A DNA stretch of 64,000 bases from Blastobasis lacticolella. Its lineage: Eukaryota; Arthropoda; Insecta; Lepidoptera; Blastobasidae. Made by a program: the position numbers and the translations under genes. The DNA is taken from NCBI GenBank assembly GCA_905147135.1, contig LR990061.1:3076026-3140025 (forward strand). The letters run 5' to 3'. This document shows, in pieces, positions 1 to 64,000 of this stretch (position 1 is its first letter; each line of letters begins with the position of its first letter). The notes under the pieces were generated by a model. The model worked only from the letters and a program-made list of their open reading frames with translations. It did no database searches and was not told where the DNA came from.

Positions 1-126
1 ACATAGAAAACCCAGACCCGTAACAGAAATAAAAATTCATTATTTAAATTTCTGCCCGGCCGGGAATCGAACCCGGGACCTCTTGCGTGGTTAGCTGGCA
101 TGTTGACCACTGAACCACCCAGACCG
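1..126 (-). mobile_element. tRNA-derived SINE (family S1), partial at window edge
   Basis: Read on the minus strand, a tRNA-like head with a B-box-like GGTTCGATTCCC core is followed by a fixed body that contains the ACGGGTCTGGGT element. The same unit recurs at 10,640, 25,687, 28,371, 43,325 and 48,205, and in the opposite orientation at 23,370. It is a SINE and not a functional tRNA: the head runs straight into the repeat body. The 3' part lies beyond the window. Confidence 0.8.
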
Positions 127-660
127 ATTATTCGTATTCAGCTAAAGTCGTATTGCAGCAGTAATGAGCAGTTTTAATCACGATCTTTTCTCTCACCATA
201 AGAGCATTCAACTAATAGATGTAACTCAGAAAAAAACATAAAACACTTTTCGAAATTGGTGGATACATACATGGGGTAGTACTTACCCTATAACCCATCC
301 TCTTGATTCACCCTGCATGAAAATCCGTACAGTAGTTTCTAAGTTTATCTCGAACAGACAGACAGAAGGACTTCGTTTAAATGTAGTGATCGTTTTATAT
401 TGCTAATGCTGGTAGTACTACCGCCCGCCCGGTCTGCACGATTTTTCTCGGGGATACATGTTTTAAACACATAAACCTTTCTTAATGAATTACTCTGTTT
501 ATTAATACATTCTTTGTTTAACAAAATAATTAAAAACGAATGCGGTGTACAAATTAGGTAATAAATTACATTAATATATTGGTGAAAACCGCAAGAAAAT
601 CCGTTCAGCAGTTATTGAGTTTATCGCGAACAGGTAGACAGACGCGGATAATTTGTAGTG
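127..660. other. Non-coding part of copy A, repeat-derived
   Basis: Nothing here has convincing coding character. At 145-235 it carries a short degenerate stretch resembling the middle of the S2 SINE. The rest matches copy B, which has an extra LINE tail inserted at the place corresponding to about 523. Confidence 0.5.
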
Positions 661-754
661 ATACTTACCTACGTCATTGACAGGAACCTTGAACGAACCC
701 ATCACAACAATTCCTAGAAAAGGCATCAACTTGTCTTACAACTCTTCGTAGCAA

Positions 755-905
755 TTTCTCTTTCTTGCAATCAATGCTTGCATTGTTGTATTCCGGTTTG
801 AAGGATAAGGTAGCCAGAGCAATTACAGGCACGTGGCATTTTAGCCCTAGTGACAACGCACCTGTCCGCGCCTCTGCATTTTTGTTGCCTGCAACCTAAA
901 TGCAA
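755..905 (-). repeat. LINE 3'-tail-like interspersed repeat
   Basis: On the minus strand this reads as the same sequence found at 24,650-24,845 (plus strand), 29,515-29,655 (copy B) and 47,955-48,180 (minus strand), around a shared core meaning 'ccggaacacaac...gcaagcattgttgcttgg'. Several copies continue into a fixed end with GGCGGTGGT...CAGGCGGACTC. Four copies in 64 kb with only this end in common fits the 3' end of a 5'-truncating retroelement. The family is unnamed here. Confidence 0.6.
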
Positions 906-924
906 CAGTTAAAACTTACCATCC

Positions 925-1090
925 AAGGCCTCGAGTCCGCTATTTGGCCCAATCGAATTGTAATTGGATCGCAATCGCAGCGCAATTGCAGTTGACGCGT
1001 TTTTGGTATTCTGCTACTGTTGCCAATAGCTCGATTGAAGCTGTAAGGTACCTTAGCGGACAACAAAGTAAATTGCGGACTCGAAGGCCC
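925..1090. repeat. Small inverted-repeat element
   Basis: The left arm AAGGCCTCGAGTCCGCTATT (925-944) pairs with a near-complement at about 1,069-1,089 containing GCGGACTCGAAGGCC. The interior is rich in GCAATCGCAG-like words. The same element is in copy B at about 29,680-29,850. It looks like a MITE-like fold-back. No target duplication was identified. Confidence 0.5.
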
Positions 1091-1189
1091 GTCTGTTAGT
1101 TTATCCTTGCGTGCGTAGTATATAAAACATATCAACGCAGTATATATGCACCTGTCGTTTTTCTGACCTGACATCGAATGGTGGATGTC

Positions 1190-3700
1190 TTACTTAGATA
1201 GAAAAGACATCAACGCGGTCCCTACATATTATAAAACAAAGCTACGTGAAGGATGTTTTTAGAGACAGACAATTTTAAATAGAAGTAAAACAAAGAAAAA
1301 TGTATTTAGTGTCAGTAAAACTAGTTTTATTGGAAAGACAATTCTATGACATTTATGTTTGAATATGATTTCGATGATGTGGCCCTCGTGCGTTATTAAC
1401 TTTATCATTCAACCAAAACTGACCTTTATCGCCGAACAAAATATTGTATGGGTGATCTAATGTGTGAATTTAAGTATTTAGAGGATAATAATTTAGGTGG
1501 CCTAGTATTCTATAGAAGGATAAGGAAAAAAATAGGGCCCATCAGTTAAATATAAATTGCTATTTATTCAGGAAAGGAGAAGCATATTTAAACTACAGAT
1601 AGACCAAAATTAGATAAGTTATTTATATAGGATAGACCATCATATCAAATAAAGTTACATGGACAATATCACAATGTATTCTGAACTTATTAAAACGTAT
1701 CAAAATACATCAACATTTAGGCAAATAAATCGATTACAATAGGCACCAAAGCAATACAATGCAAGTTTATACTTAATTCTGTGTCTGGTCTGGAGCAAAA
1801 AGTTCCTCCCAGTCTCCGCCTGGACTTATACAGGCTAGCCTCTGGACAAATAATGAAACCATGTTTAAGACTGCTACTCAGCAGCATCATAAAATAGGTC
1901 TTTCTTAGATTAGACGAAAAACATAAAACTGTTTTTTCTAACAAATTAAATTGTAACTTAATCGGCAACGATTACAACACACTGTATCACAACAACACGA
2001 ATAAATCAATTATTGTCATTCATGATATGACACATGAAAAGCGAGTGACGTTATGTCACACTTCAAATTATTGTCAAATTACAGTACAATTTTATTATTT
2101 CATATAGGCTGTCATCTGGCGTGGAGTTCTAATGCAATTGAAAAGAGTTTGCAATGTTTAGGATACTTACTAGATCATTCAACTACATACAGGTTGCTCC
2201 TGAGTGAAAAATTTAAAATATCTCAGTAAATACTGGACTGATTGTTATGATAGTTTGCAGTTTTGTATTAAATACCCTACTCTACTAGTAGTATTCAGCT
2301 TTGTCCAGAGCGTAAGGACATGTATACTATATACCTGTATCTAGCCATAACTATCATTTCTATTCTCATTTCCAGTGTCCTAAACGCCTAGGCAAAAAAA
2401 GTCATAGACAAAAAACTCAGAATCGCCAGCAACGAAATGAATAAAAATGGGTTTACTATATTAAAATAATTATATTTAAAAAAATCAGCCGCGTAACCCA
2501 TGTAATATATTCTCATACAGTATTAGAATCAAAACTACATTGATTTTTCTTGATTTTTCTACCGATTTGATTAATTCTTTTTTGATCGCTATAATATTGG
2601 GATCCTTAAACTCAAAGGAAAAAAGGGTATGTACTACCCTAGGTGTTGTGTAGGGTGTGGGGGGAAGTAGGCTACTTTACCCCTATCTATCCTTTTTTTT
2701 TCATTCTTACAAATAATTCCTGTATGATAACCAACAAAACAAAATAAAAATTTTTCAAATCTGTCCAGCCGTTTTCGAGTTATACCGAGATTATGGAAGA
2801 ACAATTGATTTCTTGTATGGAGATTATAAAAAATATCTAGTATTCCACATCGATTTTGCAATATATGTTTGATGTACATTTCATATATGACATTTCTGGC
2901 GACTCTAGCTTTTTTTAGCCAAGACCTATACTGATAAATAGATGAAGTGTAAATTTAATGTATTGCAATGTTTTCAAAACTCTTAATCATTATTATTAAT
3001 CTTATTACATAATTTTAAACATAACTTACTAATATAAAGTAGGTACATAACCGACTAGAGAGTACACATCTTTCAAGAATTTCATACATTTCTTTCGGAA
3101 ATGTTTAGATATGTTATATTGTGATATTAATTATTATTAATTATGCTAGTTTTGAAATATAGCTACCTTTAAATAACAATTTCACATAGACCATAATGCC
3201 ATATAATATAACACGTGCGAGTCCAGAGTGGGTCGCTAGTCTTACATATAAAAGACATCAACGCGGGCCTAGCGCTCTTTGTCATGAGAGGGCGGTACAA
3301 ATCGTACAATAGTTGTTATTGTATCTCTTCTCTCGGCGCCACGACAGACGATTTTTCAGTGTCGAGTATAAATGTAACATATAGGCATGACCATAAAGTT
3401 GAAAATCGAATGTTAAACTATAATAGTATTCAAATAACGCAGTATTTTTTGCAAGCCAGATAACTTTGCTCGAGCATGACGCAGAAACTTAAAACAAGCC
3501 AATATGAACAACCAAAGACTCCACTTTATTCTCGGAGTACCTACATATGGAAATAAATAAAGAAATATTCAAAATGGACGTTTCGGTTAAAGCTCCCTTT
3601 AAGTGCGCGTCGCGACAAGAATTTTATTCTAGACAGCTATGATACGAACTCGGCGATGTAGGTTAGATTTTCAGGAATATCTATCATCTACGTCTCGGTA
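1190..3700. other. AT-rich non-coding stretch of copy A
   Basis: Only short, interrupted frames are present. The sequence is almost identical to 29,930-32,690. Within copy B a 260-bp repeat (31,914-32,181) interrupts the equivalent of about 3,150. No promoter, tRNA or splice-supported exon was recognised. Confidence 0.5.
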
Positions 3701-3714
3701 AATCATCAGGTAAG

Positions 3715-3805
3715 ATGTATGCAACAGAACGGGGGACCCCCGCGCAGCACGCGAGGGCCCAGAGTCCGCTTTCCTGCTATTCTTGGCCCACCTCGCTCGA
3801 CTTCT
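3715..3805 (-). mobile_element. RTE-type LINE 3' tail fragment
   Basis: On the minus strand the fragment reads through a motif of the type GTGGGCCAAGAA...AAAGCGGACTCTGGGCCCTCGCG. This matches the LINE tails at 9,385-9,515 and 21,735-21,858 (GCGGACCCCGGGCCCTC). It is duplicated in copy B at 32,705-32,795. Confidence 0.6.
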
Positions 3806-4396
3806 ATATACTAGCGTATAAATCAATGTTCATCACCATCGTGTTCGTGTTATCAATCTGTTGTTGGTTGTATCCTGATAAGTGAATAAAGATTTATATT
3901 TATAGATTTATTATTATCCGAGCTGTCAATTCCATATTCTATCAGGATCCGCTTTCCTGCTCTATTATATGTAAATTTTAATATATACGACATTTACAAA
4001 TAAAATAAAATGCTGGCTGCCTCCTTCCACCGCCAACCCATAGGGATAGCCAATTAGCCATCCAGCGTGGGAATGCAGCGAGTCTTATGGTCACCATACC
4101 CATCAATGAAAGCGATACGACCGCCTGTTGTTTTCTCTGTTACCGTTACCATTATGTACCGACTGTATCCTTTGTTTATGCAATAAAGTGTTAATTCATT
4201 AATTCGTTCAATCTGGGTAACATAGATATGATGTGTTTTGTATTTGCCACTCAATAAATGGATTACCAAAGTAACAGGTCGTCTTATTTCTACGCCTATA
4301 CTATAGTACATACCTATGTTCTTGTAAAGGAAGCATTACAACATAAATTCTACTAAACATAAAAGAAAAATCCCATTAGATGTGAATACGTACAAG

Positions 4397-4638
4397 CATC
4401 ATCATCATCATCATCACAGCCCATGACAGTCCACTGCAGGACTTATGGCCTCTCCCACAAAAGGGGAGGCTATTGCCTTAATCTCCACGCTTGGCATGCG
4501 GGTTAGCGGGAAACGCTGCTGCCCATTTTCCATCCTACGGAGACTCTGAACCTTTTGCCTCTAAATATTAGTCGCCATGTACGACACCCCCAAGTGTAAA
4601 GGGTTGGTGCTATTCTACTCTGCCGGACACCACACGGC
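4397..4638 (-). mobile_element. Short interspersed element, family Z
   Basis: A roughly 240-bp unit, bounded on one side by a (CAT)n run and CACAGCCCATGACAGTCCAC and on the other by CCGGACACCACACGG. The (ATG)n run is the 3' end, so this copy lies on the minus strand. About a dozen copies are scattered through the window on both strands. The tandem GAT/ATG tail is typical of elements mobilised by RTE-type LINE machinery. Confidence 0.75.
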
Positions 4639-4832
4639 TTACAAGCATACTAATAACAAGATAATTGAATTTGGTCCTCACTTTTGCTTCTACGAAGACT
4701 GATCCCAGTGGCACGATTGTACACATTCATAACATCCCCAAAGCTTTTGATAGCTATAGTCAATGGTGACATAGCTGTACTAACACATGCACTATGTGAT
4801 GTTTGCTTCAGAAAATTCATTATTTTGTATAC

Positions 4833-5082
4833 CGTCATCGGAGCCCATAACAGTCCACTGCAGGAATTAGGCCTCTCCCACGAAAAGGGGAGGTTATTGC
4901 CATAATCTCAACGCTTGGCACGCAAGTTTGAGATCGCAGTGTTGTAAATATAACAATAAAAAACGTCGCTCCCCATTTTCCAGTCTACGGAGGATCTTTT
5001 AACTCGAAAACATTAGTTGCCTTGTACGACACTCACGAGTGTAAGGGGTTGGTGCTAAACTACTCTGCTGGACACCACACGG
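4833..5082 (-). mobile_element. Family Z element, second copy in block A
   Basis: Same unit as at 4,397-4,638, starting at CGGAGCCCATAACAGTCCAC and ending at GGACACCACACGG. It is more diverged and lacks the (CAT)n tail. Its duplicate is at 33,739-33,988. Confidence 0.7.
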
Positions 5083-5104
5083 ACATTTTATACATCAACA
5101 TATT

Positions 5105-5455
5105 TTGTCTAGCCCGCAACGATGGTAAAAGACCCTACAGGATGACACTCTTCACGCCCTGGAAGATCGGTCCGCCCCTGGCCTGGGATGCTACGAGCAT
5201 CGACACCCTTGCGCTGTCACACCTTCCAGTTACCGCGTGTCCGCGGTTCTGCTTCAGATGAAAAGGCCAAGCAGTAACAGCAATCTTAGTAACGACAAAG
5301 TAAATATTGTATGTTCCAGGCGTAGAAACCCTCCTCATATCGGGAGCTGGCTGGTCGACCTCACCAATACTTGGATCAAAGGATTAGGCTCGCCATTAAG
5401 CGGGGTACCGCGGCCAGCCTTCTGGGAACGTATCCGATTTCTGTGGCTCTAGGTC
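5105..5455 (+). pseudogene. Broken LINE C-terminal coding fragment
   Basis: The frame reads [18 protein letters not shown], then [17 protein letters not shown], and after a disrupted middle AIKRGTAASLLGTYP. This is the conserved C-terminal region of the LINE-like protein also present at 15,517-15,885 (minus strand: WDATCVDTLAPSH, GVETLGPWGP, QRISIAIQRGNAASFLGT). Here it is broken by stops and at least one frameshift between the two halves, so it is a dead remnant. Copy B carries the same broken version at 33,995-34,347 with a further 15-base loss. The exact clade is uncertain. Confidence 0.7.
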
Positions 5456-5759
5456 ACTTTTTACAAGACTGCGCGACGCAGCGGAGGGACATGTGTTTAT
5501 TAGGCTATGTATACAGGGTGTAAAAAGACCGCATTAATTGAAACCTCATATTCTTTCCATGAAACTGAACAACTTTCCCCAAGAAACACCCGCGGAAACT
5601 CATAGTTTAGGCAGAAATCGAGATTGTTTTAAAAAAAAAAGTTGTATATTTTAACAAAAAAATATCAAGTATCTATAACTACATCGTTCACAATTAATTT
5701 AGATACTGAAAGTTCAAATTTAAGTTGAAATAAATGCAATTTAAGTAAAAGCGCGCAAT

Positions 5760-5865
5760 GTTAAGCGTGCAGACCGGCCGGCCGCACGACGTCAGTGGCC
5801 ACTGGTCACGTGGGCGAGCGAGAGGCGTGCGCCGGACGATGAACATTGCGCGTCGCAATTTATTT
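5760..5865. other. GC-rich, CpG-dense island in AT-rich DNA
   Basis: About 100 bases with many CpG and GGCCGGCC/CACGTG words stand out against the surrounding AT-rich DNA. The island is preserved in copy B (about 34,615-34,705). Near-identical sequences with CATGAAACTGAACAACTTTC complementarity lie on both sides (about 5,555 and 5,925), so the island sits between imperfect inverted flanks. A promoter or the centre of an inverted-repeat element are both possible. No transcript evidence can be given. Confidence 0.4.
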
Positions 5866-6344
5866 TTTTATTTTAGGTAGCGAAATTATGAAGTCATTTC
5901 CTCGGGTATGTTTCTTGGGGAAAGTTGTTCAGTTTCATGGGTAGAATATGACGTTTCAATTAATGCTAGCGGTCTTTTTACAACCTGTATATGTAAGTTT
6001 GTTCCTTTGTGGCATTGTGAACGAAGCCGCCCTTTTCTAAAAAATAAAAAAATAAACGTCGATACCAACTATTTATTTATTTAACAGTTTATTGTACATA
6101 ATATAACAAATACAGAAAGTACAGATATACTATATTATGTGGGGTATCGACAAACTATATCATGTTTAGGTTTCTCTTACCATTTTTTATTTATAATTAA
6201 AGTTAAGGACTGTTTGTTCGTGTTGTATAGATAGATCCAGAAATGATGGCCCAAGAATTGAAGTAGGTATTGCCTTTAATTAGCTCCACAATATAGTAAA
6301 TTAAATAACATGTACTGCAATTAATTTGACGTAAATATAAAAAG

Positions 6345-6490
6345 ACGATGTTCGCTCGGTGGCTGATTGATGGGTATGTGCCGCGGCCGTCTCACCCCGC
6401 GCATCTCTCCCCGCGGTGGCCCTGAGGTCCCGCGGTCCGCGGGCCCCTGCCGCCCGCGCCTCATGCCCGTCTCTCGCGCTCCAACAGATT
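6345..6490. other. Second GC-rich island of copy A
   Basis: A CpG-dense stretch (CCGCGGCCG, CCCGCGGTGG, GCCCGCGCC) bounded sharply by AT-rich DNA. It is repeated in copy B at about 35,195-35,330. Minus-strand reading gives an Arg/Gly/Ala-rich frame that could simply follow from the base composition. It may be a fragment of a GC-rich retroelement 5' end or a host exon. No splice signals decide the matter. Confidence 0.35.
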
Positions 6491-6574
6491 AACGATATAA
6501 AGCTAGTTACCAACCTTTCCCACTTTTTATACTTACACTTTCATTGTACCTATCATAAATATAAAAAGCGAAAA

Positions 6575-6770
6575 ATAAAACAGTAGTAGGTAGATACAAA
6601 AACTAAAAACCTCGATTGCTATTAAAAATATGAAAAGTTATAAACGAATTATGTATGTGAATAGGTGTATAAAGTACAAACATTGGTTTAATTTAAACTT
6701 TAAGCGTTGTAACTTTAATTTTTTTAATAGCAGTCGTAGTTTAAATTTTTTGTACTACTTCTTTATTTGA
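6575..6770. repeat. Fold-back element F (copy in block A)
   Basis: The left arm, with CTCGATTGCTATTAAAAAT, pairs imperfectly with the right arm containing TTTTTAATAGCAGTCG. Related palindromic units occur at 11,745-11,940, 13,800-14,045 (rearranged) and 35,445-35,605. The 11.7-kb copy is the most regular. Confidence 0.6.
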
Positions 6771-8420
6771 TCTAGTTTAGTATCTAGGCAAGTTTAATTT
6801 TTTCAGCTATATTGTCACCACCATCAGGTTATCACCACGAATATGATTATTTTTACCTCGACCTTATTGTTACCCGACCGACCCGTGTAGTGATTAACCA
6901 CGAAAGTTAATCCATCCGCCTGTAAACACGCTTTTTCTTTTAAAATAATTATTACCATGCATTCGATTCATACCTTGTCTAAATATAACACGGTACGTAA
7001 TGCGCTTATTAGATTTGACTAAATTCAGAAGCAAAAAGTGTGAGAGCAAATTAAAGTGGATTGTGTCGCTCATAGAATAAGGTCTATTTTTGTATCACTT
7101 ATTTACGGTTATTTGGTTACGAGTCGTTCAGCTTTTCAAAGGCCGTGATACAAAATTGACCATGTGAACGGCATATCGAACGGCCCAAAGCAGCCCCGAG
7201 CAGAAGGTCCACTGGAAACAATGCGCCATTTCCGTCACGCACACATTGACGTTACGTTTACAGGCATTCTCAAGCACATTCAAGCAGTGCTCGGTCGCGA
7301 TTGTTAACGCGAGAATTTGTTGTAGTGTAAATTGAACATTATTTAATGAAACGATATTATTATTGATAAAATTAAAGTACTTTTACGTAACTAAGATTAT
7401 TTGATATCATACAAGCAACGCACGCAGAGTCCAAGAACTGAGGAGTGACCATTTCACACGTTGAGGAGGTCTTCCTCTAGACTAGTTGAACAGTTTCAGG
7501 CACCACGTGTCAGTTTTTAACAGAATAAGAAACCGTAATGGCCACCTTAACGGTTTTTAGTCGGAAATGCCTGTCTAGTCTAATATAAAAAAAATCGTTG
7601 ACCACCTTCCTTCTCCACCATCAGATCAACTGACTAATACCATAATATTGCATTTTCAATTCAATTGATTACCGGGAAGTGGGTCAAATCCCAGATCAGG
7701 GAAAGATTCTAATACACTTGACCACAATCTGAACAGCTTGGGAAGCAATTATGATCACATTATGGCAAGGATTAGATATTGGTTTTTTGCAAGGGACATG
7801 TTATTGTATACGAACTTTAAAATTCTATTAGATCTATTAAATGCTCTCTTCATAATTCAGAATAAATACAGTAGCAACCCTAGTGAGTTGGCAAGTTTTG
7901 ATAATAATTTTCGATGACGACGGGAGTGGACCTTCTGTTAGTTTTCTATTTTGTTCTACAGGAGTGTGGCAATTATTTTAATACATTCGAAAAGAGAACC
8001 CCGTCCTTCTTTTGCTTTTGAAGTCGATTTCAACAAAACGTTGGACCCGATATGAAACAAAAAACTTTGTAAGAAATTATTTGGTATGGAGATAAGTAGA
8101 CAAAATTGTTGTAGACTATGCTGTCCCTATGAGTAATAACAATGTAAGCTCTGATATTATTGTAGACGTATACAATATAGGGGAGAGGTGGCAAGAAAGT
8201 GGCACGTGTTGAAAAGGTAAAGTCAAATAATCGGTAAAGTAAGAAACTAGAGGAGAAGAAGAGAGATTTTTGCTCTTTGCCAAAACCGAAGCACTACCAT
8301 TCGGTTCAAAACGTCACACTCCTGTTATAATAAATATGGATGGCTCTTTTTACCACCTCTTTACTATATCGTGGCATCCACGATAATATCACCACGTTAA
8401 AAATTATAACTGGTGTAGGA
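6771..8420 (+). repeat. Core repeat segment, also present inverted and in pieces
   Basis: This non-coding sequence is found in copy B (35,606-37,310), inverted at 15,960-17,690, and in fragments at 11,940-12,545, 26,935-27,150 and 25,085-25,270. Recognisable landmarks are TACCCGACCGACCCGTGTAG, CATTGACGTTACGTTTACAG, and a stretch around 8,000 reading TTTTGAAGTCGATTTCAACA. No protein is encoded. Compared with copies B and C, copy A lacks about 70 bases near 8,100. Confidence 0.7.
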
Positions 8421-9330
8421 TTAAAAGGATGTAGACTGTGTAAAAAATAGGCCATAAAGCGTAACAACAATATCCTGTACTTTTGCTGTCAAATACACTT
8501 TCCAAAAATATTAAAATCTAGTGAATGTACTTTATGGACAGCCTGTGATATCAGTATCCCGTGCATAGTCCACCTGCTTCAGTCATGACTGCCTAGTACA
8601 ATAGAAGATATGGCGCAGACGCGAAATCAAGCTGTGACTTTTTTGCCTACTAATGTTTATTGTGTTTTCGCCATTAGGTGCGAACAATGTGTTGAAGGCA
8701 AAAAAAAACGAAGAAATTAAAGTAGAAACAAACACTGAAATGTCTTGTTTTGTTCCGGACTGCTCACGACCTGCTTGTGGTAATAATTTTATTAACCAGA
8801 AACTTGAGGTATTGATCGTAGCGACCTTTAGATTGAATTTTAAAACTCATGAAACGGTAGGTAGTAAAGACTTAAAGGCAAAAATCCTATATCCTATCTG
8901 TAACTGGTAAAATCGTATTCTTCGGTTAATTGGCCTGATTATGAACTTGAGTGATCTATCTCTAGAGATGCGGTCTTTCGTTTTCAAAATGTCATTATCG
9001 ACATTGAAAAAGAAAAAGTCCGATTGTCATTTTCTCGCTAACTATTCCACGCACGAAAAAAATTATTGTACCTATCGTTTTAATACGTTTAGCACTCCAT
9101 CCAGTTCACGGCTTTATACATATATTATGATACACCCTGTATAGTATCAGCTTATTTATAAATTATTTTATTAATGTAGGTATTGCTGTTCAAGACGGTG
9201 CAGTGTCAGTGGGATATTACTGGGCCCACTGAAACCAGCGTTGTGGTTCGCGGCAAGCGACCACGATTTTTTGTTAAAATTTTATGCATTACCGTGTCCT
9301 CGCCTCCTGTGCAATAAATGTTTTCTTTTT
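8421..9330. other. Right-hand part of copy A, non-coding
   Basis: The stretch is shared with copy B up to 38,250. The frame at 8,653-8,910 is not preserved in B (small indels break it), so it is unlikely to be a gene. Near 9,180-9,330 a segment ending in CAATAAATGTTTTC resembles a retroelement 3' UTR that precedes the LINE tail. Confidence 0.5.
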
Positions 9331-9369
9331 TTCTTAGTTTAATGAGCTATAAGTTTGGATTTTTTTTAT

Positions 9370-9515
9370 ATGCGTGCCAACGAGCTCACTACCAAGGATG
9401 GCGAAGACCGAGCGAAGTGGGCCAGGAAAAGTAGCAAGGCGGACCCCGGGCCCTCATGTACCGCGCAGGAGCGCAACCGAGACATAACGTCAAGATGATG
9501 ATGATGATGATGATG
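9370..9515 (+). mobile_element. RTE-type LINE 3' tail with (ATG)n
   Basis: The frame reads AEDR-type residues followed by KWARKSSKADPGPS and RNRDIT, then ends in a run of ATG repeats. It is nearly the same as 21,735-21,858. This tail is also what the S2 SINEs end in. Copy B stops matching copy A within it, at GGCGAAGACCG. Confidence 0.7.
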
Positions 9516-9760
9516 AGTTTTGATTTTTATTCATTTCATTTAATTTGTGTGTAATATTTCTATTATCTTGTAGAGTATGACAGAAAAGCAGGGGAGCGTG
9601 ACTTACAATCATGTTCCCCTGAGCCATATTCCATTTTATCGCTTTTTGTATGTTCTCGTGCTTTTTCCCTCGCTTTTGTCATGTTCCTATTTATATTTGT
9701 ATTTTCTGTCTTTTTAATGTTGTGATGTTCACAGATTTCGGCTAAAGTTTAAAGTAAACT
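9516..9760 (+). repeat. Element sequence shared with 21,860-22,030
   Basis: Sequence after the (ATG)n run, from AATTTGTGTGTAATATTTC to TTTTCTGTCTTTTTAATGTT, aligns with the stretch after the LINE tail at 21.86 kb. The two loci therefore share both sides of the tail: a longer element contains it. No coding frame. Confidence 0.5.
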
Positions 9761-9999
9761 CACTAAATAATGGTTAATGGGTAACACTATTGTTACTATA
9801 TTACCTGTAATGTTTGTAGGAATATCGATATTTTCTTTGTATTGCGCACTGTGCGCAGGTGAGTGAGGGTTTTGCATTTGCTACTCAATAAATGAATTAC
9901 CAAAGTAACTGGTCGTCTTATTTCTAAGCCTATACTATAGTACATACCTATTTTCTTCTAATGTTAGTAAAAAATCAATAAATTTGTCTTTTTTTCTCG

Positions 10000-10600
10000 G
10001 TACTCAACGACCCAGCTGTTCCTGATTACTTGAAATGCAAATTTCAGTATCTCAGCGACACCCATGAGCGCAACCTAAACCTACCAATTCACCGCACAGG
10101 TTTCCTTGCAAATTCTTTCTCATTAACAGCAACGCGTCTCTGGAATTACATCCCGGTGGATATAAGACTATCTTCTAATAAATATGCTTTTAAAAAAGCA
10201 GTCCGGGAACATTTTTTAAATAATTTTTAAAATCTACCTATCAAACTTTTTGTTGTTCGTTTATCATTCACTTTATGTTTGGTGGAAAAACAATTTTTCA
10301 CACGTTGTGTTATCTTTATTTGTTTTCTCTTTACTTTCTTTATCTTCTGATATTTTCTGTTACTGTCAGCGTTGGTTTGTAAATATATGTCAAATTTGCT
10401 TATTCTTAAGTACCTACTTAGAGTAAATGAGTTCACCAATATATACATATTTACAATATATTTTTGTTAATAATCCTGCACCGCCCTGTAATTTTACTTA
10501 CTATCAACTCTCCGGTTGACTGGTAGAGAGAGCTATGAAGCTTTAAGTCCCCCATTGTATGTAATAGTGCATGAAGTTTAAAAAAATAAAAAAATAAATA
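10000..10600 (+). mobile_element. Non-LTR retrotransposon 3' end (CR1/Jockey-like)
   Basis: An open frame to 10,230 includes the words SFSLTATRLWNYIPVDIR and FKKAVREHFLNNF, followed by a stop. This is the conserved tail of CR1/Jockey-group reverse transcriptases (S-x-RLWN-x-LP...FK). The upstream RT domain is absent, as usual for 5'-truncated insertions. The following 350 bases up to an A-rich stretch at about 10,575-10,605 are its 3' UTR. Confidence 0.7.
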
Positions 10601-10639
10601 CTACCAAAGCTAAAAGAAAAAACCCCATTATAAATAATA

Positions 10640-10895
10640 ATCAAATAAATAAATAATCGTGGACAAATTCACACGGCGCCATCTAGCCCCAAAGTAAGCA
10701 AAGCTTGTGTTATGGGTACTAGATAACTGATAAACTACTTATATACTTTTAAATACATACTTATTATACATATAACACCCAGACCCGTAACAGAAATTAA
10801 AATTCATCATTTAAATTTCTGCCCGGCCGGGAAACGAACCCGTGGCCTCTTGCGTGGCAGACCGGCATGTTGACCACTGAACCACTCAGGTCGTC
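10640..10895 (-). mobile_element. tRNA-derived SINE, family S1, near full length
   Basis: On the minus strand: a tRNA-like head (GACCTGAGTGGTTCAGTGGT), a body with ACGGGTCTGGGTG, then the 3' part GGGGCTAGATGGCGCCGTGT and an AT-rich TTATTTATTT tail. The length is about 250 bp. Its B box is altered here (GGTTCGTTTCCC). Confidence 0.85.
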
Positions 10896-10970
10896 ATCCT
10901 TTAAATGTAAATATGTACACGCATACCTATGCTTGCACATATTGCAATCATGCAATACCATGCTAAGCAT

Positions 10971-11225
10971 GGCGTATGGTGTTCAGCAGAGTAGAATAGC
11001 ACCGACCCCTTACACTTGTGGGTGTCGTAAAAGACGACTAATGTTTTCGAGATAGAAGTTCTGGAGTTTTCGTAGGCTGGCAAATGGGCAGCAGCGTTTT
11101 CCATTGTTATATTAAGATTCGATCTCCAACCCGCCTGCCAAGCGTGGAGATTATGGCAATAACCTGCCCTCTTATGGGAGAGACCCTAAGTTCTGCAGTG
11201 GACTGTTTTGGGCTGCGATGATACC
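10971..11225 (+). mobile_element. Family Z element
   Basis: Plus-strand copy running from GTGTTCAGCAGAGTAGAATA to GACTGTTTTGGGCTGCGATG. Same unit as 4,397-4,638, here with a nearly lost (GAT)n tail. Confidence 0.75.
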
Positions 11226-11509
11226 TATAACAAAATTGAAATTGTTAATCGCTTTTGCATCTACGGAGACTGAACCCAGTGACACGAGTGTTACGCATTA
11301 ATAATATCCCCAAAGGGTTTGTTTTGATAGCTATAGTAAATGGTGGTTTCCAAATAATTATACAGATGTTCACTATATAGACCTGAGAGATAGATATGAG
11401 AAAACGTGGTAATGGTTTATAGATTCTATGTACTGATTCTATTTATCTATTACGTACTGTTTGTTTCCCTAGGAAAATCAAATAAAGTAAATAAAATACC
11501 GATATCAAA

Positions 11510-11712
11510 AACGTGTTGCGTAAGCCTCAAGGATACGTGGGAAATAGGTGCTTGAATCTGCCGGTATCGGGAAAGAGGCCCCATGGGCGACCCAAGAAGC
11601 GATGGATTGACATCGCTGAGTCGATGCGAGAGCCAACAGCTTACGGCGAGAGGATGCCGAAGACGGACCCTGGCAGAGGCCGGGATGAGCGCTAGGACGA
11701 TGATGATAACCG
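11510..11712 (+). mobile_element. RTE-type LINE C-terminal fragment
   Basis: The frame reads GNRCLNLPVSGKRPHGRPKK, RWIDIAESM and KTDPGRGRDER, then a stop and GATGATGATG. The GRPKKRW-D motif followed by a short basic end and a (GAT)n tail is characteristic of RTE/BovB-like endonuclease-reverse transcriptases. Only the last about 60 residues remain. Confidence 0.75.
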
Positions 11713-11744
11713 ATAATTGATATAAAAAGCGGAAAATAAAAAAT

Positions 11745-11940
11745 GATATACAAAAACTAACAACCCCGACAGCTATTAAAAATTTAAAAGTAAAAAACAA
11801 GCGGAATGGTGTAAGTAAATAGGTGTATAAAGTGCAAACGTTAGTTTAAATTAAACTTGAAAGCATTTACTTACACCATTCGTTGTTACTTTTTAGTTTT
11901 TAAATAGCAGTCGGGGTTTTTAGTTTATGTACTACTTTTA
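11745..11940. repeat. Fold-back element F, most regular copy
   Basis: Two arms of about 65-70 bases: the left carries CCCCGACAGCTATTAAAAAT and GGAATGGTGTAAGTAAAT, the right carries ATTTACTTACACCATTCG and TTTAAATAGCAGTCGGGG. The loop is about 50 bases. No coding potential is seen. Confidence 0.75.
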
Positions 11941-12545
11941 TATTTGATCTAGTTTAGTATCTAGGCAAGTTTAATTTTTACAGATATATTGTCACCCCAT
12001 CGGGTTATCACCACGGATATGATTATTTTTACCTGAACCGTATTGTTACCCGACCGACCCGTGTAGTGAATAACCACGAAAGTGTTATTAGGTCTATGTT
12101 TTATAAGGTCACCTTGTCGCCCATCCGTCTGCTTTTCCTCTTAAAATTATTATCACTATGCATTCTGTTATATACTCAGTCAAACACCATAATTATTAAT
12201 ATGAGTTTATTAAGATATTTGACTTATATCGAACAAAAGGCATTAGGAGTAATGCAGAGACAGCTAGGAGGTTGCGATTCGAGAATAGTTCAAACAGCCA
12301 CGCTCCAAACAGGCTGCATTTGGATACCACACATTCGATTCATAGGTACTTTGTTTAAATATAACACGGTACGTAATACGTTTATTACATTTGACTAAAT
12401 TCAGTAGCCTAAATTCAGAAGTAAAAAGCGTGAGAGCAAATTAAAATGGATTGTATCGCTCATCGAATAAGGTCTATTTTGGTATCACTAATATTAGGTT
12501 ACGCATCGTTCCGCTTTTCAAAGGTCGTGATACAAAATTTGACCT
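11940..12545 (+). repeat. Diverged partial copy of the 6.77-7.16 kb core repeat
   Basis: Landmarks TTACCCGACCGACCCGTGTA and TTTGACTAAATTCAG are in the same order as in copy A, with about 170 bases inserted near 12,090-12,380 that A lacks. No gene. The 110-residue frame at 12,066-12,398 lies in this repeat and has no recognisable domain. Confidence 0.6.
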
Positions 12546-12829
12546 TATTTTATGACAATGCATTTCAATTTGATTTTCTCTCGAGCTTTTTGCATTTGAA
12601 TTTAGGTTGCGTATAAGCCTGACACAGTAACGGCGACTTAGCCGGCTTGCTCAGCACTACGGTACGGTGCCCCGTCACTACTACGGCCTACACCGCGAGG
12701 CTGACGTCAACCTACGACGCTACTCATTCTACGCGGGTGCTACGAACTAAGGGGACGACTTCACAAAATACATTTTAAAATTTAGCAAGTCTGAGATTTA
12801 TAACTGGTCGATGCGATATACTAGTTTAT

Positions 12830-13050
12830 GAATCAGTTTATATTACGAGTTTCACGCAAACGTGCGGGCTTCACGAGCAAGATGTGGGATGAGCTCTCTC
12901 CCGACGTCTTTCCATTGCGCTATAACAAAGGGTTCTGGGTTTTTCTGATGTATGCAAAAAGCACAATGTCAATCTATGGTTCCTTTACAAGGTCTTCCGT
13001 ACTCGGGAGAAACCGTCCCACTGAGTAGCATGGAGGAATTTCTCATAATG
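12830..13050 (+). pseudogene. Degenerate LINE C-terminal fragment
   Basis: Translation shows SRKRAGFTSKMWDELSPDVF and PLRYNKGF. This matches the conserved end of Jockey/CR1-group proteins (xLWNxLPxxVFPxxYNxxxFK). After that the frame is lost. It is a remnant with no RT core. Confidence 0.55.
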
Positions 13051-13160
13051 AAAATGAAAATGAAAAAGTATTTATTGAATTAGGATTACGTTAATTAATC
13101 TCTTTCCAAAAGTCAAAAATCTAACGGAAAACAAAGAGAAGTTAAGCGAGCTCATCCAGG
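13050..13160 (-). repeat. Retroelement 3' UTR segment
   Basis: On the minus strand, GAGCTCGCTTAACTTC, TTTTCCGTTAGATTTTTGAC and TAACGTAATCCTAATTCAAT are followed by repeated TTTTCATTTTCATT. The same sequence lies on the plus strand at 21,185-21,290, directly behind the RNase H frame there. This suggests it is the 3' UTR of that LINE family. Confidence 0.6.
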
Positions 13161-13194
13161 TAGGGGGCGACGCATGCAGACCGATCAGCGCGTA

Positions 13195-13410
13195 CGAGGG
13201 CTTACTCCGGCGAGGCACCGGGCACCGATACGCGCCACGCACATAACCGCCTAGGCGAATCATGTGCAGCGCGCGCCCGGCCCCAGCCAGCCCGCCGGCG
13301 CTCACACCCGCACGCACCAGCCGGCCTACCCGCGTCGCCCCCTGAGCTCGGAACAAATAAGTAAAAAGAATGTCGTCTGTCTGTCTGTCATAATCTCAGC
13401 AGGCAGACGG
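13195..13410 (-). repeat. GC-rich repeat block, first copy
   Basis: About 200 bases are nearly identical to 26,510-26,700. The shared minus-strand frame includes GGYVRGAYRCPV here and GGYVRGVYRCPV there, downstream of a start codon in TGTTCCGAGCTC. Two copies about 13 kb apart mark it as an interspersed element. The product, if any, is not recognised. A poly-CTGT run (TCTGTCTGTCTGTC) follows it on the plus strand. Confidence 0.55.
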
Positions 13411-13499
13411 GTTGGAGGTCCACAAAGTCACGGGCCAAAGCTACTTATGCAATTATCACATATCCTAAAACCTAGCTAAACTACAGAAAAACTTTTGAA

Positions 13500-13676
13500 G
13501 AGGACGTTATTGCCATAATCTCCACGCTTGGCAGGCGAATTGGAAATCGCAGTGTTATAACTATCACAATGGAAAACGCTGCTTCCCATTTTTCACTCTA
13601 CGGAGCCTTGTACGACACGAGTGTCGAGTGTGACAAGGGGTTGGTGCTACTCTACTCTGACGGATACCACACGGCC
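13500..13676 (-). mobile_element. Family Z element, truncated
   Basis: Starts inside the unit at ATTGCCATAATCTCCACGCT and ends at CGGATACCACACGG. The (ATG)n end is missing. Confidence 0.65.
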
Positions 13677-13689
13677 AGTTAACTAACGT

Positions 13690-14045
13690 TAACAATAGTG
13701 AATAATTCAATTTCAATTAATTTCAACAATTATTAGGTTTTTAGATTTTCGTGGTTATTCACCCGATGGGTGTGACAATATATCTATAAAAATGTACCTT
13801 GCCTACATACTAAACTAGATTAAATAAAAAAGTTATACAAAATGTAAAAACGTCGACCCCGACCTCGAAAAATCTTAAAAATTACAACATCGAATGGTGT
13901 AAGTACATGCTTTTAAGTTTGAATTAAACTAACGTATGCACTTTATGCACCTGTTAAAAGAATAAAAGTACTTCAACAAGTAAAAACCCTGACTGCTATT
14001 AAAAAACTGAAAAGTTAGAAACAAGCCGAATGGGGTAACTAAATA
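13690..14045 (-). repeat. Inverted, rearranged piece of the core repeat and fold-back F
   Basis: Landmarks from 6,575-6,910 occur here in reverse order (TTTCGTGGTTATTCACCCGA, then ACTAAACTAGATTAAATAAA, then two CTGCTATTAAAA-type arms). It is a third arrangement of this family between the two large copies. Confidence 0.5.
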
Positions 14046-14069
14046 CAGTTCTTCTGTTTCATGAATCTA

Positions 14070-14945
14070 CATGGAATAAGGTGCGATGTATGGCAGAATC
14101 TGGCTTGAACAAGGTCACATCCTGGTTAGACTAAATACATGTGCTTCGGAATAACAGCTCGCAATAGGCCCAATGATACCTTCTACATGCAAATCCATGT
14201 AATAGAAGATACTGTATACAGGCCTGTTGCCAATGTTATTATCTAACACGTGTTAACAATATTAAATATTTGGATATCATTCTAGATGACAGATTTAACT
14301 GGGGACCACAAATAACAGGAGTCACAACCAGAGCAAGAGAGCTGATCATCATCACAGCCCATGATAGTCCATTGCAGGACTCAGGGCCTCTCCTACGAAA
14401 GTGGAGATGGAAGTGGTGGAGACCGCAGTGTAACAAATAAAACTGTGTAATAAGTATAACAAGTGTAATATGTAGCCCTGCCCAAATGTAACACAGTGTT
14501 TTCCAAAAAAAATTATATCTATTTTCCCCCAATGCTATATAATAAATTAAATAAAGATATAAATGTGCTCAGTTATGGAACAAACTTCCAAAGCACGTCC
14601 AAGCGTGTCCATCGCTTCACACATTTAGAAGAAGCTTAAAAGAGCACTGTCTCTCTATGACTTTGTAATAGTATTAAATATTTATTGATGTATTATAAAA
14701 TCTATATATAATTGTATTATCTTTTGGGGGGGTATTTTGTAGTAAATAATTAGTTTTTAGTTGTCTCCCTACCTGTATAAGTATGTTCTAGCTTTGTATG
14801 CTTTGCCCTTCCCGCTATACAATTTGCTTCAAATAATTTTTGGGTTGCTGGAAGAAATCTCTCATAGAGATAAGTTTGCCATTGTACTCATTTTTGTTTG
14901 AAGTATCTAACTAAGTATGTATACAATAAAGAATATCATAATATA
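14070..14945 (+). mobile_element. CR1/Jockey-like LINE remnant interrupted by a Z fragment
   Basis: The first part encodes VNNIKYLDIILDDRFNWGP and TTRARELI, the 'thumb' segment after the reverse transcriptase core. At 14,346-14,415 a family Z fragment cuts in. The last coding part at 14,560-14,670 reads AQLWNKLPKHVQACPS, LHTFRRSLKEHC. The 3' UTR with a GTTGCTGGAAGAAATCTCT motif runs to AATAAAGA at about 14,930. The frame is broken, so it is dead. Confidence 0.7.
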
Positions 14946-15516
14946 AAACTAATCAATCACCAATTTCAAAAACTAATTAAATAACTTCAAGAATATAATA
15001 ATCTATATTCAAATTCAAGAATTTGACTATGAAGCTACTGAAAGTCTGTTTCTTAGGATAGAATATTATCATTAATAATTTTAAAACACATCTGTAGGTA
15101 TACCCACACACATAAACGCAATGTACTTCTTTTATCTTCCGTCTACCCTCGCATCTCTAGGATACCTCTATAGTATGGTTATTGTAATTATACCAATTCG
15201 ACTTTATATCTTTATTATAAGTTTACCAACTGTTGAGAACTGTATACCTAGAATAATTTCTCATCTGCATCGTTTGGGAAGAACTGAGGCCTGTAGCACA
15301 GTTTTAACTAGCACAAGCTTCAGTACCTACCTACTTGTTTAAAATGTAATCAGTTTTTATTGATTAAAGATTTATTATTAAATAGGTGATTTATTATTTA
15401 ATAGATTTATTTTTAAATGTGTAATCAGTTTTTTATTGAATAAAGATTTATTATTAAATAATATTGTATTTATCAATTATTTACAATTAGAAATAAAATT
15501 AAACACTAATACTAAA
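14946..15516. other. AT-rich spacer without recognised genes
   Basis: Two near-repeats of a TTTTTATTGA(A)TAAAGATTTATTATTA motif lie at about 15,355 and 15,430. Short frames here have no recognisable domain. Confidence 0.4.
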
Positions 15517-15890
15517 ATATTATATATTACAAAAATCATCCACACCGTTGTCCCGCGGAATGGTGCCCAGAAAGCTAGCTGCGTTGCCTCGTTGGATAGC
15601 AATACTTATCCTCTGTCCGAGGAACGCGCCAGCTCTCCTGTCACCTGTGGTGTCAATCAGCTTTTTGCTTAAAACTTTAAAAAGCTTTAAATCATCAGGG
15701 CCCCACGGTCCCAACGTCTCAACCCCAAACGGCTGAAATATGAAGTCCTGGGCTAGGCTTTCATATTTCCTACGTTTGAGGTCCTCAGCAGCACAGGCCG
15801 CAGCTCCAGCGTTGCGGGCGGTAGAGGTTACATGGGACGGCGCCAGAGTGTCCACGCAAGTAGCGTCCCACACAAGTGCCCTCCCACGTT
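15517..15890 (-). pseudogene. LINE C-terminal fragment, frame still open
   Basis: An open minus-strand frame of 117 codons contains WDATCVDTLAPSHVTSTARN, KRRKYESLAQDFIFQPFGVE, TLGPWGP and QRISIAIQRGNAASFLGTIP. The segment is a widely distributed retroelement-derived C-terminal region. The upstream catalytic domains are missing, so this is a 5'-truncated copy, but this end shows no stop or frameshift, unlike the relatives at 5.1 kb and 34.0 kb. Confidence 0.7.
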
Positions 15891-15899
15891 TAAATTAAA

Positions 15900-17700
15900 T
15901 TAAATAGGTGTACAAAGTTAGTTTAATTTAAACTTGAAATCATTTACTTACTCCATTCAATGTTGCAAGACGAGGCTTTGTATCGCTTAGCAAGCTATTT
16001 TCGACTTCGCCGTTACTATGCCAGCTTTACGTACCGTGTTATTTTTAAACGAGGTATGAAACGAATGCATTTGATAATTTTAGGATACAAAGGGTATTTA
16101 CAGACGGACGGATGACAAAATGATCGAAACCTTGAAAAAGATTTGTGCTATGGTGCAGGTAGACATTGGGAGCTGTTATAATTTGTAACGTGGTGATATT
16201 ATCGTGGTTGCCCACGATATAGTGAAGAGGTGGTATAGAGAGCCATCCATATTTATTATAACAGGAGTGTGACGTTTTGAAGCTAATGGTAGTGCTCCGG
16301 TTTTGGCAAAGAGCAAAAATATTGTCATTTCGAGACGTTTTTTATTTTACCGATTATTTGACTTTACCTTTTCAACACGTGCCACTTTCCTGCCACCTCA
16401 ATATTGTATACGTCCACAATAATATCAGAGCTTACTTTGTGATAGGGACGGCATAGTCTACAACATTTTTACCTGGGGCAATGAATACCAAAGGGTGTAA
16501 AGCTAACAGATAAGATCTGAAATTATATAAGGACAAGAAAAAGGAATAAAAAATTTCTTGTCTCCATTTCAAGTTTTTTGTTTCATATCGGGTCCATAGT
16601 TTTGTTGAAATCGGCTTCAAAAGCAAAAGATGGACGAGGTTCTCTTTTCGAGTATTTTCAAATAATTGCCACACTCTTGTAGCACAAAATATAAAACTAA
16701 CAGAAGGTCCACTCTCGTCGTCCTCGAAAATTGTTACCTTAACTTGCCGACTCACTAGGGTTGCTACTGCATTTATTCTGAATTTTGAAAAGAGTATTTA
16801 AAAGTTCGAATAGAATTTTAAAGATAGTTTACAATAACATATCCCTTGCAAAGGACCAATATCTAATCATTGTCATAATGTGATCATAATTGCTTCCCAA
16901 GCTGTTCAGATTGTGTTCAAGTGTATAAGATTTTCCATACCAGCTTCAGACATTATGCCTTTAATAGGCGTAATTATAATCTAATGTTTATTAACTTTTT
17001 TAAATTCATCGCCTCCTGTATATATCATTAGACCCTGGGAATAACCTTTCCCTGACCTGAGATTTGACCCACTTCCCCGTAATCAATTGAATTTGAAATT
17101 TTCAAACACATGTAAATTGATGAACATGCAATATTATGGTATAAGTCAGATTTGATCTGATGATGGAGAAGGAAGGTGGTCATAGATTTTTTTAATATTT
17201 GACTAAACAGGCATTTCCGACTAGAAACCATTAAGGTGGCCATTACGGTTTCTTATTCTATTAAAAACTGCCACGTGGTGCCTGAAACTGTTCAACTAGT
17301 CCTAGGGTCTCTAGCGGAAGACCTTGGTCAACCTCGCTTTACCATCGACATTAGAACTCGTAGCGGTGCTGAAGTTCAACTAGCCTCAAATTCTGAAATG
17401 GTCACCCATCAGTTCTTGGACTCTGCGTGTGTTGCTTGTATGTATTAAGTAATCTAAGTTACGTACAAGTACTTTTATTTTATCAATAATAATATCGTTT
17501 AATTAAATAATATTAAATTTAAGTCGAAACTACAATGAATTCTCGCGTTAACAATTGCGACCGAGTTCTGCTTGAAGCTGCGTGAGAATGCCTGTAAACG
17601 TAACGTCAATGTGTGCGTGACGGAAATGGCGCATTGTTTCCAGTGGACTTTCTGCTTGGGGCGGGCCGTTCTTTATTTTGTACCTGTAGATATAACAACC
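15900..17700 (-). repeat. Inverted third copy (C) of the core repeat
   Basis: Read on the minus strand, the sequence follows 7,140-8,420 of copy A: the CATTGACGTTACGTTTACAG landmark, then the CACGTGGTGCC(TG) region, then the TTTTGAAGCCGATTTCAACA region. It keeps about 70 bases near 16,490-16,560 that copy A has lost and about 95 bases near 17,310-17,400 that both A and B lack. Its divergence from A is clearly greater than that between A and B. Confidence 0.75.
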
Positions 17701-18740
17701 GGCGCACAATTTTTTCTAGAAAATAGTAATTAAAGACTATCTCCGGCGACGCAGATTTTGTGGTATTTATAATTAAAGAAGGAACAAAACAAATATAACA
17801 CAAGACTTAATTTTTAGAGATATTTGGGGATTTTTGTTTCGTATCGGGTTATTGTTTTGTTGAAATCGACTTCAAAAGAAGGACGAGGTTCTATTATCGA
17901 ATGTTTTCAAATAATTGCCACATTTCTGATGCGATGACAATCGGCGCACAATTTTTTCTAGAAAAGTGTATTATTTTCAGTAAATCAGTTTTATTGCATA
18001 ATCAAGTACATTGATGGTAGTAGTACAAGATACCCCGTAAGGGCACAGCAATATAGAGATGAGCTATATAAACATAATTTGTACTTAAGTAGGTATTTGA
18101 CATTGCACTTATTATTTAAGTATATATTATTACTACTTATTATTTAAGTATGTATTAATTATACCTAAGGCACATATTATTAAAATTATACACTTTGAGA
18201 TCTTTTTATGTACTAATTACACGTAGGTATACAAAGTACCTATATTCTAATTTTTTGTGGCGTATAAAGATACTAATATATTATACAGGTATACATGTAT
18301 ATTGGTAATAATATAATTGTTTATACATTTAGGCTCAGCATTTAGTTAGGCACGTAGGTACATATATATATTATAAAATTCTATTTTATATTAGTAAGTA
18401 CAGAAATATCACATTATTTTGTCATTTAGGTAGTCTGTTACATTGTAATAACTTTTATGAATTAATATTTGCTTTAAACTTTTTATAAATTTATAATAGT
18501 TATTCTCATTTCTTAAATGCGTCGGTGGTGGTGGAGTGACTAGTCAGACGGGAGTCCGGCAACATTAGTCTGTTTTTATCGCGTAGTGTATAGTTTATTT
18601 TCTATAATTTCCTGGTAGTTAAGGTAGTCTCCGGCGGCGCAGATTTTGTGGTATTTAGAATTAAAGAAAGAACAAAATAAAAATAACGCAAGACCGCATT
18701 TTTAGATATCTCTTGGGGACGCCTATGCAGTGGGCGTGTT
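17700..18740. repeat. AT-rich region with short internal duplications
   Basis: The phrase CGGCGCACAATTTTTTCTAG occurs at 17,700 and 17,941, and GCGCAGATTTTGTGG with its surroundings occurs at 17,750 and 18,640 (and again at 23,320). The stretch 17,820-17,930 is another fragment of the core repeat. The centre (18,000-18,500) is very AT-rich with no frame worth naming. Confidence 0.5.
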
Positions 18741-18783
18741 CCGGCCGATATGATAATGATTATAAAAAAATTAAATAACAATC

Positions 18784-18990
18784 AACTTGATGTCAATATT
18801 CTAGTTGTGCTCCCGCGTTGCGACCCGAAGTTGGCCTTGATCATGATAATCCAGGATTTGGCAGATCAGGTGGTCAGGAGTGACAACCAGGTGAGTTCAC
18901 TACGCTACGGGCCTATCTTTTGATAACAAGACAACCTGATCAGATCGAATCACGGTACACATTCATTAGCCTGAATGTGCAGGTTTCCTC
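18784..18990 (-). mobile_element. SINE family S2, fragment
   Basis: Minus-strand tail and middle of the S2 unit: GTTGTGCTCCCGCGTTG, TGATAATCCAGGATTTGGCA, then CCTGAATGTGCAGGTTTC. The tRNA-like head is missing. Confidence 0.65.
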
Positions 18991-19069
18991 ATCGTAAGAA
19001 CTTCAGTTAGTAAACAACTTACGTGTAAATAACTCGGAAAAAGTCATTAATACAAACGTGTAACTATGG

Positions 19070-19255
19070 TTATTTTTAAAGTAGGTAAGGTACTCTTATT
19101 GCCTCTACCGCTCGCTAAACTCCTTTCGTCTTGTCTAAGGTTAGCTGGAAGAGATCCCGTTGTGGGATAAGTTCGCCTTTGCTTTGGAAGTGTTTCCTTT
19201 TGAAATGTACTATGTTGTTGCAATAAAGAGTTTACATACATACATACATACGTTA
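19070..19255 (+). mobile_element. LINE 3' UTR end with AATAAA and (CATA)n
   Basis: GTTAGCTGGAAGAGATCCC, GGGATAAGTTCGCCTTTG and CAATAAAGAGTTTACATACA lead into a CATACATACATA run. The first phrase resembles the 3' UTR at 14,846 and 29,230 (all CR1/L2-like ends). No coding part remains. Confidence 0.65.
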
Positions 19256-19565
19256 TGAGGCCGACCCGCTAGACATTATGCCAGTGGCGCTCTGATTTTG
19301 TTTTAGTCCTTGTACAGTGCTCTATAAGTAAAGAATAATGAAAAGTTTTAATGAACTTAGAACACTATTTTGGGGTTGGGACCTGAGATTGCAAATATTG
19401 CACATTTTCAATCTAATTCAATTTTTCCAAAAGTTTACGATAAAAATGCTTTACAAAACTATATAACATCAGTAGGTATCTACTCCGTGACTACCCGTCA
19501 GCTGATTTTAGTCAGTAAATGCCACACCGGCTACACCGTGTTCACTTTCTTCGCTAACCCTTAAT

Positions 19566-19832
19566 TAATCATCATCATCATCACAGCCCATAACAGTCCA
19601 CTACAGGACTTTGGGCCTCTCCCGCAAAAGGGGAGGTTATTGCCATACTCTCCACGCTTGGCAGGCGGGTTGGAGATCGCAGTGTTGCAAACATAACAAT
19701 GAAAAACGCTGCTGCCCATTTTCCAGTTTATGGAGACTAGATATTTTGCCTCTAAACGTTAGTCGCCTTGTACGACACCCACGAGTGTAAGGGGTTGGTG
19801 CTATTCTACTCTACCGGTCACCACACGGCTAA
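19566..19832 (-). mobile_element. Family Z element, near full length
   Basis: Begins with ATCATCATCATCATCACAGC and ends with ACCGGTCACCACACGGC. It is one of the most complete copies. Confidence 0.75.
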
Positions 19833-20091
19833 ATTAATATTTCATGGTAAATACGTAATTACCATTCAGTTAACTTAGTCTGGACTTCTTTTGTAAGCTG
19901 TTTATTAGGGTCGTGTAGAGCCAAACAATACCCCCGTGTTATTTTTTTCGAATATACCTGGCCCATAACAGCCTGAGCCTTCTAACGACTATACACGTAT
20001 AAAATGGCTGCCCGCACTACTATCGTGCCAGTCGCAGTACGCTGCTACAACCTACCACACTAATCCGCAAAATGAATAATTTGTGTTTCAG

Positions 20092-20273
20092 ACACTTTGG
20101 AGAGGCTGTTGTCGCCGCCATGCCGCCCAGCCCGCACCATCGAGCCACGGCACAGACTACAGGAGATCCCAACTTCCCACCGAACGACCTTCGGAATATA
20201 TATTCCGAAGCTGGTCCGGTCGGAAGCTGGAAAGCTCTCGACGTCAACGCACCTGAGTTCGTGCCGCAATCAT
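20092..20273 (+). CDS. Exon-like segment with a PAM2-like motif
   Basis: A splice acceptor (TTTGTGTTTCAG) precedes this segment and a donor (GTTAGT) follows it. In the frame that joins the next segment it encodes Pro-rich residues and ends in LDVNAPEFVPQS. The LxxxAxxFVP pattern fits PAM2 motifs, which bind the MLLE domain of poly(A)-binding protein. It leaves one base of a split codon (T), and the next segment supplies GT in the right phase. It is probably part of a host gene or a captured piece of one. I do not recognise which. A family such as PAIP1 is possible but unproven. No upstream exon was found. Confidence 0.5.
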
Positions 20274-20364
20274 GTTAGTTTTTTATTATTATTTAAATGA
20301 AATTTTTAACAGTCCATTTTGTGTAGTGTTAGTAAAATTACTTATAACTCGTGTTTTGTTACAG

Positions 20365-20460
20365 GTGTGTCTACATTGGACGTGGATGCGCCCACGTTCG
20401 TGCCGCGGTGGCTGCCGGACAGCGGGCGAGGGTCGTTGGAATCGCTGAATGAAGATGCAT
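20365..20460 (+). CDS. Second exon-like segment with PAM2-like motif
   Basis: It follows a good acceptor (CGTGTTTTGTTACAG) 91 bases after the previous donor. It encodes VSTLDVDAPTFVPRWLPDSG and RGSLESLNE. A second LDVxAPxFVP in phase with the first supports real splicing ancestry. The reading frame does not stop here: it continues without a break into the retroelement RNase H at 20,613. The exact junction between host-like and LINE-like sequence cannot be fixed by eye and is put near 20,460. Confidence 0.45.
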
Positions 20461-21158
20461 GGCCTGACATTGACACTTGTCTTCTTTTTCAGGAAGCAAT
20501 ACAGAAGGAACCTATTCTAGTATCTATCAACGATGCTATTCCAATCCAAGTACCATCTCTAAAAAAATACAACATTCAACTGCAGAAGGAGCCGTCAAAG
20601 ACTCCTCCTGCAGGAGAAGTTAAGATTTTTACAGATGGATCTCGGACGCCATCAGGCAGTGGATGTGGAGTTTTCTCGAAGGATTTGGGCATAGAAATAA
20701 GCATCCCGCTTGGCGAGTACACCACGAGCTTCCAGGCTGAATGCATGGGAATTATTAAAGCCACTCACGTTATACTGGATGCCGAATCCAATTCAAAGCC
20801 AATTCGAATTTTGACAGATTGTCAAGCAGTCCTTAAGGCCCTTGACAAGCAGATAATTACCACGCGACTCATCCTCGAGTGTCACCAAAGCCTAAATGAG
20901 GTATGTAAAACCAATCCTGTAACGCTGCAGTGGATACGAGGACACAGCAGATCAAAGGGAAACAACGCAGCTGACGAGTTAGCCAAGCGAGGATCTAGTG
21001 CTAAACCTATTGGCCCGGAGCCAATTCTGCCCCTGCCCCTCTCATACGCCCGTCAACGCCTGAAAGGTAAAATCGATATAAATCATGATCTACTCCTGAC
21101 TTTACTCGACTACCATAAAAGTCAGGAAGGCTCTTCTGTCATCTTAGAGCCTATTTGA
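20460..21158 (+). CDS. Open RNase H domain of a non-LTR retrotransposon
   Basis: The frame, open from upstream of 20,365 to a TGA at 21,156, encodes a type I RNase H. The four acidic catalytic positions are all present: D in IFTDGS, E in FQAECMGI, D in ILTDCQAV and D in NNAADELA, with the GH preceding the last one. LINEs of the R1/I/Jockey range carry this domain at the C-terminus of the polymerase protein. The reverse transcriptase is absent here, and the end after GPEPILPLPL is short (about 50 residues). The preserved frame may reflect youth or use. It is fused in frame to the PAM2-like segment. Confidence 0.75.
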   Translation, partial: WPDIDTCLLFQEAIQKEPILVSINDAIPIQVPSLKKYNIQLQKEPSKTPPAGEVKIFTDGSRTPSGSGCGVFSKDLGIEISIPLGEYTTSFQAECMGIIKATHVILDAESNSKPIRILTDCQAVLKALDKQIITTRLILECHQSLNEVCKTNPVTLQWIRGHSRSKGNNAADELAKRGSSAKPIGPEPILPLPLSYARQRLKGKIDINHDLLLTLLDYHKSQEGSSVILEPI

Positions 21159-21164
21159 TTGTGT

Positions 21165-21300
21165 TTTATCATGGATTTTTTATTAGCTCGCTTAACTTAC
21201 CCTTTGTTTTCCGTTAGATTTTTGACTTCTGAAAATAGATTAATTAACGTAATCCTAATTCAATTAATATTTTTTTCATTTTCATTATCGTTAGTTATTA
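21165..21300 (+). repeat. 3' UTR of the RNase H-bearing LINE
   Basis: AGCTCGCTTAACTTACCC, TTTTCCGTTAGATTTTTGAC and TAACGTAATCCTAATTCAAT are shared with the minus strand of 13,050-13,160, with the same TTTTCATTTTCATT end. Confidence 0.6.
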
Positions 21301-21709
21301 TTTCTTGTTTTTGTAAGTCAGCAGTGTCATTTCCCGGCAGCCGCGGTGTTCTTTATCGATTGCAGTGTAAGAGGATCGCTTTTACATACCTCATTTAAAA
21401 CTCTGGTGAACGACTCATTTGATTTTTTTTTATGTTACACAGCATACACTCAGGCTCGAATACCGTGTTATACTTAGGAATGTGGAGTGCTTATGAATGT
21501 TTAGGTCCTCCGAGAACACTCCACAACCTCTGCCTGAGTCTTAGATTCTTAGCTTATGTATTCAGTAGTTTTCAGTAGTTTGTTGTCTCCTGTATTGCTT
21601 CTGAACAGGCTCTCCGCTTTCCGCTTTATTTTTATTTTATGTGCTTTTTTTGCCATGCATTTTTATTTTGCTTTCTTGGCTTAATGTGCTATTGATTTGT
21701 TTTTTTTTT

Positions 21710-22030
21710 TCCTTTCATGCGTGTCAACAAGCTCATCACCATGGATGCCGAAGACAGAGCGCAATGGGCCAGGAAGAGTAGGAAGGCGGACCCCGGGCCC
21801 TCACGTACCGCGCGGGAGCGCAACCGAGACATAACGCCGAGATGATGATGATGATAAGTAGGATTTTTTCTTTCTTCTATTGTGTGTGTAATATTTCCAT
21901 TTATGGCTTTTTATATTTTCACGTGCTTTTTTCCCCGCTTTTGTTATGTTATGTATGTATGTATTTTTGTATTTTCTGTCTATTTAATGTTGTGGTATGT
22001 ATTATCTATTATTTTGTTTACAGATTTCAA
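21710..22030 (+). mobile_element. RTE-type LINE tail inside a longer repeat
   Basis: AEDRAQWARKSRKADPGPSR and RNRDITPR are encoded before a GATGATGATGATGAT run. Sequence on both sides aligns with 9,330-9,760, so the two loci are copies of a longer element that includes the tail. Confidence 0.65.
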
Positions 22031-22830
22031 CGGTATAATTCGAATTTCATCAGTCTAGCTTCGATTGCTGCGATCGGGGTGTTGCAAAGACACACGCGTT
22101 GCGCGTGCGACGATACTTTCTGGACTTGCCGGCCCCAGGGATGGCTAGCCGGAAGCGCATGGTTTTGTTTGGGGTTCACACAAGCACTTCCGTTGTGCAC
22201 AACCCACTACACAAAATATCAACAAATTGGTTTATTTTATTTCTGAATACTTATCATATGTTTTATATATTGTGACATTTAATTATTTTATTACTTAACA
22301 GATATACTGAATTTACTATTGTATAAATTTTATATTTAGTCACTATAAAAAACAAATTATGTCAAACAGTTATTATAGTATATATGAATATTGTAAATAA
22401 CAAAAGTCCACGAGACTGAACTGCGGTTCTACACAGGTATTTATTTAATTTTAAAGTAGTATGTAGTAGGCAAATACAATGTATTAGTATATAAGACATA
22501 TCTAAAAAAAGAAAAAAAAAATTAACGGGTTTCTTGCCGTTTCTTTGCCATGGAGAACAACCTAGGATGCGGCGTTAACTGTGTGTTTCTTTCAACAAAA
22601 GGAAAGTATTCCCACCCCATTATTTGACGATTGAGTTTCTATGTAAAAATGTCCAAAGCTGAAATAAATATTGTGTCTTTCGAAACCTACCATATTTTTT
22701 TTAATCCAATCCTCTAGATTAAACGCTCTACATCCAACACAAAATTTTATGGATTATAAAATTTGCTAAATACAACATTTGGTCTTTCAAATTTTGTTTT
22801 TTCATTCGTAGTCCTTTAGAAATGTGCTCG
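22030..22830. other. Non-coding spacer, one GC-richer patch
   Basis: A patch at 22,060-22,200 (GATCGGGGTGTTGC, CACACGCGTTGCGCGTGCG) is flanked by AT-rich DNA. Its start follows a TTTGTTTACAG acceptor-like site. The frame through it is not recognisable, and I make no gene call. Confidence 0.4.
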
Positions 22831-22834
22831 ATGA

Positions 22835-23065
22835 TGTTTTGATTTCCTTACCTATGAAATTGGTACTTATGTCAAAAATGACGGAAACTGGAATTTTCAT
22901 ACAAGCAAATTTTACAGTTTCTTCGTTTAAACTATGTACGTATAATCAGACAGCATTAAGCCAACTAGTGCATACTATTTCAATTTGTTATCTGCCCTTT
23001 TCATAAAATTAGATCTGGATAAAGAGGCAAAACTGACGACAAATGAAAAGGGGTATTTCCAAACA
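22835..23065 (+). mobile_element. Mariner-like or related repeat fragment
   Basis: CTTACCTATGAAATTGGTAC, ATTTTCATACAAGCAAATTT and AAAGAGGCAAAACTGA are shared in the same order with 51,510-51,745. There the left edge reads TTAGGTCCTTACCTATGAAAT behind a TA, reminiscent of lepidopteran mariner ends. No transposase frame. Confidence 0.45.
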
Positions 23066-23369
23066 CTAATAAAATTATAAAATATATTTTTTATTTTTAT
23101 GCGCACATACTGGCATCTAAACATACTCTTTTTTTGAAATCATGTATTTATTTTGATGTACAATTGATGAACATATTGCATACAATTAAAAATATTTGAA
23201 TAAATGTGTAATTGCGAAATAAAACCCCAATTTCTTAGGTAAGAACCCTATATTAAGCCCTGGGTGATAATGGTAACGGTAGCATTATTCGGAGGGAATT
23301 AAAGGTTTTCTACAGAGGCGCAGATTTTGTGGCATTTCTTGTATCTTGCCAGACAAGGGACCTCTTTCT

Positions 23370-23575
23370 CACCTCACCTCAGGGGTGCAATTCCACGCCG
23401 GGCAGAAATTGAAATGATGAATTTTGTATCTAATACAAGTCTGAATGTCTATATGTATTTAAAAGTATATATTATTATGTATTATATCAGTTTAGTTATT
23501 AAGCTTTGTTTAGTTTGGAGCTAGATGGCGCTGTGTGAATTTGTTCACGATTATTTATTTATAACTATTTGTACT
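23370..23575 (+). mobile_element. SINE family S1 on the plus strand, head truncated
   Basis: Starts inside the tRNA-like head (CAATTCCACGCCGGGCAGAA), then the body, GCTAGATGGCGCTGTGTG, and a CACGATTATTTATTT tail. It is the only S1 copy on this strand. Confidence 0.7.
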
Positions 23576-23929
23576 TATACCTTTCCACATAGGCACAATG
23601 CAAAAAATATCCTCACTCATACAACGTGGGGTTAAAATTACCCTTTAGTAAATATGTACCTACTAGCTTTTACCCGCGGCATCGCTCGGGTCAAACTCGG
23701 GATAATTTTAAATTTAAAGCTTCATTTTAAAGATATACATATCCCGACGTTGCTTATAAATTGGTACGTTCTATAGCAGAACAGAGAAACTTTGCAGAAG
23801 TATTATGTACTCGTAAAACTTAAAATGATTGCCTTGGATGGAAGTACTACGGCCGGTAAAGAGATTACTCAAGGAGGTGATCGCTGTGGAGAGGCTGGTC
23901 AGTATTAGTAGGAATATTTATTGTGATTC

Positions 23930-24172
23930 ATTAGCAGATAGCACCAACCCCTTACGCTCGTGGGTGTCGTACAAGGCAACTAATATTTTCGAAGCAAAAT
24001 ATCTAGTGTCTCCGTAGACTGGAAAATGGGCAGCAGCGTTTTCCATTGTTATATTTACAACACTGCGATCTCCAACCCGCCTGCCAAGCGTGGAGATTAT
24101 GGCTATAACCTCCCCTTGCGTGGGAGAGGCCCTGAGTCCTGCAGTGCACTGTTTTAGGCTGTGATGATGATT
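23930..24172 (+). mobile_element. Family Z element
   Basis: Runs from ATAGCACCAACCCCTTACGC to TAGGCTGTGATGATGAT. It lacks the outermost 5' bases. Confidence 0.7.
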
Positions 24173-24509
24173 AACAGATAAACAAAAGTCAGTATACATT
24201 TTGAAAACCGGCACTACAGTTGAATTTCATTTGATTTTGGCAAAAATAAGGATCGAAGACTTTCATCACATATTTTCGAAAGGTTCAAGGGGAACGTGCC
24301 GATGAAAGAAGGAAAGTAGTAATGCTATGTATTTACTACAGTATCAACAGTAGAAGGTCTGATGGCGACCTAGCAGCGTTTATAAATGCTAATGTCCTTC
24401 GAAGGACAGAAATACACGAAGAAGACGATAAAGTAGGTAAATCATGTAGTAGATGTAACGCAACTAATCTTTTATATCACAAACTCTTTCCACATTTGGA
24501 TACGCTGGT

Positions 24510-24605
24510 CATGTTTTTTTATTGCTTAGGGAGGCACACGGACGGACGGACCTCCTGATGGAAAGCGCCCGTAGTCGTCGACGGTAACTGTCGCCCATGA
24601 CATAT
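24510..24605 (-). mobile_element. LINE 3' end fragment with poly(A)
   Basis: On the minus strand GCGCTTTCCATCAGGAGGTCC and a GTGCCTCCC segment end in CAATAAAAAAAC. It shares the 'ctttccatcaggtgg...ctgcc' end with 25,340, 39,345, 43,377 and 57,725. Confidence 0.5.
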
Positions 24606-24649
24606 ACAATTCATACATTTATGTTGAACGTAACTAAAATTCAGAACCA

Positions 24650-24850
24650 CAAGTGCGTTCCTGTGCGATGTCACTATGAGGAAATGCCTCATGACTGTAA
24701 TTTCGCTGGCTACCTTATCCTTCATACTGGAACACAACACTGCAAGCATTGTTGCTTGGCGGCTAAAATAGATAAGGCGGTGGTTCTCATCCAGGCGGAC
24801 TCCTCATGTTTGACAGAGTCCTACCATCTGATAAAATGTAATAAATAATA
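24650..24850 (+). repeat. LINE 3'-tail-like repeat, plus-strand copy
   Basis: Same family as 755-905 and 47,955-48,180: GCAAGCATTGTTGCTTGGCG, then GGCGGTGGTTCTCATCCAGG and a short AT tail. Confidence 0.6.
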
Positions 24851-25084
24851 ATCTTGAACATGCTAAATTACAAAATTGCATTTTGTGTAGTTGTTCGCGT
24901 AAGTTCGCAGCACCCGCGTAGAATGCAGGGGTTCCGTTTTTTTCTTCTGAGGTACGGAGCCCTGAAAACATTCGTGCTATGGTGCGGCTCCAAATAAATG
25001 AGTAAAGAGTAAATTTGTTTTGCGTTCTTAACTCATAGGTTACTATGTGATCATTCACAGGTACGGCATTGTCTGTAACACAAA

Positions 25085-25440
25085 AGGTGAAAACAGAAAA
25101 AGATCTGAAAACTGATAAGAACAAGGAAAAGGGATAATAAATTACATGTCTACTGCATGCACCTAATAATTTTTTTGAAAGTTTCAATCCAGTTCCATAG
25201 CTTTGTTTATAATCGACTTCAAAAACAAAAGAAGGAAGAGGTTCTATGTTTAACTGTATTATCATTCATCAACAAAATTTTATATTTTTTTATAAATGAC
25301 CACGCGACCACCACTTATCACACCACCACCACCACCGCGGAGGTGGCGGTGACCGCTTTCCGTCAGGTGGTCCGCTTGCCTGTTTGTCTGCCGTATAACT
25401 TTAAAAAATACCACACTCCTGTAAAGCTCTGACTTAACAA
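25085..25440. repeat. Fragment of the core repeat plus LINE end
   Basis: At 25,085-25,270 AGATCTGAAAACTGATAAGA and AATCGACTTCAAAAACAAAA resemble 16,500-16,640. At 25,300-25,410 a (CAC)n run is followed by a LINE end with TTTCCGTCAGGTGGTCC and TGTTTGTCTGCCGTAT. The 153-codon minus-strand frame at 24,804-25,265 overlaps two repeats and has no recognisable domain, so I do not call it a gene. Confidence 0.45.
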
Positions 25441-25686
25441 GCGGAGGTTCATTGCTGTTGTCCCCTTAATGCTATCCCCCGAATGGGGCACAATAGGAAT
25501 TTTGGTTTCGTTGTTCCCCAAATTCTGAAATGGTAGACAACGGCAATAAAAAATCACGTTGTGAATCAATTTTATTAAGAAAACGTAAGTGCCGGGTGTA
25601 TGAACCGAAGTTCCATTTACATTCTTTACGTTATTTCATTAAACAATATTCGAGTTCTTAAAAATGTATATTGCTTATCAAAATAA

Positions 25687-25858
25687 ACTACTTATATACT
25701 TTTAAATACATACTTATTATACATATACACCTAACACCCAGACCCGTAACAGAAATTAAAATTCATCATTTCAATTTCTGCCCGGCCGGGAATCGAACCC
25801 GGGACCTCTTGCGTGGCAGACCGGCGCATGTTGACCACTGAACCACTCAGGTCGTATT
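25687..25858 (-). mobile_element. SINE family S1, 3' truncated
   Basis: tRNA-like head with an intact GGTTCGATTCCCGGCCGGGC and the body up to AAGTATATAAGTAGTTT. The GCTAGATGGCGC end is missing. Sequence on either side (AAGAAAACGTAAGTGCCGGGT at 25,577 and AGAAAACTTAAGTGCCGGGT at 25,859) is duplicated, with CATTCGAGTTCTTAAAAATG following both times, so the SINE lies between two copies of an about 120-bp direct repeat. Confidence 0.75.
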
Positions 25859-26112
25859 AAGAAAACTTAAGTGCCGGGTATGATTCTAAGTTCCATTTAC
25901 ATTCTTTACGTAATTACATTGAACAACATTCGAGTTCTTAAAAATGTATATTGCTTATCAAATAAGGAATTACTACAATAAAGCCATTATTATCTCGTAA
26001 ATGGACCCTAAGCCTATGAACGAAGTTGCATTTTTGCAAAGTGCATTTCTCCATTGTAGCAAAATACATTTATAATAGAAATTTCAGAAATAACAATCAT
26101 CTTGGTGTCAAG

Positions 26113-26466
26113 AGCGTCGGTGGCCGAGCGGTTAGGGTATCCGACTCGTAAGCGAGAGATACCGTGTTCGAATCCCGCTGCGGCCATGTACCAAAGACTC
26201 TTTTCTGTGTAATGTACCTTAGTTGAATGCTAACCGATGCTCTTACGGTGAGGGAAAACATCGTGATGAAACCTGCACATTCAGGCGACTGAATGTGTAA
26301 CCAATCTGTAAATCAATCGAATCTGGTCAGGTTTCTCTGGTAGCAGGGTTATGGAGGTCAGACGGCAGTCGCTCCTGCAAATCCTGGTCATGATTAAGGC
26401 CAAGGGCCCGGGGTCAGGGTCTCGTGCGCGAGAGTACAACCGGGACATTAAGGCCAATACGATTAT
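26113..26466 (+). mobile_element. SINE family S2, full length
   Basis: A tRNA-like head (GGTGGCCGAGCGGTTAGGGT with A box, and GTTCGAATCCCGCTG as B box) continues into a unique body with ACCGATGCTCTTACGGTGAG and CCTGCACATTCAGGCGACTG. It ends in a tail GGCCCGGGGTCAGGG...AACCGGGACATTAAGGCCAA that matches RTE-type LINE tails. The length is about 354 bp. The head resembles Ser/Leu-type tRNAs (GGCCGAGCGGT) and is not a functional tRNA gene. Confidence 0.85.
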
Positions 26467-26509
26467 TATTTATTTTTAATCATCTTGGTGTCTTTATCCC
26501 GGTTGTGCT

Positions 26510-26700
26510 GTTGCGCGCTCGGGACACCGGACACCGATACACGCCACGCACATAACCGCCTAGGCGAATCACGTGCACTGCGTGCCCGGCCCCAGCCAGC
26601 CCGCCGGCGCGAGCACCCGCACCCACCAGCCGGCCTACCCGCGACGCCACCTGAGCTCGGAACAATTAAGTTAAAAGAATGTCGTCTGTCTGTCAGTACG
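26510..26700 (-). repeat. GC-rich repeat block, second copy
   Basis: Nearly identical to 13,195-13,410. Both are preceded (minus sense) by GACAGACGACATTCTTTT and read MFRAQ...RVGRLV in the same frame. Confidence 0.6.
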
Positions 26701-26934
26701 CCGCTTCAGTTAAGAAAATGACCATCTGTGGGAGAAAGAAACGGCAAGAAACCCATCGTATGAGCTTCGCATGGTGTACAACTTATGTGTTATTATGATG
26801 CAAAAGTGCATGATCAGTGACAAAAATAAATAGATTGAATGGCGAGTGAACATGCGACTTTGTGTTCTAAGTAACCTGTGTGTAATATATACACCCACAC
26901 ATGTAAGTAAACCAATCCTTAATTATTACTTATT

Positions 26935-27130
26935 TACATTTGACTAAATTCAGAGCCTAAATTTTGAAGCAAAAAGCGTGAGAGCAAATGAAAGTGGAGT
27001 GTATTGCTCATAGTGTACGGTCCATGTTTGTATCACTGATACAAACATGGACCAAACATGAAACATGAAGTAGAGTTTACAAACATACATACATACTGAT
27101 ATTTAGTTAGGCGTCTGCTTTTCAAAAGCC
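26935..27130 (+). repeat. Fragment of the core repeat
   Basis: TTTGACTAAATTCAGAGCCT and AAGCGTGAGAGCAAATGAAA match 7,010-7,160 and 12,390-12,540, followed by a small palindrome around ACAAACATGGACC. Confidence 0.6.
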
Positions 27131-27333
27131 ATGATCATGGTTGCACATTCAATCGCCTGAATGCGCAGGTTTCTTCACGGTAGATTCCCTCACCGTAAGA
27201 GCGTCGGTTAACATTCAACTAATTGACGTAACTCAGAAAAGAGTAGGTATATGCATGGCTACCGTATTATTCGAACCCGGTACCTCTCGTTTACGAGTCG
27301 GATACCTTATCCACTCGGTCACCGACGCTCATG
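27130..27333 (-). mobile_element. SINE family S2, head half
   Basis: On the minus strand the tRNA-like head GAGCGTCGGTGACCGAGTGG is followed by the body up to AATCGCCTGAATG's complement. The LINE-like tail is missing. Confidence 0.75.
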
Positions 27334-27414
27334 GTGACAATGTTATTAATATGTATAATATTTTATAAACCAATATACCTATACCTATTGATAAATCAGA
27401 TTTTTTTGTTCCGT

Positions 27415-27720
27415 TTATTTGGCTGCAATCCACTTGTATAGTGACATTCTATCATCGCACCGCTCGCCACCGACAGGGGTTCATCCTTACACCTTAGAGC
27501 CGAATTGGTCGCGAACTGTGAGGTTTCAAATTAACTTTTTCCCACGCGCACTAAGGTTGTGGAATGAACTACCTGGACCAGGTAGGTTTGCTTGGAAAGT
27601 ACAGCATGGAGTTCTTCAAGAAAGGGGTGAAAAGGTTTTAATGGCGTCGGCAACGCGTGGGCGATGCCCTTAGTACTGCTATTTTTTTCTATTTATATTT
27701 AGGGTATTCTTACGCCTACA
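27415..27720 (+). pseudogene. Jockey/CR1-type LINE C-terminal fragment
   Basis: Encodes HRSPPTGVHPYTLEPNWSRT, VRFQINFFPRALRLWNELPG and then, after the frame has shifted, ATRGRCP. FFPRxxRLWNELP is the hallmark tail of this LINE group. Relatives lie at 41,775-41,880 and 51,160-51,325 (both minus strand) and 27,918-27,992 (end only). Confidence 0.7.
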
Positions 27721-27917
27721 CTTGTAAGCTTAAAACACTATTTGTATGTGGTTACATCAGAAATCTGGTGACTAAAATAGGAGAAGAAACTCCTGTGCTA
27801 TAGTCACCGTCATTATTACAAGACATAGCAATTCAGATTTAGCAATATAAACGTACTCAAGGTTTTTTTCTTAAACACTAAAATAGTTATTTCAATAGTA
27901 ACAAAACAAACACCCAA

Positions 27918-27995
27918 ATGTCCATAGGCTGCGGGGATTGCTTACCTGCATACAGGCCATAAAATAGTTTACCACCTTATTGGTATATAAAAAGA
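27918..27995 (+). mobile_element. LINE 3' terminal fragment
   Basis: CTGCATACAGGCCATAAAAT, TACCACCTTATTGG and TATATAAAAAG form the poly(A)-like end of the family at 27,415. Confidence 0.5.
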
Positions 27996-28370
27996 ACCAG
28001 GCACGCACGGTTTTTATAATAGCCGTACTACCTACTTACTTGATTATGTATAGTCGGAACCGGAAAATCTACATTACATATATAAACCATATAATTTTAT
28101 ATGGAACACCTACTTATAAATATTTTACGCTAATCCAGATACAGTCAACAGCATAATTATCGACCTACCCAAAACCAGTTTATAATGAACTAGCGTCTCT
28201 ATAGACGCATAATACCAATGTTAGTTCCTTTTATACTGCTTTTGGGTATTACGATAGATATCTTCTGTAAAAGCGAAATTTCATTAGTTACTGCTAATAT
28301 TTGTTTATTATAACTATCTAGTTTTTATATAACATCAACTTTGCCTACCTTTGCCTAAATTTGTTCACGA

Positions 28371-28627
28371 TTATTACCCCATATCACGATATATACCCCA
28401 AACTAAGCAAAGCTTGTACTATGGGTGCTAGCTAACTGATATATTACTTATATACTTTATTATATACTTTTTTTCTTTTTCTAAATACATACTTATTATA
28501 CATAGAAAACCCAGACCCGTAACAGAAATTAAAATTCATCATTTAAATTTCTGCCCGGCCGGGTATCGAACCCGGGAGCTATTGCGTGGTTGACTGGCAT
28601 GTTGACCACTGAACCACTCAGGTCGTC
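28371..28627 (-). mobile_element. SINE family S1 at the left edge of copy B
   Basis: Near full length, with a GGTTCGATACCCGGCCGGGC B-box region. Its right part (from 28,500) is the start of the match to copy A. Confidence 0.8.
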
Positions 28628-29042
28628 AATTCGTATTCAGTAAAATTCGTATTCAGTCGCCTGAATGAGCAGATTTGATCACGAATATATAAAATACCGT
28701 AAGACGGTATTTTATTTGGCATTCAACTAATAGATGAGACTCAGAAAAGAGTCATTGGTGGGTACATACAAGGGCTAGTACCTACCCTATAACCCATCCT
28801 CTTGATTCACCCTGCATGAAAATCCGTACAGTAGTTTTTGAGTTTATCTCGAACAGACAGACAGAAGGGCTTCGTTTAAATGTACTGATAGTTTTATATT
28901 GCTAATGCTGGCAGCACTAGCGCCCGCCCGGTCCGCACGATTTTCCTCGGGGATACCTACTTTATTATAATATGCATGCTTTAAACACATAAACCTTTCT
29001 TATGAATCACTCTGTTTATTAATTCATTCTTTGTTCAACAAA

Positions 29043-29339
29043 ATAGACTATGGCACTCTCTCTAGTTGTTCATGGATATGTATGTATAGTATTGTATTAT
29101 TATTATAAATTTATTTTATATTTATTATATTTTATTTGAGAAGATAAGCATGTTTTTGTGTTTTAGTATGTATTCTATATCGCGCACGTCGATCTGCTTT
29201 ACTTATCTCATCTCTCTTCCGTAGGCCTGATGGAAGAAATTTCTTTTAGAAATAAGTAGTGCCTGTTGTGTCGTCTATATGTATGATGTTTCTCTATGTA
29301 TTTTAATGTGTGCAATAAAATGTTAAATAAAATAAATAG
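29043..29339 (+). mobile_element. LINE 3' end inserted in copy B only
   Basis: At the matching place in copy A (about 523) the sequence runs uninterrupted through CAAAATAATTAAAAACGAAT. In B about 297 bases intervene, with a CTGATGGAAGAAATTTCTTT motif (as in CR1/L2 3' UTRs) and CAATAAAATGTTAAATAAAA at the end. AAAATA-type bases at both edges fit a short target duplication. Confidence 0.75.
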
Positions 29340-29514
29340 TTAAAAACGAATGCGTTGCACAAATTAGGTAATAAATTACATTAATTTATTGGTGAAAACC
29401 GCAAGAAAATCACACCTACCTACGTCATTGACAGGAACCCATCACAACAATTCCTAGAAAAGGCATCAACGTGTTTCACAACTCTTTGTAGAACAGGTAC
29501 ACACCAATTTCTCC

Positions 29515-31913
29515 TTCTTGCAATCAATGCTTGCAGTGTTGTATTCCGGTTTGAAGGATAAGGTAGCCAGAGCAATTACAGGCACGTGGCATTTTAGCCC
29601 TAGTGACAACGCACCTGTCCGCGGCTCTGCATTTTTGTTGCCTGCAACCTAAATGCAACAGTTAAAACTTACCATCCAAGGCCTCGAGTCCGCTATTTGG
29701 CCCAATCGAATTGTAATTGGATCGCAATCGCAGCGCAATTGCAGTTGACGCGTTTTTGGTATCTGCTACTGTTGCTAATAGCTCGATTGAAGCTGTAAGG
29801 TACCTTAGCAGACAACAAAGTAAATTGCGGACTCGAAGGCCCGTCTGTTAGTTTATCCTTGCGTGCGTAGTATATAAAACATATCAACGCAGTATATATG
29901 CACCTCTCGTCTTTCTGACCTGACATCGAATGGTGGATGTCTTACTTAGATAGAAAAGACATCAACGCGGTCCGTACATACTATAAAACAAAGCTACGTA
30001 AATGATGTTATTTAGAGACAGACAATGTCAAATAGAAGTACAACAAAGAAAAATTTATTTAGTATCAATAAAACTAGTTTTATTGGAAAGACAATTTTAT
30101 GACATTTATGTTTGAATATGATTTCGATGATGTGGCCCTCGTGTGTTATTAACTTTATCATTCAACCAAAACTGACCTTTATCGCCGAACAAAATATTGT
30201 ATGGGTGATCTAATGTGTGAATTTAAGTATTTAGAGGATAATAATTAAGGTGGCCTAGTATTCTATAGAAGGATAAGGAAAAAAATAGGGCCCATCAGTT
30301 AAATATAAATTGCTATTTATTCAGGAAAGGAGAAGCATATTTAAACTACAGATAGACCAAAATTAGATAAGTTATTTATATGGGATAGACCATCATATTA
30401 AATAAAGTTACATGGACAATATCACAATGTATTCTGAACTTATTAAAACGTATCAAAATACATCAACATGTAGGCAAATAAATCGATTACAATAGGCACC
30501 AAAGCAATACAATGCAAGTTTATACTTAATTCTGTGTCTGGTCTGGAGCAAAAAGTTCCTCCCAGTCTCCGCCTGGACTTATACAGGCTGGCCTCTGGAC
30601 AAATAATGAAACCATGTTTAAGACTGCTACTCAGCAGCATCATAAAATCAGCAGCATCATCAGCAGCGTCTTTCTTAGATTAGACGAAAAACATAAAACT
30701 GTTTTTTCTAACAAATTAAATTGTTTCTTAATCGGCAACGATTACAACACACTGTATCACAACAACACGAATAAATCAATTATTGTCATTCATGATATGA
30801 CACATGAAAAGCGAGTGACGTTATATCACACTTCAAATTATTGTCAAATTACAGTACAATTTTATTATTTCATATAGGCTGTCATCTGGCGTGGAGTTCT
30901 AATGCAATTGAAAAGAGTTTGCAATGTTTAGGATACTTACTAGATCATTCAACTACATACAGGTTGCTCCTGAGTGATAAATTTAAAATATCTTAGTAAA
31001 TACTGGACTGATTGTTATGATAGTTTGCAGTTTTGTTTTAAATACCCTACTCCACTAGTAGTATTCGGCTTTATCCAGAGCGTAAGGACACCCTGTATAC
31101 TACTAGTATACCTGTAACTAGCCATAACTGTCATTTCTATTCTCATTTCCGGTCTCCTAAACGCCTAGGCTAAAAAGTCATAGACAAAAAACTCAGAATC
31201 GCCAGCAACGAAATGAATAAAAATTGGTTTACTATATTAAAATCATTATGTTTTACAAAATCAGCCCCCTAACCCATGTAATATATTCTCATAAAGTATT
31301 CTATGAGAATCAAAACTACATTGATTTTTCTTGAGTTTTCTACCAATTTGAATATTTTTTTGTTTTGTTCGCTATAATATTGGGATTCTAAAACTCAAAC
31401 AAAAAAGGGAATGTAGGGGCAAAGTAGTAGGCTACTTTACCCCTATCTACCCTTTTTTTCTTTCGTACAAATCATTTCTGTACTATAAACAACAAAACAA
31501 AATAAGAATTATTCAAATCTGTCCAGCCGTTTTCGAGTTATACCGAGATTAACGAAGAGCAACTGATTTTTTGTATGGATATTATAAAAAAATATCTAGT
31601 ATTCCACATCGATTTTGCAATAATATTGTATATGTTTGATGTATATATTATACCACACATATATGACATTTCTGTCTTTTTTAGCTAAGACCTTTACTGA
31701 TAAGTAGATTAAGTGTAAATTTAATGTATTGCAATGTTTTCAAAACTCTTAATCATTATTATTAATGTTATTACACAATTTTAAACATAACTTACTTATA
31801 TAAAGTAGGTACATAATCGACTAGAGAGTACACATCGTTCAAGAATTTCATACATTTCGTTCGGAAATGTTTAGATATGTCATTTTGTGATATTAATTAT
31901 TATTAATTATGCA
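29515..31913. other. Non-coding part of copy B
   Basis: Matches 715-3,150 of copy A, including the LINE-tail-like repeat (29,515-29,655) and the small inverted-repeat element (29,680-29,850). No gene is supported. Confidence 0.5.
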
Positions 31914-32181
31914 AGTCCGTGTGGTGTCCGGCAGAGTAGAATAGCACCAACCTCTTACACTCATGGGTGTCGCACAAGGCGACTAATGCTTTTGAGGCAA
32001 AAGATCAAGAGTCTCCGTAGTCTGGAAAATGGGGAGCGACGTTTTCCATTGTAATATTTAAACACTGCGATCTCCAACCCGCCTGCCAAGCGTGGAGATT
32101 ATGGCAATAACACGCTTGGCAGGCGTGGGAGAGGCCCTAAGTCCTGCAGTGGACTGTTACGGGCTGTGATGATGATGATGC
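31914..32181 (+). mobile_element. Family Z element inserted in copy B only
   Basis: Runs from GTCCGTGTGGTGTCCGGC to GGGCTGTGATGATGATG and interrupts sequence that is continuous in copy A near 3,148. ATGCAAG occurs on both sides, consistent with a 7-base target duplication. A short stretch, CACGCTTGGCAGGCGTGGGA, shows an internal rearrangement. Confidence 0.8.
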
Positions 32182-33304
32182 AAGTTTTGAAATATATCTA
32201 CCTTTAAATAACAATTTCACATAGACTATAATGCCATTTAATATAACACGTGCGAGTCCAGAGTGGGTCGCCATTACATATAAAAGACATCAACGCGGGC
32301 CCATTCGCTATCGGCCTAGCGCTCATTGTCATGATGATGGCGGCGGTACTAAACGTATAATAGTTGTTATTGTATCTCTTCTCTGGGCACCACGACAGGC
32401 GATTTTTGAGTGTCGAGTAAAATGTAACATAAATGCATGAAAATAAAGTTGGAAATTGAATGTAAAACTATAATACTTTGCTCGAGCATGACACAGAAAC
32501 TAAAGACAAGCCAATTTGAACAACCAAAGACTCCATTTTATTTTTGGAGTACTTACACATATAAAATTGGACGTTTCGATTAAAGTTCCCTTCAAGTGCG
32601 CGTCGCGACACGAATTTTATTCTAGACACCTATGAGACGAACTCGGCGATGTAGGTTAGATTCTTAGGAATATCTATCATCAACGTCTCGGTAAATCATC
32701 AGGTAAGATGTGTGCAACAGAACGGGGGACTCCCGCGCAGCACGCGAGGGCCCAGAGTCCGCTTTCCTGCTATTCTTGGCCCACTTTGCTCGACTTCTAT
32801 ATCCAAGCGTATAAATCAATGTTCATCACCATCCGAGCTGTCTATTCCATATTCTATCAGGATCCGCTTTCCTGCTCTATTATATATTTTAATATATACG
32901 ACATTTACAAATAAAATAAAAAGCTGGCTGCCTCCTTCCACCGCCAACCCATAGGAATAGCCAATTATCAATCCAGCGTGGGAATGCAGCGAGTCTTATG
33001 GACACCATACCCATCAATGAAAGCGATACGACCGCCTGTTGTTTTCTCTGTTCCCGTTACCTTTATGTACCGACTGTAGCCTTTGTTTATGCAATAAAGT
33101 GTTTATTCATTCACTCATTCAATGTGGGTAACATAGATATGATGTGTTTTGTATTTGCAACTCAATAAATGAATTACCAAAGTAACAGGTCGTCTTATTT
33201 CTACGCCTATACTATAGTACATACCTATGTTCTTGTAAAGGAAGCATAAGAACATAATTTTCACTAAACAGTAAAAAAATCCCATTATAAGTGAATACTG
33301 ACAA

Positions 33305-33544
33305 GCATCATCATCATCATCACAGCCCATGACAGTCCACTGCAGGACTTATGGCCTCTCCACGAAAGGGGAGGCTATTGCCTTAATCTCCACGCTTGGC
33401 AAGCGGGTTGGCGGAAACCGCTGCTGCCCATTTCCCATCCTACGGAGACTCTGGACCTTTTGCTTTTAAACGTAAGTCGCCTTGTACGACACCCCCGAGT
33501 GTAAAGGGTTGGTGCTATTCTACTCTGCCGGACACCACACGGCT
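33305..33544 (-). mobile_element. Family Z element in copy B
   Basis: Counterpart of 4,397-4,638 at the same place in the duplicated block. Confidence 0.75.
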
Positions 33545-33738
33545 TACAAGCATACTAATAACAAGATAATTGAATTTGGTCCTTACTTTTGCTTCTACGA
33601 AGACTGATCCCAGTGGCACGAGTGTTACACATTCATAACATCCCCAAAGCTTTTGATAGCTATAGTCAATGGTGACATAGCTGTACTAACACATGCACTA
33701 TGTGATGTTTGCTTCAGAAAATTCATTATTTTGTATAC

Positions 33739-33988
33739 CGTCATCGGAGCCCATAACAGTCCACTGCAGGAATTAGGCCTCTCCCACGAAAAGGGGAGGT
33801 TATTGCCATAATCTCAACGCTTGGCACGCAAGTTTGAGATCGCAGTGTTGTAAATATAACAATAAAAAACGTCGCTCCCCATTTTCCAGTCTACGGAGGA
33901 TCTTTTAACTCGAAAACATTAGTTGCCTTGTACGACACTCACGAGTGTAAGGGGTTGGTGCTAAACTACTCTGCTGGACACCACACGG
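33739..33988 (-). mobile_element. Second family Z element in copy B
   Basis: Counterpart of 4,833-5,082. The fragment predates the duplication. Confidence 0.7.
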
Positions 33989-33994
33989 ACATTT

Positions 33995-34347
33995 TATACA
34001 TCAACATTTTTTGTCTAGCCCGCAACGATGGTAAAAGACCCTACAGGATGACACTCTTCACGCCCTGGAAGATCGGTCCGCCCCTGGCCTGGGATGCTAC
34101 GAGCATCGATACCCTTGCGCTGTCACACCTTCCAGTTACCGCGTGTCCGCGGTTCTGCTTCAGATGAAAAGGCCAAGCAGTAACAGCAATCTTAGTAACG
34201 ACAAAGTAAATATTGTATGTTCCAGGCGTAGAAACGGGAGCTGGTTGGTCGACCTCACCAATACTTGGATCAAAGGATTAGGCGCGCCATCCAGCGGGGC
34301 ACCGCGGCCAGCCTTCTGGGAACATATCCGATTTCTGTGGCTCTAGG
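33995..34347 (+). pseudogene. Broken LINE C-terminal fragment in copy B
   Basis: Counterpart of 5,105-5,455 with the same stops and the same frame loss, so the damage predates the duplication. It also lacks 15 bases around GTAGAAACGGGAGCTGG. Confidence 0.7.
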
Positions 34348-37300
34348 TCACTTTTTACAAGACTGCGCGACGCAGCGGAGGGACATGTGTTTATTGGGCT
34401 ATGTATACAGGGTGTAAAAAGACCGCATTAATTGAAACCTCATATTCTTTCCATGAAACTGAACAACTTTCCCCAAGAAACATACCCGCGGAAACTCATA
34501 GTTTAGGCAGAAATCGAGATTCTTTTAAAAAAGAAATTTATTCAACTTAAAGCTGAAAGTTCAAATTTAAGTTGAAATAAATGCAATTTAAGTAAAAGCG
34601 CGCAATGTTAAGCGTGCAGACCGGCCGGCCGCACGACGTCAGTGGCCACTGGTCACGTGGGCGAGCGAGAGGCGTGCGCCGGACGATGAACATTGCGCGT
34701 CGCAATTAATTATTTATTTTAGGTAGCGAAATTATGAAGTCATTTCCGCGGGTATGTTTCTTGGGGAAAGTTGTTCAGTTTCATGGGTAGAATATGAGGT
34801 TTCAATTAATGCTAGCGGTCTTTTTACAACCTGTATATGTACGTTTGTTCCTTTGTGGCATTGTGAACGAAGCCGCCCTTTTCTAAAAAATAAAAAAATA
34901 AACGTCGATACCAACTATTTATTTATTTAACAGTTTATTGTACACAATATTACAAATACAGAAAGTACAGATATACTATATTATGTGGAGTATCGACAAA
35001 GTATATCATGTTTAGGTTTCTCTTACCATTTTTTATTTATAATTAAAGTTATTGTTTGTTCGTGTTGTATAGATAGATCCAGAAATGATGGCCCAAGAAT
35101 TGAAGTAGGTATTGCCTTTAATTAGCTCCACAATATAGTAAATTAAATAACATGTACTGCAAATAATTTGACGTAAATATAAAAAGACGATGTTCGCTCG
35201 GTGGCTGATTGATGGGTATGTGCCGTGGCCGTCTCACCCCGCGCATCTCTCCCCGCGGTGGCCCTGAGGCCCCGCGGTCCGCGGGCCCCTGCCGCCCGCG
35301 CCTCATGCCCGTCTCTCGTGCTCCAACAGGATCTATAACGATTTAAAGCTAGTTAGCAACCTTTCCCACTTTTTATACTTACACTTTCATTGTACCTATC
35401 ATAAATATAAAAAGCGAAAAATAAAAAAGTAGTAGGTAGATACAAAAACTAAAAACCTCGATTGCTATTAAAAATATGAAAGTTATAAACGAATTATGTA
35501 AGTGAATAGGTGTATAAAGTACAAACGTTAGTTTGATTTAAACTTTAAGCGTTGTAACTTTAAGTTTTTTAATAGCAGTCGTAGTTTAAATTTTTGTACT
35601 ACTTTTTTATTTGATCTAGTTTAGTATCTAGGCAAGTTTAATTTTTTCAGCTATATTGTCACCACCATCAGGTTATCACCACGAATATGATTATTTTTAC
35701 CTCGACCTTATTGTTACCCGACCGACCCGTGTAGTGATTAACCACGAAAGTTAATCCATCCGCCTGTAAACACGCTTTTTCTTTTAAAATAATTATTACT
35801 ATGCATTCGATTCATACCTTGTTTAAATATAACACGGTACGTAATGCGCTTATTAGATTTGACTAAATTCAGAAGCAAAAAGTGTGAGAGCAAATTAAAG
35901 TGGACTGTGTCGCTCATAGAATAAGGTCTATTTTTGTATCACTTATTTACGGTTATTTGGTTACGAGTCGTTCAGCTTTTCAAAGGCCGTCATACAAAAT
36001 TGACCATGTGAACGGCATATCGAACGGCCCAAAGCAGCCCCAAGCAGAAGGTCCACTGGAAACAATGCGCCATTTCCGTCACGCACACATTGACGTTACG
36101 TTTACAGGCATTCTCAAGCAAATTCAAGCAGTGCTCGGTCGCGATTGTTAACGCGAGAATTTGTTGTAGTGTCAACTTAAATTGAACATTATTTAATGAA
36201 ACGATATTATTATTGATAAAATTAAAGTACTTTTACGTAACTAAGATTATTTGATATCATACAAGCAACGCACGCAGAGTCCAAGAACTGAGGAGTGACC
36301 ATTTCACACGTTGAGGAGGTCTTCCCCTAGACTAGTTGAACAGTTTCAGGCACCACGTGTCAGTTTTTAACAGAATAAGAAACCGTAATGGCCACCTTAA
36401 CGGTTTTTAGTCGGAAATCCTGTCTAGTCTAATATAAAAAAAATCGTTGACCACCTTCCTTCTCCACCATCAGATCAACTGACTAATACCATAATATTGC
36501 ATTTTCAATTCAATTGATTACCGGGAAGTGGGTCAAATCCCAGATCAGGGAAAGATTCTAATACACTTGACCACAATCTGAACAGCTTGGGAAGCAATTA
36601 TGATCACATTATGGCAAGGATTAGATATTGGTTTTTTGCAAGGGACATGTTATTGTATACGAACTTTAAAATTCTATTAGATCTATTAAATGCTCTCTTC
36701 ATAATTCAGAATAAATACAGTAGCAACCCTAGTGAGTTGGCAAGTTTTGATAATAATTTTCGATGACGACGGGAGTGGACCTTCTGTTAGTTTTCTATTT
36801 TGTTCTACGGGAGTGTGGCAATTATTTTAATACATTCGAAAAGAGAACCCCGTCCTTCTTCTGCTTTTGAAGTCGATTTCAACAAAACGTTGGACCCGAT
36901 ATGAAACAAAAAACTTTGTAAGAAATTATTTGGTATGGAGATAAGTAGACAAGAAATGTTTATTTCGTTTCTTGTCCTTATCTATTTTCAGATCTTATCT
37001 GTTAGCTTTTCACCCAGGTAAAATTGTTGTAGATTATGCTGTCCCTATGAGTAATAACAATGTAAGGTCTGATATTATTGTAGACGTATACAATATAGGG
37101 GAGAGGTAGCAAGAAAGTGGCACGTGTTGAAAAGGTAAAGTCAAATAATCGGTAAAGTAAGAAACTAGAGGAGAAGAAGAGAGATTTTTGCTCTTTGCCA
37201 AAACCGAAGCACTACCATTCGGTTCAAAACGTCACACTCCTGTTATATTAAATATGGATGACTCTTTTTACCACCTCTTTACTATACCGTGGCATCCACG

Positions 37301-38321
37301 ATAATATCACCTCGTTAAAAATTATAACTGGTGTAGGATTATAAGGATGTAGACTGTGTAAAAAATAGGCCTTAAAGCGTAACAACAATATCCTGTACTT
37401 TTGCTGTCAAATACACTTTCCAAAAATATTAAAATCTAGTGAATGTACTTTATGGACAGCCTGTGATATCAGTATCCCGTGCATAGTCCACCTGCTTCAG
37501 TCATGACTGCCTAGTACAATAGAAGATATGGCGCAGACGCGAAATCAAGCTGTGACTTTTTTGCCTACTAATGTTTATTGTGTTTTCGCAATTCGTTTGT
37601 CGACTATGTACCTAGGTGCGAATAATGTGTTGAATGCAAAAAAAACGAATAAATTAAAGTAGAAACAAACACTGAAATGTCTTATTTTTGTGCCGGACTG
37701 CTCACGACCTGCTTGTGATAATAATTTTATTAACCAGCCACTTGAGGTATTGATCGTAGCGATCTGTAGATTTAATTTTAAAACTCATATGAAACGGTAG
37801 GTAGTAAAGACTTAAAGATAAAAAACCTTCATCCTATCTGTAAATGGTAAAATCGTATTCTTCGGTTGATTGACAGGTTATGAACTTGAGTGACCCATTA
37901 CAACTTATTTCTAGAGATGCGGATGAGATTTTGAAAACGAAAAAGTGCGATTGTCATTCTTTTCTCGCTAACTATTCCACGCACGAAAAAAATTATTGTA
38001 CCTATCGATTTAATACGTTTAGCACTCCTCCAGTTTAGTATCAGCACCCTGTATAGTATCAGCTTATTTATAAATTATTTTATTAAGGTAGGTATTGCTG
38101 TTCAAGACGGTGCAGTGTCGGTGGGATATTACTGGGCCCACTGAAAACCAGCGTTGTGGTTCGCGGCAAGCGACTACGATTTTTTGTTAAAATTTTATGA
38201 ATTACCGTGTCCTGGCCTCCTGTGCAATAAATGTTTTCTTTTTTTCTTAGTTTAATGAGCTGTAAGTTTGGATTTTTTTATATGTGTGCCAACAAGCTCA
38301 CTACCAAGGATGGCGAAGACC

Positions 38322-38541
38322 GTCAATTAGTTGAATGGTAACCGATGTTCTTACGGTGAGGGAATCTACCGTGAAGAAACCTGCGCATTCAGGCGATTGA
38401 ATGTGCAACCATGATTCAATCTGGTCACGTTCCTTTGGTAGCAGGGTCACGGAGGTCAGATGGCAGGTTGGATCATGGTAAAGGCAGCCCCTGGGTCCTC
38501 GTGAGGGCACCACCGGGCAGGACATTAACGCCAAGATGTTT
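38322..38541 (+). mobile_element. SINE family S2, head truncated, at right edge of copy B
   Basis: Starts at TCAATTAGTTGAATGGTAAC in the body and runs to a GGGCAGGACATTAACGCCAA tail. Its tail resembles the LINE tail present at the corresponding place in copy A, so the end of the duplication lies in repeat-repeat homology. Confidence 0.75.
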
Positions 38542-38856
38542 ATTTATTAACAATTGTCACCATATTTAAGTCGACAAGATAAAATACTTTTCTAAAATTA
38601 ATTTATTTTAACTAGACAACAATAAATATGACAAATCAATTAGTTGAGGCACTAAAATCTACTAAAAATATGGTTTGCTCGGTACAGAAAACGTGGCTGT
38701 ACAAGGGAGATCTATTGCCTAAATTTTTGAGTGACATAAAAAACAGCGACAAACAATAACAAGAAAAAGTGTGGTTATTATTTTTCGTTTTTCCAAGGTT
38801 TTCGCAAATATAATCCAATTTTTTTTTAAATCTTATAAAAATATTATTTCCTCATA
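38542..38856 (+). promoter_or_regulatory. Probable promoter and 5' leader of VIPAS39
   Basis: About 315 bases separate the last SINE from the start codon. There are AT-rich runs and several ATGs that do not open long frames. No strong TATA box or initiator was identified. The assignment rests on position only. Confidence 0.4.
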
Positions 38857-38925
38857 ATGGATGACGATGACTATTGGAACACCAGCGATACCAAAGCACA
38901 AGCATTGAATTTTGATGACGATGTT
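38857..38925 (+). CDS. VIPAS39: VIPAS39 exon 1 (residues 1-23)
   Basis: Encodes MDDDDYWNTSDTKAQALNFD plus DDV. The YWN motif near the N-terminus and the following acidic FDDD are conserved in the family. The ATG at 38,857 is chosen because it opens directly into this motif. Donor GTAAGT, phase 0. Confidence 0.9.
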
Positions 38926-41900
38926 GTAAGTTTAAACAATTTGTTTAAGCTCCAAATTTCTCCAAGTATATCCGTCTATTTCATTGTGAATGTACGTAGA
39001 TTAACAGCATAATTCTTTACGTTTCAGCTATCACCGCAGGAAATACTAGCAATTGGTCAAAAACCTTACTCTGGACAAAATGAAGACGTTTTCAGTTCTT
39101 CCAACATCAGTAATGTCAAAAAAGCCTTAGTACCGCTATCCACTCTTGTTTCGCCCAAGGTTCTAGACTTGAGTAAGTCGCTAATACCCATATACAAAAT
39201 AATGATCATAAGTACTCAAATTACTCAATCAAACCATGGGTTTGGCCCTTGGCCTGTCTACAGGCATTAGCAACACCAGTGATACCTATTTTGTACCTTT
39301 TAAGGATACCTACTCCTGGTGTTGCTATCTTCATAGGCAGCGGTCACCACTTTCTATCAGGTGGTCTGTTTGCAGTAAAAATGACCAAAGCCATGGTTCC
39401 CCATCAAGTAAATAAATAACCTTGCCTGTTAACAATTTGTAATAAATAAAAATTGAATTTCAATGGTTTAAAAGTAACACACTCCATTCTTGTCTAGTAT
39501 TACTGGCACAGTCAGGCAAACAACGAAACCAAGAGCCTCATGTAGAACAGGAACAAACAGTTGCAACGGCTTTGAAACGTCTCACACTGGGCCGCCGATG
39601 CTCTCTACACTGCCATCGTAGTTTGCGGAGTAAAACAGAATTGCTGGACGGGGCCTGTGCTATTGGAGATGGCGATGCCATCCTTACTGTAAGTTATTTT
39701 TGGCTGTGATTTGGATGCTTTACATGTAGAAAGCACACTTACCCACACAGTCTAGAAAAGTTTTGTCTCTGATCCATGATCTCTCATGTTATTTTTAAAT
39801 TAGAACTAGCCAGGAATATGGCCGCCCCCTGAAATCCTATTTAGTGGTAAGTGCCACTTGAGACTAGCCTAGATGTGGCAGAAGATGGAGCATGCTTATG
39901 TAGGACGAGCCTGTTCACACTAGCATTGAAAGCGTCCAGATTACAATGAGCAGGCAACACACTCAAATAATGTGTCCTTTCCTCAGCCATATGCATTATT
40001 ATAAAGATTGTGCAGATAGTTAGAAGACCCACAACATAAGAATGAAACGTCTCTTCAGATCTTGTTTTCTCCCTTCCTATAATTTTTCACACTTCCCTCG
40101 TCTCTGCCAAGTATAACAAATTGGAGTTGTTCTATCTAGCTTTCTCATAATTACCATGTGAGGTTCTAGATGATTGAAATACATTTAAATGAAATTAAAT
40201 CTAAGGGGTTTAAAGGTTAATCCTTGGATTAACTTGGTAAATATATTTTACGAGGAACAATAAGGTACTTTTAATATCTAATCATCTCTCAATCAATATA
40301 CTCTTTTCTGTATGAAGAAGGATTTGTTTTCACTTTCCACCTTAAAGTTATTTGATGTTGTTTAAACCTATTTTAGCTAACATATGTTTTGTTTTATACA
40401 ATACAATACATAAACTCTTTATTTGCACACTACAGGATACATACATGGGATAAAATAGATTATAGTAAGCAGTACAAAGGGCAGATTTATCACAAGAGAG
40501 ATCTCTTCCAGACAACCTTGGTATGGAAAGAAACAAAGTATTTTAGCTACTGACAGGTAGTGCAGGTTATATCTGTCACTGAAGTATTGAATTTGAAAGA
40601 ATGTGACAAACCATATATTAGTTAAAGTAGGTTTAATAATCATCAGATAACTTTTATGAATAAGACGATTTTACTTCAGTGATTAAGTAAACCATTTAAC
40701 CAAAATAATTCTGCATCTTTTCAGGTGGTATTATTTCTAATCCAGACATTGAACAGGAAGTCAGTATATGAGCTACTGTCCTCCCGGCCTCTAGCGCTTG
40801 CGCATTACATTACTTTCCTACAGAATGAGGGCAAAATATCAGAGCTGACGGACTTGCTGACGTAAGTGTTACCAAGAGTTTGTGTGTTATCATGAGGAGC
40901 ATTTTTGTATACACTTTTACTGTGAACCAAAATATCAAAGTCAGGTGTGGTCCTATCAAACATGGCCAGATGAGTCGTGCGCACAGCTGTACGCGTCTAC
41001 GGCCGCCCGGCCAGATTGAGTCCATACATTTTTTTCAAGTAGATTACTTTCTTCGTATTAGGTACATTGTTACCGTCATATAATCTCATCTTGGCGTTAA
41101 TGTCCCGGTTGTGCTCTCGCGCACGAGGGCCCGGGGTCCGCCTTGACCATGATCCAGGATTTGGCAGGTAAGGTAATTACAGTGGAGCGACTGCCATCTG
41201 ACCTCCATGACCCTGCTACCAGGGGAACCTGACCAGATTGGATCATGGTTACACATCCAGTCGCCTGAATGTGCAGGTTTCATCACGATGTTTTCCCTCA
41301 CCGTAAGAGCATCGGTTAGTATTCAACTAATGTACATAACTCAGAAAACAGTCATTGGTACATGGCCGGAGCGGGATTCGAACCCGGGACCTCTGGCTTA
41401 CGAGTCGGGTACTCTGACCGCTCGGCCACCGACGCTCTTACTTTGTTTTGCACTATATATAGATTCCAACACGCGGATGAAGTAGCAGCGAGCCAGCTAG
41501 CTAACTAACTAGCATGTAGGTAACTATTGGCTCCCGTTATGTCTTCTCGTTGTCAGACAGCGAATGGGCTTGGGTTCAAGCTGTTTCTACTTATGAATAG
41601 TTGTGAATGGGCTCCGTTGATGTCTGCTCTACGTAAGTAAGTAGGTATGGAAGCGTTATTGAAGTTTTCGTATATATCTTCTGTGTATATTCTATGTAAG
41701 ACAGCGAATAAGGAAGCAAATGCCGGCACCTGCATCCGTACGTACGGCTATTATAGAAAGCCGTGCGTGTCTGGTTTTTTTTATATACCACTAAGGTGGC
41801 AAACAATCTTACGGCCTGTATGCAGGCCCACGCGTTGCCGACCACAAAAAAACTTTTCACCCCTTTCTTGAAGATATATTATCTACTTGTGTTAAGTTAA

Positions 41901-44900
41901 CTTGATTTAAGTACATGCCCAAGGATTTTAAAAGATATTTTCCAGTTTTTGCTTTTTGCAAAATATGTATTGTTGGTTTATTACCTACCCTATTGAAATT
42001 GGATAGTACTCGTAAAGCCGCCCAAGAGACATTCATCCATGCAAATAATATTTCTTTGGCTTTTATGTACCGACTTTGAGTACTAAACGCCTTATCTAAA
42101 ACCGAATTTGGTATTTAAAATAATGGTACAAAAATATTATTTGCTGTTTTTTTGTAGTCTTATCTCGAACCCAATATATTGAAAACAAAAGACCATCCTG
42201 TACTTTTTGTTATTGTTATCTTTATGTTCATATTATTGTAACTTTCTTTGTGCACAGTAAATGGTTAAATAAATAAATAAAGAACAATTGTATTTACCTT
42301 GTTCTGTATAAGTAATACAGAACAAGGTAAATACAAGGGTCACCTTTTACCTGGTTTTTTCCGACCTTCAAATATTGTATCCCACCAATCCTTGTAAAAT
42401 CACAGGTCTCTTTCGCATGTGATACCTATTATAGGTATTAGGCACCTAGAAAGGTTGAGCGTCGTCGGTGGCCGGCGGATAGGGTATCCGAACACTAAGC
42501 GAGAGGTACCGGGTTCGAATCCCGCTGCGGCCATGTACCAATGACTCTTTCCTGAGCACAACCGGGACATTAATGCCAACATGATGAGGCACCTAGGTAG
42601 GTAATATAATTATATCATGGAATAAATTAGAATGCTAATACATGTTAAAATTTTTATGGTCTAAAAATGTCAATAAGTTATATAGAAATATGTAGGCAAG
42701 TACAGTACATAACCTATAAAAGAAACTAAAGCCGAGCCGAGTAGGTAGGGCGTTCATCGGCACTCTCGTAATAAATTATATAAGATAACAAAATAATTTG
42801 CCAGGCAAATCCGCGCCGTAATGCAAAGAAATAAAATAAATGAATTAGCGTTAGGTATGAAATCAAAGCGAAGGTTTCTTATGAACTCATTTTTATCAGT
42901 ATATATATCTTTATTATGTTTCTTTTTCTCTATGTTGGCCATTCTGATGGACTCTAATGTTATCTAGAACTAATCAATTCCTTGAGGTTGGGACCTGGAG
43001 ACCTAAGATACAGACGAAAGTCTAGTTTAGGCTCCAGTCTCACAAGAACTGTAAACTGAAAATTGTATAACCTTTAATACTGTATGTGAGTATGTGAGAA
43101 ATGCCTGTCCACGCGTTGCGGCATATTGTATGGCCAAAGGCGCGCCCTCGCATAGCGCGGATTTTGTATGGACCGGCGAATCGAGTCATGCGCACTCGCG
43201 TAACGCCAGTTACTACCCAAAGAATGGGTCGGCCACAGCAAAAGTGTTAATACTAAATATCCCACATGGTTTTCACCTGTGTTCATTCAGAAATAGGTCA
43301 GATTTGCATGTTAAACTGAACGGAACTGATAAATTTACACAGCGCCATCTAGCCCCAAAGTAAGCAAAGCTTTTTTTTTGTCATACGGTAGGCAAACAGG
43401 CAAGCGGGCCACCTGATGGAAAGTGGTCACCACTGCCTGTCAGATAACTGATAACCTTCATATGGATATTTTTTTAATTAAAAATTCATAATTATACATA
43501 CTACACCCAGACCCGCAACAGAAAATAAAGATCATCATTTTCAATTTCTGCTCGGCCGGGAATCGAACCTGGCGACCGGCATGTTAACCAACTGAACCAC
43601 TCATGTCGTCATAATCGTCGTAATATTAGTATAAATGGTTTTTTTTATTAACAATACCTTTGTTATATTTTAATCGATTTATTTCAGAATGTTGGGGAGG
43701 AGTCCAGAAGCTGCTGTGAGTATAAATTATCTATAATCATCATCAAGAATCAATATCCCGGTTGTGCTCTCGCGCACGAGAGCCCGGGCTCCGCCTTAAC
43801 CATGAGACAATGACAGATCTGGGGGTCTAAAATGGCCACATTAGTATTTCATATTATGATTCATATTTGAGTGCCACAGACTCATCTGATCTGGTGGCCA
43901 ATACTAGAACTAAGTGACGCCATTTTGAATTGTCATGTCAATGTCAACAACAGCAACGCTGCAGATAACTTTGTGACATATGAAACACACCGCATCACAG
44001 CCCATAACAGTCCATTGCAGGACTTAGGGCCTCAGGAAAGGGGAGGTTATTGCCATAATCTCCACGCTTGGCAGGCGGGTTGGAGATCGCAGTTTTATAA
44101 ATATAACAATGGAAAATGCTGCAGCCCATTTTCCAGTCTACGGAGACTAGATCTTTTGCCTCGAAAACATTAGCCGCCTTGTACGACACCCACGAGTGTA
44201 AGGGGTTGATGCTATTCTACTCTGCCAGACACCACACGGCCTACAATGTACGATGCTACACGGCCGGCAATGTGAAACATTACAGTGGCATTTTTAGACC
44301 CCGTAATATAGTAGAAAGAATGTCGTCTGTCCTCCATGACCCTGTTTAAAAGGAACCTAACCAGATTAGGCCAGAGTATGACTTATCTATACTGCTGCCA
44401 TATCATTAACAGACCTTTATGCATTGAAAGTTGGCACTAAGTTCATGGAGTTCCACACTGAAAATTTTTCCCGCCAGGTGGCGCATCGTCGATACCGATT
44501 GCCGCCACGCCACTGTCAACTGTGAATTTCATACATTTTGTTGTTTTTATGCTGCAAATTATTGTTTTTAATCTGGTAAGATGGCAATATGCCCCCTGTG
44601 TTCTGTACCAGGCTGTCCCAATCGTGGTGATCATACATTCTAAAAGAACCGCTGTCGAAAAAAAGTTGCCATAGTCGGATTTGGTTTTCTAACTAAATAA
44701 AGCGTAAACATGATTAGGATAAATATTAATCATTATCGTCTTAGCGCTTATCCCGGCCTCTGCCAGGGTCCGCTTTCCTACTCATTATAATTAGGATAGA
44801 ATATTTGTAATTCATGGTGGCGGATGGTGTAAAAAAAGCCAACCAACTCGTTTCCATAATTATTTACCACTGCAAAATACTCTCGATACGATACCAACAA

Positions 44901-47900
44901 AGCTTGACATTATGACATGTTTTGCCTGTGGAACCCCATTGAGTAAATAAATAAGACTAGAGTCTAGGACATACCAAGATGTATATGACCAACGCAATGG
45001 GTTACCTATTCGAAATATAAAGGAAAAACATTTCAGGAGCCTTTTTAAATTTCCTTGTTCGTTACTAGAATATGTAACAAATCGCACTGAGGGATCAGTG
45101 TAAGTTTTGCCTCGATTTTACATAACTATTGCGTTTGCGTTTTCGTGAACATTTGTATGAAAACATGTATAGCGCCATCTAGTTGTACGTAAATGAAGTT
45201 TTGTCCTTTTACTAATTTCCAAGTGAACGCAAACGCCAGCGCGTTAAGTAAAATTGAAGCAAAACTTACACTCAGCCCTCTGGTCATATCCATTAAGCGC
45301 GCTCCACATGTGGGCAGTTCCGCGGGAACACGAGAATGTAGAGGTAGTATTCGTGTAGTCCCGTGCATATTTGGCATGTCTCGCCTATTTCATAGACTAA
45401 GTAGAGATAGTTTGTTGTCGTCTCGATTCGATCGATTTTATATTTATATTCCTAGCGCTTTTTCCCGTAACAGGTTCGAAATACTCTTGACCATGATCCA
45501 GGATATTAGTAGATCAAGTAATTACAGTAGAGCAGGTGTTATCACCTCTGTGACCCTGTTTACAGTAGATTACTGATATTACACCGATCGATCGATAACA
45601 TGTCGCGCGTTTTGACACCACCACATCCCTAATAGGCGAGAATGTAGAGGGTCGACCAAAGTCCCGGCAAAAGTTTCTCCGGAAGTTTCGGCGAACATGT
45701 GGAGCGCGCTTTATAGTCAAGCTATGTCTCATCTACTCTCTATGACATTACACAAGCTGTTTCCAGATGTGTCAATTCCAACACGTGGTACGATCTCACG
45801 GCAATGATGTGTCAGCTCTGCTGAGGAAGGTCAGCAATTTGGAAGCCAACCACTTTACCCAGCCAGGAGTAGATGCCAACCACGCCAAGATGGTTGCGGA
45901 TTACGTGAAATTGCTCGGTAAGTATGGGCATTATTAGATTATTCATACATATTTAGGTAATCTATGCGATATATCCACAATATGTCTGTTTTGTATCCCA
46001 AATAAATAAAATATAATAAAGTATGGTTATGCCATAACTAGCTGTCTGAGGATGATGTTCTGGTATTCCACTCGTCAAATATCTTTGTCCAATGCACCGT
46101 CGTGCACATAAGTGAGTGACCACCTTAAAGTTCATATTCCGGTGCAGCTGTTAAAAGGTTTTATAGCATGTACCATGTTGTTTGAAAGGAAATCAAGTAA
46201 GTCGCCAATATTGGCAAGCGAAGATGGAGAAGGTGGAAAAGGGGTAATTACCCACCTGGGGCTTACCATGAACTCTTTAGCAGGACCTAAACAGAATTGC
46301 ACGTATAAATAGCGCTATCTCGTTCTAAGCAGGGCAGTTCTGTTTAGGTCCTGCTATAAGAGTTCATGGTAAGGCCCCAGGGATAAGGGTTCGACAGTTG
46401 ATTGTCGGAAGTAGTATTTATGCCGCGGAAGTTGGCGCGCTCTAGGACGGTCAGCGCCATCTATGTGCGGGTGCTAACAACATTGTGTTCGTGTACTCGT
46501 TATGTGAGTATTGATGAGTTTCCCTAATGGAGCGATAGATGTCGCTACAATAGTAACTTGCTAAATATCTTAAATTGAAAAGGGCGTTTACGCCAATTTA
46601 CGTCCAATATACGGGAAAATTTACGTCAGAATTTCGATTACATATAACGTGAGTACACCTCTAGATATGCATAATCAGATTGCACCCAGAAAGTTCCCGG
46701 GTGTAGACCCAACGTCTGCCTACTTGTCTCAATGAGGAGTTTTCCAATAGGTATTTAAGGCATTCCTAACCGCTCACTAGATGGCGCCCCGACAATTTTG
46801 GTAACTGATAATTGCTTGAAATAGGTTCTTAGCAAACAGGATATAAACCCTGGGTACGTTGTATTGGATAATATTATATTTGTCAATAGTTTTCAATCAT
46901 TTTAGAGGTTGTAATAATAATGGAACATAGTGCCAACTTCCATAAATATTTATTTTTACAATTCGTTCAACCTTTAACAGTTACGTTTATATTAATAAAC
47001 ACTTTATTTTCAAGTTTAGTATTACTTGGCTGCATGAAATCACTGCCACCATCATATAGATTTAAAGAAAATTACCAAAATTGTAGGAGCGCCATCTATT
47101 GATGCTTTTTGAAACCAACTATCAATACCTACTGGAAAACTCGTCATTGTATGAAAATTTTCTTAGTGCCTGTTTTTATTTTTAATACGTTCTCAAATGA
47201 ACAATATTTTTTTATAAACAAGCTTGTATCGCGCAGTATAATACTCATCAAGGCCATTGCAAAGAGACCGAACACGATGGGGTTGTTTTGTTGCGTTCAG
47301 TAGTTTTTATAACCACCTTTCGACTACATCATTAGACCAGGGGGCTTACCATGAGCTCTTATAGCAGGACCTAAACGAAACTACCCTGCTTAGAACGAAT
47401 CAAGCTTCTGTGATACGTATAGCGCTGTCTCGTTCTAAGCAGGGCAGTTGTATTTAGGTCCTGCTATAAGAGTTCATGGTAAGCCCTCTGCTCCTTAGTA
47501 CAATATTATTGCATTGTCATCCAAGTTTATTTATTTATTTATTTATTAGTTCATATTACAGTTTAAATATTAAGTTACATAGGTATATCAGATATCAGTA
47601 TTTAAATTTATATCATTTACATAGGTCACCAACACCGGGAAGTGGGTCAAATTTGGCTTGCAAGATTTGTCCCGAAAATACATACAAAATTGCAAGTTAA
47701 ATAAAACTTTGTAAAAGAGTTTTAATAATAATAAATATTTTTGTCATGAAAATCTTACATTTTACTGTTATATAAACGAAATGATAGTTGTTTGCAATTA
47801 ATCTTTGGCTAAGCAAAATATAATTATGTACGTAAATGCTAATTATCGTTAAACTAAATACCTAAACTAAGTAAGCGATTTACCTGTATCTTAGGCATAA

Positions 47901-50900
47901 AGGTTAGTGGGACAATATAAATGTACATTCATAACCAATAATAAATAATAAGCAGGTGGTAGAACTCTGTCAAGCCTGAGGAGTCCGCCTGGGTGAGTAC
48001 CACCGCCTTGTCTATTTCTGCCTCCAAGCAATAATGCTTGCATTGTTGTGTTCCGGTTTGAAGGATGAGGTAAGGAAATTACAGGCATGACGCATTTCAT
48101 CTTAGTCCTCACAGTGACAACGCAACTGCGGTTCTGCATTCTTGTTACTTGCGACCTAAATGTATGTTTGACGCTGCAGGATAATGTTGCCGCAAATGTT
48201 ATAAATAATAAATAAATAAATATTCGTGGACAAATTCACACAGCGCCATCTAGCCCCAAACTAAGCAAAGCTTGTACTATGGGTGCTAGATAACTGATAT
48301 ACTACTTAAATACTTTTTAAATACATACTTATTATACATAGAACACCCAGACCCGTAACAGAAATTAAAATTCATCATTTCAATTTCTGCCCGGCCGGGA
48401 ATCGAACCCGGGACCTCTTGCATGTTGACCATTGAACCACTCAGGTTGGCAAGCGAAGATGGAGAGAAGGTGGAAAAGTTTAATTAACCTGGTCGGGTGT
48501 TGTGACCAGGGCACCAAAGGTCCAACAGTTGATCGTCGGAAGTTGTATCTATGCCGTGGAAGTTGGCACATTTCTCTAGCGCGATGTAGGATTGTTAGCG
48601 CCATCTATGTGCGGATGCTTGCCAACCTTGTGTTTGTGTACTCGTAATGTGAGTATCGTTGAGTCTTCCCTATTGGAGCAGTAGAGCGATAGATGTCGCC
48701 ACATATGAATGGGCGATGTTATGGGCGAGAGTTACCACTTACCATCAGATGGACTGCCTGCTCGTTTGTCACTGAATAGCATAGCAAAACGTTAAGTGTT
48801 TTTCGATACTTATTATTGTTCTTTCTTCTTCTATAGTTGTTTCTTCACCGCCTCCCCAACAGAATGGCAGAAGCTAGCGGACCGGGCTTCCCTCCACAAC
48901 GCTTCGGCTCTCTGCTGCCTGGCGCTGACTGCTTCGAAGCACTGGCACGAGGGCGCCGGGCACATGATGTCGCCACTCACGCTTTGTCAGCGGCAACAGG
49001 TGCTGCCCATACGTATATTTTTCTGTTTTTTTACCAGACTAGGCAGACATTTGACTGCCATATCACCTGGTGGATAGTGATGCGGCCTAAGATGGAGCAT
49101 GCCTGTCTAGAAACAGCCTATTTACTGTAATTACCTGACCTGCCAAATAGAGCGTCGGTGGCCTTGTGGTAAAGGTATCCGACTCGCAAGCGGGATGTAC
49201 CGGGTTCTAATTCCACTGCCGCAATGTACCAATGACTATTTTCTGAGTTATGTACATTATGTTGAACACTAACCGATGCTACACTTTCACTACACATATT
49301 ATCGGGTACTAACCGATGCTCTTACGGTGAGGGAAAACATCGTGATGAAACATGCATATTCAGGAGACTGAATGTGTAACCTAGATCCAATCTGGTCAGA
49401 TTCCCCTGGTAGCACGTCACGGAGGTCAGATAGCAGTCGCTCCACAGTTTTAACCTGATCTGCCAAACGCTGGATCATGGACAAGGCAGACCCCGGGCCC
49501 TCGCGCAGAGCACAACTGGGGTATGGACGCCAATATGATGATTTATTTATGTATGAAGTTATGAAAGTTAATGCTAGCTTATTTTTCAGATACCTCCGCT
49601 GCAATACGACTGGGTTGTACTCAACGTTCACGCCAAAGCCAACAAATGGGACATCGTGGAGTCTTTGTTCACCAAAAAAGTAAATACGTTGTTTACCTAC
49701 CTTACACTCGTTGATACAACATATCAGTTTTTTGTCCGTAACAGCTTGCCAAGAAGATAAAGTTTATGGCAAAACCCTGATGGGCGTGAGCCCTGAGCTA
49801 TGTGTGTTTGCAACACCAGGGGTATCAAATAAGCAATGTTGTTGTTCTTTTTTCGATATCTATCATCATCATCACAGTCCATAACAGTCCATTACAGGAC
49901 TTAAGGCCTCTCTTACGAAAGAGTAGCTTATCGCCATAATCGCCACGCTTGGCCGGCGGATTGGAGATCGCATTGTTATATAACAATGGAAAACACTGCT
50001 GCCCATTTTCCAGCCTACGGAGACTCTAGATCTTTTGTCTCGAAAACATTAGTCGCCTTGTACGACAACCACGCGTGTAAGGGGTTGGTGCTATTCTATT
50101 CTGTGGAGAAGAATGAGTAGGAAAGCGGACCCTGGCAGAAACCGGGATAAGCGCTAAGGTGATGATGATAGGCAGGATACTATAAACGAAGTCACGGGAA
50201 TAAGCTAGTTTGAACATAACAAAAATGAATGCTTCCGCCTGGAGTCGAGTAGGTACCTATACCGGATTTAACGTACGTACGTAACAGCTTGCCAAGAAGA
50301 TAAAGATTATGGCAAAACCCTGATGGGCCTCAGCCCTGAGCTATGTGTGTTTGCAACACCAGGGGTATCAAATAAGCAATGTTGTTGTTCTTTTTTCGAT
50401 ATCTATCATCATCATCACAGTCCATAACAGTCCATTACAGGACTTAAGGCCTCTCTTACGAAAGAGTAGCTTATCGCCATAATCGCCACGCTTGGCCGGC
50501 GGATTGGAGATCGCATTGTTATATAACAATGGAAAACACTGCTGCCCATTTTCCAGCCTACGGAGACTCTAGATCTTTTGTCTCGAAAACATTAGTCGCC
50601 TTGTACGACAACCACGCGTGTAAGGGGTTGGTGCTATTCTATTCTGCCGGACACCACAAGGCACCACGCGGCACGGATATCTATCATAGAAACTTACTAT
50701 TTCACATCATAATTATATTTTTATTTAAATACAGCCAACATCCCCGCTATATCCATGAACACTTTTGTCCAGGATTGGCTGGGCCGCACCACCCTGTCAT
50801 CACACATTCCAACGGAGACGTTGCTGTGTCGTCTCAGCGAAGTGCAGGCCCCGAAACACCTGATGGGCACCTGCCTCACCAAGCTGGCTTCGACTGACGA

Positions 50901-53900
50901 CAGGTTGCGACTGGCCACCGTTTATAAGGTGAGGCTTTTTATTATACTCGATTTTGTTTATTTATTCGTATGGCAAAAATACAATACATGAGAAACGTAT
51001 TTATTATAAGCTACAAATTTAAATCAAGCGAATTTTTTTTTTATTGCACATTTAATACACTTGGCGGACTTAAAGCCATTAAGGCTTTATCTTCCACCTA
51101 ACCAGTAGACCATGCAGGAAGAGAGGTAGGTGCTGAAAAGCGATGGTGCGTAATGCCCCACTGAGGTGGCAAAAAGCTTACGGCCCGCCTGATGGTAAAC
51201 AGTCACCGCAGCCTATGGACGTTTGCAATACCAGGGGCATTTCACCTAGAACTCCATGTTGAACCACCCACTTCAGGCTAAACCTCTCCAGGTAGTTCAT
51301 TCCACAACCTTAGTGTGGCGGTGTATGATAATGATGAAGTCTGTTTCATACCATCAGGTACATACTGTGGTAATTGAAACCCTGGCGAGGCAGAAAGATC
51401 GATCAGCTCTAACCAACTACAAAATGGCGCTGGACCCTCAATCGGAAGAGTACATCCTGGCTGAGAACACCTTGAGGGATCCGGTGAGTGAACACTTTAT
51501 CAGGCATTATATTAGGTCCTTACCTATGAAATTTGTGTTTTGGAAAATGACGGATAATTTTCATACAAGCAAATTTTACAATTTCTTTGAAATGGCAAAT
51601 CCGATTACAATGAAACTATATAGGTATAATCTGATAACATTAAGCTAATGATGTTTATCTATATATTGTGATAACTATTCTATTTACTTGGTTTTCTGGT
51701 TAAAGAGGCAAAACTGAAACAACTGAAAAGGGGTTAAAATAACCCTTATAAAACATATAAGATAACACTTTTTATTTAATTTTAGGGACTTATATATATA
51801 TGTCGGGGAAAGACTGGAGAAGACTCGCCCATGAGCGAGTAATGGCCATCAGAACGTATTTATCGGGATTTCGTAGCAATAAAGGGGTATCTATAGTGTT
51901 TTAAGAATGTATTGTCAAATTAAAGCCACATTTACGAGTATACAATTGTAGCCGAAACCCGCGGGTTATTTGCAAAACCCTCCGCCACCCATGGCCAATC
52001 TCATCAGGCCGATCCGCGGGAGATGCGCCGGGGCTCTTACTAGTTGCCTCATACGCACAGCTTGACTCCCTACACATTGTTAACAGTACATCCTGCACTC
52101 ACGTTTCTATTTTCTGGAGCTTTCACGCATCTCTTTAACGCATCAGGATTTACGCTTCTTCGCTCTTGAATGGTTTCTAGTCCGTTTTCTCAATATCCTT
52201 GCGGCTGCCGTCGCCGCCATGCTGCTTGTGACGTTGTCATAATAGTTGCAAGCCACCCGTCAGGTGGCGCACCAATCGACATCCAGGCCAAAGAGATGGA
52301 CTAAGAGACTCATGATCATCTCCGACACGGCTATCCTGCTATACACACGTCCTCGTGTGTTATCTGTAACACGAAAACAACACAGCACAATACCATATTC
52401 GCTCGGTCACTCCTGACCCCACGGTGATCAGACACCCAAAACTACTACTCACTCAAACAAAACTCAAAACCACCTTTCATCATTACTCGTCTTACTTTTG
52501 TAACCGGTAGGTGCTCTACACTCTAACGTTTCAATACGAAACTGCCAAGGTCGTAATAGTAACAACACTTTACTAAATATCTGTCAGCTCGTAGTCTATT
52601 CTTCGACCAAATCCCAGTTGCATAAAATCAGAAGTAACACGGTATATCGGGTCTCTACATGTGAGAACACAGTCCGTCGGCTGTATGTAACTTTGCACTA
52701 TCTGACATTTGACTAACTGTTTGGTAATACAACTATATTTGTAATAATTTGTGAGGAAACAACGTAAATTCACCTACCCTTTTCACTATGCAAAAACGTC
52801 TGATTAGAATTATAGCCAATATTTAAACTACTGACAGCTGTAAATCTTATTTTATACACACAAAATCTTCAGTTTACCCTGTATTTACATATTGGAAGCT
52901 CGTAAATTTGTATGAAAATATCTCAAATTTGTTTTCTCTACCATTGCACCATCTCCACTAATGTGTTATTACACTACCTTTTGAATTCATGTCAATAATC
53001 AGCCCTGTAATTATCCACCACTCATCCCTGCGACTATATTGACCATCCTTGCTGATCATCTCTGTGATTATCCAACAATCATCCCCGCGACTACATGTTA
53101 GTCAACCATATGGCTTCCTATCGAATTTGCATGACTATATAATAGATAAGTTAATTCTAGCATCCTCTAACAAAACAATTCAACTGTCTGCATAATTTCA
53201 GTATCAAATCATTGCATATCATATGGGAACCTTCTGCATTATTACACAAATAATTTCCTCTACTACCCAATACTAAAACATGTAAGTCATCATTTTAATA
53301 CTAAAGACTCCAGAACATCAGACACAAAAAGGTATTGTTTTCTGTTTTATTTTCGATCCCCCACAGAATAATCCACCCAGACTAGCAGACGCCACACAGG
53401 CCAGTAGACGCCACACAGGCCAGTAGATGCCACACAGGCCAGTAGATGCCACACAGGCTAGTAGATGCCACACAGGCCAGCAGATGCCACTCAGGCTGAA
53501 ACAACCTACTTTATTACTCACTAAGTACGAACTGAATACCTAATAAGTTACAACGGTCTGACCCTAGATCCTTTTTTTTACTGCTTATCGTACGTTTAGA
53601 ATTCGATAGAAGGTAGCCAGCAGGTAGTAGCATGCAGGCGCTACGTATTTGACGCAGTTACTTCACATCGTACGTGTAGTATTATACATTGGCTGTACCT
53701 ACCACCCATTATTTATATTACCCATACATTTTATTTAAATAACAATATTATCATGGTACCCCACGACTTCAGGTTACTTTAACAGATTGCGGAAAAATGA
53801 GCTTAATAATTTATTTACTATACAGAGGAAGAAGAACTATGTAGAGGAAATATAACTCGACGCTATCGAGTAGTCTATAACTTTAATAAGCCGCCTTCGT

Positions 53901-56300
53901 TATTGTACATCATTTACAATTAGTCGGTTTACACCGTCTATGTTTGGTGTCACATTTGAAAAGAATCATAATCCCTGAAGGAGGGCGCTAGGTCTTTCTC
54001 CGAAACGTCATTATTTTCATTGTACAACCGAGACATGTTAGTTTATTTTTCCGTCACGTTCCTTCTTATCCATGTTCCAGTGTTGGCGACATTCCATTTC
54101 TGTCACAGAATACTACATCCTTACGGTATTGCTGCATAAAACGCAGAACTAGCGCCACAATAAAATTGACAGGTCACCTCTGTTGCGGTCAAGCTATATA
54201 AAATTACACAACTGAATACAATTTGCAATTATCGTTAAACAGTTACTTTTTTTCACTAACGTAATATTCAATAACTTTCAACAAAACCCAAATAATAACT
54301 TGTTATCGGTAATCAAAATATTATCTCTTAGAAATTGTATGAAAAGCTACACCTATCGCACACCCCATAATTAAACGCACGCCACTCAAAGACAGAAGAA
54401 ATACCAGATATACACCTACGCCTACGAATGGGGTCATACAAGACTGTATGCTCTGTTCGATTCGACACGAATATAAGTGAAGGAGTATCATAGTTTGCTA
54501 TCTATTTCATTTTAGTAACTGCAGTAAGCTGATAGTATTTATGATAAGTCTGAATTGGAACCTCACGGTAGGTACTCAGGTACTCAAAGTTTTACATTAT
54601 AAATAAAAACAAAAACATGTCCTATATGTAGTACCACGAGACACGTATTCCAAAGGAAACAACAATAGTACCAACCATCGAGCAATCACAAAATAACCAG
54701 ATCATCATTAGGTACTTATCTTTTATTACATACAACGCTTTTGTACATAGCTTGAAACAGTCACCATCTGGTGGTTCCGCGCCTATAGCATTCACCAGCA
54801 CGGTTAGCCAAAGTACTTAACCCCAAGGGGTAGATAAAATAACTATTAATTTCTGCGCCTAATAACAATTAATCACCATGAAACAAGCTTTAAGAAAATA
54901 AAATTATCACATAACTAAAGTGAAGCTTTGCCCATAAAATAAGATACCAATCTCTTTTGCTTTTGCCTATACTTTTCATAAAAGTCAAGAATGGGGTGTC
55001 ATCAGCTGTTCGTACGAAATCGGCCATTTTTGTTTGTAACAATTATTGATTTTTTAGGTTTGTCGTAGAAGCCGCCATTTAACCTTTTTTTTTACCACAC
55101 CGCATTTGTGAATAATGTTTATCAAAAAACCATATTTCGGTGTACCCTGGCATAAGCCGGGCCTGATCTCTATAATGATGTTGATTATTTTACCACACAT
55201 AACCCTTCTAAAACCCTTCGTAATCCTTAACCGTAGAACTATTGTTCAATTATTTTTTGAGATTGCAAGACTCCGTCACCAAGTTGGTGCATGGAAACTC
55301 AGTACTTAGTAACTTTCCATCTTAGTTCGTTACACATTATTTGTAAAAACAAATTGAATTTACCTACATCGATTCTCTCACAAGTAAACACGGTTCGACT
55401 CACCGAATGGAAAGTTTCAGCGTGTATGCTTTATAGGTTGTAAGTTGTACGTAATTATGGACCAACCACGAACCAGCACTCTTTCTTGTGTTTGCACTAG
55501 ACTTTTGCCATTTCGTCGTATCTTCCGCCGCTCAGCATTTCGTACACGCAGTTTATTTGGCATGAAAAAAATAAGATCGAGCATTAACATTGTGGACGTG
55601 AAGATCTCTATCCCACTTCTGATGTCGGGGAAAGACTGGAGAAGACTCGCCCATGAGCGAGTAATGGCCATCAGAACGTATTTATCGGGATTTCGTAGCA
55701 ATAAAGGGGTATCTATAGTGTTTTAAGAATGTATTGTCAAATTAAAGCCACATTTACGAGTATACAATTGTAGCCGAAACCCGCGGGTTATTTGCAAAAC
55801 CCTCCGCCACCCATGGCCAATCTCATCAGGCCGATCCGCGGGAGATGCGCCGGGGCTCTTACTAGTTGCCTCATACGCACAGCTTGACTCCCTACACATT
55901 GTTAACAGTACATCCTGCACTCACGTTTCTATTTTCTGGAGCTTTCACGCATCTCTTTAACGCATCAGGATTTACGCTTCTTCGCTCTTGAATGGTTTCT
56001 AGTCCGTTTTCTCAATATCCTTGCGGCTGCCGTCGCCGCCATGCTGCTTGTGACGTTGTCATAATAGTTGCAAGCCACCCGTCAGGTGGCGCACCAATCG
56101 ACATCCAGGCCAAAGAGATGGACTAAGAGACTCATGATCATCTCCGACATATATATACTCTTTTTTCGAAATTAATTGTAATAAAAATTAATTTCATAAT
56201 TTGAAACCCTGTATGACACCTAATCCACCGCCCTCTGTTTTTTTATGTGTACTACATGAATTTTATTTTTTATTTCCAGTCAATAAAATGGAAGAACTAA
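38857..56300 (+). CDS. VIPAS39: VIPAS39 / SPE-39 (Vps16B), 11 coding exons
   Basis: Coding exons: 38,857-38,925; 39,028-39,172; 39,498-39,688; 40,725-40,861; 43,688-43,715; 45,767-45,917; 48,863-48,999; 49,590-49,679; 50,773-50,928; 51,358-51,483; 56,280-56,300. They total 1,251 bases, giving 416 residues. All introns are GT-AG and all phases agree. Family hallmarks: an acidic N-terminus with DDDDYWN and DDD; a RCSLHCHRSL segment; DAILTVVLFLIQTLNRKSVY; a DWLGRTTL block; YKMALDPQSEEY; and the terminal SIKWKN. The family is known to bind the SM protein VPS33B and act in endosomal and phagosomal maturation towards lysosomes (in flies Vps16B, full of bacteria). The Vps16 C-terminal-type helical domain occupies about residues 130-410. 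The human protein is about 490 residues, so the N-terminal disordered part is shorter here. Introns are packed with mobile elements, but no coding exon is damaged. Confidence 0.93.
39028..39172 (+). CDS. VIPAS39: VIPAS39 exon 2 (residues 24-72)
   Basis: Acceptor GTTTCAG, donor GTAAGT, ends in phase 1. Ser/Pro-rich linker (LSPQEILAIGQ ... LVSPKVLDL), low in conserved positions. The preceding intron is only 102 bases. Confidence 0.88.
39240..39420 (+). mobile_element. LINE end fragment in intron 2
   Basis: CACTTTCTATCAGGTGGTCTG near an A-rich end shares the terminal motif of 57,725 and 43,377. A small internal duplication surrounds ACACCAGTGATACCT/ CTCCTGGTGTTGC. Confidence 0.4.
39498..39688 (+). 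CDS. VIPAS39: VIPAS39 exon 3 (residues 72-135)
   Basis: Acceptor TTGTCTAG, donor GTAAGT, ends in phase 0. LTLGRRCSLHCHRSLRSKTE corresponds to the KGKVCSLERFRSLQDK region of the human protein and GDGDAILT to its HDGNVITA, the start of the helical C-terminal domain. Confidence 0.9.
39689..40724. other. Intron 3, no recognised element
   Basis: About 1 kb of AT-rich intron. Short frames on the minus strand have no recognisable domain. Confidence 0.5.
40725..40861 (+). CDS. VIPAS39: VIPAS39 exon 4 (residues 136-181)
   Basis: Acceptor CATCTTTTCAG, donor GTAAGT, ends in phase 2. Encodes VVLFLIQTLNRKSVYELLSS and LALAHYITFLQNEGK, the best-conserved helices of the family (compare VLIFLKRTLSKE). Confidence 0.92.
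41088..41440 (-). mobile_element. SINE family S2, full length, in intron 4
   Basis: Minus strand: head GAGCGTCGGTGGCCGAGCGG, B box GGTTCGAATCCCGCTCC, body with CACATTCAGGCGACTGGATG, tail GGACCCCGGGCCCTCGTGCG to AACCGGGACATTAACGCCAA. Head, body and tail are all well preserved. Confidence 0.85.
41775..41880 (-). mobile_element. LINE 3' end in intron 4
   Basis: Minus-strand CTTCAAGAAAGGGGTGAAAA, GGTCGGCAACGCGTGGGCCT and a GCCACCTTAGTGGTATATAA end with a poly(A) remnant. Same family as 27,415. Confidence 0.6.
42288..42336. repeat. Perfect 22-bp hairpin
   Basis: Left arm 42,288-42,309 (TTGTATTTACCTTGTTCTGT + AT) and right arm 42,315-42,336 are exact reverse complements with a 5-base AAGTA loop. 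It lies in intron 4 just after an A-rich LINE-like end (AAATAAATAAATAAAG). Confidence 0.85.
42459..42592 (+). mobile_element. SINE family S2, internally deleted, in intron 4
   Basis: The tRNA-like head (GTCGGTGGCCGGCGGATAGG, GGGTTCGAATCCCGCTGCGG) and CAATGACTCTTTCCTGAG join directly to the very end of the tail (CACAACCGGGACATTAATGC). About 220 bases of body are missing. Confidence 0.8.
43325..43610 (-). mobile_element. SINE family S1 with a nested LINE end
   Basis: The S1 unit (CACAGCGCCATCTAGCCCCA at its 3' side, TTCCCGGCCGAGC in its head) is interrupted at 43,372-43,445 by a short LINE end with a T8-9 run on the plus strand, that is, a minus-strand insertion with a poly(A) tail. About 17 bases of S1 are missing at the site. 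Confidence 0.7.
43688..43715 (+). CDS. VIPAS39: VIPAS39 exon 5, 28-base microexon
   Basis: Acceptor TTTATTTCAG, donor GTGAGT. It completes a split Thr codon and encodes MLGRSPEAA, returning to phase 0. It corresponds to the LDRTEE-type turn after the FRFL helix in the family. Skipping would shift the frame. Confidence 0.85.
43737..43820 (-). mobile_element. SINE S2 tail fragment in intron 5
   Basis: GAATCAATATCCCGGTTGTG, CTCTCGCGCACGAGAGCCCG, then TTAACCATGA: the outer 70 bases of the S2 tail in minus orientation. Confidence 0.6.
43991..44240 (-). mobile_element. Family Z element in intron 5
   Basis: Starts at GCATCACAGCCCATAACAGT and ends at CAGACACCACACGGCC. It has lost about 15 bases in the GGGCCTCTCCC region. 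Confidence 0.75.
44735..44790 (-). mobile_element. RTE-type LINE tail fragment in intron 5
   Basis: On the minus strand GGAAAGCGGACCCTGGCAGA, GGCCGGGATAAGCGCTAAGA and GATAATGAT. It matches the tails at 11,640-11,712 and 50,105-50,170. Confidence 0.65.
45295..45711. mobile_element. MITE-like element with 17-bp perfect terminal repeats
   Basis: AAGCGCGCTCCACATGT (45,295-45,311) is exactly inverted at 45,695-45,711. Inner sequences also pair loosely (GAGAATGTAGAGG occurs at 45,331 and again near 45,640). The length is 417 bp. A fragment of SINE S2 (45,482-45,570) lies inside. No transposase. Flanks differ (CATT / TATAG), so a target duplication is not obvious. Confidence 0.65.
45767..45917 (+). 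CDS. VIPAS39: VIPAS39 exon 6 (residues 191-241)
   Basis: Acceptor TTTCCAG, donor GTAAGT, ends in phase 1. Encodes MCQFQHVVRSHGND, LLRKVSNLEANHF and HAKMVADYVKLL, the middle of the helical domain. Confidence 0.9.
46213..46555 (+). repeat. Paralogous segment 1 in intron 6
   Basis: GGCAAGCGAAGATGGAGA, ACAGTTGATTGTCGGAAGTA, TCAGCGCCATCTATGTGCGG and GCGATAGATGTCGC recur in the same order at 48,446-48,700. This copy carries the fold-back element 46,255-46,381. Confidence 0.75.
46255..46381. mobile_element. Fold-back MITE, copy 1
   Basis: The left arm CCTGGGGCTTACCATGAACT... (42 bases) pairs with the right arm ending ...AGTTCATGGTAAGGCCCCAGG, both containing AGCAGGACCTAAAC or its complement. The inner arm block CGTTCTAAGCAGGGCAGTT is present on the right side only. 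Confidence 0.8.
46556..47336. other. Middle of intron 6, no recognised element
   Basis: AT-rich, with repeated small GCGCCATCTATTGATG / GCGCCATCTATGTGCG words. No frame with recognisable similarity. Confidence 0.4.
47337..47487. mobile_element. Fold-back MITE, copy 2 with complete arms
   Basis: Both arms carry the outer block (GGGCTTACCATGAGCTCTTA / TAAGAGTTCATGGTAAGCCC) and the inner block (AACTACCCTGCTTAGAACGA / TCGTTCTAAGCAGGGCAGTT), leaving a loop of about 30 bases. Same family as 46,255-46,381. Confidence 0.85.
47955..48180 (-). repeat. LINE 3'-tail-like repeat in intron 6
   Basis: Minus-strand copy of the family at 24,650: GCAAGCATTATTGCTTGGAG, GGCGGTGGTACTCACCCAGG and GACAGAGTTCTACCACCTGC. 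Confidence 0.6.
48205..48447 (-). mobile_element. SINE family S1 in intron 6
   Basis: Near full length: CACAGCGCCATCTAGCCCCA, body, GGCCGGGAATCGAACCCGGG. The head has lost about 15 bases between CCTCTTG and CATGTTGACC. It abuts paralogous segment 2. Confidence 0.8.
48446..48700 (+). repeat. Paralogous segment 2 in intron 6
   Basis: Same order of landmarks as 46,213-46,555 but without the fold-back MITE. At the corresponding place lies a short palindrome, CCTGGTCGGGTGTTGTGACC followed by AGG. Confidence 0.7.
48863..48999 (+). CDS. VIPAS39: VIPAS39 exon 7 (residues 241-286)
   Basis: Acceptor CCTCCCCAACAG; the upstream TTCTATAG would bring in an in-frame stop and is rejected. Encodes WQKLADRASLHNASALCCLA and HMMSPLTLCQRQQ. 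The donor is GTGCTG, weaker than the others, but it is the only position that joins exon 8 in frame. Confidence 0.85.
49149..49545 (+). mobile_element. SINE family S2 in intron 7
   Basis: Head GCGTCGGTGGCCTTGTGGTA, body with CTAACCGATGCT occurring twice around a 40-base insertion, then GCAGACCCCGGGCCCTCGCG and a GGACGCCAATATGATGAT tail. Confidence 0.8.
49590..49679 (+). CDS. VIPAS39: VIPAS39 exon 8 (residues 287-316)
   Basis: Acceptor TTTTTCAG, donor GTAAAT, phase 0 at both ends. Encodes IPPLQYDWVVLNVHAKANKW and DIVESLFTKK, matching KIPDKQYVL...ARAKLRAWNDVDALFTTK of the human protein. Confidence 0.9.
49737..50103 (+). repeat. 367-bp direct duplication, unit 1, in intron 8
   Basis: Repeated at 50,280-50,646 (offset 543) with only a few mismatches, for example GGGCGTGAG against GGGCCTCAG. 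The unit contains a family Z element (49,866-50,102). Confidence 0.9.
49866..50102 (-). mobile_element. Family Z element in intron 8, unit 1
   Basis: ATCATCATCATCACAGTCCA to GGTGCTATTCTATTCTG. It lacks the last CCGGACACCACACGG, which unit 2 keeps. Confidence 0.75.
50104..50279 (+). mobile_element. RTE-type LINE tail between the two units
   Basis: GAGTAGGAAAGCGGACCCTG, GATAAGCGCTAAGGTGATGA: another tail of the kind at 11,640. It is followed by unremarkable sequence to the start of unit 2. Confidence 0.6.
50280..50663 (+). repeat. 367-bp direct duplication, unit 2, with family Z
   Basis: Matches 49,737-50,103 to base 50,646, after which the Z element continues to its natural end (CCGGACACCACAAGG). 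Unit 2 is therefore the more complete copy. Confidence 0.88.
50773..50928 (+). CDS. VIPAS39: VIPAS39 exon 9 (residues 317-368)
   Basis: Acceptor CACTTTTGTCCAG. The upstream AAATACAG is out of phase with exon 8 and is rejected. Encodes DWLGRTTLSSHIPTETLLCR, LMGTCLTKLASTDDRLRLAT and VYK. Donor GTGAGG. Confidence 0.92.
51160..51325 (-). mobile_element. LINE 3' end next to exon 10
   Basis: On the minus strand, CTAAGGTTGTGGAATGAACT, ACCTGGAGAGGTTTAGCCTG and a TTGCCACCTCAGTGGGG end. Same family as 27,415. It stops about 30 bases before the exon 10 acceptor. Confidence 0.65.
51358..51483 (+). CDS. VIPAS39: VIPAS39 exon 10 (residues 369-410)
   Basis: Acceptor CATACCATCAG, donor GTGAGT, phase 0. Encodes VHTVVIETLARQKDRSALTN, YKMALDPQSEEYILAENTLR and DP, matching CHDVVIDTYRDLKDRQQL...YRSKV of the human protein. 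The usual Cys at the exon start is Val here. Confidence 0.92.
51510..51745 (+). mobile_element. Mariner-like repeat fragment in intron 10
   Basis: TTAGGTCCTTACCTATGAAA behind a TA, then ATTTTCATACAAGCAAATTT and AAAGAGGCAAAACTGAAACA. Same order as 22,835-23,065. No transposase frame. Confidence 0.45.
51801..52327. repeat. Left LTR
   Basis: 527 bases, TGTCGGGGAAAGACTGG at the left and GATCATCTCCGACA at the right. It contains an AATAAA on the plus strand near 51,880 and a GC-richer middle (CCGCGGGAGATGCGCCGGGG). Confidence 0.9.
53383..53505. repeat. 21-bp minisatellite inside the LTR element
   Basis: About six tandem units of a GCCAGTAGATGCCACACAG-type 21-mer, varying at a few positions (gacgcc/gatgcc). 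It is in the internal region of the LTR element. Confidence 0.85.
55623..56149. repeat. Right LTR
   Basis: Same 527-base sequence as the left LTR. No mismatch was found in the stretches compared. Confidence 0.9.
56280..56300 (+). CDS. VIPAS39: VIPAS39 exon 11 (terminal SIKWKN and stop)
   Basis: Acceptor TTTTTTATTTCCAG, then TCA ATA AAA TGG AAG AAC TAA. The family ends in (I/S)xWKN (human QIRWKN), which identifies this 21-base coding end despite a 4.8-kb intron before it. Confidence 0.9.
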   Translation, partial: SIKWKN

Positions 56301-56545
56301 TTATGACGTGCGGACGACGGATAATTAATTAAATGCTTACGAAGTGATATTATGATTGGTAATTCCTGCTCTCTAAGAAAGCAAACGAATTTTTATCACT
56401 GCATTCCTATGGATATTAATCTGTTATAGTATTTATTGTAGTATAAATAATGTATTTACAACTTTTAGATTTTATACGTAAGAAAATAAATGTACATAAT
56501 TATGATATCAACCTATTTAAAGTTTTTGTTACGTACCAATAAATG
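56301..56545 (+). terminator. VIPAS39 3' UTR with poly(A) signals
   Basis: AATAAA at 56,485-56,490 and again at about 56,538-56,543 follow the stop codon by 185 and 240 bases. Either could direct cleavage. Confidence 0.6.
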
Positions 56546-56811
56546 TTTGAAAAAGTTTTATGTATTTCATTCAAATCAGTATCCCGTGATACGCGCACCG
56601 TATGTCGTACTAGATATCGGTGAGCTGGCAAACCGTTTACTGTTATTCATCATGATCATCATCAACATCAAACAATCCACTGTTGATTTTATTTTGCGCC
56701 TACTGCAAAGCGTATAATGGCACCCTCCGGACTATCGAGGAGGCAGAGAACACTCATGTGTACCAACACGGCCAGCGACTGGTTATGCTAAACTCGAAAG
56801 AGACCTAGGTG

Positions 56812-56978
56812 CATTGGCGTAGGAAGAGGGGGGGCCGGGTGGGCCGTGCCCACCCCAGGATGTACCGTATTAATCAGGCTGATCATGTTCACTGACTGTA
56901 CATTATGAATCGACTTAGCTTCATCGGCAACCTCAGGGGCCAGGCCCCCCCTGGAAAATAGCCCTAGATACGCCAATG
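56812..56978. mobile_element. hAT-type MITE, 167 bp
   Basis: Terminal inverted repeats CATTGGCGTA / TACGCCAATG are flanked on both sides by CCTAGGTG (56,804-56,811 and 56,979-56,986), an 8-bp target duplication diagnostic of hAT elements. The interior has G and C runs (GAGGGGGGGCCGGG; CCAGGCCCCCCC) and no frame for a transposase. Confidence 0.9.
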
Positions 56979-57250
56979 CCTAGGTGCCTACCAGCTACAC
57001 TCTGCCGTGGGAGAACCCATAGCCAGTAAGGTTTTTCAGGTTTCATCGAATGCACACCATAGGAATGGGGTGCGCACACGTTCTGATGCAGAGTGAGGTC
57101 CCTTTATAGACAGGAAGTGCCACATCGGAGCAGTTCCGAATCGATTACGTAGATGAAGTTCTTGTTGTCACAATTTTGAAAGTAGGTAATTTGTTTCTTT
57201 TGTGTTATCTACGTATTGTAAATGTGAAGTAGTGATTCATTCATTCATTC

Positions 57251-57379
57251 AATATCACCAAAACGGTGCGTCGCGCGTCGTAGAGGAAAGTGTTCCTTTA
57301 GAGTATTAGAGGAGAGTATTTTATAAGCTTTCTTACTGTAGAAGAACACTTATTTACGACGCACCGTTTTGGAGATATT
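57251..57379. repeat. 129-bp palindromic element
   Basis: AATATCACCAAAACGGTGCG + TCG is inverted as CGACGCACCGTTTTGGAGAT + ATT, and the pairing extends inward (GAGGAAAGTGTTCC / AGAACACTTATTT). It is flanked by (ATTC)n on the left and GTGAGTGA on the right. Confidence 0.8.
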
Positions 57380-57599
57380 AGTGAGTGACCCAAAAAAACG
57401 TCGCGTTTTATTGACATTGCTGAGCCCGCGGCAACACTCCGAGGTCGAAAACTTGGATATTTCATGAAGACCGTGTACCTATAAATTATCTGAAAATCTC
57501 TCATACCCGATGCTTCTTTCAAACCATTGGGCTATTATAGCCCAAGGGCCTTCAAATTACCGAACACACTATATTTGCATTTTGTGGTACCGAGTACTA

Positions 57600-57790
57600 T
57601 CCGGAAACCAAGTGTTTCCATTGAACTATGACATGGGATTATTCAAGAGGTGTATTAGAGGTCTCCTTAGGGGCGGGCAACGCATTGGTAGCGCCCCTTA
57701 TGTTGCTGATGTTATTAGGCGGCGGTGACCACTTTCCACCAGGTGGCTTGTTTGTTTGTCTGCCGTAAAACAATACAAAAAATGTTTATA
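57600..57790 (+). pseudogene. LINE C-terminal fragment and 3' end
   Basis: YDMGLFKRCIRGLLRGGQRI, then APYVADVIRRR and a stop, then CACTTTCCACCAGGTGGCTT, TTTGTCTGCCGTAAAACAAT. This is the standard end of a Jockey/CR1-type LINE. The upstream RT is absent. Confidence 0.65.
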
Positions 57791-58014
57791 TAAATTACTC
57801 TACTCAGCCTTTATAAAAATATAACTACTTATATTTCTTAACATATATTATGGTGGTGTGCAAAATAAATAACTTTAAGACTCAAGATTTATCGCCGGAC
57901 GTGTCCGTGGACATCGTGAGTGTTGTGTGCCGTGCAGTTCCGAATCAACAACAAATTCAAAATTCTATGTGAGGGTAGGATTCTACCAGCACATCACCGC
58001 AGGTGGGTGTAACC

Positions 58015-58560
58015 CTACCGAAACGTCGGGAAAACAAATCGAAAAGGTACGTCGCGTGCAAGTCCCGTCTAATATAATAATTACTAGTTATCTTATGTTG
58101 TTTCCTTTCAAAATAAATGCCGTCAAGGTACCCTTAACTGTTCAATCAGTGTCCAGGCCTCAGCGGAAGACCTTGGTCAACCTCGCTTCGTCAGCAATAT
58201 TTGGATGCACACCCAACGAGCGGCGAGCTCCTTGCGGTGCTGAAGTTCTAGCAAAGTGCGAAATGGTTACCCATCCAGTTCTCGGACATTGGGGGCATTG
58301 CTTAACCTCGGTTACCGCCGCGGTTTCGCAGCCACAGGACCAGTGTCGCTCTTCCTTTCAAAACACTTTAGGTACAATTAGTTATTGTTAATACAGTTTC
58401 TAGGCCAAGAGTCGTCACGAAGGCACCTTAGATTACCGCGACTGGAATAGTGACGTGACTAGATAATGTTAACGATAATTTCACTATCGATAGTTGATCG
58501 TCATGAGTCACGTTTCGGAAGCCATTTGAGTGGGATGAATCACCAATCTTACTTAGAATG
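58015..58560 (+). repeat. Repeat sharing parts with copy C and with 63.2 kb
   Basis: At 58,130-58,280 GCGGAAGACCTTGGTCAACC, TCGCTT and GGTGCTGAAGTTC match 17,310-17,400. At 58,360-58,560 CAAAACACTTTAGGTACAAT, TTTCTAGGCCAAGAG and GTCATGAGTCACGTTTCGGA match 63,225-63,400. The 154-codon frame 57,927-58,391 lies across this repeat and is not taken as a gene. Confidence 0.55.
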
Positions 58561-58599
58561 TCGACGTTGAAAATGCTATCAATATCATAATCATCGTCG

Positions 58600-58675
58600 T
58601 CATTATAATCTTGGCGTTATGTTCCGGTAACGCTCACGCGCGCTACGCAATGGCCTGGGGTCCGTAGTTTTAGGT
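58600..58675 (-). mobile_element. SINE S2 / LINE tail fragment
   Basis: AATCTTGGCGTTATGTTCCG, CGCTCACGCGCGCTACGCAA and TGGGGTCCGTAGTT correspond to the outermost tail. Confidence 0.5.
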
Positions 58676-59033
58676 TAAAAAAAATCAGAACTGCTTTTAT
58701 TCTAGGTAAATTCAAGGTACTTGTTCTGCTTTGATATTGTTCAGAAGAATATTCATAGGTATAATAGGACAACTAAATGTTTTCTACATACTTTCATTTT
58801 TTTATCTTGGCTTGCCATGGTTGTCGATGTTTCTGTAATACTAGTAGGTACCTTCTGAAAATCTATGATTTTGTGGGTTAGGAAGGTATATAATTTCATC
58901 ATCATAATATATTTAAGCGTATGACCCTTGTCGGTGGAGCAATCGCCACTCTTCTCTCCTCTCTACCAACCTCTTCATCTCTATAATATAACAGGTATAC
59001 TCGTATAAAATAACATAATACTAATATGCTTGG

Positions 59034-59100
59034 ATAAATTCACAGAGCGCCATCTAGCCCCAAAGTAAGCGAAGCTTGTGTTGTGTGGGTGGGTACTAAG
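59034..59100 (-). mobile_element. SINE S1, 3' fragment
   Basis: ACAGAGCGCCATCTAGCCCC, AAAGTAAGCGAAGCTTGTGT. The head and body are absent. Confidence 0.6.
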
Positions 59101-59412
59101 TAAACTATCGATACTTAGGTATTTATCAGTTCTATTGAACATCACTACAAGTAACCTTCACGGTTGCAGATATGGTGTGTTGACTTAGAGATATTTTGTT
59201 GGAAATATTTAAACAAAAATAATAGAGAGCGACTGTAGTATTTTACGGACGTTTATGAATTAGGTAATTACTTAGGGTTTTTGTTCACAGTATATCGTGA
59301 AGAAGTTAATTTAATACTTATTACTGACACTTGTCATGTTGCGTTGCGTTCGCTTTTTGAGGAAAGGGAAGAGCCGCAATACGTTTGCTACTCCTAGGTG
59401 TTAATAAATAAT

Positions 59413-59632
59413 CATAATAATCTTGGCGTTATTGTCCCGGTTGTGTTCTCGCGCACGAGGGCCCGGAGTCCGCTTTGACCATGATTCAGAACTTGGCAGA
59501 TCAGGTAATTACAGTGGAGCGACTGCCATCTGACCTCCGTGACTCTGCTATAAGGGGAACTTGACGAGATTGGATCATAGTATGCCTAAATGTGCAGGTT
59601 TCATCACGATGTTTTCCCTCACTGTAAGAGCG
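59413..59632 (-). mobile_element. SINE S2, head truncated
   Basis: AATCTTGGCGTTATTGTCCC, CGCGCACGAGGGCCCGGAGT, then GTGCAGGTTTCATCACGATG up to ACTGTAAGAGCG, minus orientation. Confidence 0.75.
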
Positions 59633-59899
59633 GTATGGTTGTATAAGATTGGTATGGTATAGTAACTCTATCTATACCGGATATAACGTTACCCACATGG
59701 AAAATTGTTTTTTTGTCCATGGTCACCCACATAGCGTAACGAGTGGTGACTCATTTTCGTTAATTGGAAAAGTTTTATTCTTCGAAGAATTTTCTAGTCG
59801 ACTAGAGTTTACTTAGGATTGAATAAAACAACAGCTTACACTTACATTTTAATTAAACATAAGAACTTCAAAAATATTTGTTCCCCATGGGAAAGTTTC

Positions 59900-60490
59900 A
59901 TCCTATCTTAAGACTAGCCCACCGCCCAACACTGCTCTAGGTCTACTGCCCGACAGTGGTCAAGACCCACTGCCCAACTGGAGCATATCTATGCAATGCT
60001 AAAACTCAGTCATCTCCACCGCCACAGCAGTCATCATCGACTTCAAAACCGCACATTTTGGCCAGGAACACACATAACGTGACACAGAGGAGACATCTCA
60101 GGATCTTCCCGCAGGAGCCACAGCCACATCTGCAGCAGCAACACATTTTCCAAGACCCCCAAAATGGGTTTCACTAAGTATTAAGTTGAGGAAATACTTG
60201 GTCACTTTGGTACTTGTTAGTATTAATTATGCACTATTGTTCTGCAAAGATTTCTACAATGCAATAGACATTTTCTCTCTCCTATCACCTGCAGTCGTTG
60301 AGGAGGATATTACAACTGAACGAGAAACTTGTGACTTATTGTATTTACCTCGAATAGTAATGACTAACCTACTTACGGTACCTCCATTTGTGTTGGAGCT
60401 AGTTGGAGATAGGATTTGCGGTTGTATTCTAACATAGATTGTATCGCTAACGATTGTGGTTACGTTTGATGTCGTCAATGCATTGTTTGG
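59900..60490. other. Low-complexity, possibly coding stretch, unrecognised
   Basis: On the plus strand 59,956-60,177 encodes a Gln/Pro/His-rich run (SSPPPQQSSSTSKP; PQPHLQQQHIFQDP). On the minus strand 60,254-60,478 encodes a Ser/Thr-rich run (SSNTNGGTVSRLVITIRGKY). The base composition is more gene-like than the surroundings, but there are no clear splice sites or domains. Either strand could be host exon, retroelement or chance. Confidence 0.25.
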
Positions 60491-62400
60491 TTGTTCGTCG
60501 TGTAGATTTTAGATGTTTGTTAATGTTATTATTGAGTTGATGGTTGAGTCAGTCAGTAGGTGATACTTTTAACTACTGTCGAAAAAAGAGGTCGTTTTTA
60601 AGTCTAACGTGTGTCTGTGTACATGGGCATATCCAGCATATAGCTGTACGAACCGTAAGTGAACAAAAAAGTAGCATTGCATCTAACTCGCTTCTTGAGA
60701 GCCAAATATCATAAATAACGAGCTGTCTACCCTCGCTCATTCATTGGTTTCTGATATATTAATTATGGTCGCCAAAAAAATATACATACAAATATATCAT
60801 GGATAACAAATAGAAATATAGTGCTCTTTTACTCGTTATAAAACGTACTAGGCGAACGACTTGTACGTTAAATATTGTATGATGAGACCATGTTATTTTG
60901 TTGCACTGTAAAAAATTATGTCAAAAGAGATAAATATTAATTAATCAAAAGCACTGTTGATTATATACGTACCTATTGTTCATTGGGAAGATTAGCAAAA
61001 AGTTTATATATTTTTCCAAAGTTAATTTGAGCTAAATTAAATTGCGTTAAAAATACTAACTTTGCTCTCTATTGAGATTTCGTTTAGGTAGTATGCGATT
61101 TCGTTTGTTGACATGTTTCATTATACTCCGCTCTACAATGCTGGGGGCTAATGTGTAAGCCCGTATTTATAAACTGTGAATCTGTCCGAGGGCGGAAGAA
61201 TTATTCAGATCAACGTTTAAATTATTCACATTCTATCTGAATCTATGTCCTGCCGAATGTCTGGCCACCGGATATCCGGATATTTGGTACCTATCCGGTA
61301 TCCGGCCGAACAACTATCCGTTTCATCCCTTGTTTAAGTGCATATAATACCTATAATAAGTATGAAATGTAACCAGAATAATACCTCCGGTGATTTATCT
61401 CTATGCAAACACTAACCCGTAATCGTTATCACATATATTGTTTGATGTCCGTCAACAGCTGTTATCTGAGTAAATAGCGATAGGAAAATAGGAAATTTTG
61501 GGCTTTATCTTGGGTAAAACAGGTAATTTTTCACCTGAGAAATAACTGGTACTTTGCAGTGTTTAATTTACAAACTATAGAACCCGGCGCGCCTTCGTAT
61601 TACCTCTACCCTACCCTACCTACACCCGCTCTACACCTGTCCTACATCTACTCTACACCTACTTTACCCCTACCTACCCTTTTTTTCTTGCTTATAAACC
61701 TTCCTCTTAAATCACTCCAATCTATTGTTGAAAACCGCAATAAATTCCTTTGCACAGTTTAAAAGATCTAAACGTTTTTCTAAAAGTTCATACTTTTGTT
61801 AGTCTGATTGTAACTCGATTGTGGACTAAAACGGTAGTCTCTTGATAAATTGTAGAGAGATATTACCGATTTAACTGTGCACCTAGCGCTCTGACGTCAT
61901 TCCGACGACATTGTAGGAAAAACGAAATTAATTTCGCATATATATTTTAACTTCATATGTCCTAAAGTTTTTATCGTAATAACAAATAAAAATACTATAT
62001 TTAAAAACGAGATGTATGCAGGTCGCATTTACTGGGGCGCATGTACGAGGTGCACAGTAAAACGGACGGGTTGTAAGTAGGTATAGAGTTCTGTGAATTG
62101 TAGCCTACAATCGTTTTAGGACAGATTCGGCTTAGGACAGATTCACTTTATACAGAAATACAATCTAGAAGGCAACACTTATAACATTTAACTAAGAATT
62201 AATTTCGACTGCATACATCTCTTTACGCTTACAGTCTAAAGTAGTAGTACTAAAATAGTTCGGTTCAAACGCCACAGATGACGCTGGCACGGGAAAGGGC
62301 TACACACCTTCAGTTTTAACTGATCTTGACTGCACAGTCGAACTGTTCAGATAAAACGTATGTGTGTAGGCAAAACGGAGAACTGTACTGTTGAACTGAA
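60490..62400. other. Intergenic stretch, mostly AT-rich
   Basis: Contains a degenerate CCGGATATCCGGATATTTGG/TATCCGGTATCCGGCC cluster at 61,265-61,320 and a pyrimidine-rich CTACACCTxCCCTACC run at 61,595-61,680. No gene is recognised. Confidence 0.45.
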
Positions 62401-62404
62401 CGGA

Positions 62405-62755
62405 GTATATCATCATCATCATCATATCAGCCAGAAAACGCGCATTCAGCTGATACCTGCGACCTTAGGAGGTCATCGGTCCACCTTGTGGGAGGCCTAT
62501 CCATGCTGCGTCTTCCGGTACGTGGTCGCCACTCTAGAATTTTACTGCCCCATCGGCCATCTGTTGATCAAGCTATGTGCCCTGCCCACTGCCACTTCAG
62601 TCTGGCAATCCTTAGAGCTATGTCGTTTGACCTTTGTTCGCTTGCGGATCTCCTTATTTCTGATTCGATTGCGCAACGAGACTCCGAGCATAGCCCTTTC
62701 CATTGTCCTTTGGGTAACGGTTGGGTAACGGAATATATAATTTAATCGAAATTTC
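62405..62755 (-). pseudogene. RTE/BovB-type LINE C-terminal fragment
   Basis: Minus strand: QRTMERAMLGVSLRNRIRNK, EIRKRTKVKRHSSKDCQTEV, NRWPMGQ then a stop. ERAMLGVSLRDRIRNEEIR is a hallmark of RTE-type endonuclease-reverse transcriptases. Further on RPRTG-like and TRWTDD-like words are degraded, and an ATGATGATGATG run (62,411-62,425) marks its end. Confidence 0.7.
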
Positions 62756-62854
62756 ATTGAATAAAATTGCACAGTCAAAATGTGCCGTTAAAACTGCGCA
62801 ATTGCTGTGCAACCTTCTTATCTTACGTTATTTTTTTTACGTCGTAATCGTTAT

Positions 62855-63040
62855 AGGCTCTTCGCCACATGAAGAACTGGAAAGCTATCGGACCTGATGG
62901 AGTCCCTATTTAGGTGTGAAAATCAATGGACTCTCGTGGGGTGAGCATCCTTACCAACCTAACTGCATCTTGCTCACCGGGAAGATGGAACTATTTGGAG
63001 GCTGAGTATCATTACTCCAGTCAGACAAGGGCTTGGTGCT
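62855..63040 (+). pseudogene. RTE-type reverse transcriptase remnant
   Basis: LRHMKNWKAIGPDGVPI matches the first RT motif of RTE-type elements (MKNGKAxGPDGIP). Stops follow within a few codons. It faces the opposite way to the fragment at 62,405-62,755. Confidence 0.6.
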
Positions 63041-63224
63041 GAAGTGGACCAACCACCGCGGTATAAAGGTGATCTATTGGACTCTTAGCTCGTGGATTCT
63101 CGGATCCGATGGGTGTGTACAATCTTGGAGTGTCAGTATCGTTTACCATTAAAAGTGGTAACAAACCGAAACCTGAAAATTCTTAAAATCACTCTGTAAT
63201 GAGCTCTCTAACTATTATTATGTT

Positions 63225-63405
63225 CCTATTCAAAACACTTTATAATACAATTAGTTATCTCTGTTCTACTGTTTCTAGACTAAGATAGACGTCACAGATG
63301 CATTTTAGATTATCGTGACCGGAACAGTGACGTTAATGTTGTCGACAGTAGACCGTCATGAGTAATATTTCGGAAGCCCTTGTGGTCTGAATCACCAAAC
63401 TCAAC
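63225..63405 (+). repeat. Repeat shared with 58,355-58,560
   Basis: CAAAACACTTTATAATACAA, CGTGACCGGAACAGTGACGT and GTCATGAGTAATATTTCGGA, in the same order as at 58.4 kb. Confidence 0.6.
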
Positions 63406-63409
63406 AAAC

Positions 63410-63580
63410 TCACCTTAAGAGCACATACAGTATTCAACTATTGTACATAACTCCGAAAAGAGTCAGTACATGGAAACAACATGGCATGGTACGTGGTACA
63501 TGGCGGCAGTGGGATTCGAACCCGGCACCTCTCGCTTGCGAGTCGGATACCGTTACTACCGGGCCACCGACACTTGGCCA
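63410..63580 (-). mobile_element. SINE S2, head half
   Basis: Minus strand: AAGTGTCGGTGGCCCGGTAG, GGTTCGAATCCCACTGCCGC, then the first part of the body to CTCTTAAGG. An 18-base stretch (ACATGGAAACAACATGGC) is inserted. Confidence 0.75.
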
Positions 63581-64000
63581 CGAGCACGGTCAAATAAGAT
63601 CCCATATGTTTTATGTGGACACACTTATGCTATACACTCGGTTGCTACGTTGCCAGTGCCACGGCCGAGACTCGGCACTGACCCGGCTCGGTGGAGTGTG
63701 AATCTACTACTGACCTTTACTTTTTTGTCTCCTGTCTTGTGTCTTATTATCAGGAGGGCGGTAGTGCCCCCCGCCAAGTGTCACCCTTTTCTTCGAAATT
63801 AATTTAAGTAACATACCTTTTCGCCAAACGGGAGTCACGCGGTAAACATATGATATATGATAATTATCGTTTTTCTTGGCTTTTTATGGGTGTCGATGGT
63901 TCTGTAATTGATACTCTACTGTAGTCTTTCAATAGTTGGTATTAATTATCTACGATAGTAGGTATTGGTTTGCCCTAATCTATCAATACTCAACTGTTCT
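63581..64000. other. Right end of window, no recognised gene
   Basis: A GC-richer patch to about 63,710, then AT-rich DNA. The segment 63,860-63,915 (TTCTTGGCTTTTTATGGGTG) resembles 58,800-58,840 (CTTGGCTTGCCATGGTTGTC), so the repeat family seen at 58.4 and 63.2 kb may extend here. Confidence 0.35.

Follow-up and report, generated by a model that had tools for sequence, protein, structure and literature searches.

What kind of element interrupts the last intron of this gene, in which direction is it read, and how could it move without proteins of its own? The window, by which we mean the whole 64,000-nucleotide stretch of the Blastobasis lacticolella genome that was analysed (C22:3076026-3140025), holds at positions 51801-56149 a 4349-bp unit with the outline of an LTR retrotransposon.

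Element structure and host intron

The unit comprises two direct repeats of 527 bp each (51801-52327 and 55623-56149) around an interior of 3295 bp. The LTR termini are TGTCGG...CCGACA, i.e., the repeats have TG...CA ends, and sister copies are alike in this. An earlier note on this DNA had described LTRs of equal length, with these ends, that looked identical, and pairwise comparison bears this out base by base (527/527 identical, 0 mismatches). In the proposed sense orientation, which is the minus strand, the 5' LTR is 55623-56149 and the 3' LTR is 51801-52327. The annotation of the whole as a non-autonomous LTR retrotransposon on this strand draws on the identical LTRs and on a tRNA-Leu primer site found in the minus orientation only. 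Because a TA run (TATATATA) flanks the element on both sides, the length of the target site duplication of the window copy (4 bp, TATA, at 51797-51800 and 56150-56153) is told by analogy with other copies. Chance and an assembly join, the latter raised in the note, are ruled out because the LTR-interior-LTR unit recurs at other loci, each time between different flanking sequences and with a duplication of 4 bp; no sign of a join was seen.

The intron that contains the element spans 51484-56279 (4796 bp) and would measure 443 bp minus the element and one duplication. As modelled from the reading frame and splice sites, the penultimate coding exon (51358-51483, plus strand) ends in AENTLRDP and the last (56280-56300, plus strand) encodes SIKWKN and the stop codon; thus, in this model, the last six codons are cut off from the rest by 4.8 kb, as previously noted. 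The assignment of the host gene to VIPAS39 was not confirmed by Pfam, PDB or whole-genome Vps16_C searches. One upstream exon has a Vps16_C match below the curated cut-off (E 0.015), the joined exons have no Vps16_C match and no PDB match, and searching the whole genome for Vps16_C at E values up to 1 returned four places, all on a contig other than that of the host gene.

The interior lacks coding capacity

The longest ATG frame measures 57-85 aa in all 27 interiors examined, that of the window included. Among 200 shuffles of the window copy's interior, the longest ATG frame averaged 72 aa and had its 95th percentile at 97 aa, so the observed frames lie within the range of shuffled sequence; the interiors hold no genes. 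In the window copy, neither of the two longest stop-to-stop frames has a retroelement domain in Pfam; one of them has a chance-level match to FMN_dh (E 0.21). Neither the window copy nor any sister copy among the 27 interiors has a gag or pol frame, in line with the note's description of the element. Four Rfam matches to the window element (up to E 5) all fall far below cut-off, and ARAGORN found no tRNA gene in the window or in 16 loci. A 19-bp minisatellite of 5.8 units was identified at 53387-53496 (minus strand; Tandem Repeats Finder).

Aligned in blocks of 150 columns, the 27 interiors show 94-98% identity in almost every block that contains letters, and indels are numerous. The most conserved interior stretch, at 99.5% identity over 59 alignment columns, is the end carrying the terminal module described below. 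A multicopy family with a long, conserved interior free of gag and pol in 27/27 copies agrees with the proposal that the element is LARD-like and non-autonomous.

A frame of 279 aa elsewhere in the window (20319-21158, plus strand) carries an RNase H domain (PF00075, E 2.2e-15) and is probably a retrotransposon remnant.

A multicopy family inserted into TA runs

The genome searched comprises 577 Mb on 45 contigs. Searching it with the LTR gave 395 first-look candidates, and the best 40, which were scored, all span 527 bp at 97-100% identity; 22 of these form 11 pairs with start-to-start spacings of 3.8-4.2 kb. The interior gave 2124 candidates, of which 40 were scored. Our copy sample consists of 40 loci with LTR or interior matches plus the window, and represents the best-scoring copies, not a random draw.

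Insertions could be scored for target sites where both outer ends are complete (35, with six excluded: L028, L034, L038, L043, L045 and L048). A matching 4-bp duplication occurs in 35/35, and it is TATA in 25. The length is exactly 4 bp in 16/35, and in the other 19/35 the TA run would permit 6 bp too. Solo LTRs flanked by a duplication account for eight of the 35. The empty target site is the palindrome ATA-TATA-TAT, and the motif that flanks the window element is present in 22/35 empty-site 20-mers vs 7/7386 20-mers sampled from the window. A 4-bp duplication in an AT-rich palindromic target is a feature of Gypsy (Ty3), mdg3-like elements.

Patterns for the two LTR/interior junctions (up to two mismatches) matched at 125 and 431 places (controls 2 and 0), with 100 listed for each. 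From 92 and 88 listed places we assembled 80 junction pairs, leaving 12 unpaired. By this measure the interior is 3.0-3.95 kb in 65/80 pairs, shorter in 4, and at least 5.1 kb in 11, where insertions may be nested or junctions wrongly paired; the 27 copies examined have interiors of 3.1-3.6 kb. At C6:10001250-10009226 and C26:971798-979559, two LTR/interior junctions lie 4.5 kb apart, and these are probable LTR-interior-LTR-interior-LTR copies of the same family.

Age and activity

That the insertion is recent, as the note supposed from the look of the LTRs, gains support from the absence of any mismatch in 527 positions and from the family as a whole, in which 18/28 LTR pairs are identical and 40 substitutions occur over 14,722 compared sites. 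Between copies, LTR divergence is 0.2-4.5% (median 2.7%). The window copy groups with L009, L010 and L011 in a clade of four (support 100/97, the bootstrap not having settled); identical LTR pairs occur in copies scattered across the family tree. If substitutions arise at 2.9e-9 per site and generation, an LTR pair without a single change over 527 bp has an age bound of about 0.98 million generations. The description of the window copy as "very young" is thus plausible, though the copy is not tightly dated.

Orientation and primer-binding site

A search with a tRNA-Leu pattern returned nine genomic places, seven of them exact, and ARAGORN identified two as tRNA-Leu(CAG) (L051) and tRNA-Leu(TAA) (L052). 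On the minus strand the interior opens with TCAGAAGTGGGAT (55610-55622), a 13-nt perfect complement of the genome's tRNA-Leu(CAG) at offset 0, which overturns the earlier statement that there is no clear primer-binding site. Otherwise the longest complement is 6 nt in the plus orientation against tRNA-Leu(CAG) and 5 nt with tRNA-Leu(TAA). The 13 letters are intact in 26/27 interiors; the 27th (L024) has the same letters with the boundary shifted by an 11-bp loss in the LTR. Because the site is present in the minus orientation only, the element most likely lies on the minus strand, as judged from sequence. A plus-strand primer-binding site was considered and rejected, since complementarity to tRNA-Leu(CAG) reaches at most 6 nt there (tRNA-Leu(CAG) and tRNA-Leu(TAA) tried).

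The match begins 5 nt inside the 3' end of the mature tRNA and leaves the last 5 nt uncovered. The elements 412 and mdg1 use primer sites inside the tRNA 3' end. Our literature search yielded nothing usable on such sites, and the available parts of PMC6797199 and PMC5408687 hold no primer-binding-site information.

Two features count against the minus orientation, again going by the letters. By inspection, no polypurine tract was seen in either orientation; its expected place directly before the 3' LTR (52328-52339, minus strand) is occupied in 27/27 interiors by GCAGGATAGCCG, which is not polypurine. In addition, the LTR has its poly(A)-type signals, AATAAA at 78 and ATTAAA at 119, on the plus strand, with none on the proposed sense strand. 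The part of the family C LTR that was seen (families B and C are introduced below) resembles the window LTR in this respect, and the family B LTR is the opposite for AATAAA. Animal Gypsy-type LTRs have a conserved AATAAA (PMC3601003, from the available part of the text).

A terminal module shared with other LTR families

In the minus-strand reading, the end of the interior opposite the primer site has the order GGTCAGGAGTGACCGAGCGAA ... ACACACGAGGACGTGTGT ... GCAGGATAGCCG, then the LTR. It includes two hairpins, ACACACG-AGGA-CGTGTGT (52343-52360, minus strand), present in 27/27 interiors, and GGTCA-GGAG-TGACC followed by GAGCGAA (52405-52418, minus strand), exact in 25/27. Families B and C, two more LTR families that have this two-hairpin module in common with the window family (family A), show both hairpins too, the first being recognized there by eye. 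Variants of the terminal motif (GCAGGAYGGCCG) adjoin other LTRs. In a 140-bp stretch that crosses the LTR end, family C (seen in L049) is 80% identical; for family B (seen in L043 and L050) the figure is 85% over 79 bp. The GTGTGGC core of the family A minisatellite is repeated in family B's own minisatellite and occurs once in the family C stretch.

The commoner form of the module, GTGTGTNNNGCAGGAYGGCCGTG, which excludes the exact form of family A, has 614 exact matches in the genome (control 0). Ten primer junctions on C1-C4 (of 45 contigs) were paired with modules. The distance is about 4.4-4.5 kb for four assigned to family B and 3.3-3.7 kb for three assigned to family C, assignments that rest on spacer letters among the module sites listed; of the remaining junctions, one has a distance of 10.3 kb and two are partnerless. 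Family A has both interior ends in common with other LTR families. Viral contigs gave no match to the terminal module and none to the primer junction.

Two observations on individual loci may be added. In L049 (C3:15321800-15325300), a family C locus, the 11 nt beside the LTR, CAGGATGGCCG, equal positions 3-13 of tRNA-Leu(CAG), and families A and B are each one position off; the 3' part of the same tRNA is complementary to the family A primer site at the opposite interior end. In L043 and L048 (C14:18.57 Mb and C23:0.60 Mb), the end of a family B element, a family B LTR, a short TA run and a family A LTR follow one another in identical order, at 98% identity over 630 bp, an arrangement that fits either a nested insertion that was then duplicated or a composite unit.

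It is conceivable, though in our estimation improbable, that a protein-less LTR clade (at least families A, B and C, with several hundred modules) diversified non-autonomously, held together by the two-hairpin module and the tRNA-Leu primer site. The tRNA-Leu-like sequence at both interior ends, i.e., the complement of the 3' part at the primer site and the 11-nt 5' piece in family C, would then suggest that one tRNA, or fragments of it, helps to start both strands in place of a polypurine tract.

Search for an autonomous helper

The note had proposed looking in the genome for an autonomous partner with the same ends. None with the family A LTR or the module was found among the 150 integrase domains scored of 1372 candidates and the 100 module sites listed of 614. 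Lacking too is an autonomous long-interior copy of family A among the 11 junction pairs of at least 5.1 kb, none of which contains any of the 150 scored integrase matches. The scored integrases on C1-C4 number 29, and none is positioned just upstream of any module site among the 100 listed; two come within 10 kb of such a site, neither arranged as expected. Families B and C were rejected as helpers, as their longest stop-to-stop frames are 127 aa (last 2.6 kb of a family B copy) and 139 aa (3.0 kb of a family C copy).

Allowing at most one mismatch, we located the primer junction ACA|TCAGAAGTGGGATTCG 88 times (control 0); four of these are exact and twelve have AAA in place of ACA. For 3/88, one of the 150 scored integrase domains is no more than 9 kb away. 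In two of the three the junction and the integrase are on opposite strands. At the third, C15:829285, the integrase core domain (PF00665) is on the same strand, 4.98 kb downstream, where 0.06 such pairs would be expected by chance. In the 231 bases read there, a presumed LTR end, with AATAAA and the last letters ...GACA, precedes TCAGAAGTGGGATTCG; a leader comes next, and after it an ATG frame that stays open for 16 codons up to the end of the piece. We regard this place as a candidate coding element with the primer geometry and direction of the window family.

There are signs of other LTR elements elsewhere in the genome. At C5:20473880-20487583, four tRNA-Leu primer junctions on one strand are spaced by 4562, 4562 and 4560 bp and probably mark a different LTR element in tandem array. 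In the right flank of L039, past the family A copy, begins a frame that from its letters gives the impression of another LTR element's gag, and an integrase domain lies about 3 kb beyond it (C3:22913986).

Comparison with known elements

LARDs, large retrotransposon derivatives described from plants, are long LTR elements with kilobases of conserved non-coding interior. The window family resembles them in its length and its kilobase-scale conserved interior without gag or pol. It differs in its LTRs, which at 527 bp are far shorter than those of the plant type, and in an interior that tolerates indels. For moths and butterflies, a literature search turned up no usable account of LARDs.

For the papers cited next, the comparison extends to the parts of each text that were available. 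In Culex quinquefasciatus, 38 code-less LTR families with internal tandem repeats and no known master copy have been listed (PMC3286476). Likenesses to the window family are similar LTRs, a primer-binding site, target site duplications, and the lack of coding capacity and of a known master copy together with internal tandem repeats. However, the duplications there are mostly 5 bp vs 4 in the window family, a polypurine tract is reported there and none was seen here, and the terminal module of the window family is common to several families (compared with PMC3286476). By analogy, the window family would join the non-autonomous LTR families already described without a known master copy.

Duplications of 4 bp and TATA/ATAT palindromes are also found in Gypsy families of Drosophila (PMC3276498), matching the window family. 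The mdg3 group is similar by description: Spoink has a 4-bp duplication and an ATAT-rich target (PMC10965091), and Culex cqgypsy_29 uses a tRNA-Leu primer and has 4-bp duplications (PMC3286476). However, Spoink encodes gag-pol (PMC10965091) and cqgypsy_29 has two ORFs (PMC3286476), unlike the non-coding window family. Among small non-autonomous LTR elements, animal Helenus has 4-bp duplications, and some TRIM, Helenus and Ajax elements use a tRNA-Leu primer (PMC10886601), as the window family appears to. TRIMs are shorter than 1 kb vs 4349 bp for the window element (PMC10886601). The tRNA-like LTR sequence that marks the TRIM/Helenus type was not found here (no tRNA by ARAGORN, no Rfam family above cut-off).

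Proposed mechanism and alternatives

We consider it likely that the window element is a young copy of a non-autonomous, LARD-like LTR family, lies on the minus strand and was mobilised in trans by a Gypsy element that primes with tRNA-Leu. The element RNA would be transcribed from the LTR, packaged, and reverse transcribed from the tRNA-Leu primer by the proteins of a Gypsy (Ty3) helper with a primer site of the same kind. Insertion into TATA-rich runs would fall to the helper's integrase, and packaging, dimerisation or plus-strand priming are possible roles of the shared terminal hairpins. Besides the poly(A)-type signals and the missing polypurine tract, points against this reading are the lack of a helper with the same ends among the 150 integrase candidates scored, the uncovered last 5 nt of the mature tRNA, and the opposite strands in two of the three primer-integrase pairs.

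The opposite orientation, with transcription on the plus strand, a tRNA-Leu match that is no primer-binding site, and priming by self-priming or by an internal tRNA fragment, is in our judgement unlikely. It would account for AATAAA and ATTAAA occurring in the LTR on the plus strand only, and the conserved AATAAA of animal Gypsy-type LTRs (PMC3601003, in part) speaks for this strand; it would also place the most conserved stretch, the 59 columns at the module end, at the beginning of the 5' leader. At this end, in family C, GCAGGATGGCCG offers 11 nt that by eye equal positions 3-13 of tRNA-Leu(CAG). Against this stand the 6 nt of plus-orientation complementarity to tRNA-Leu(CAG) vs 13 at offset 0 on the minus strand, and the candidate coding element at C15:829285, whose ATG frame and integrase behind the same junction run in the minus-equivalent direction.

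The proposed trans-mobilised family also has to be weighed against decay, i.e., copies that are internally deleted or degraded derivatives of a recent autonomous element and form no stable non-autonomous family. The many interior indels of sister copies would fit this, as would the absence from the four closest copies of about 90 bp present in others. However, all 27 interiors are non-coding and mutually 94-98% identical in nearly all blocks holding letters, several subfamilies have been recently mobile, and the stretches of families B and C are likewise without long frames, so that we hold decay to be very unlikely. A further question bears on novelty only and is compatible with the non-autonomous family proposed here: the family may already be catalogued in Repbase or Dfam, a real possibility to which we give somewhat less than an even chance. 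Standard repeat finders easily catch multicopy LTR elements, and the 38 code-less families of Culex were listed in 2012 (PMC3286476, in part).

Implications

The insertion lengthens the last intron of the host gene about eleven-fold (443 to 4796 bp) and leaves the modelled exons untouched. The strong preference for TA runs is a possible reason why such insertions end up in introns and spacers. The locus belongs to a recently active non-autonomous LTR family that stands beside relatives having only the ends in common. Comparing these ends across families indicates the parts that a helper may have to recognise (the primer site, the terminal hairpins and the LTR tips), and because the shared ends point to such parts, mobilisation in trans becomes testable.
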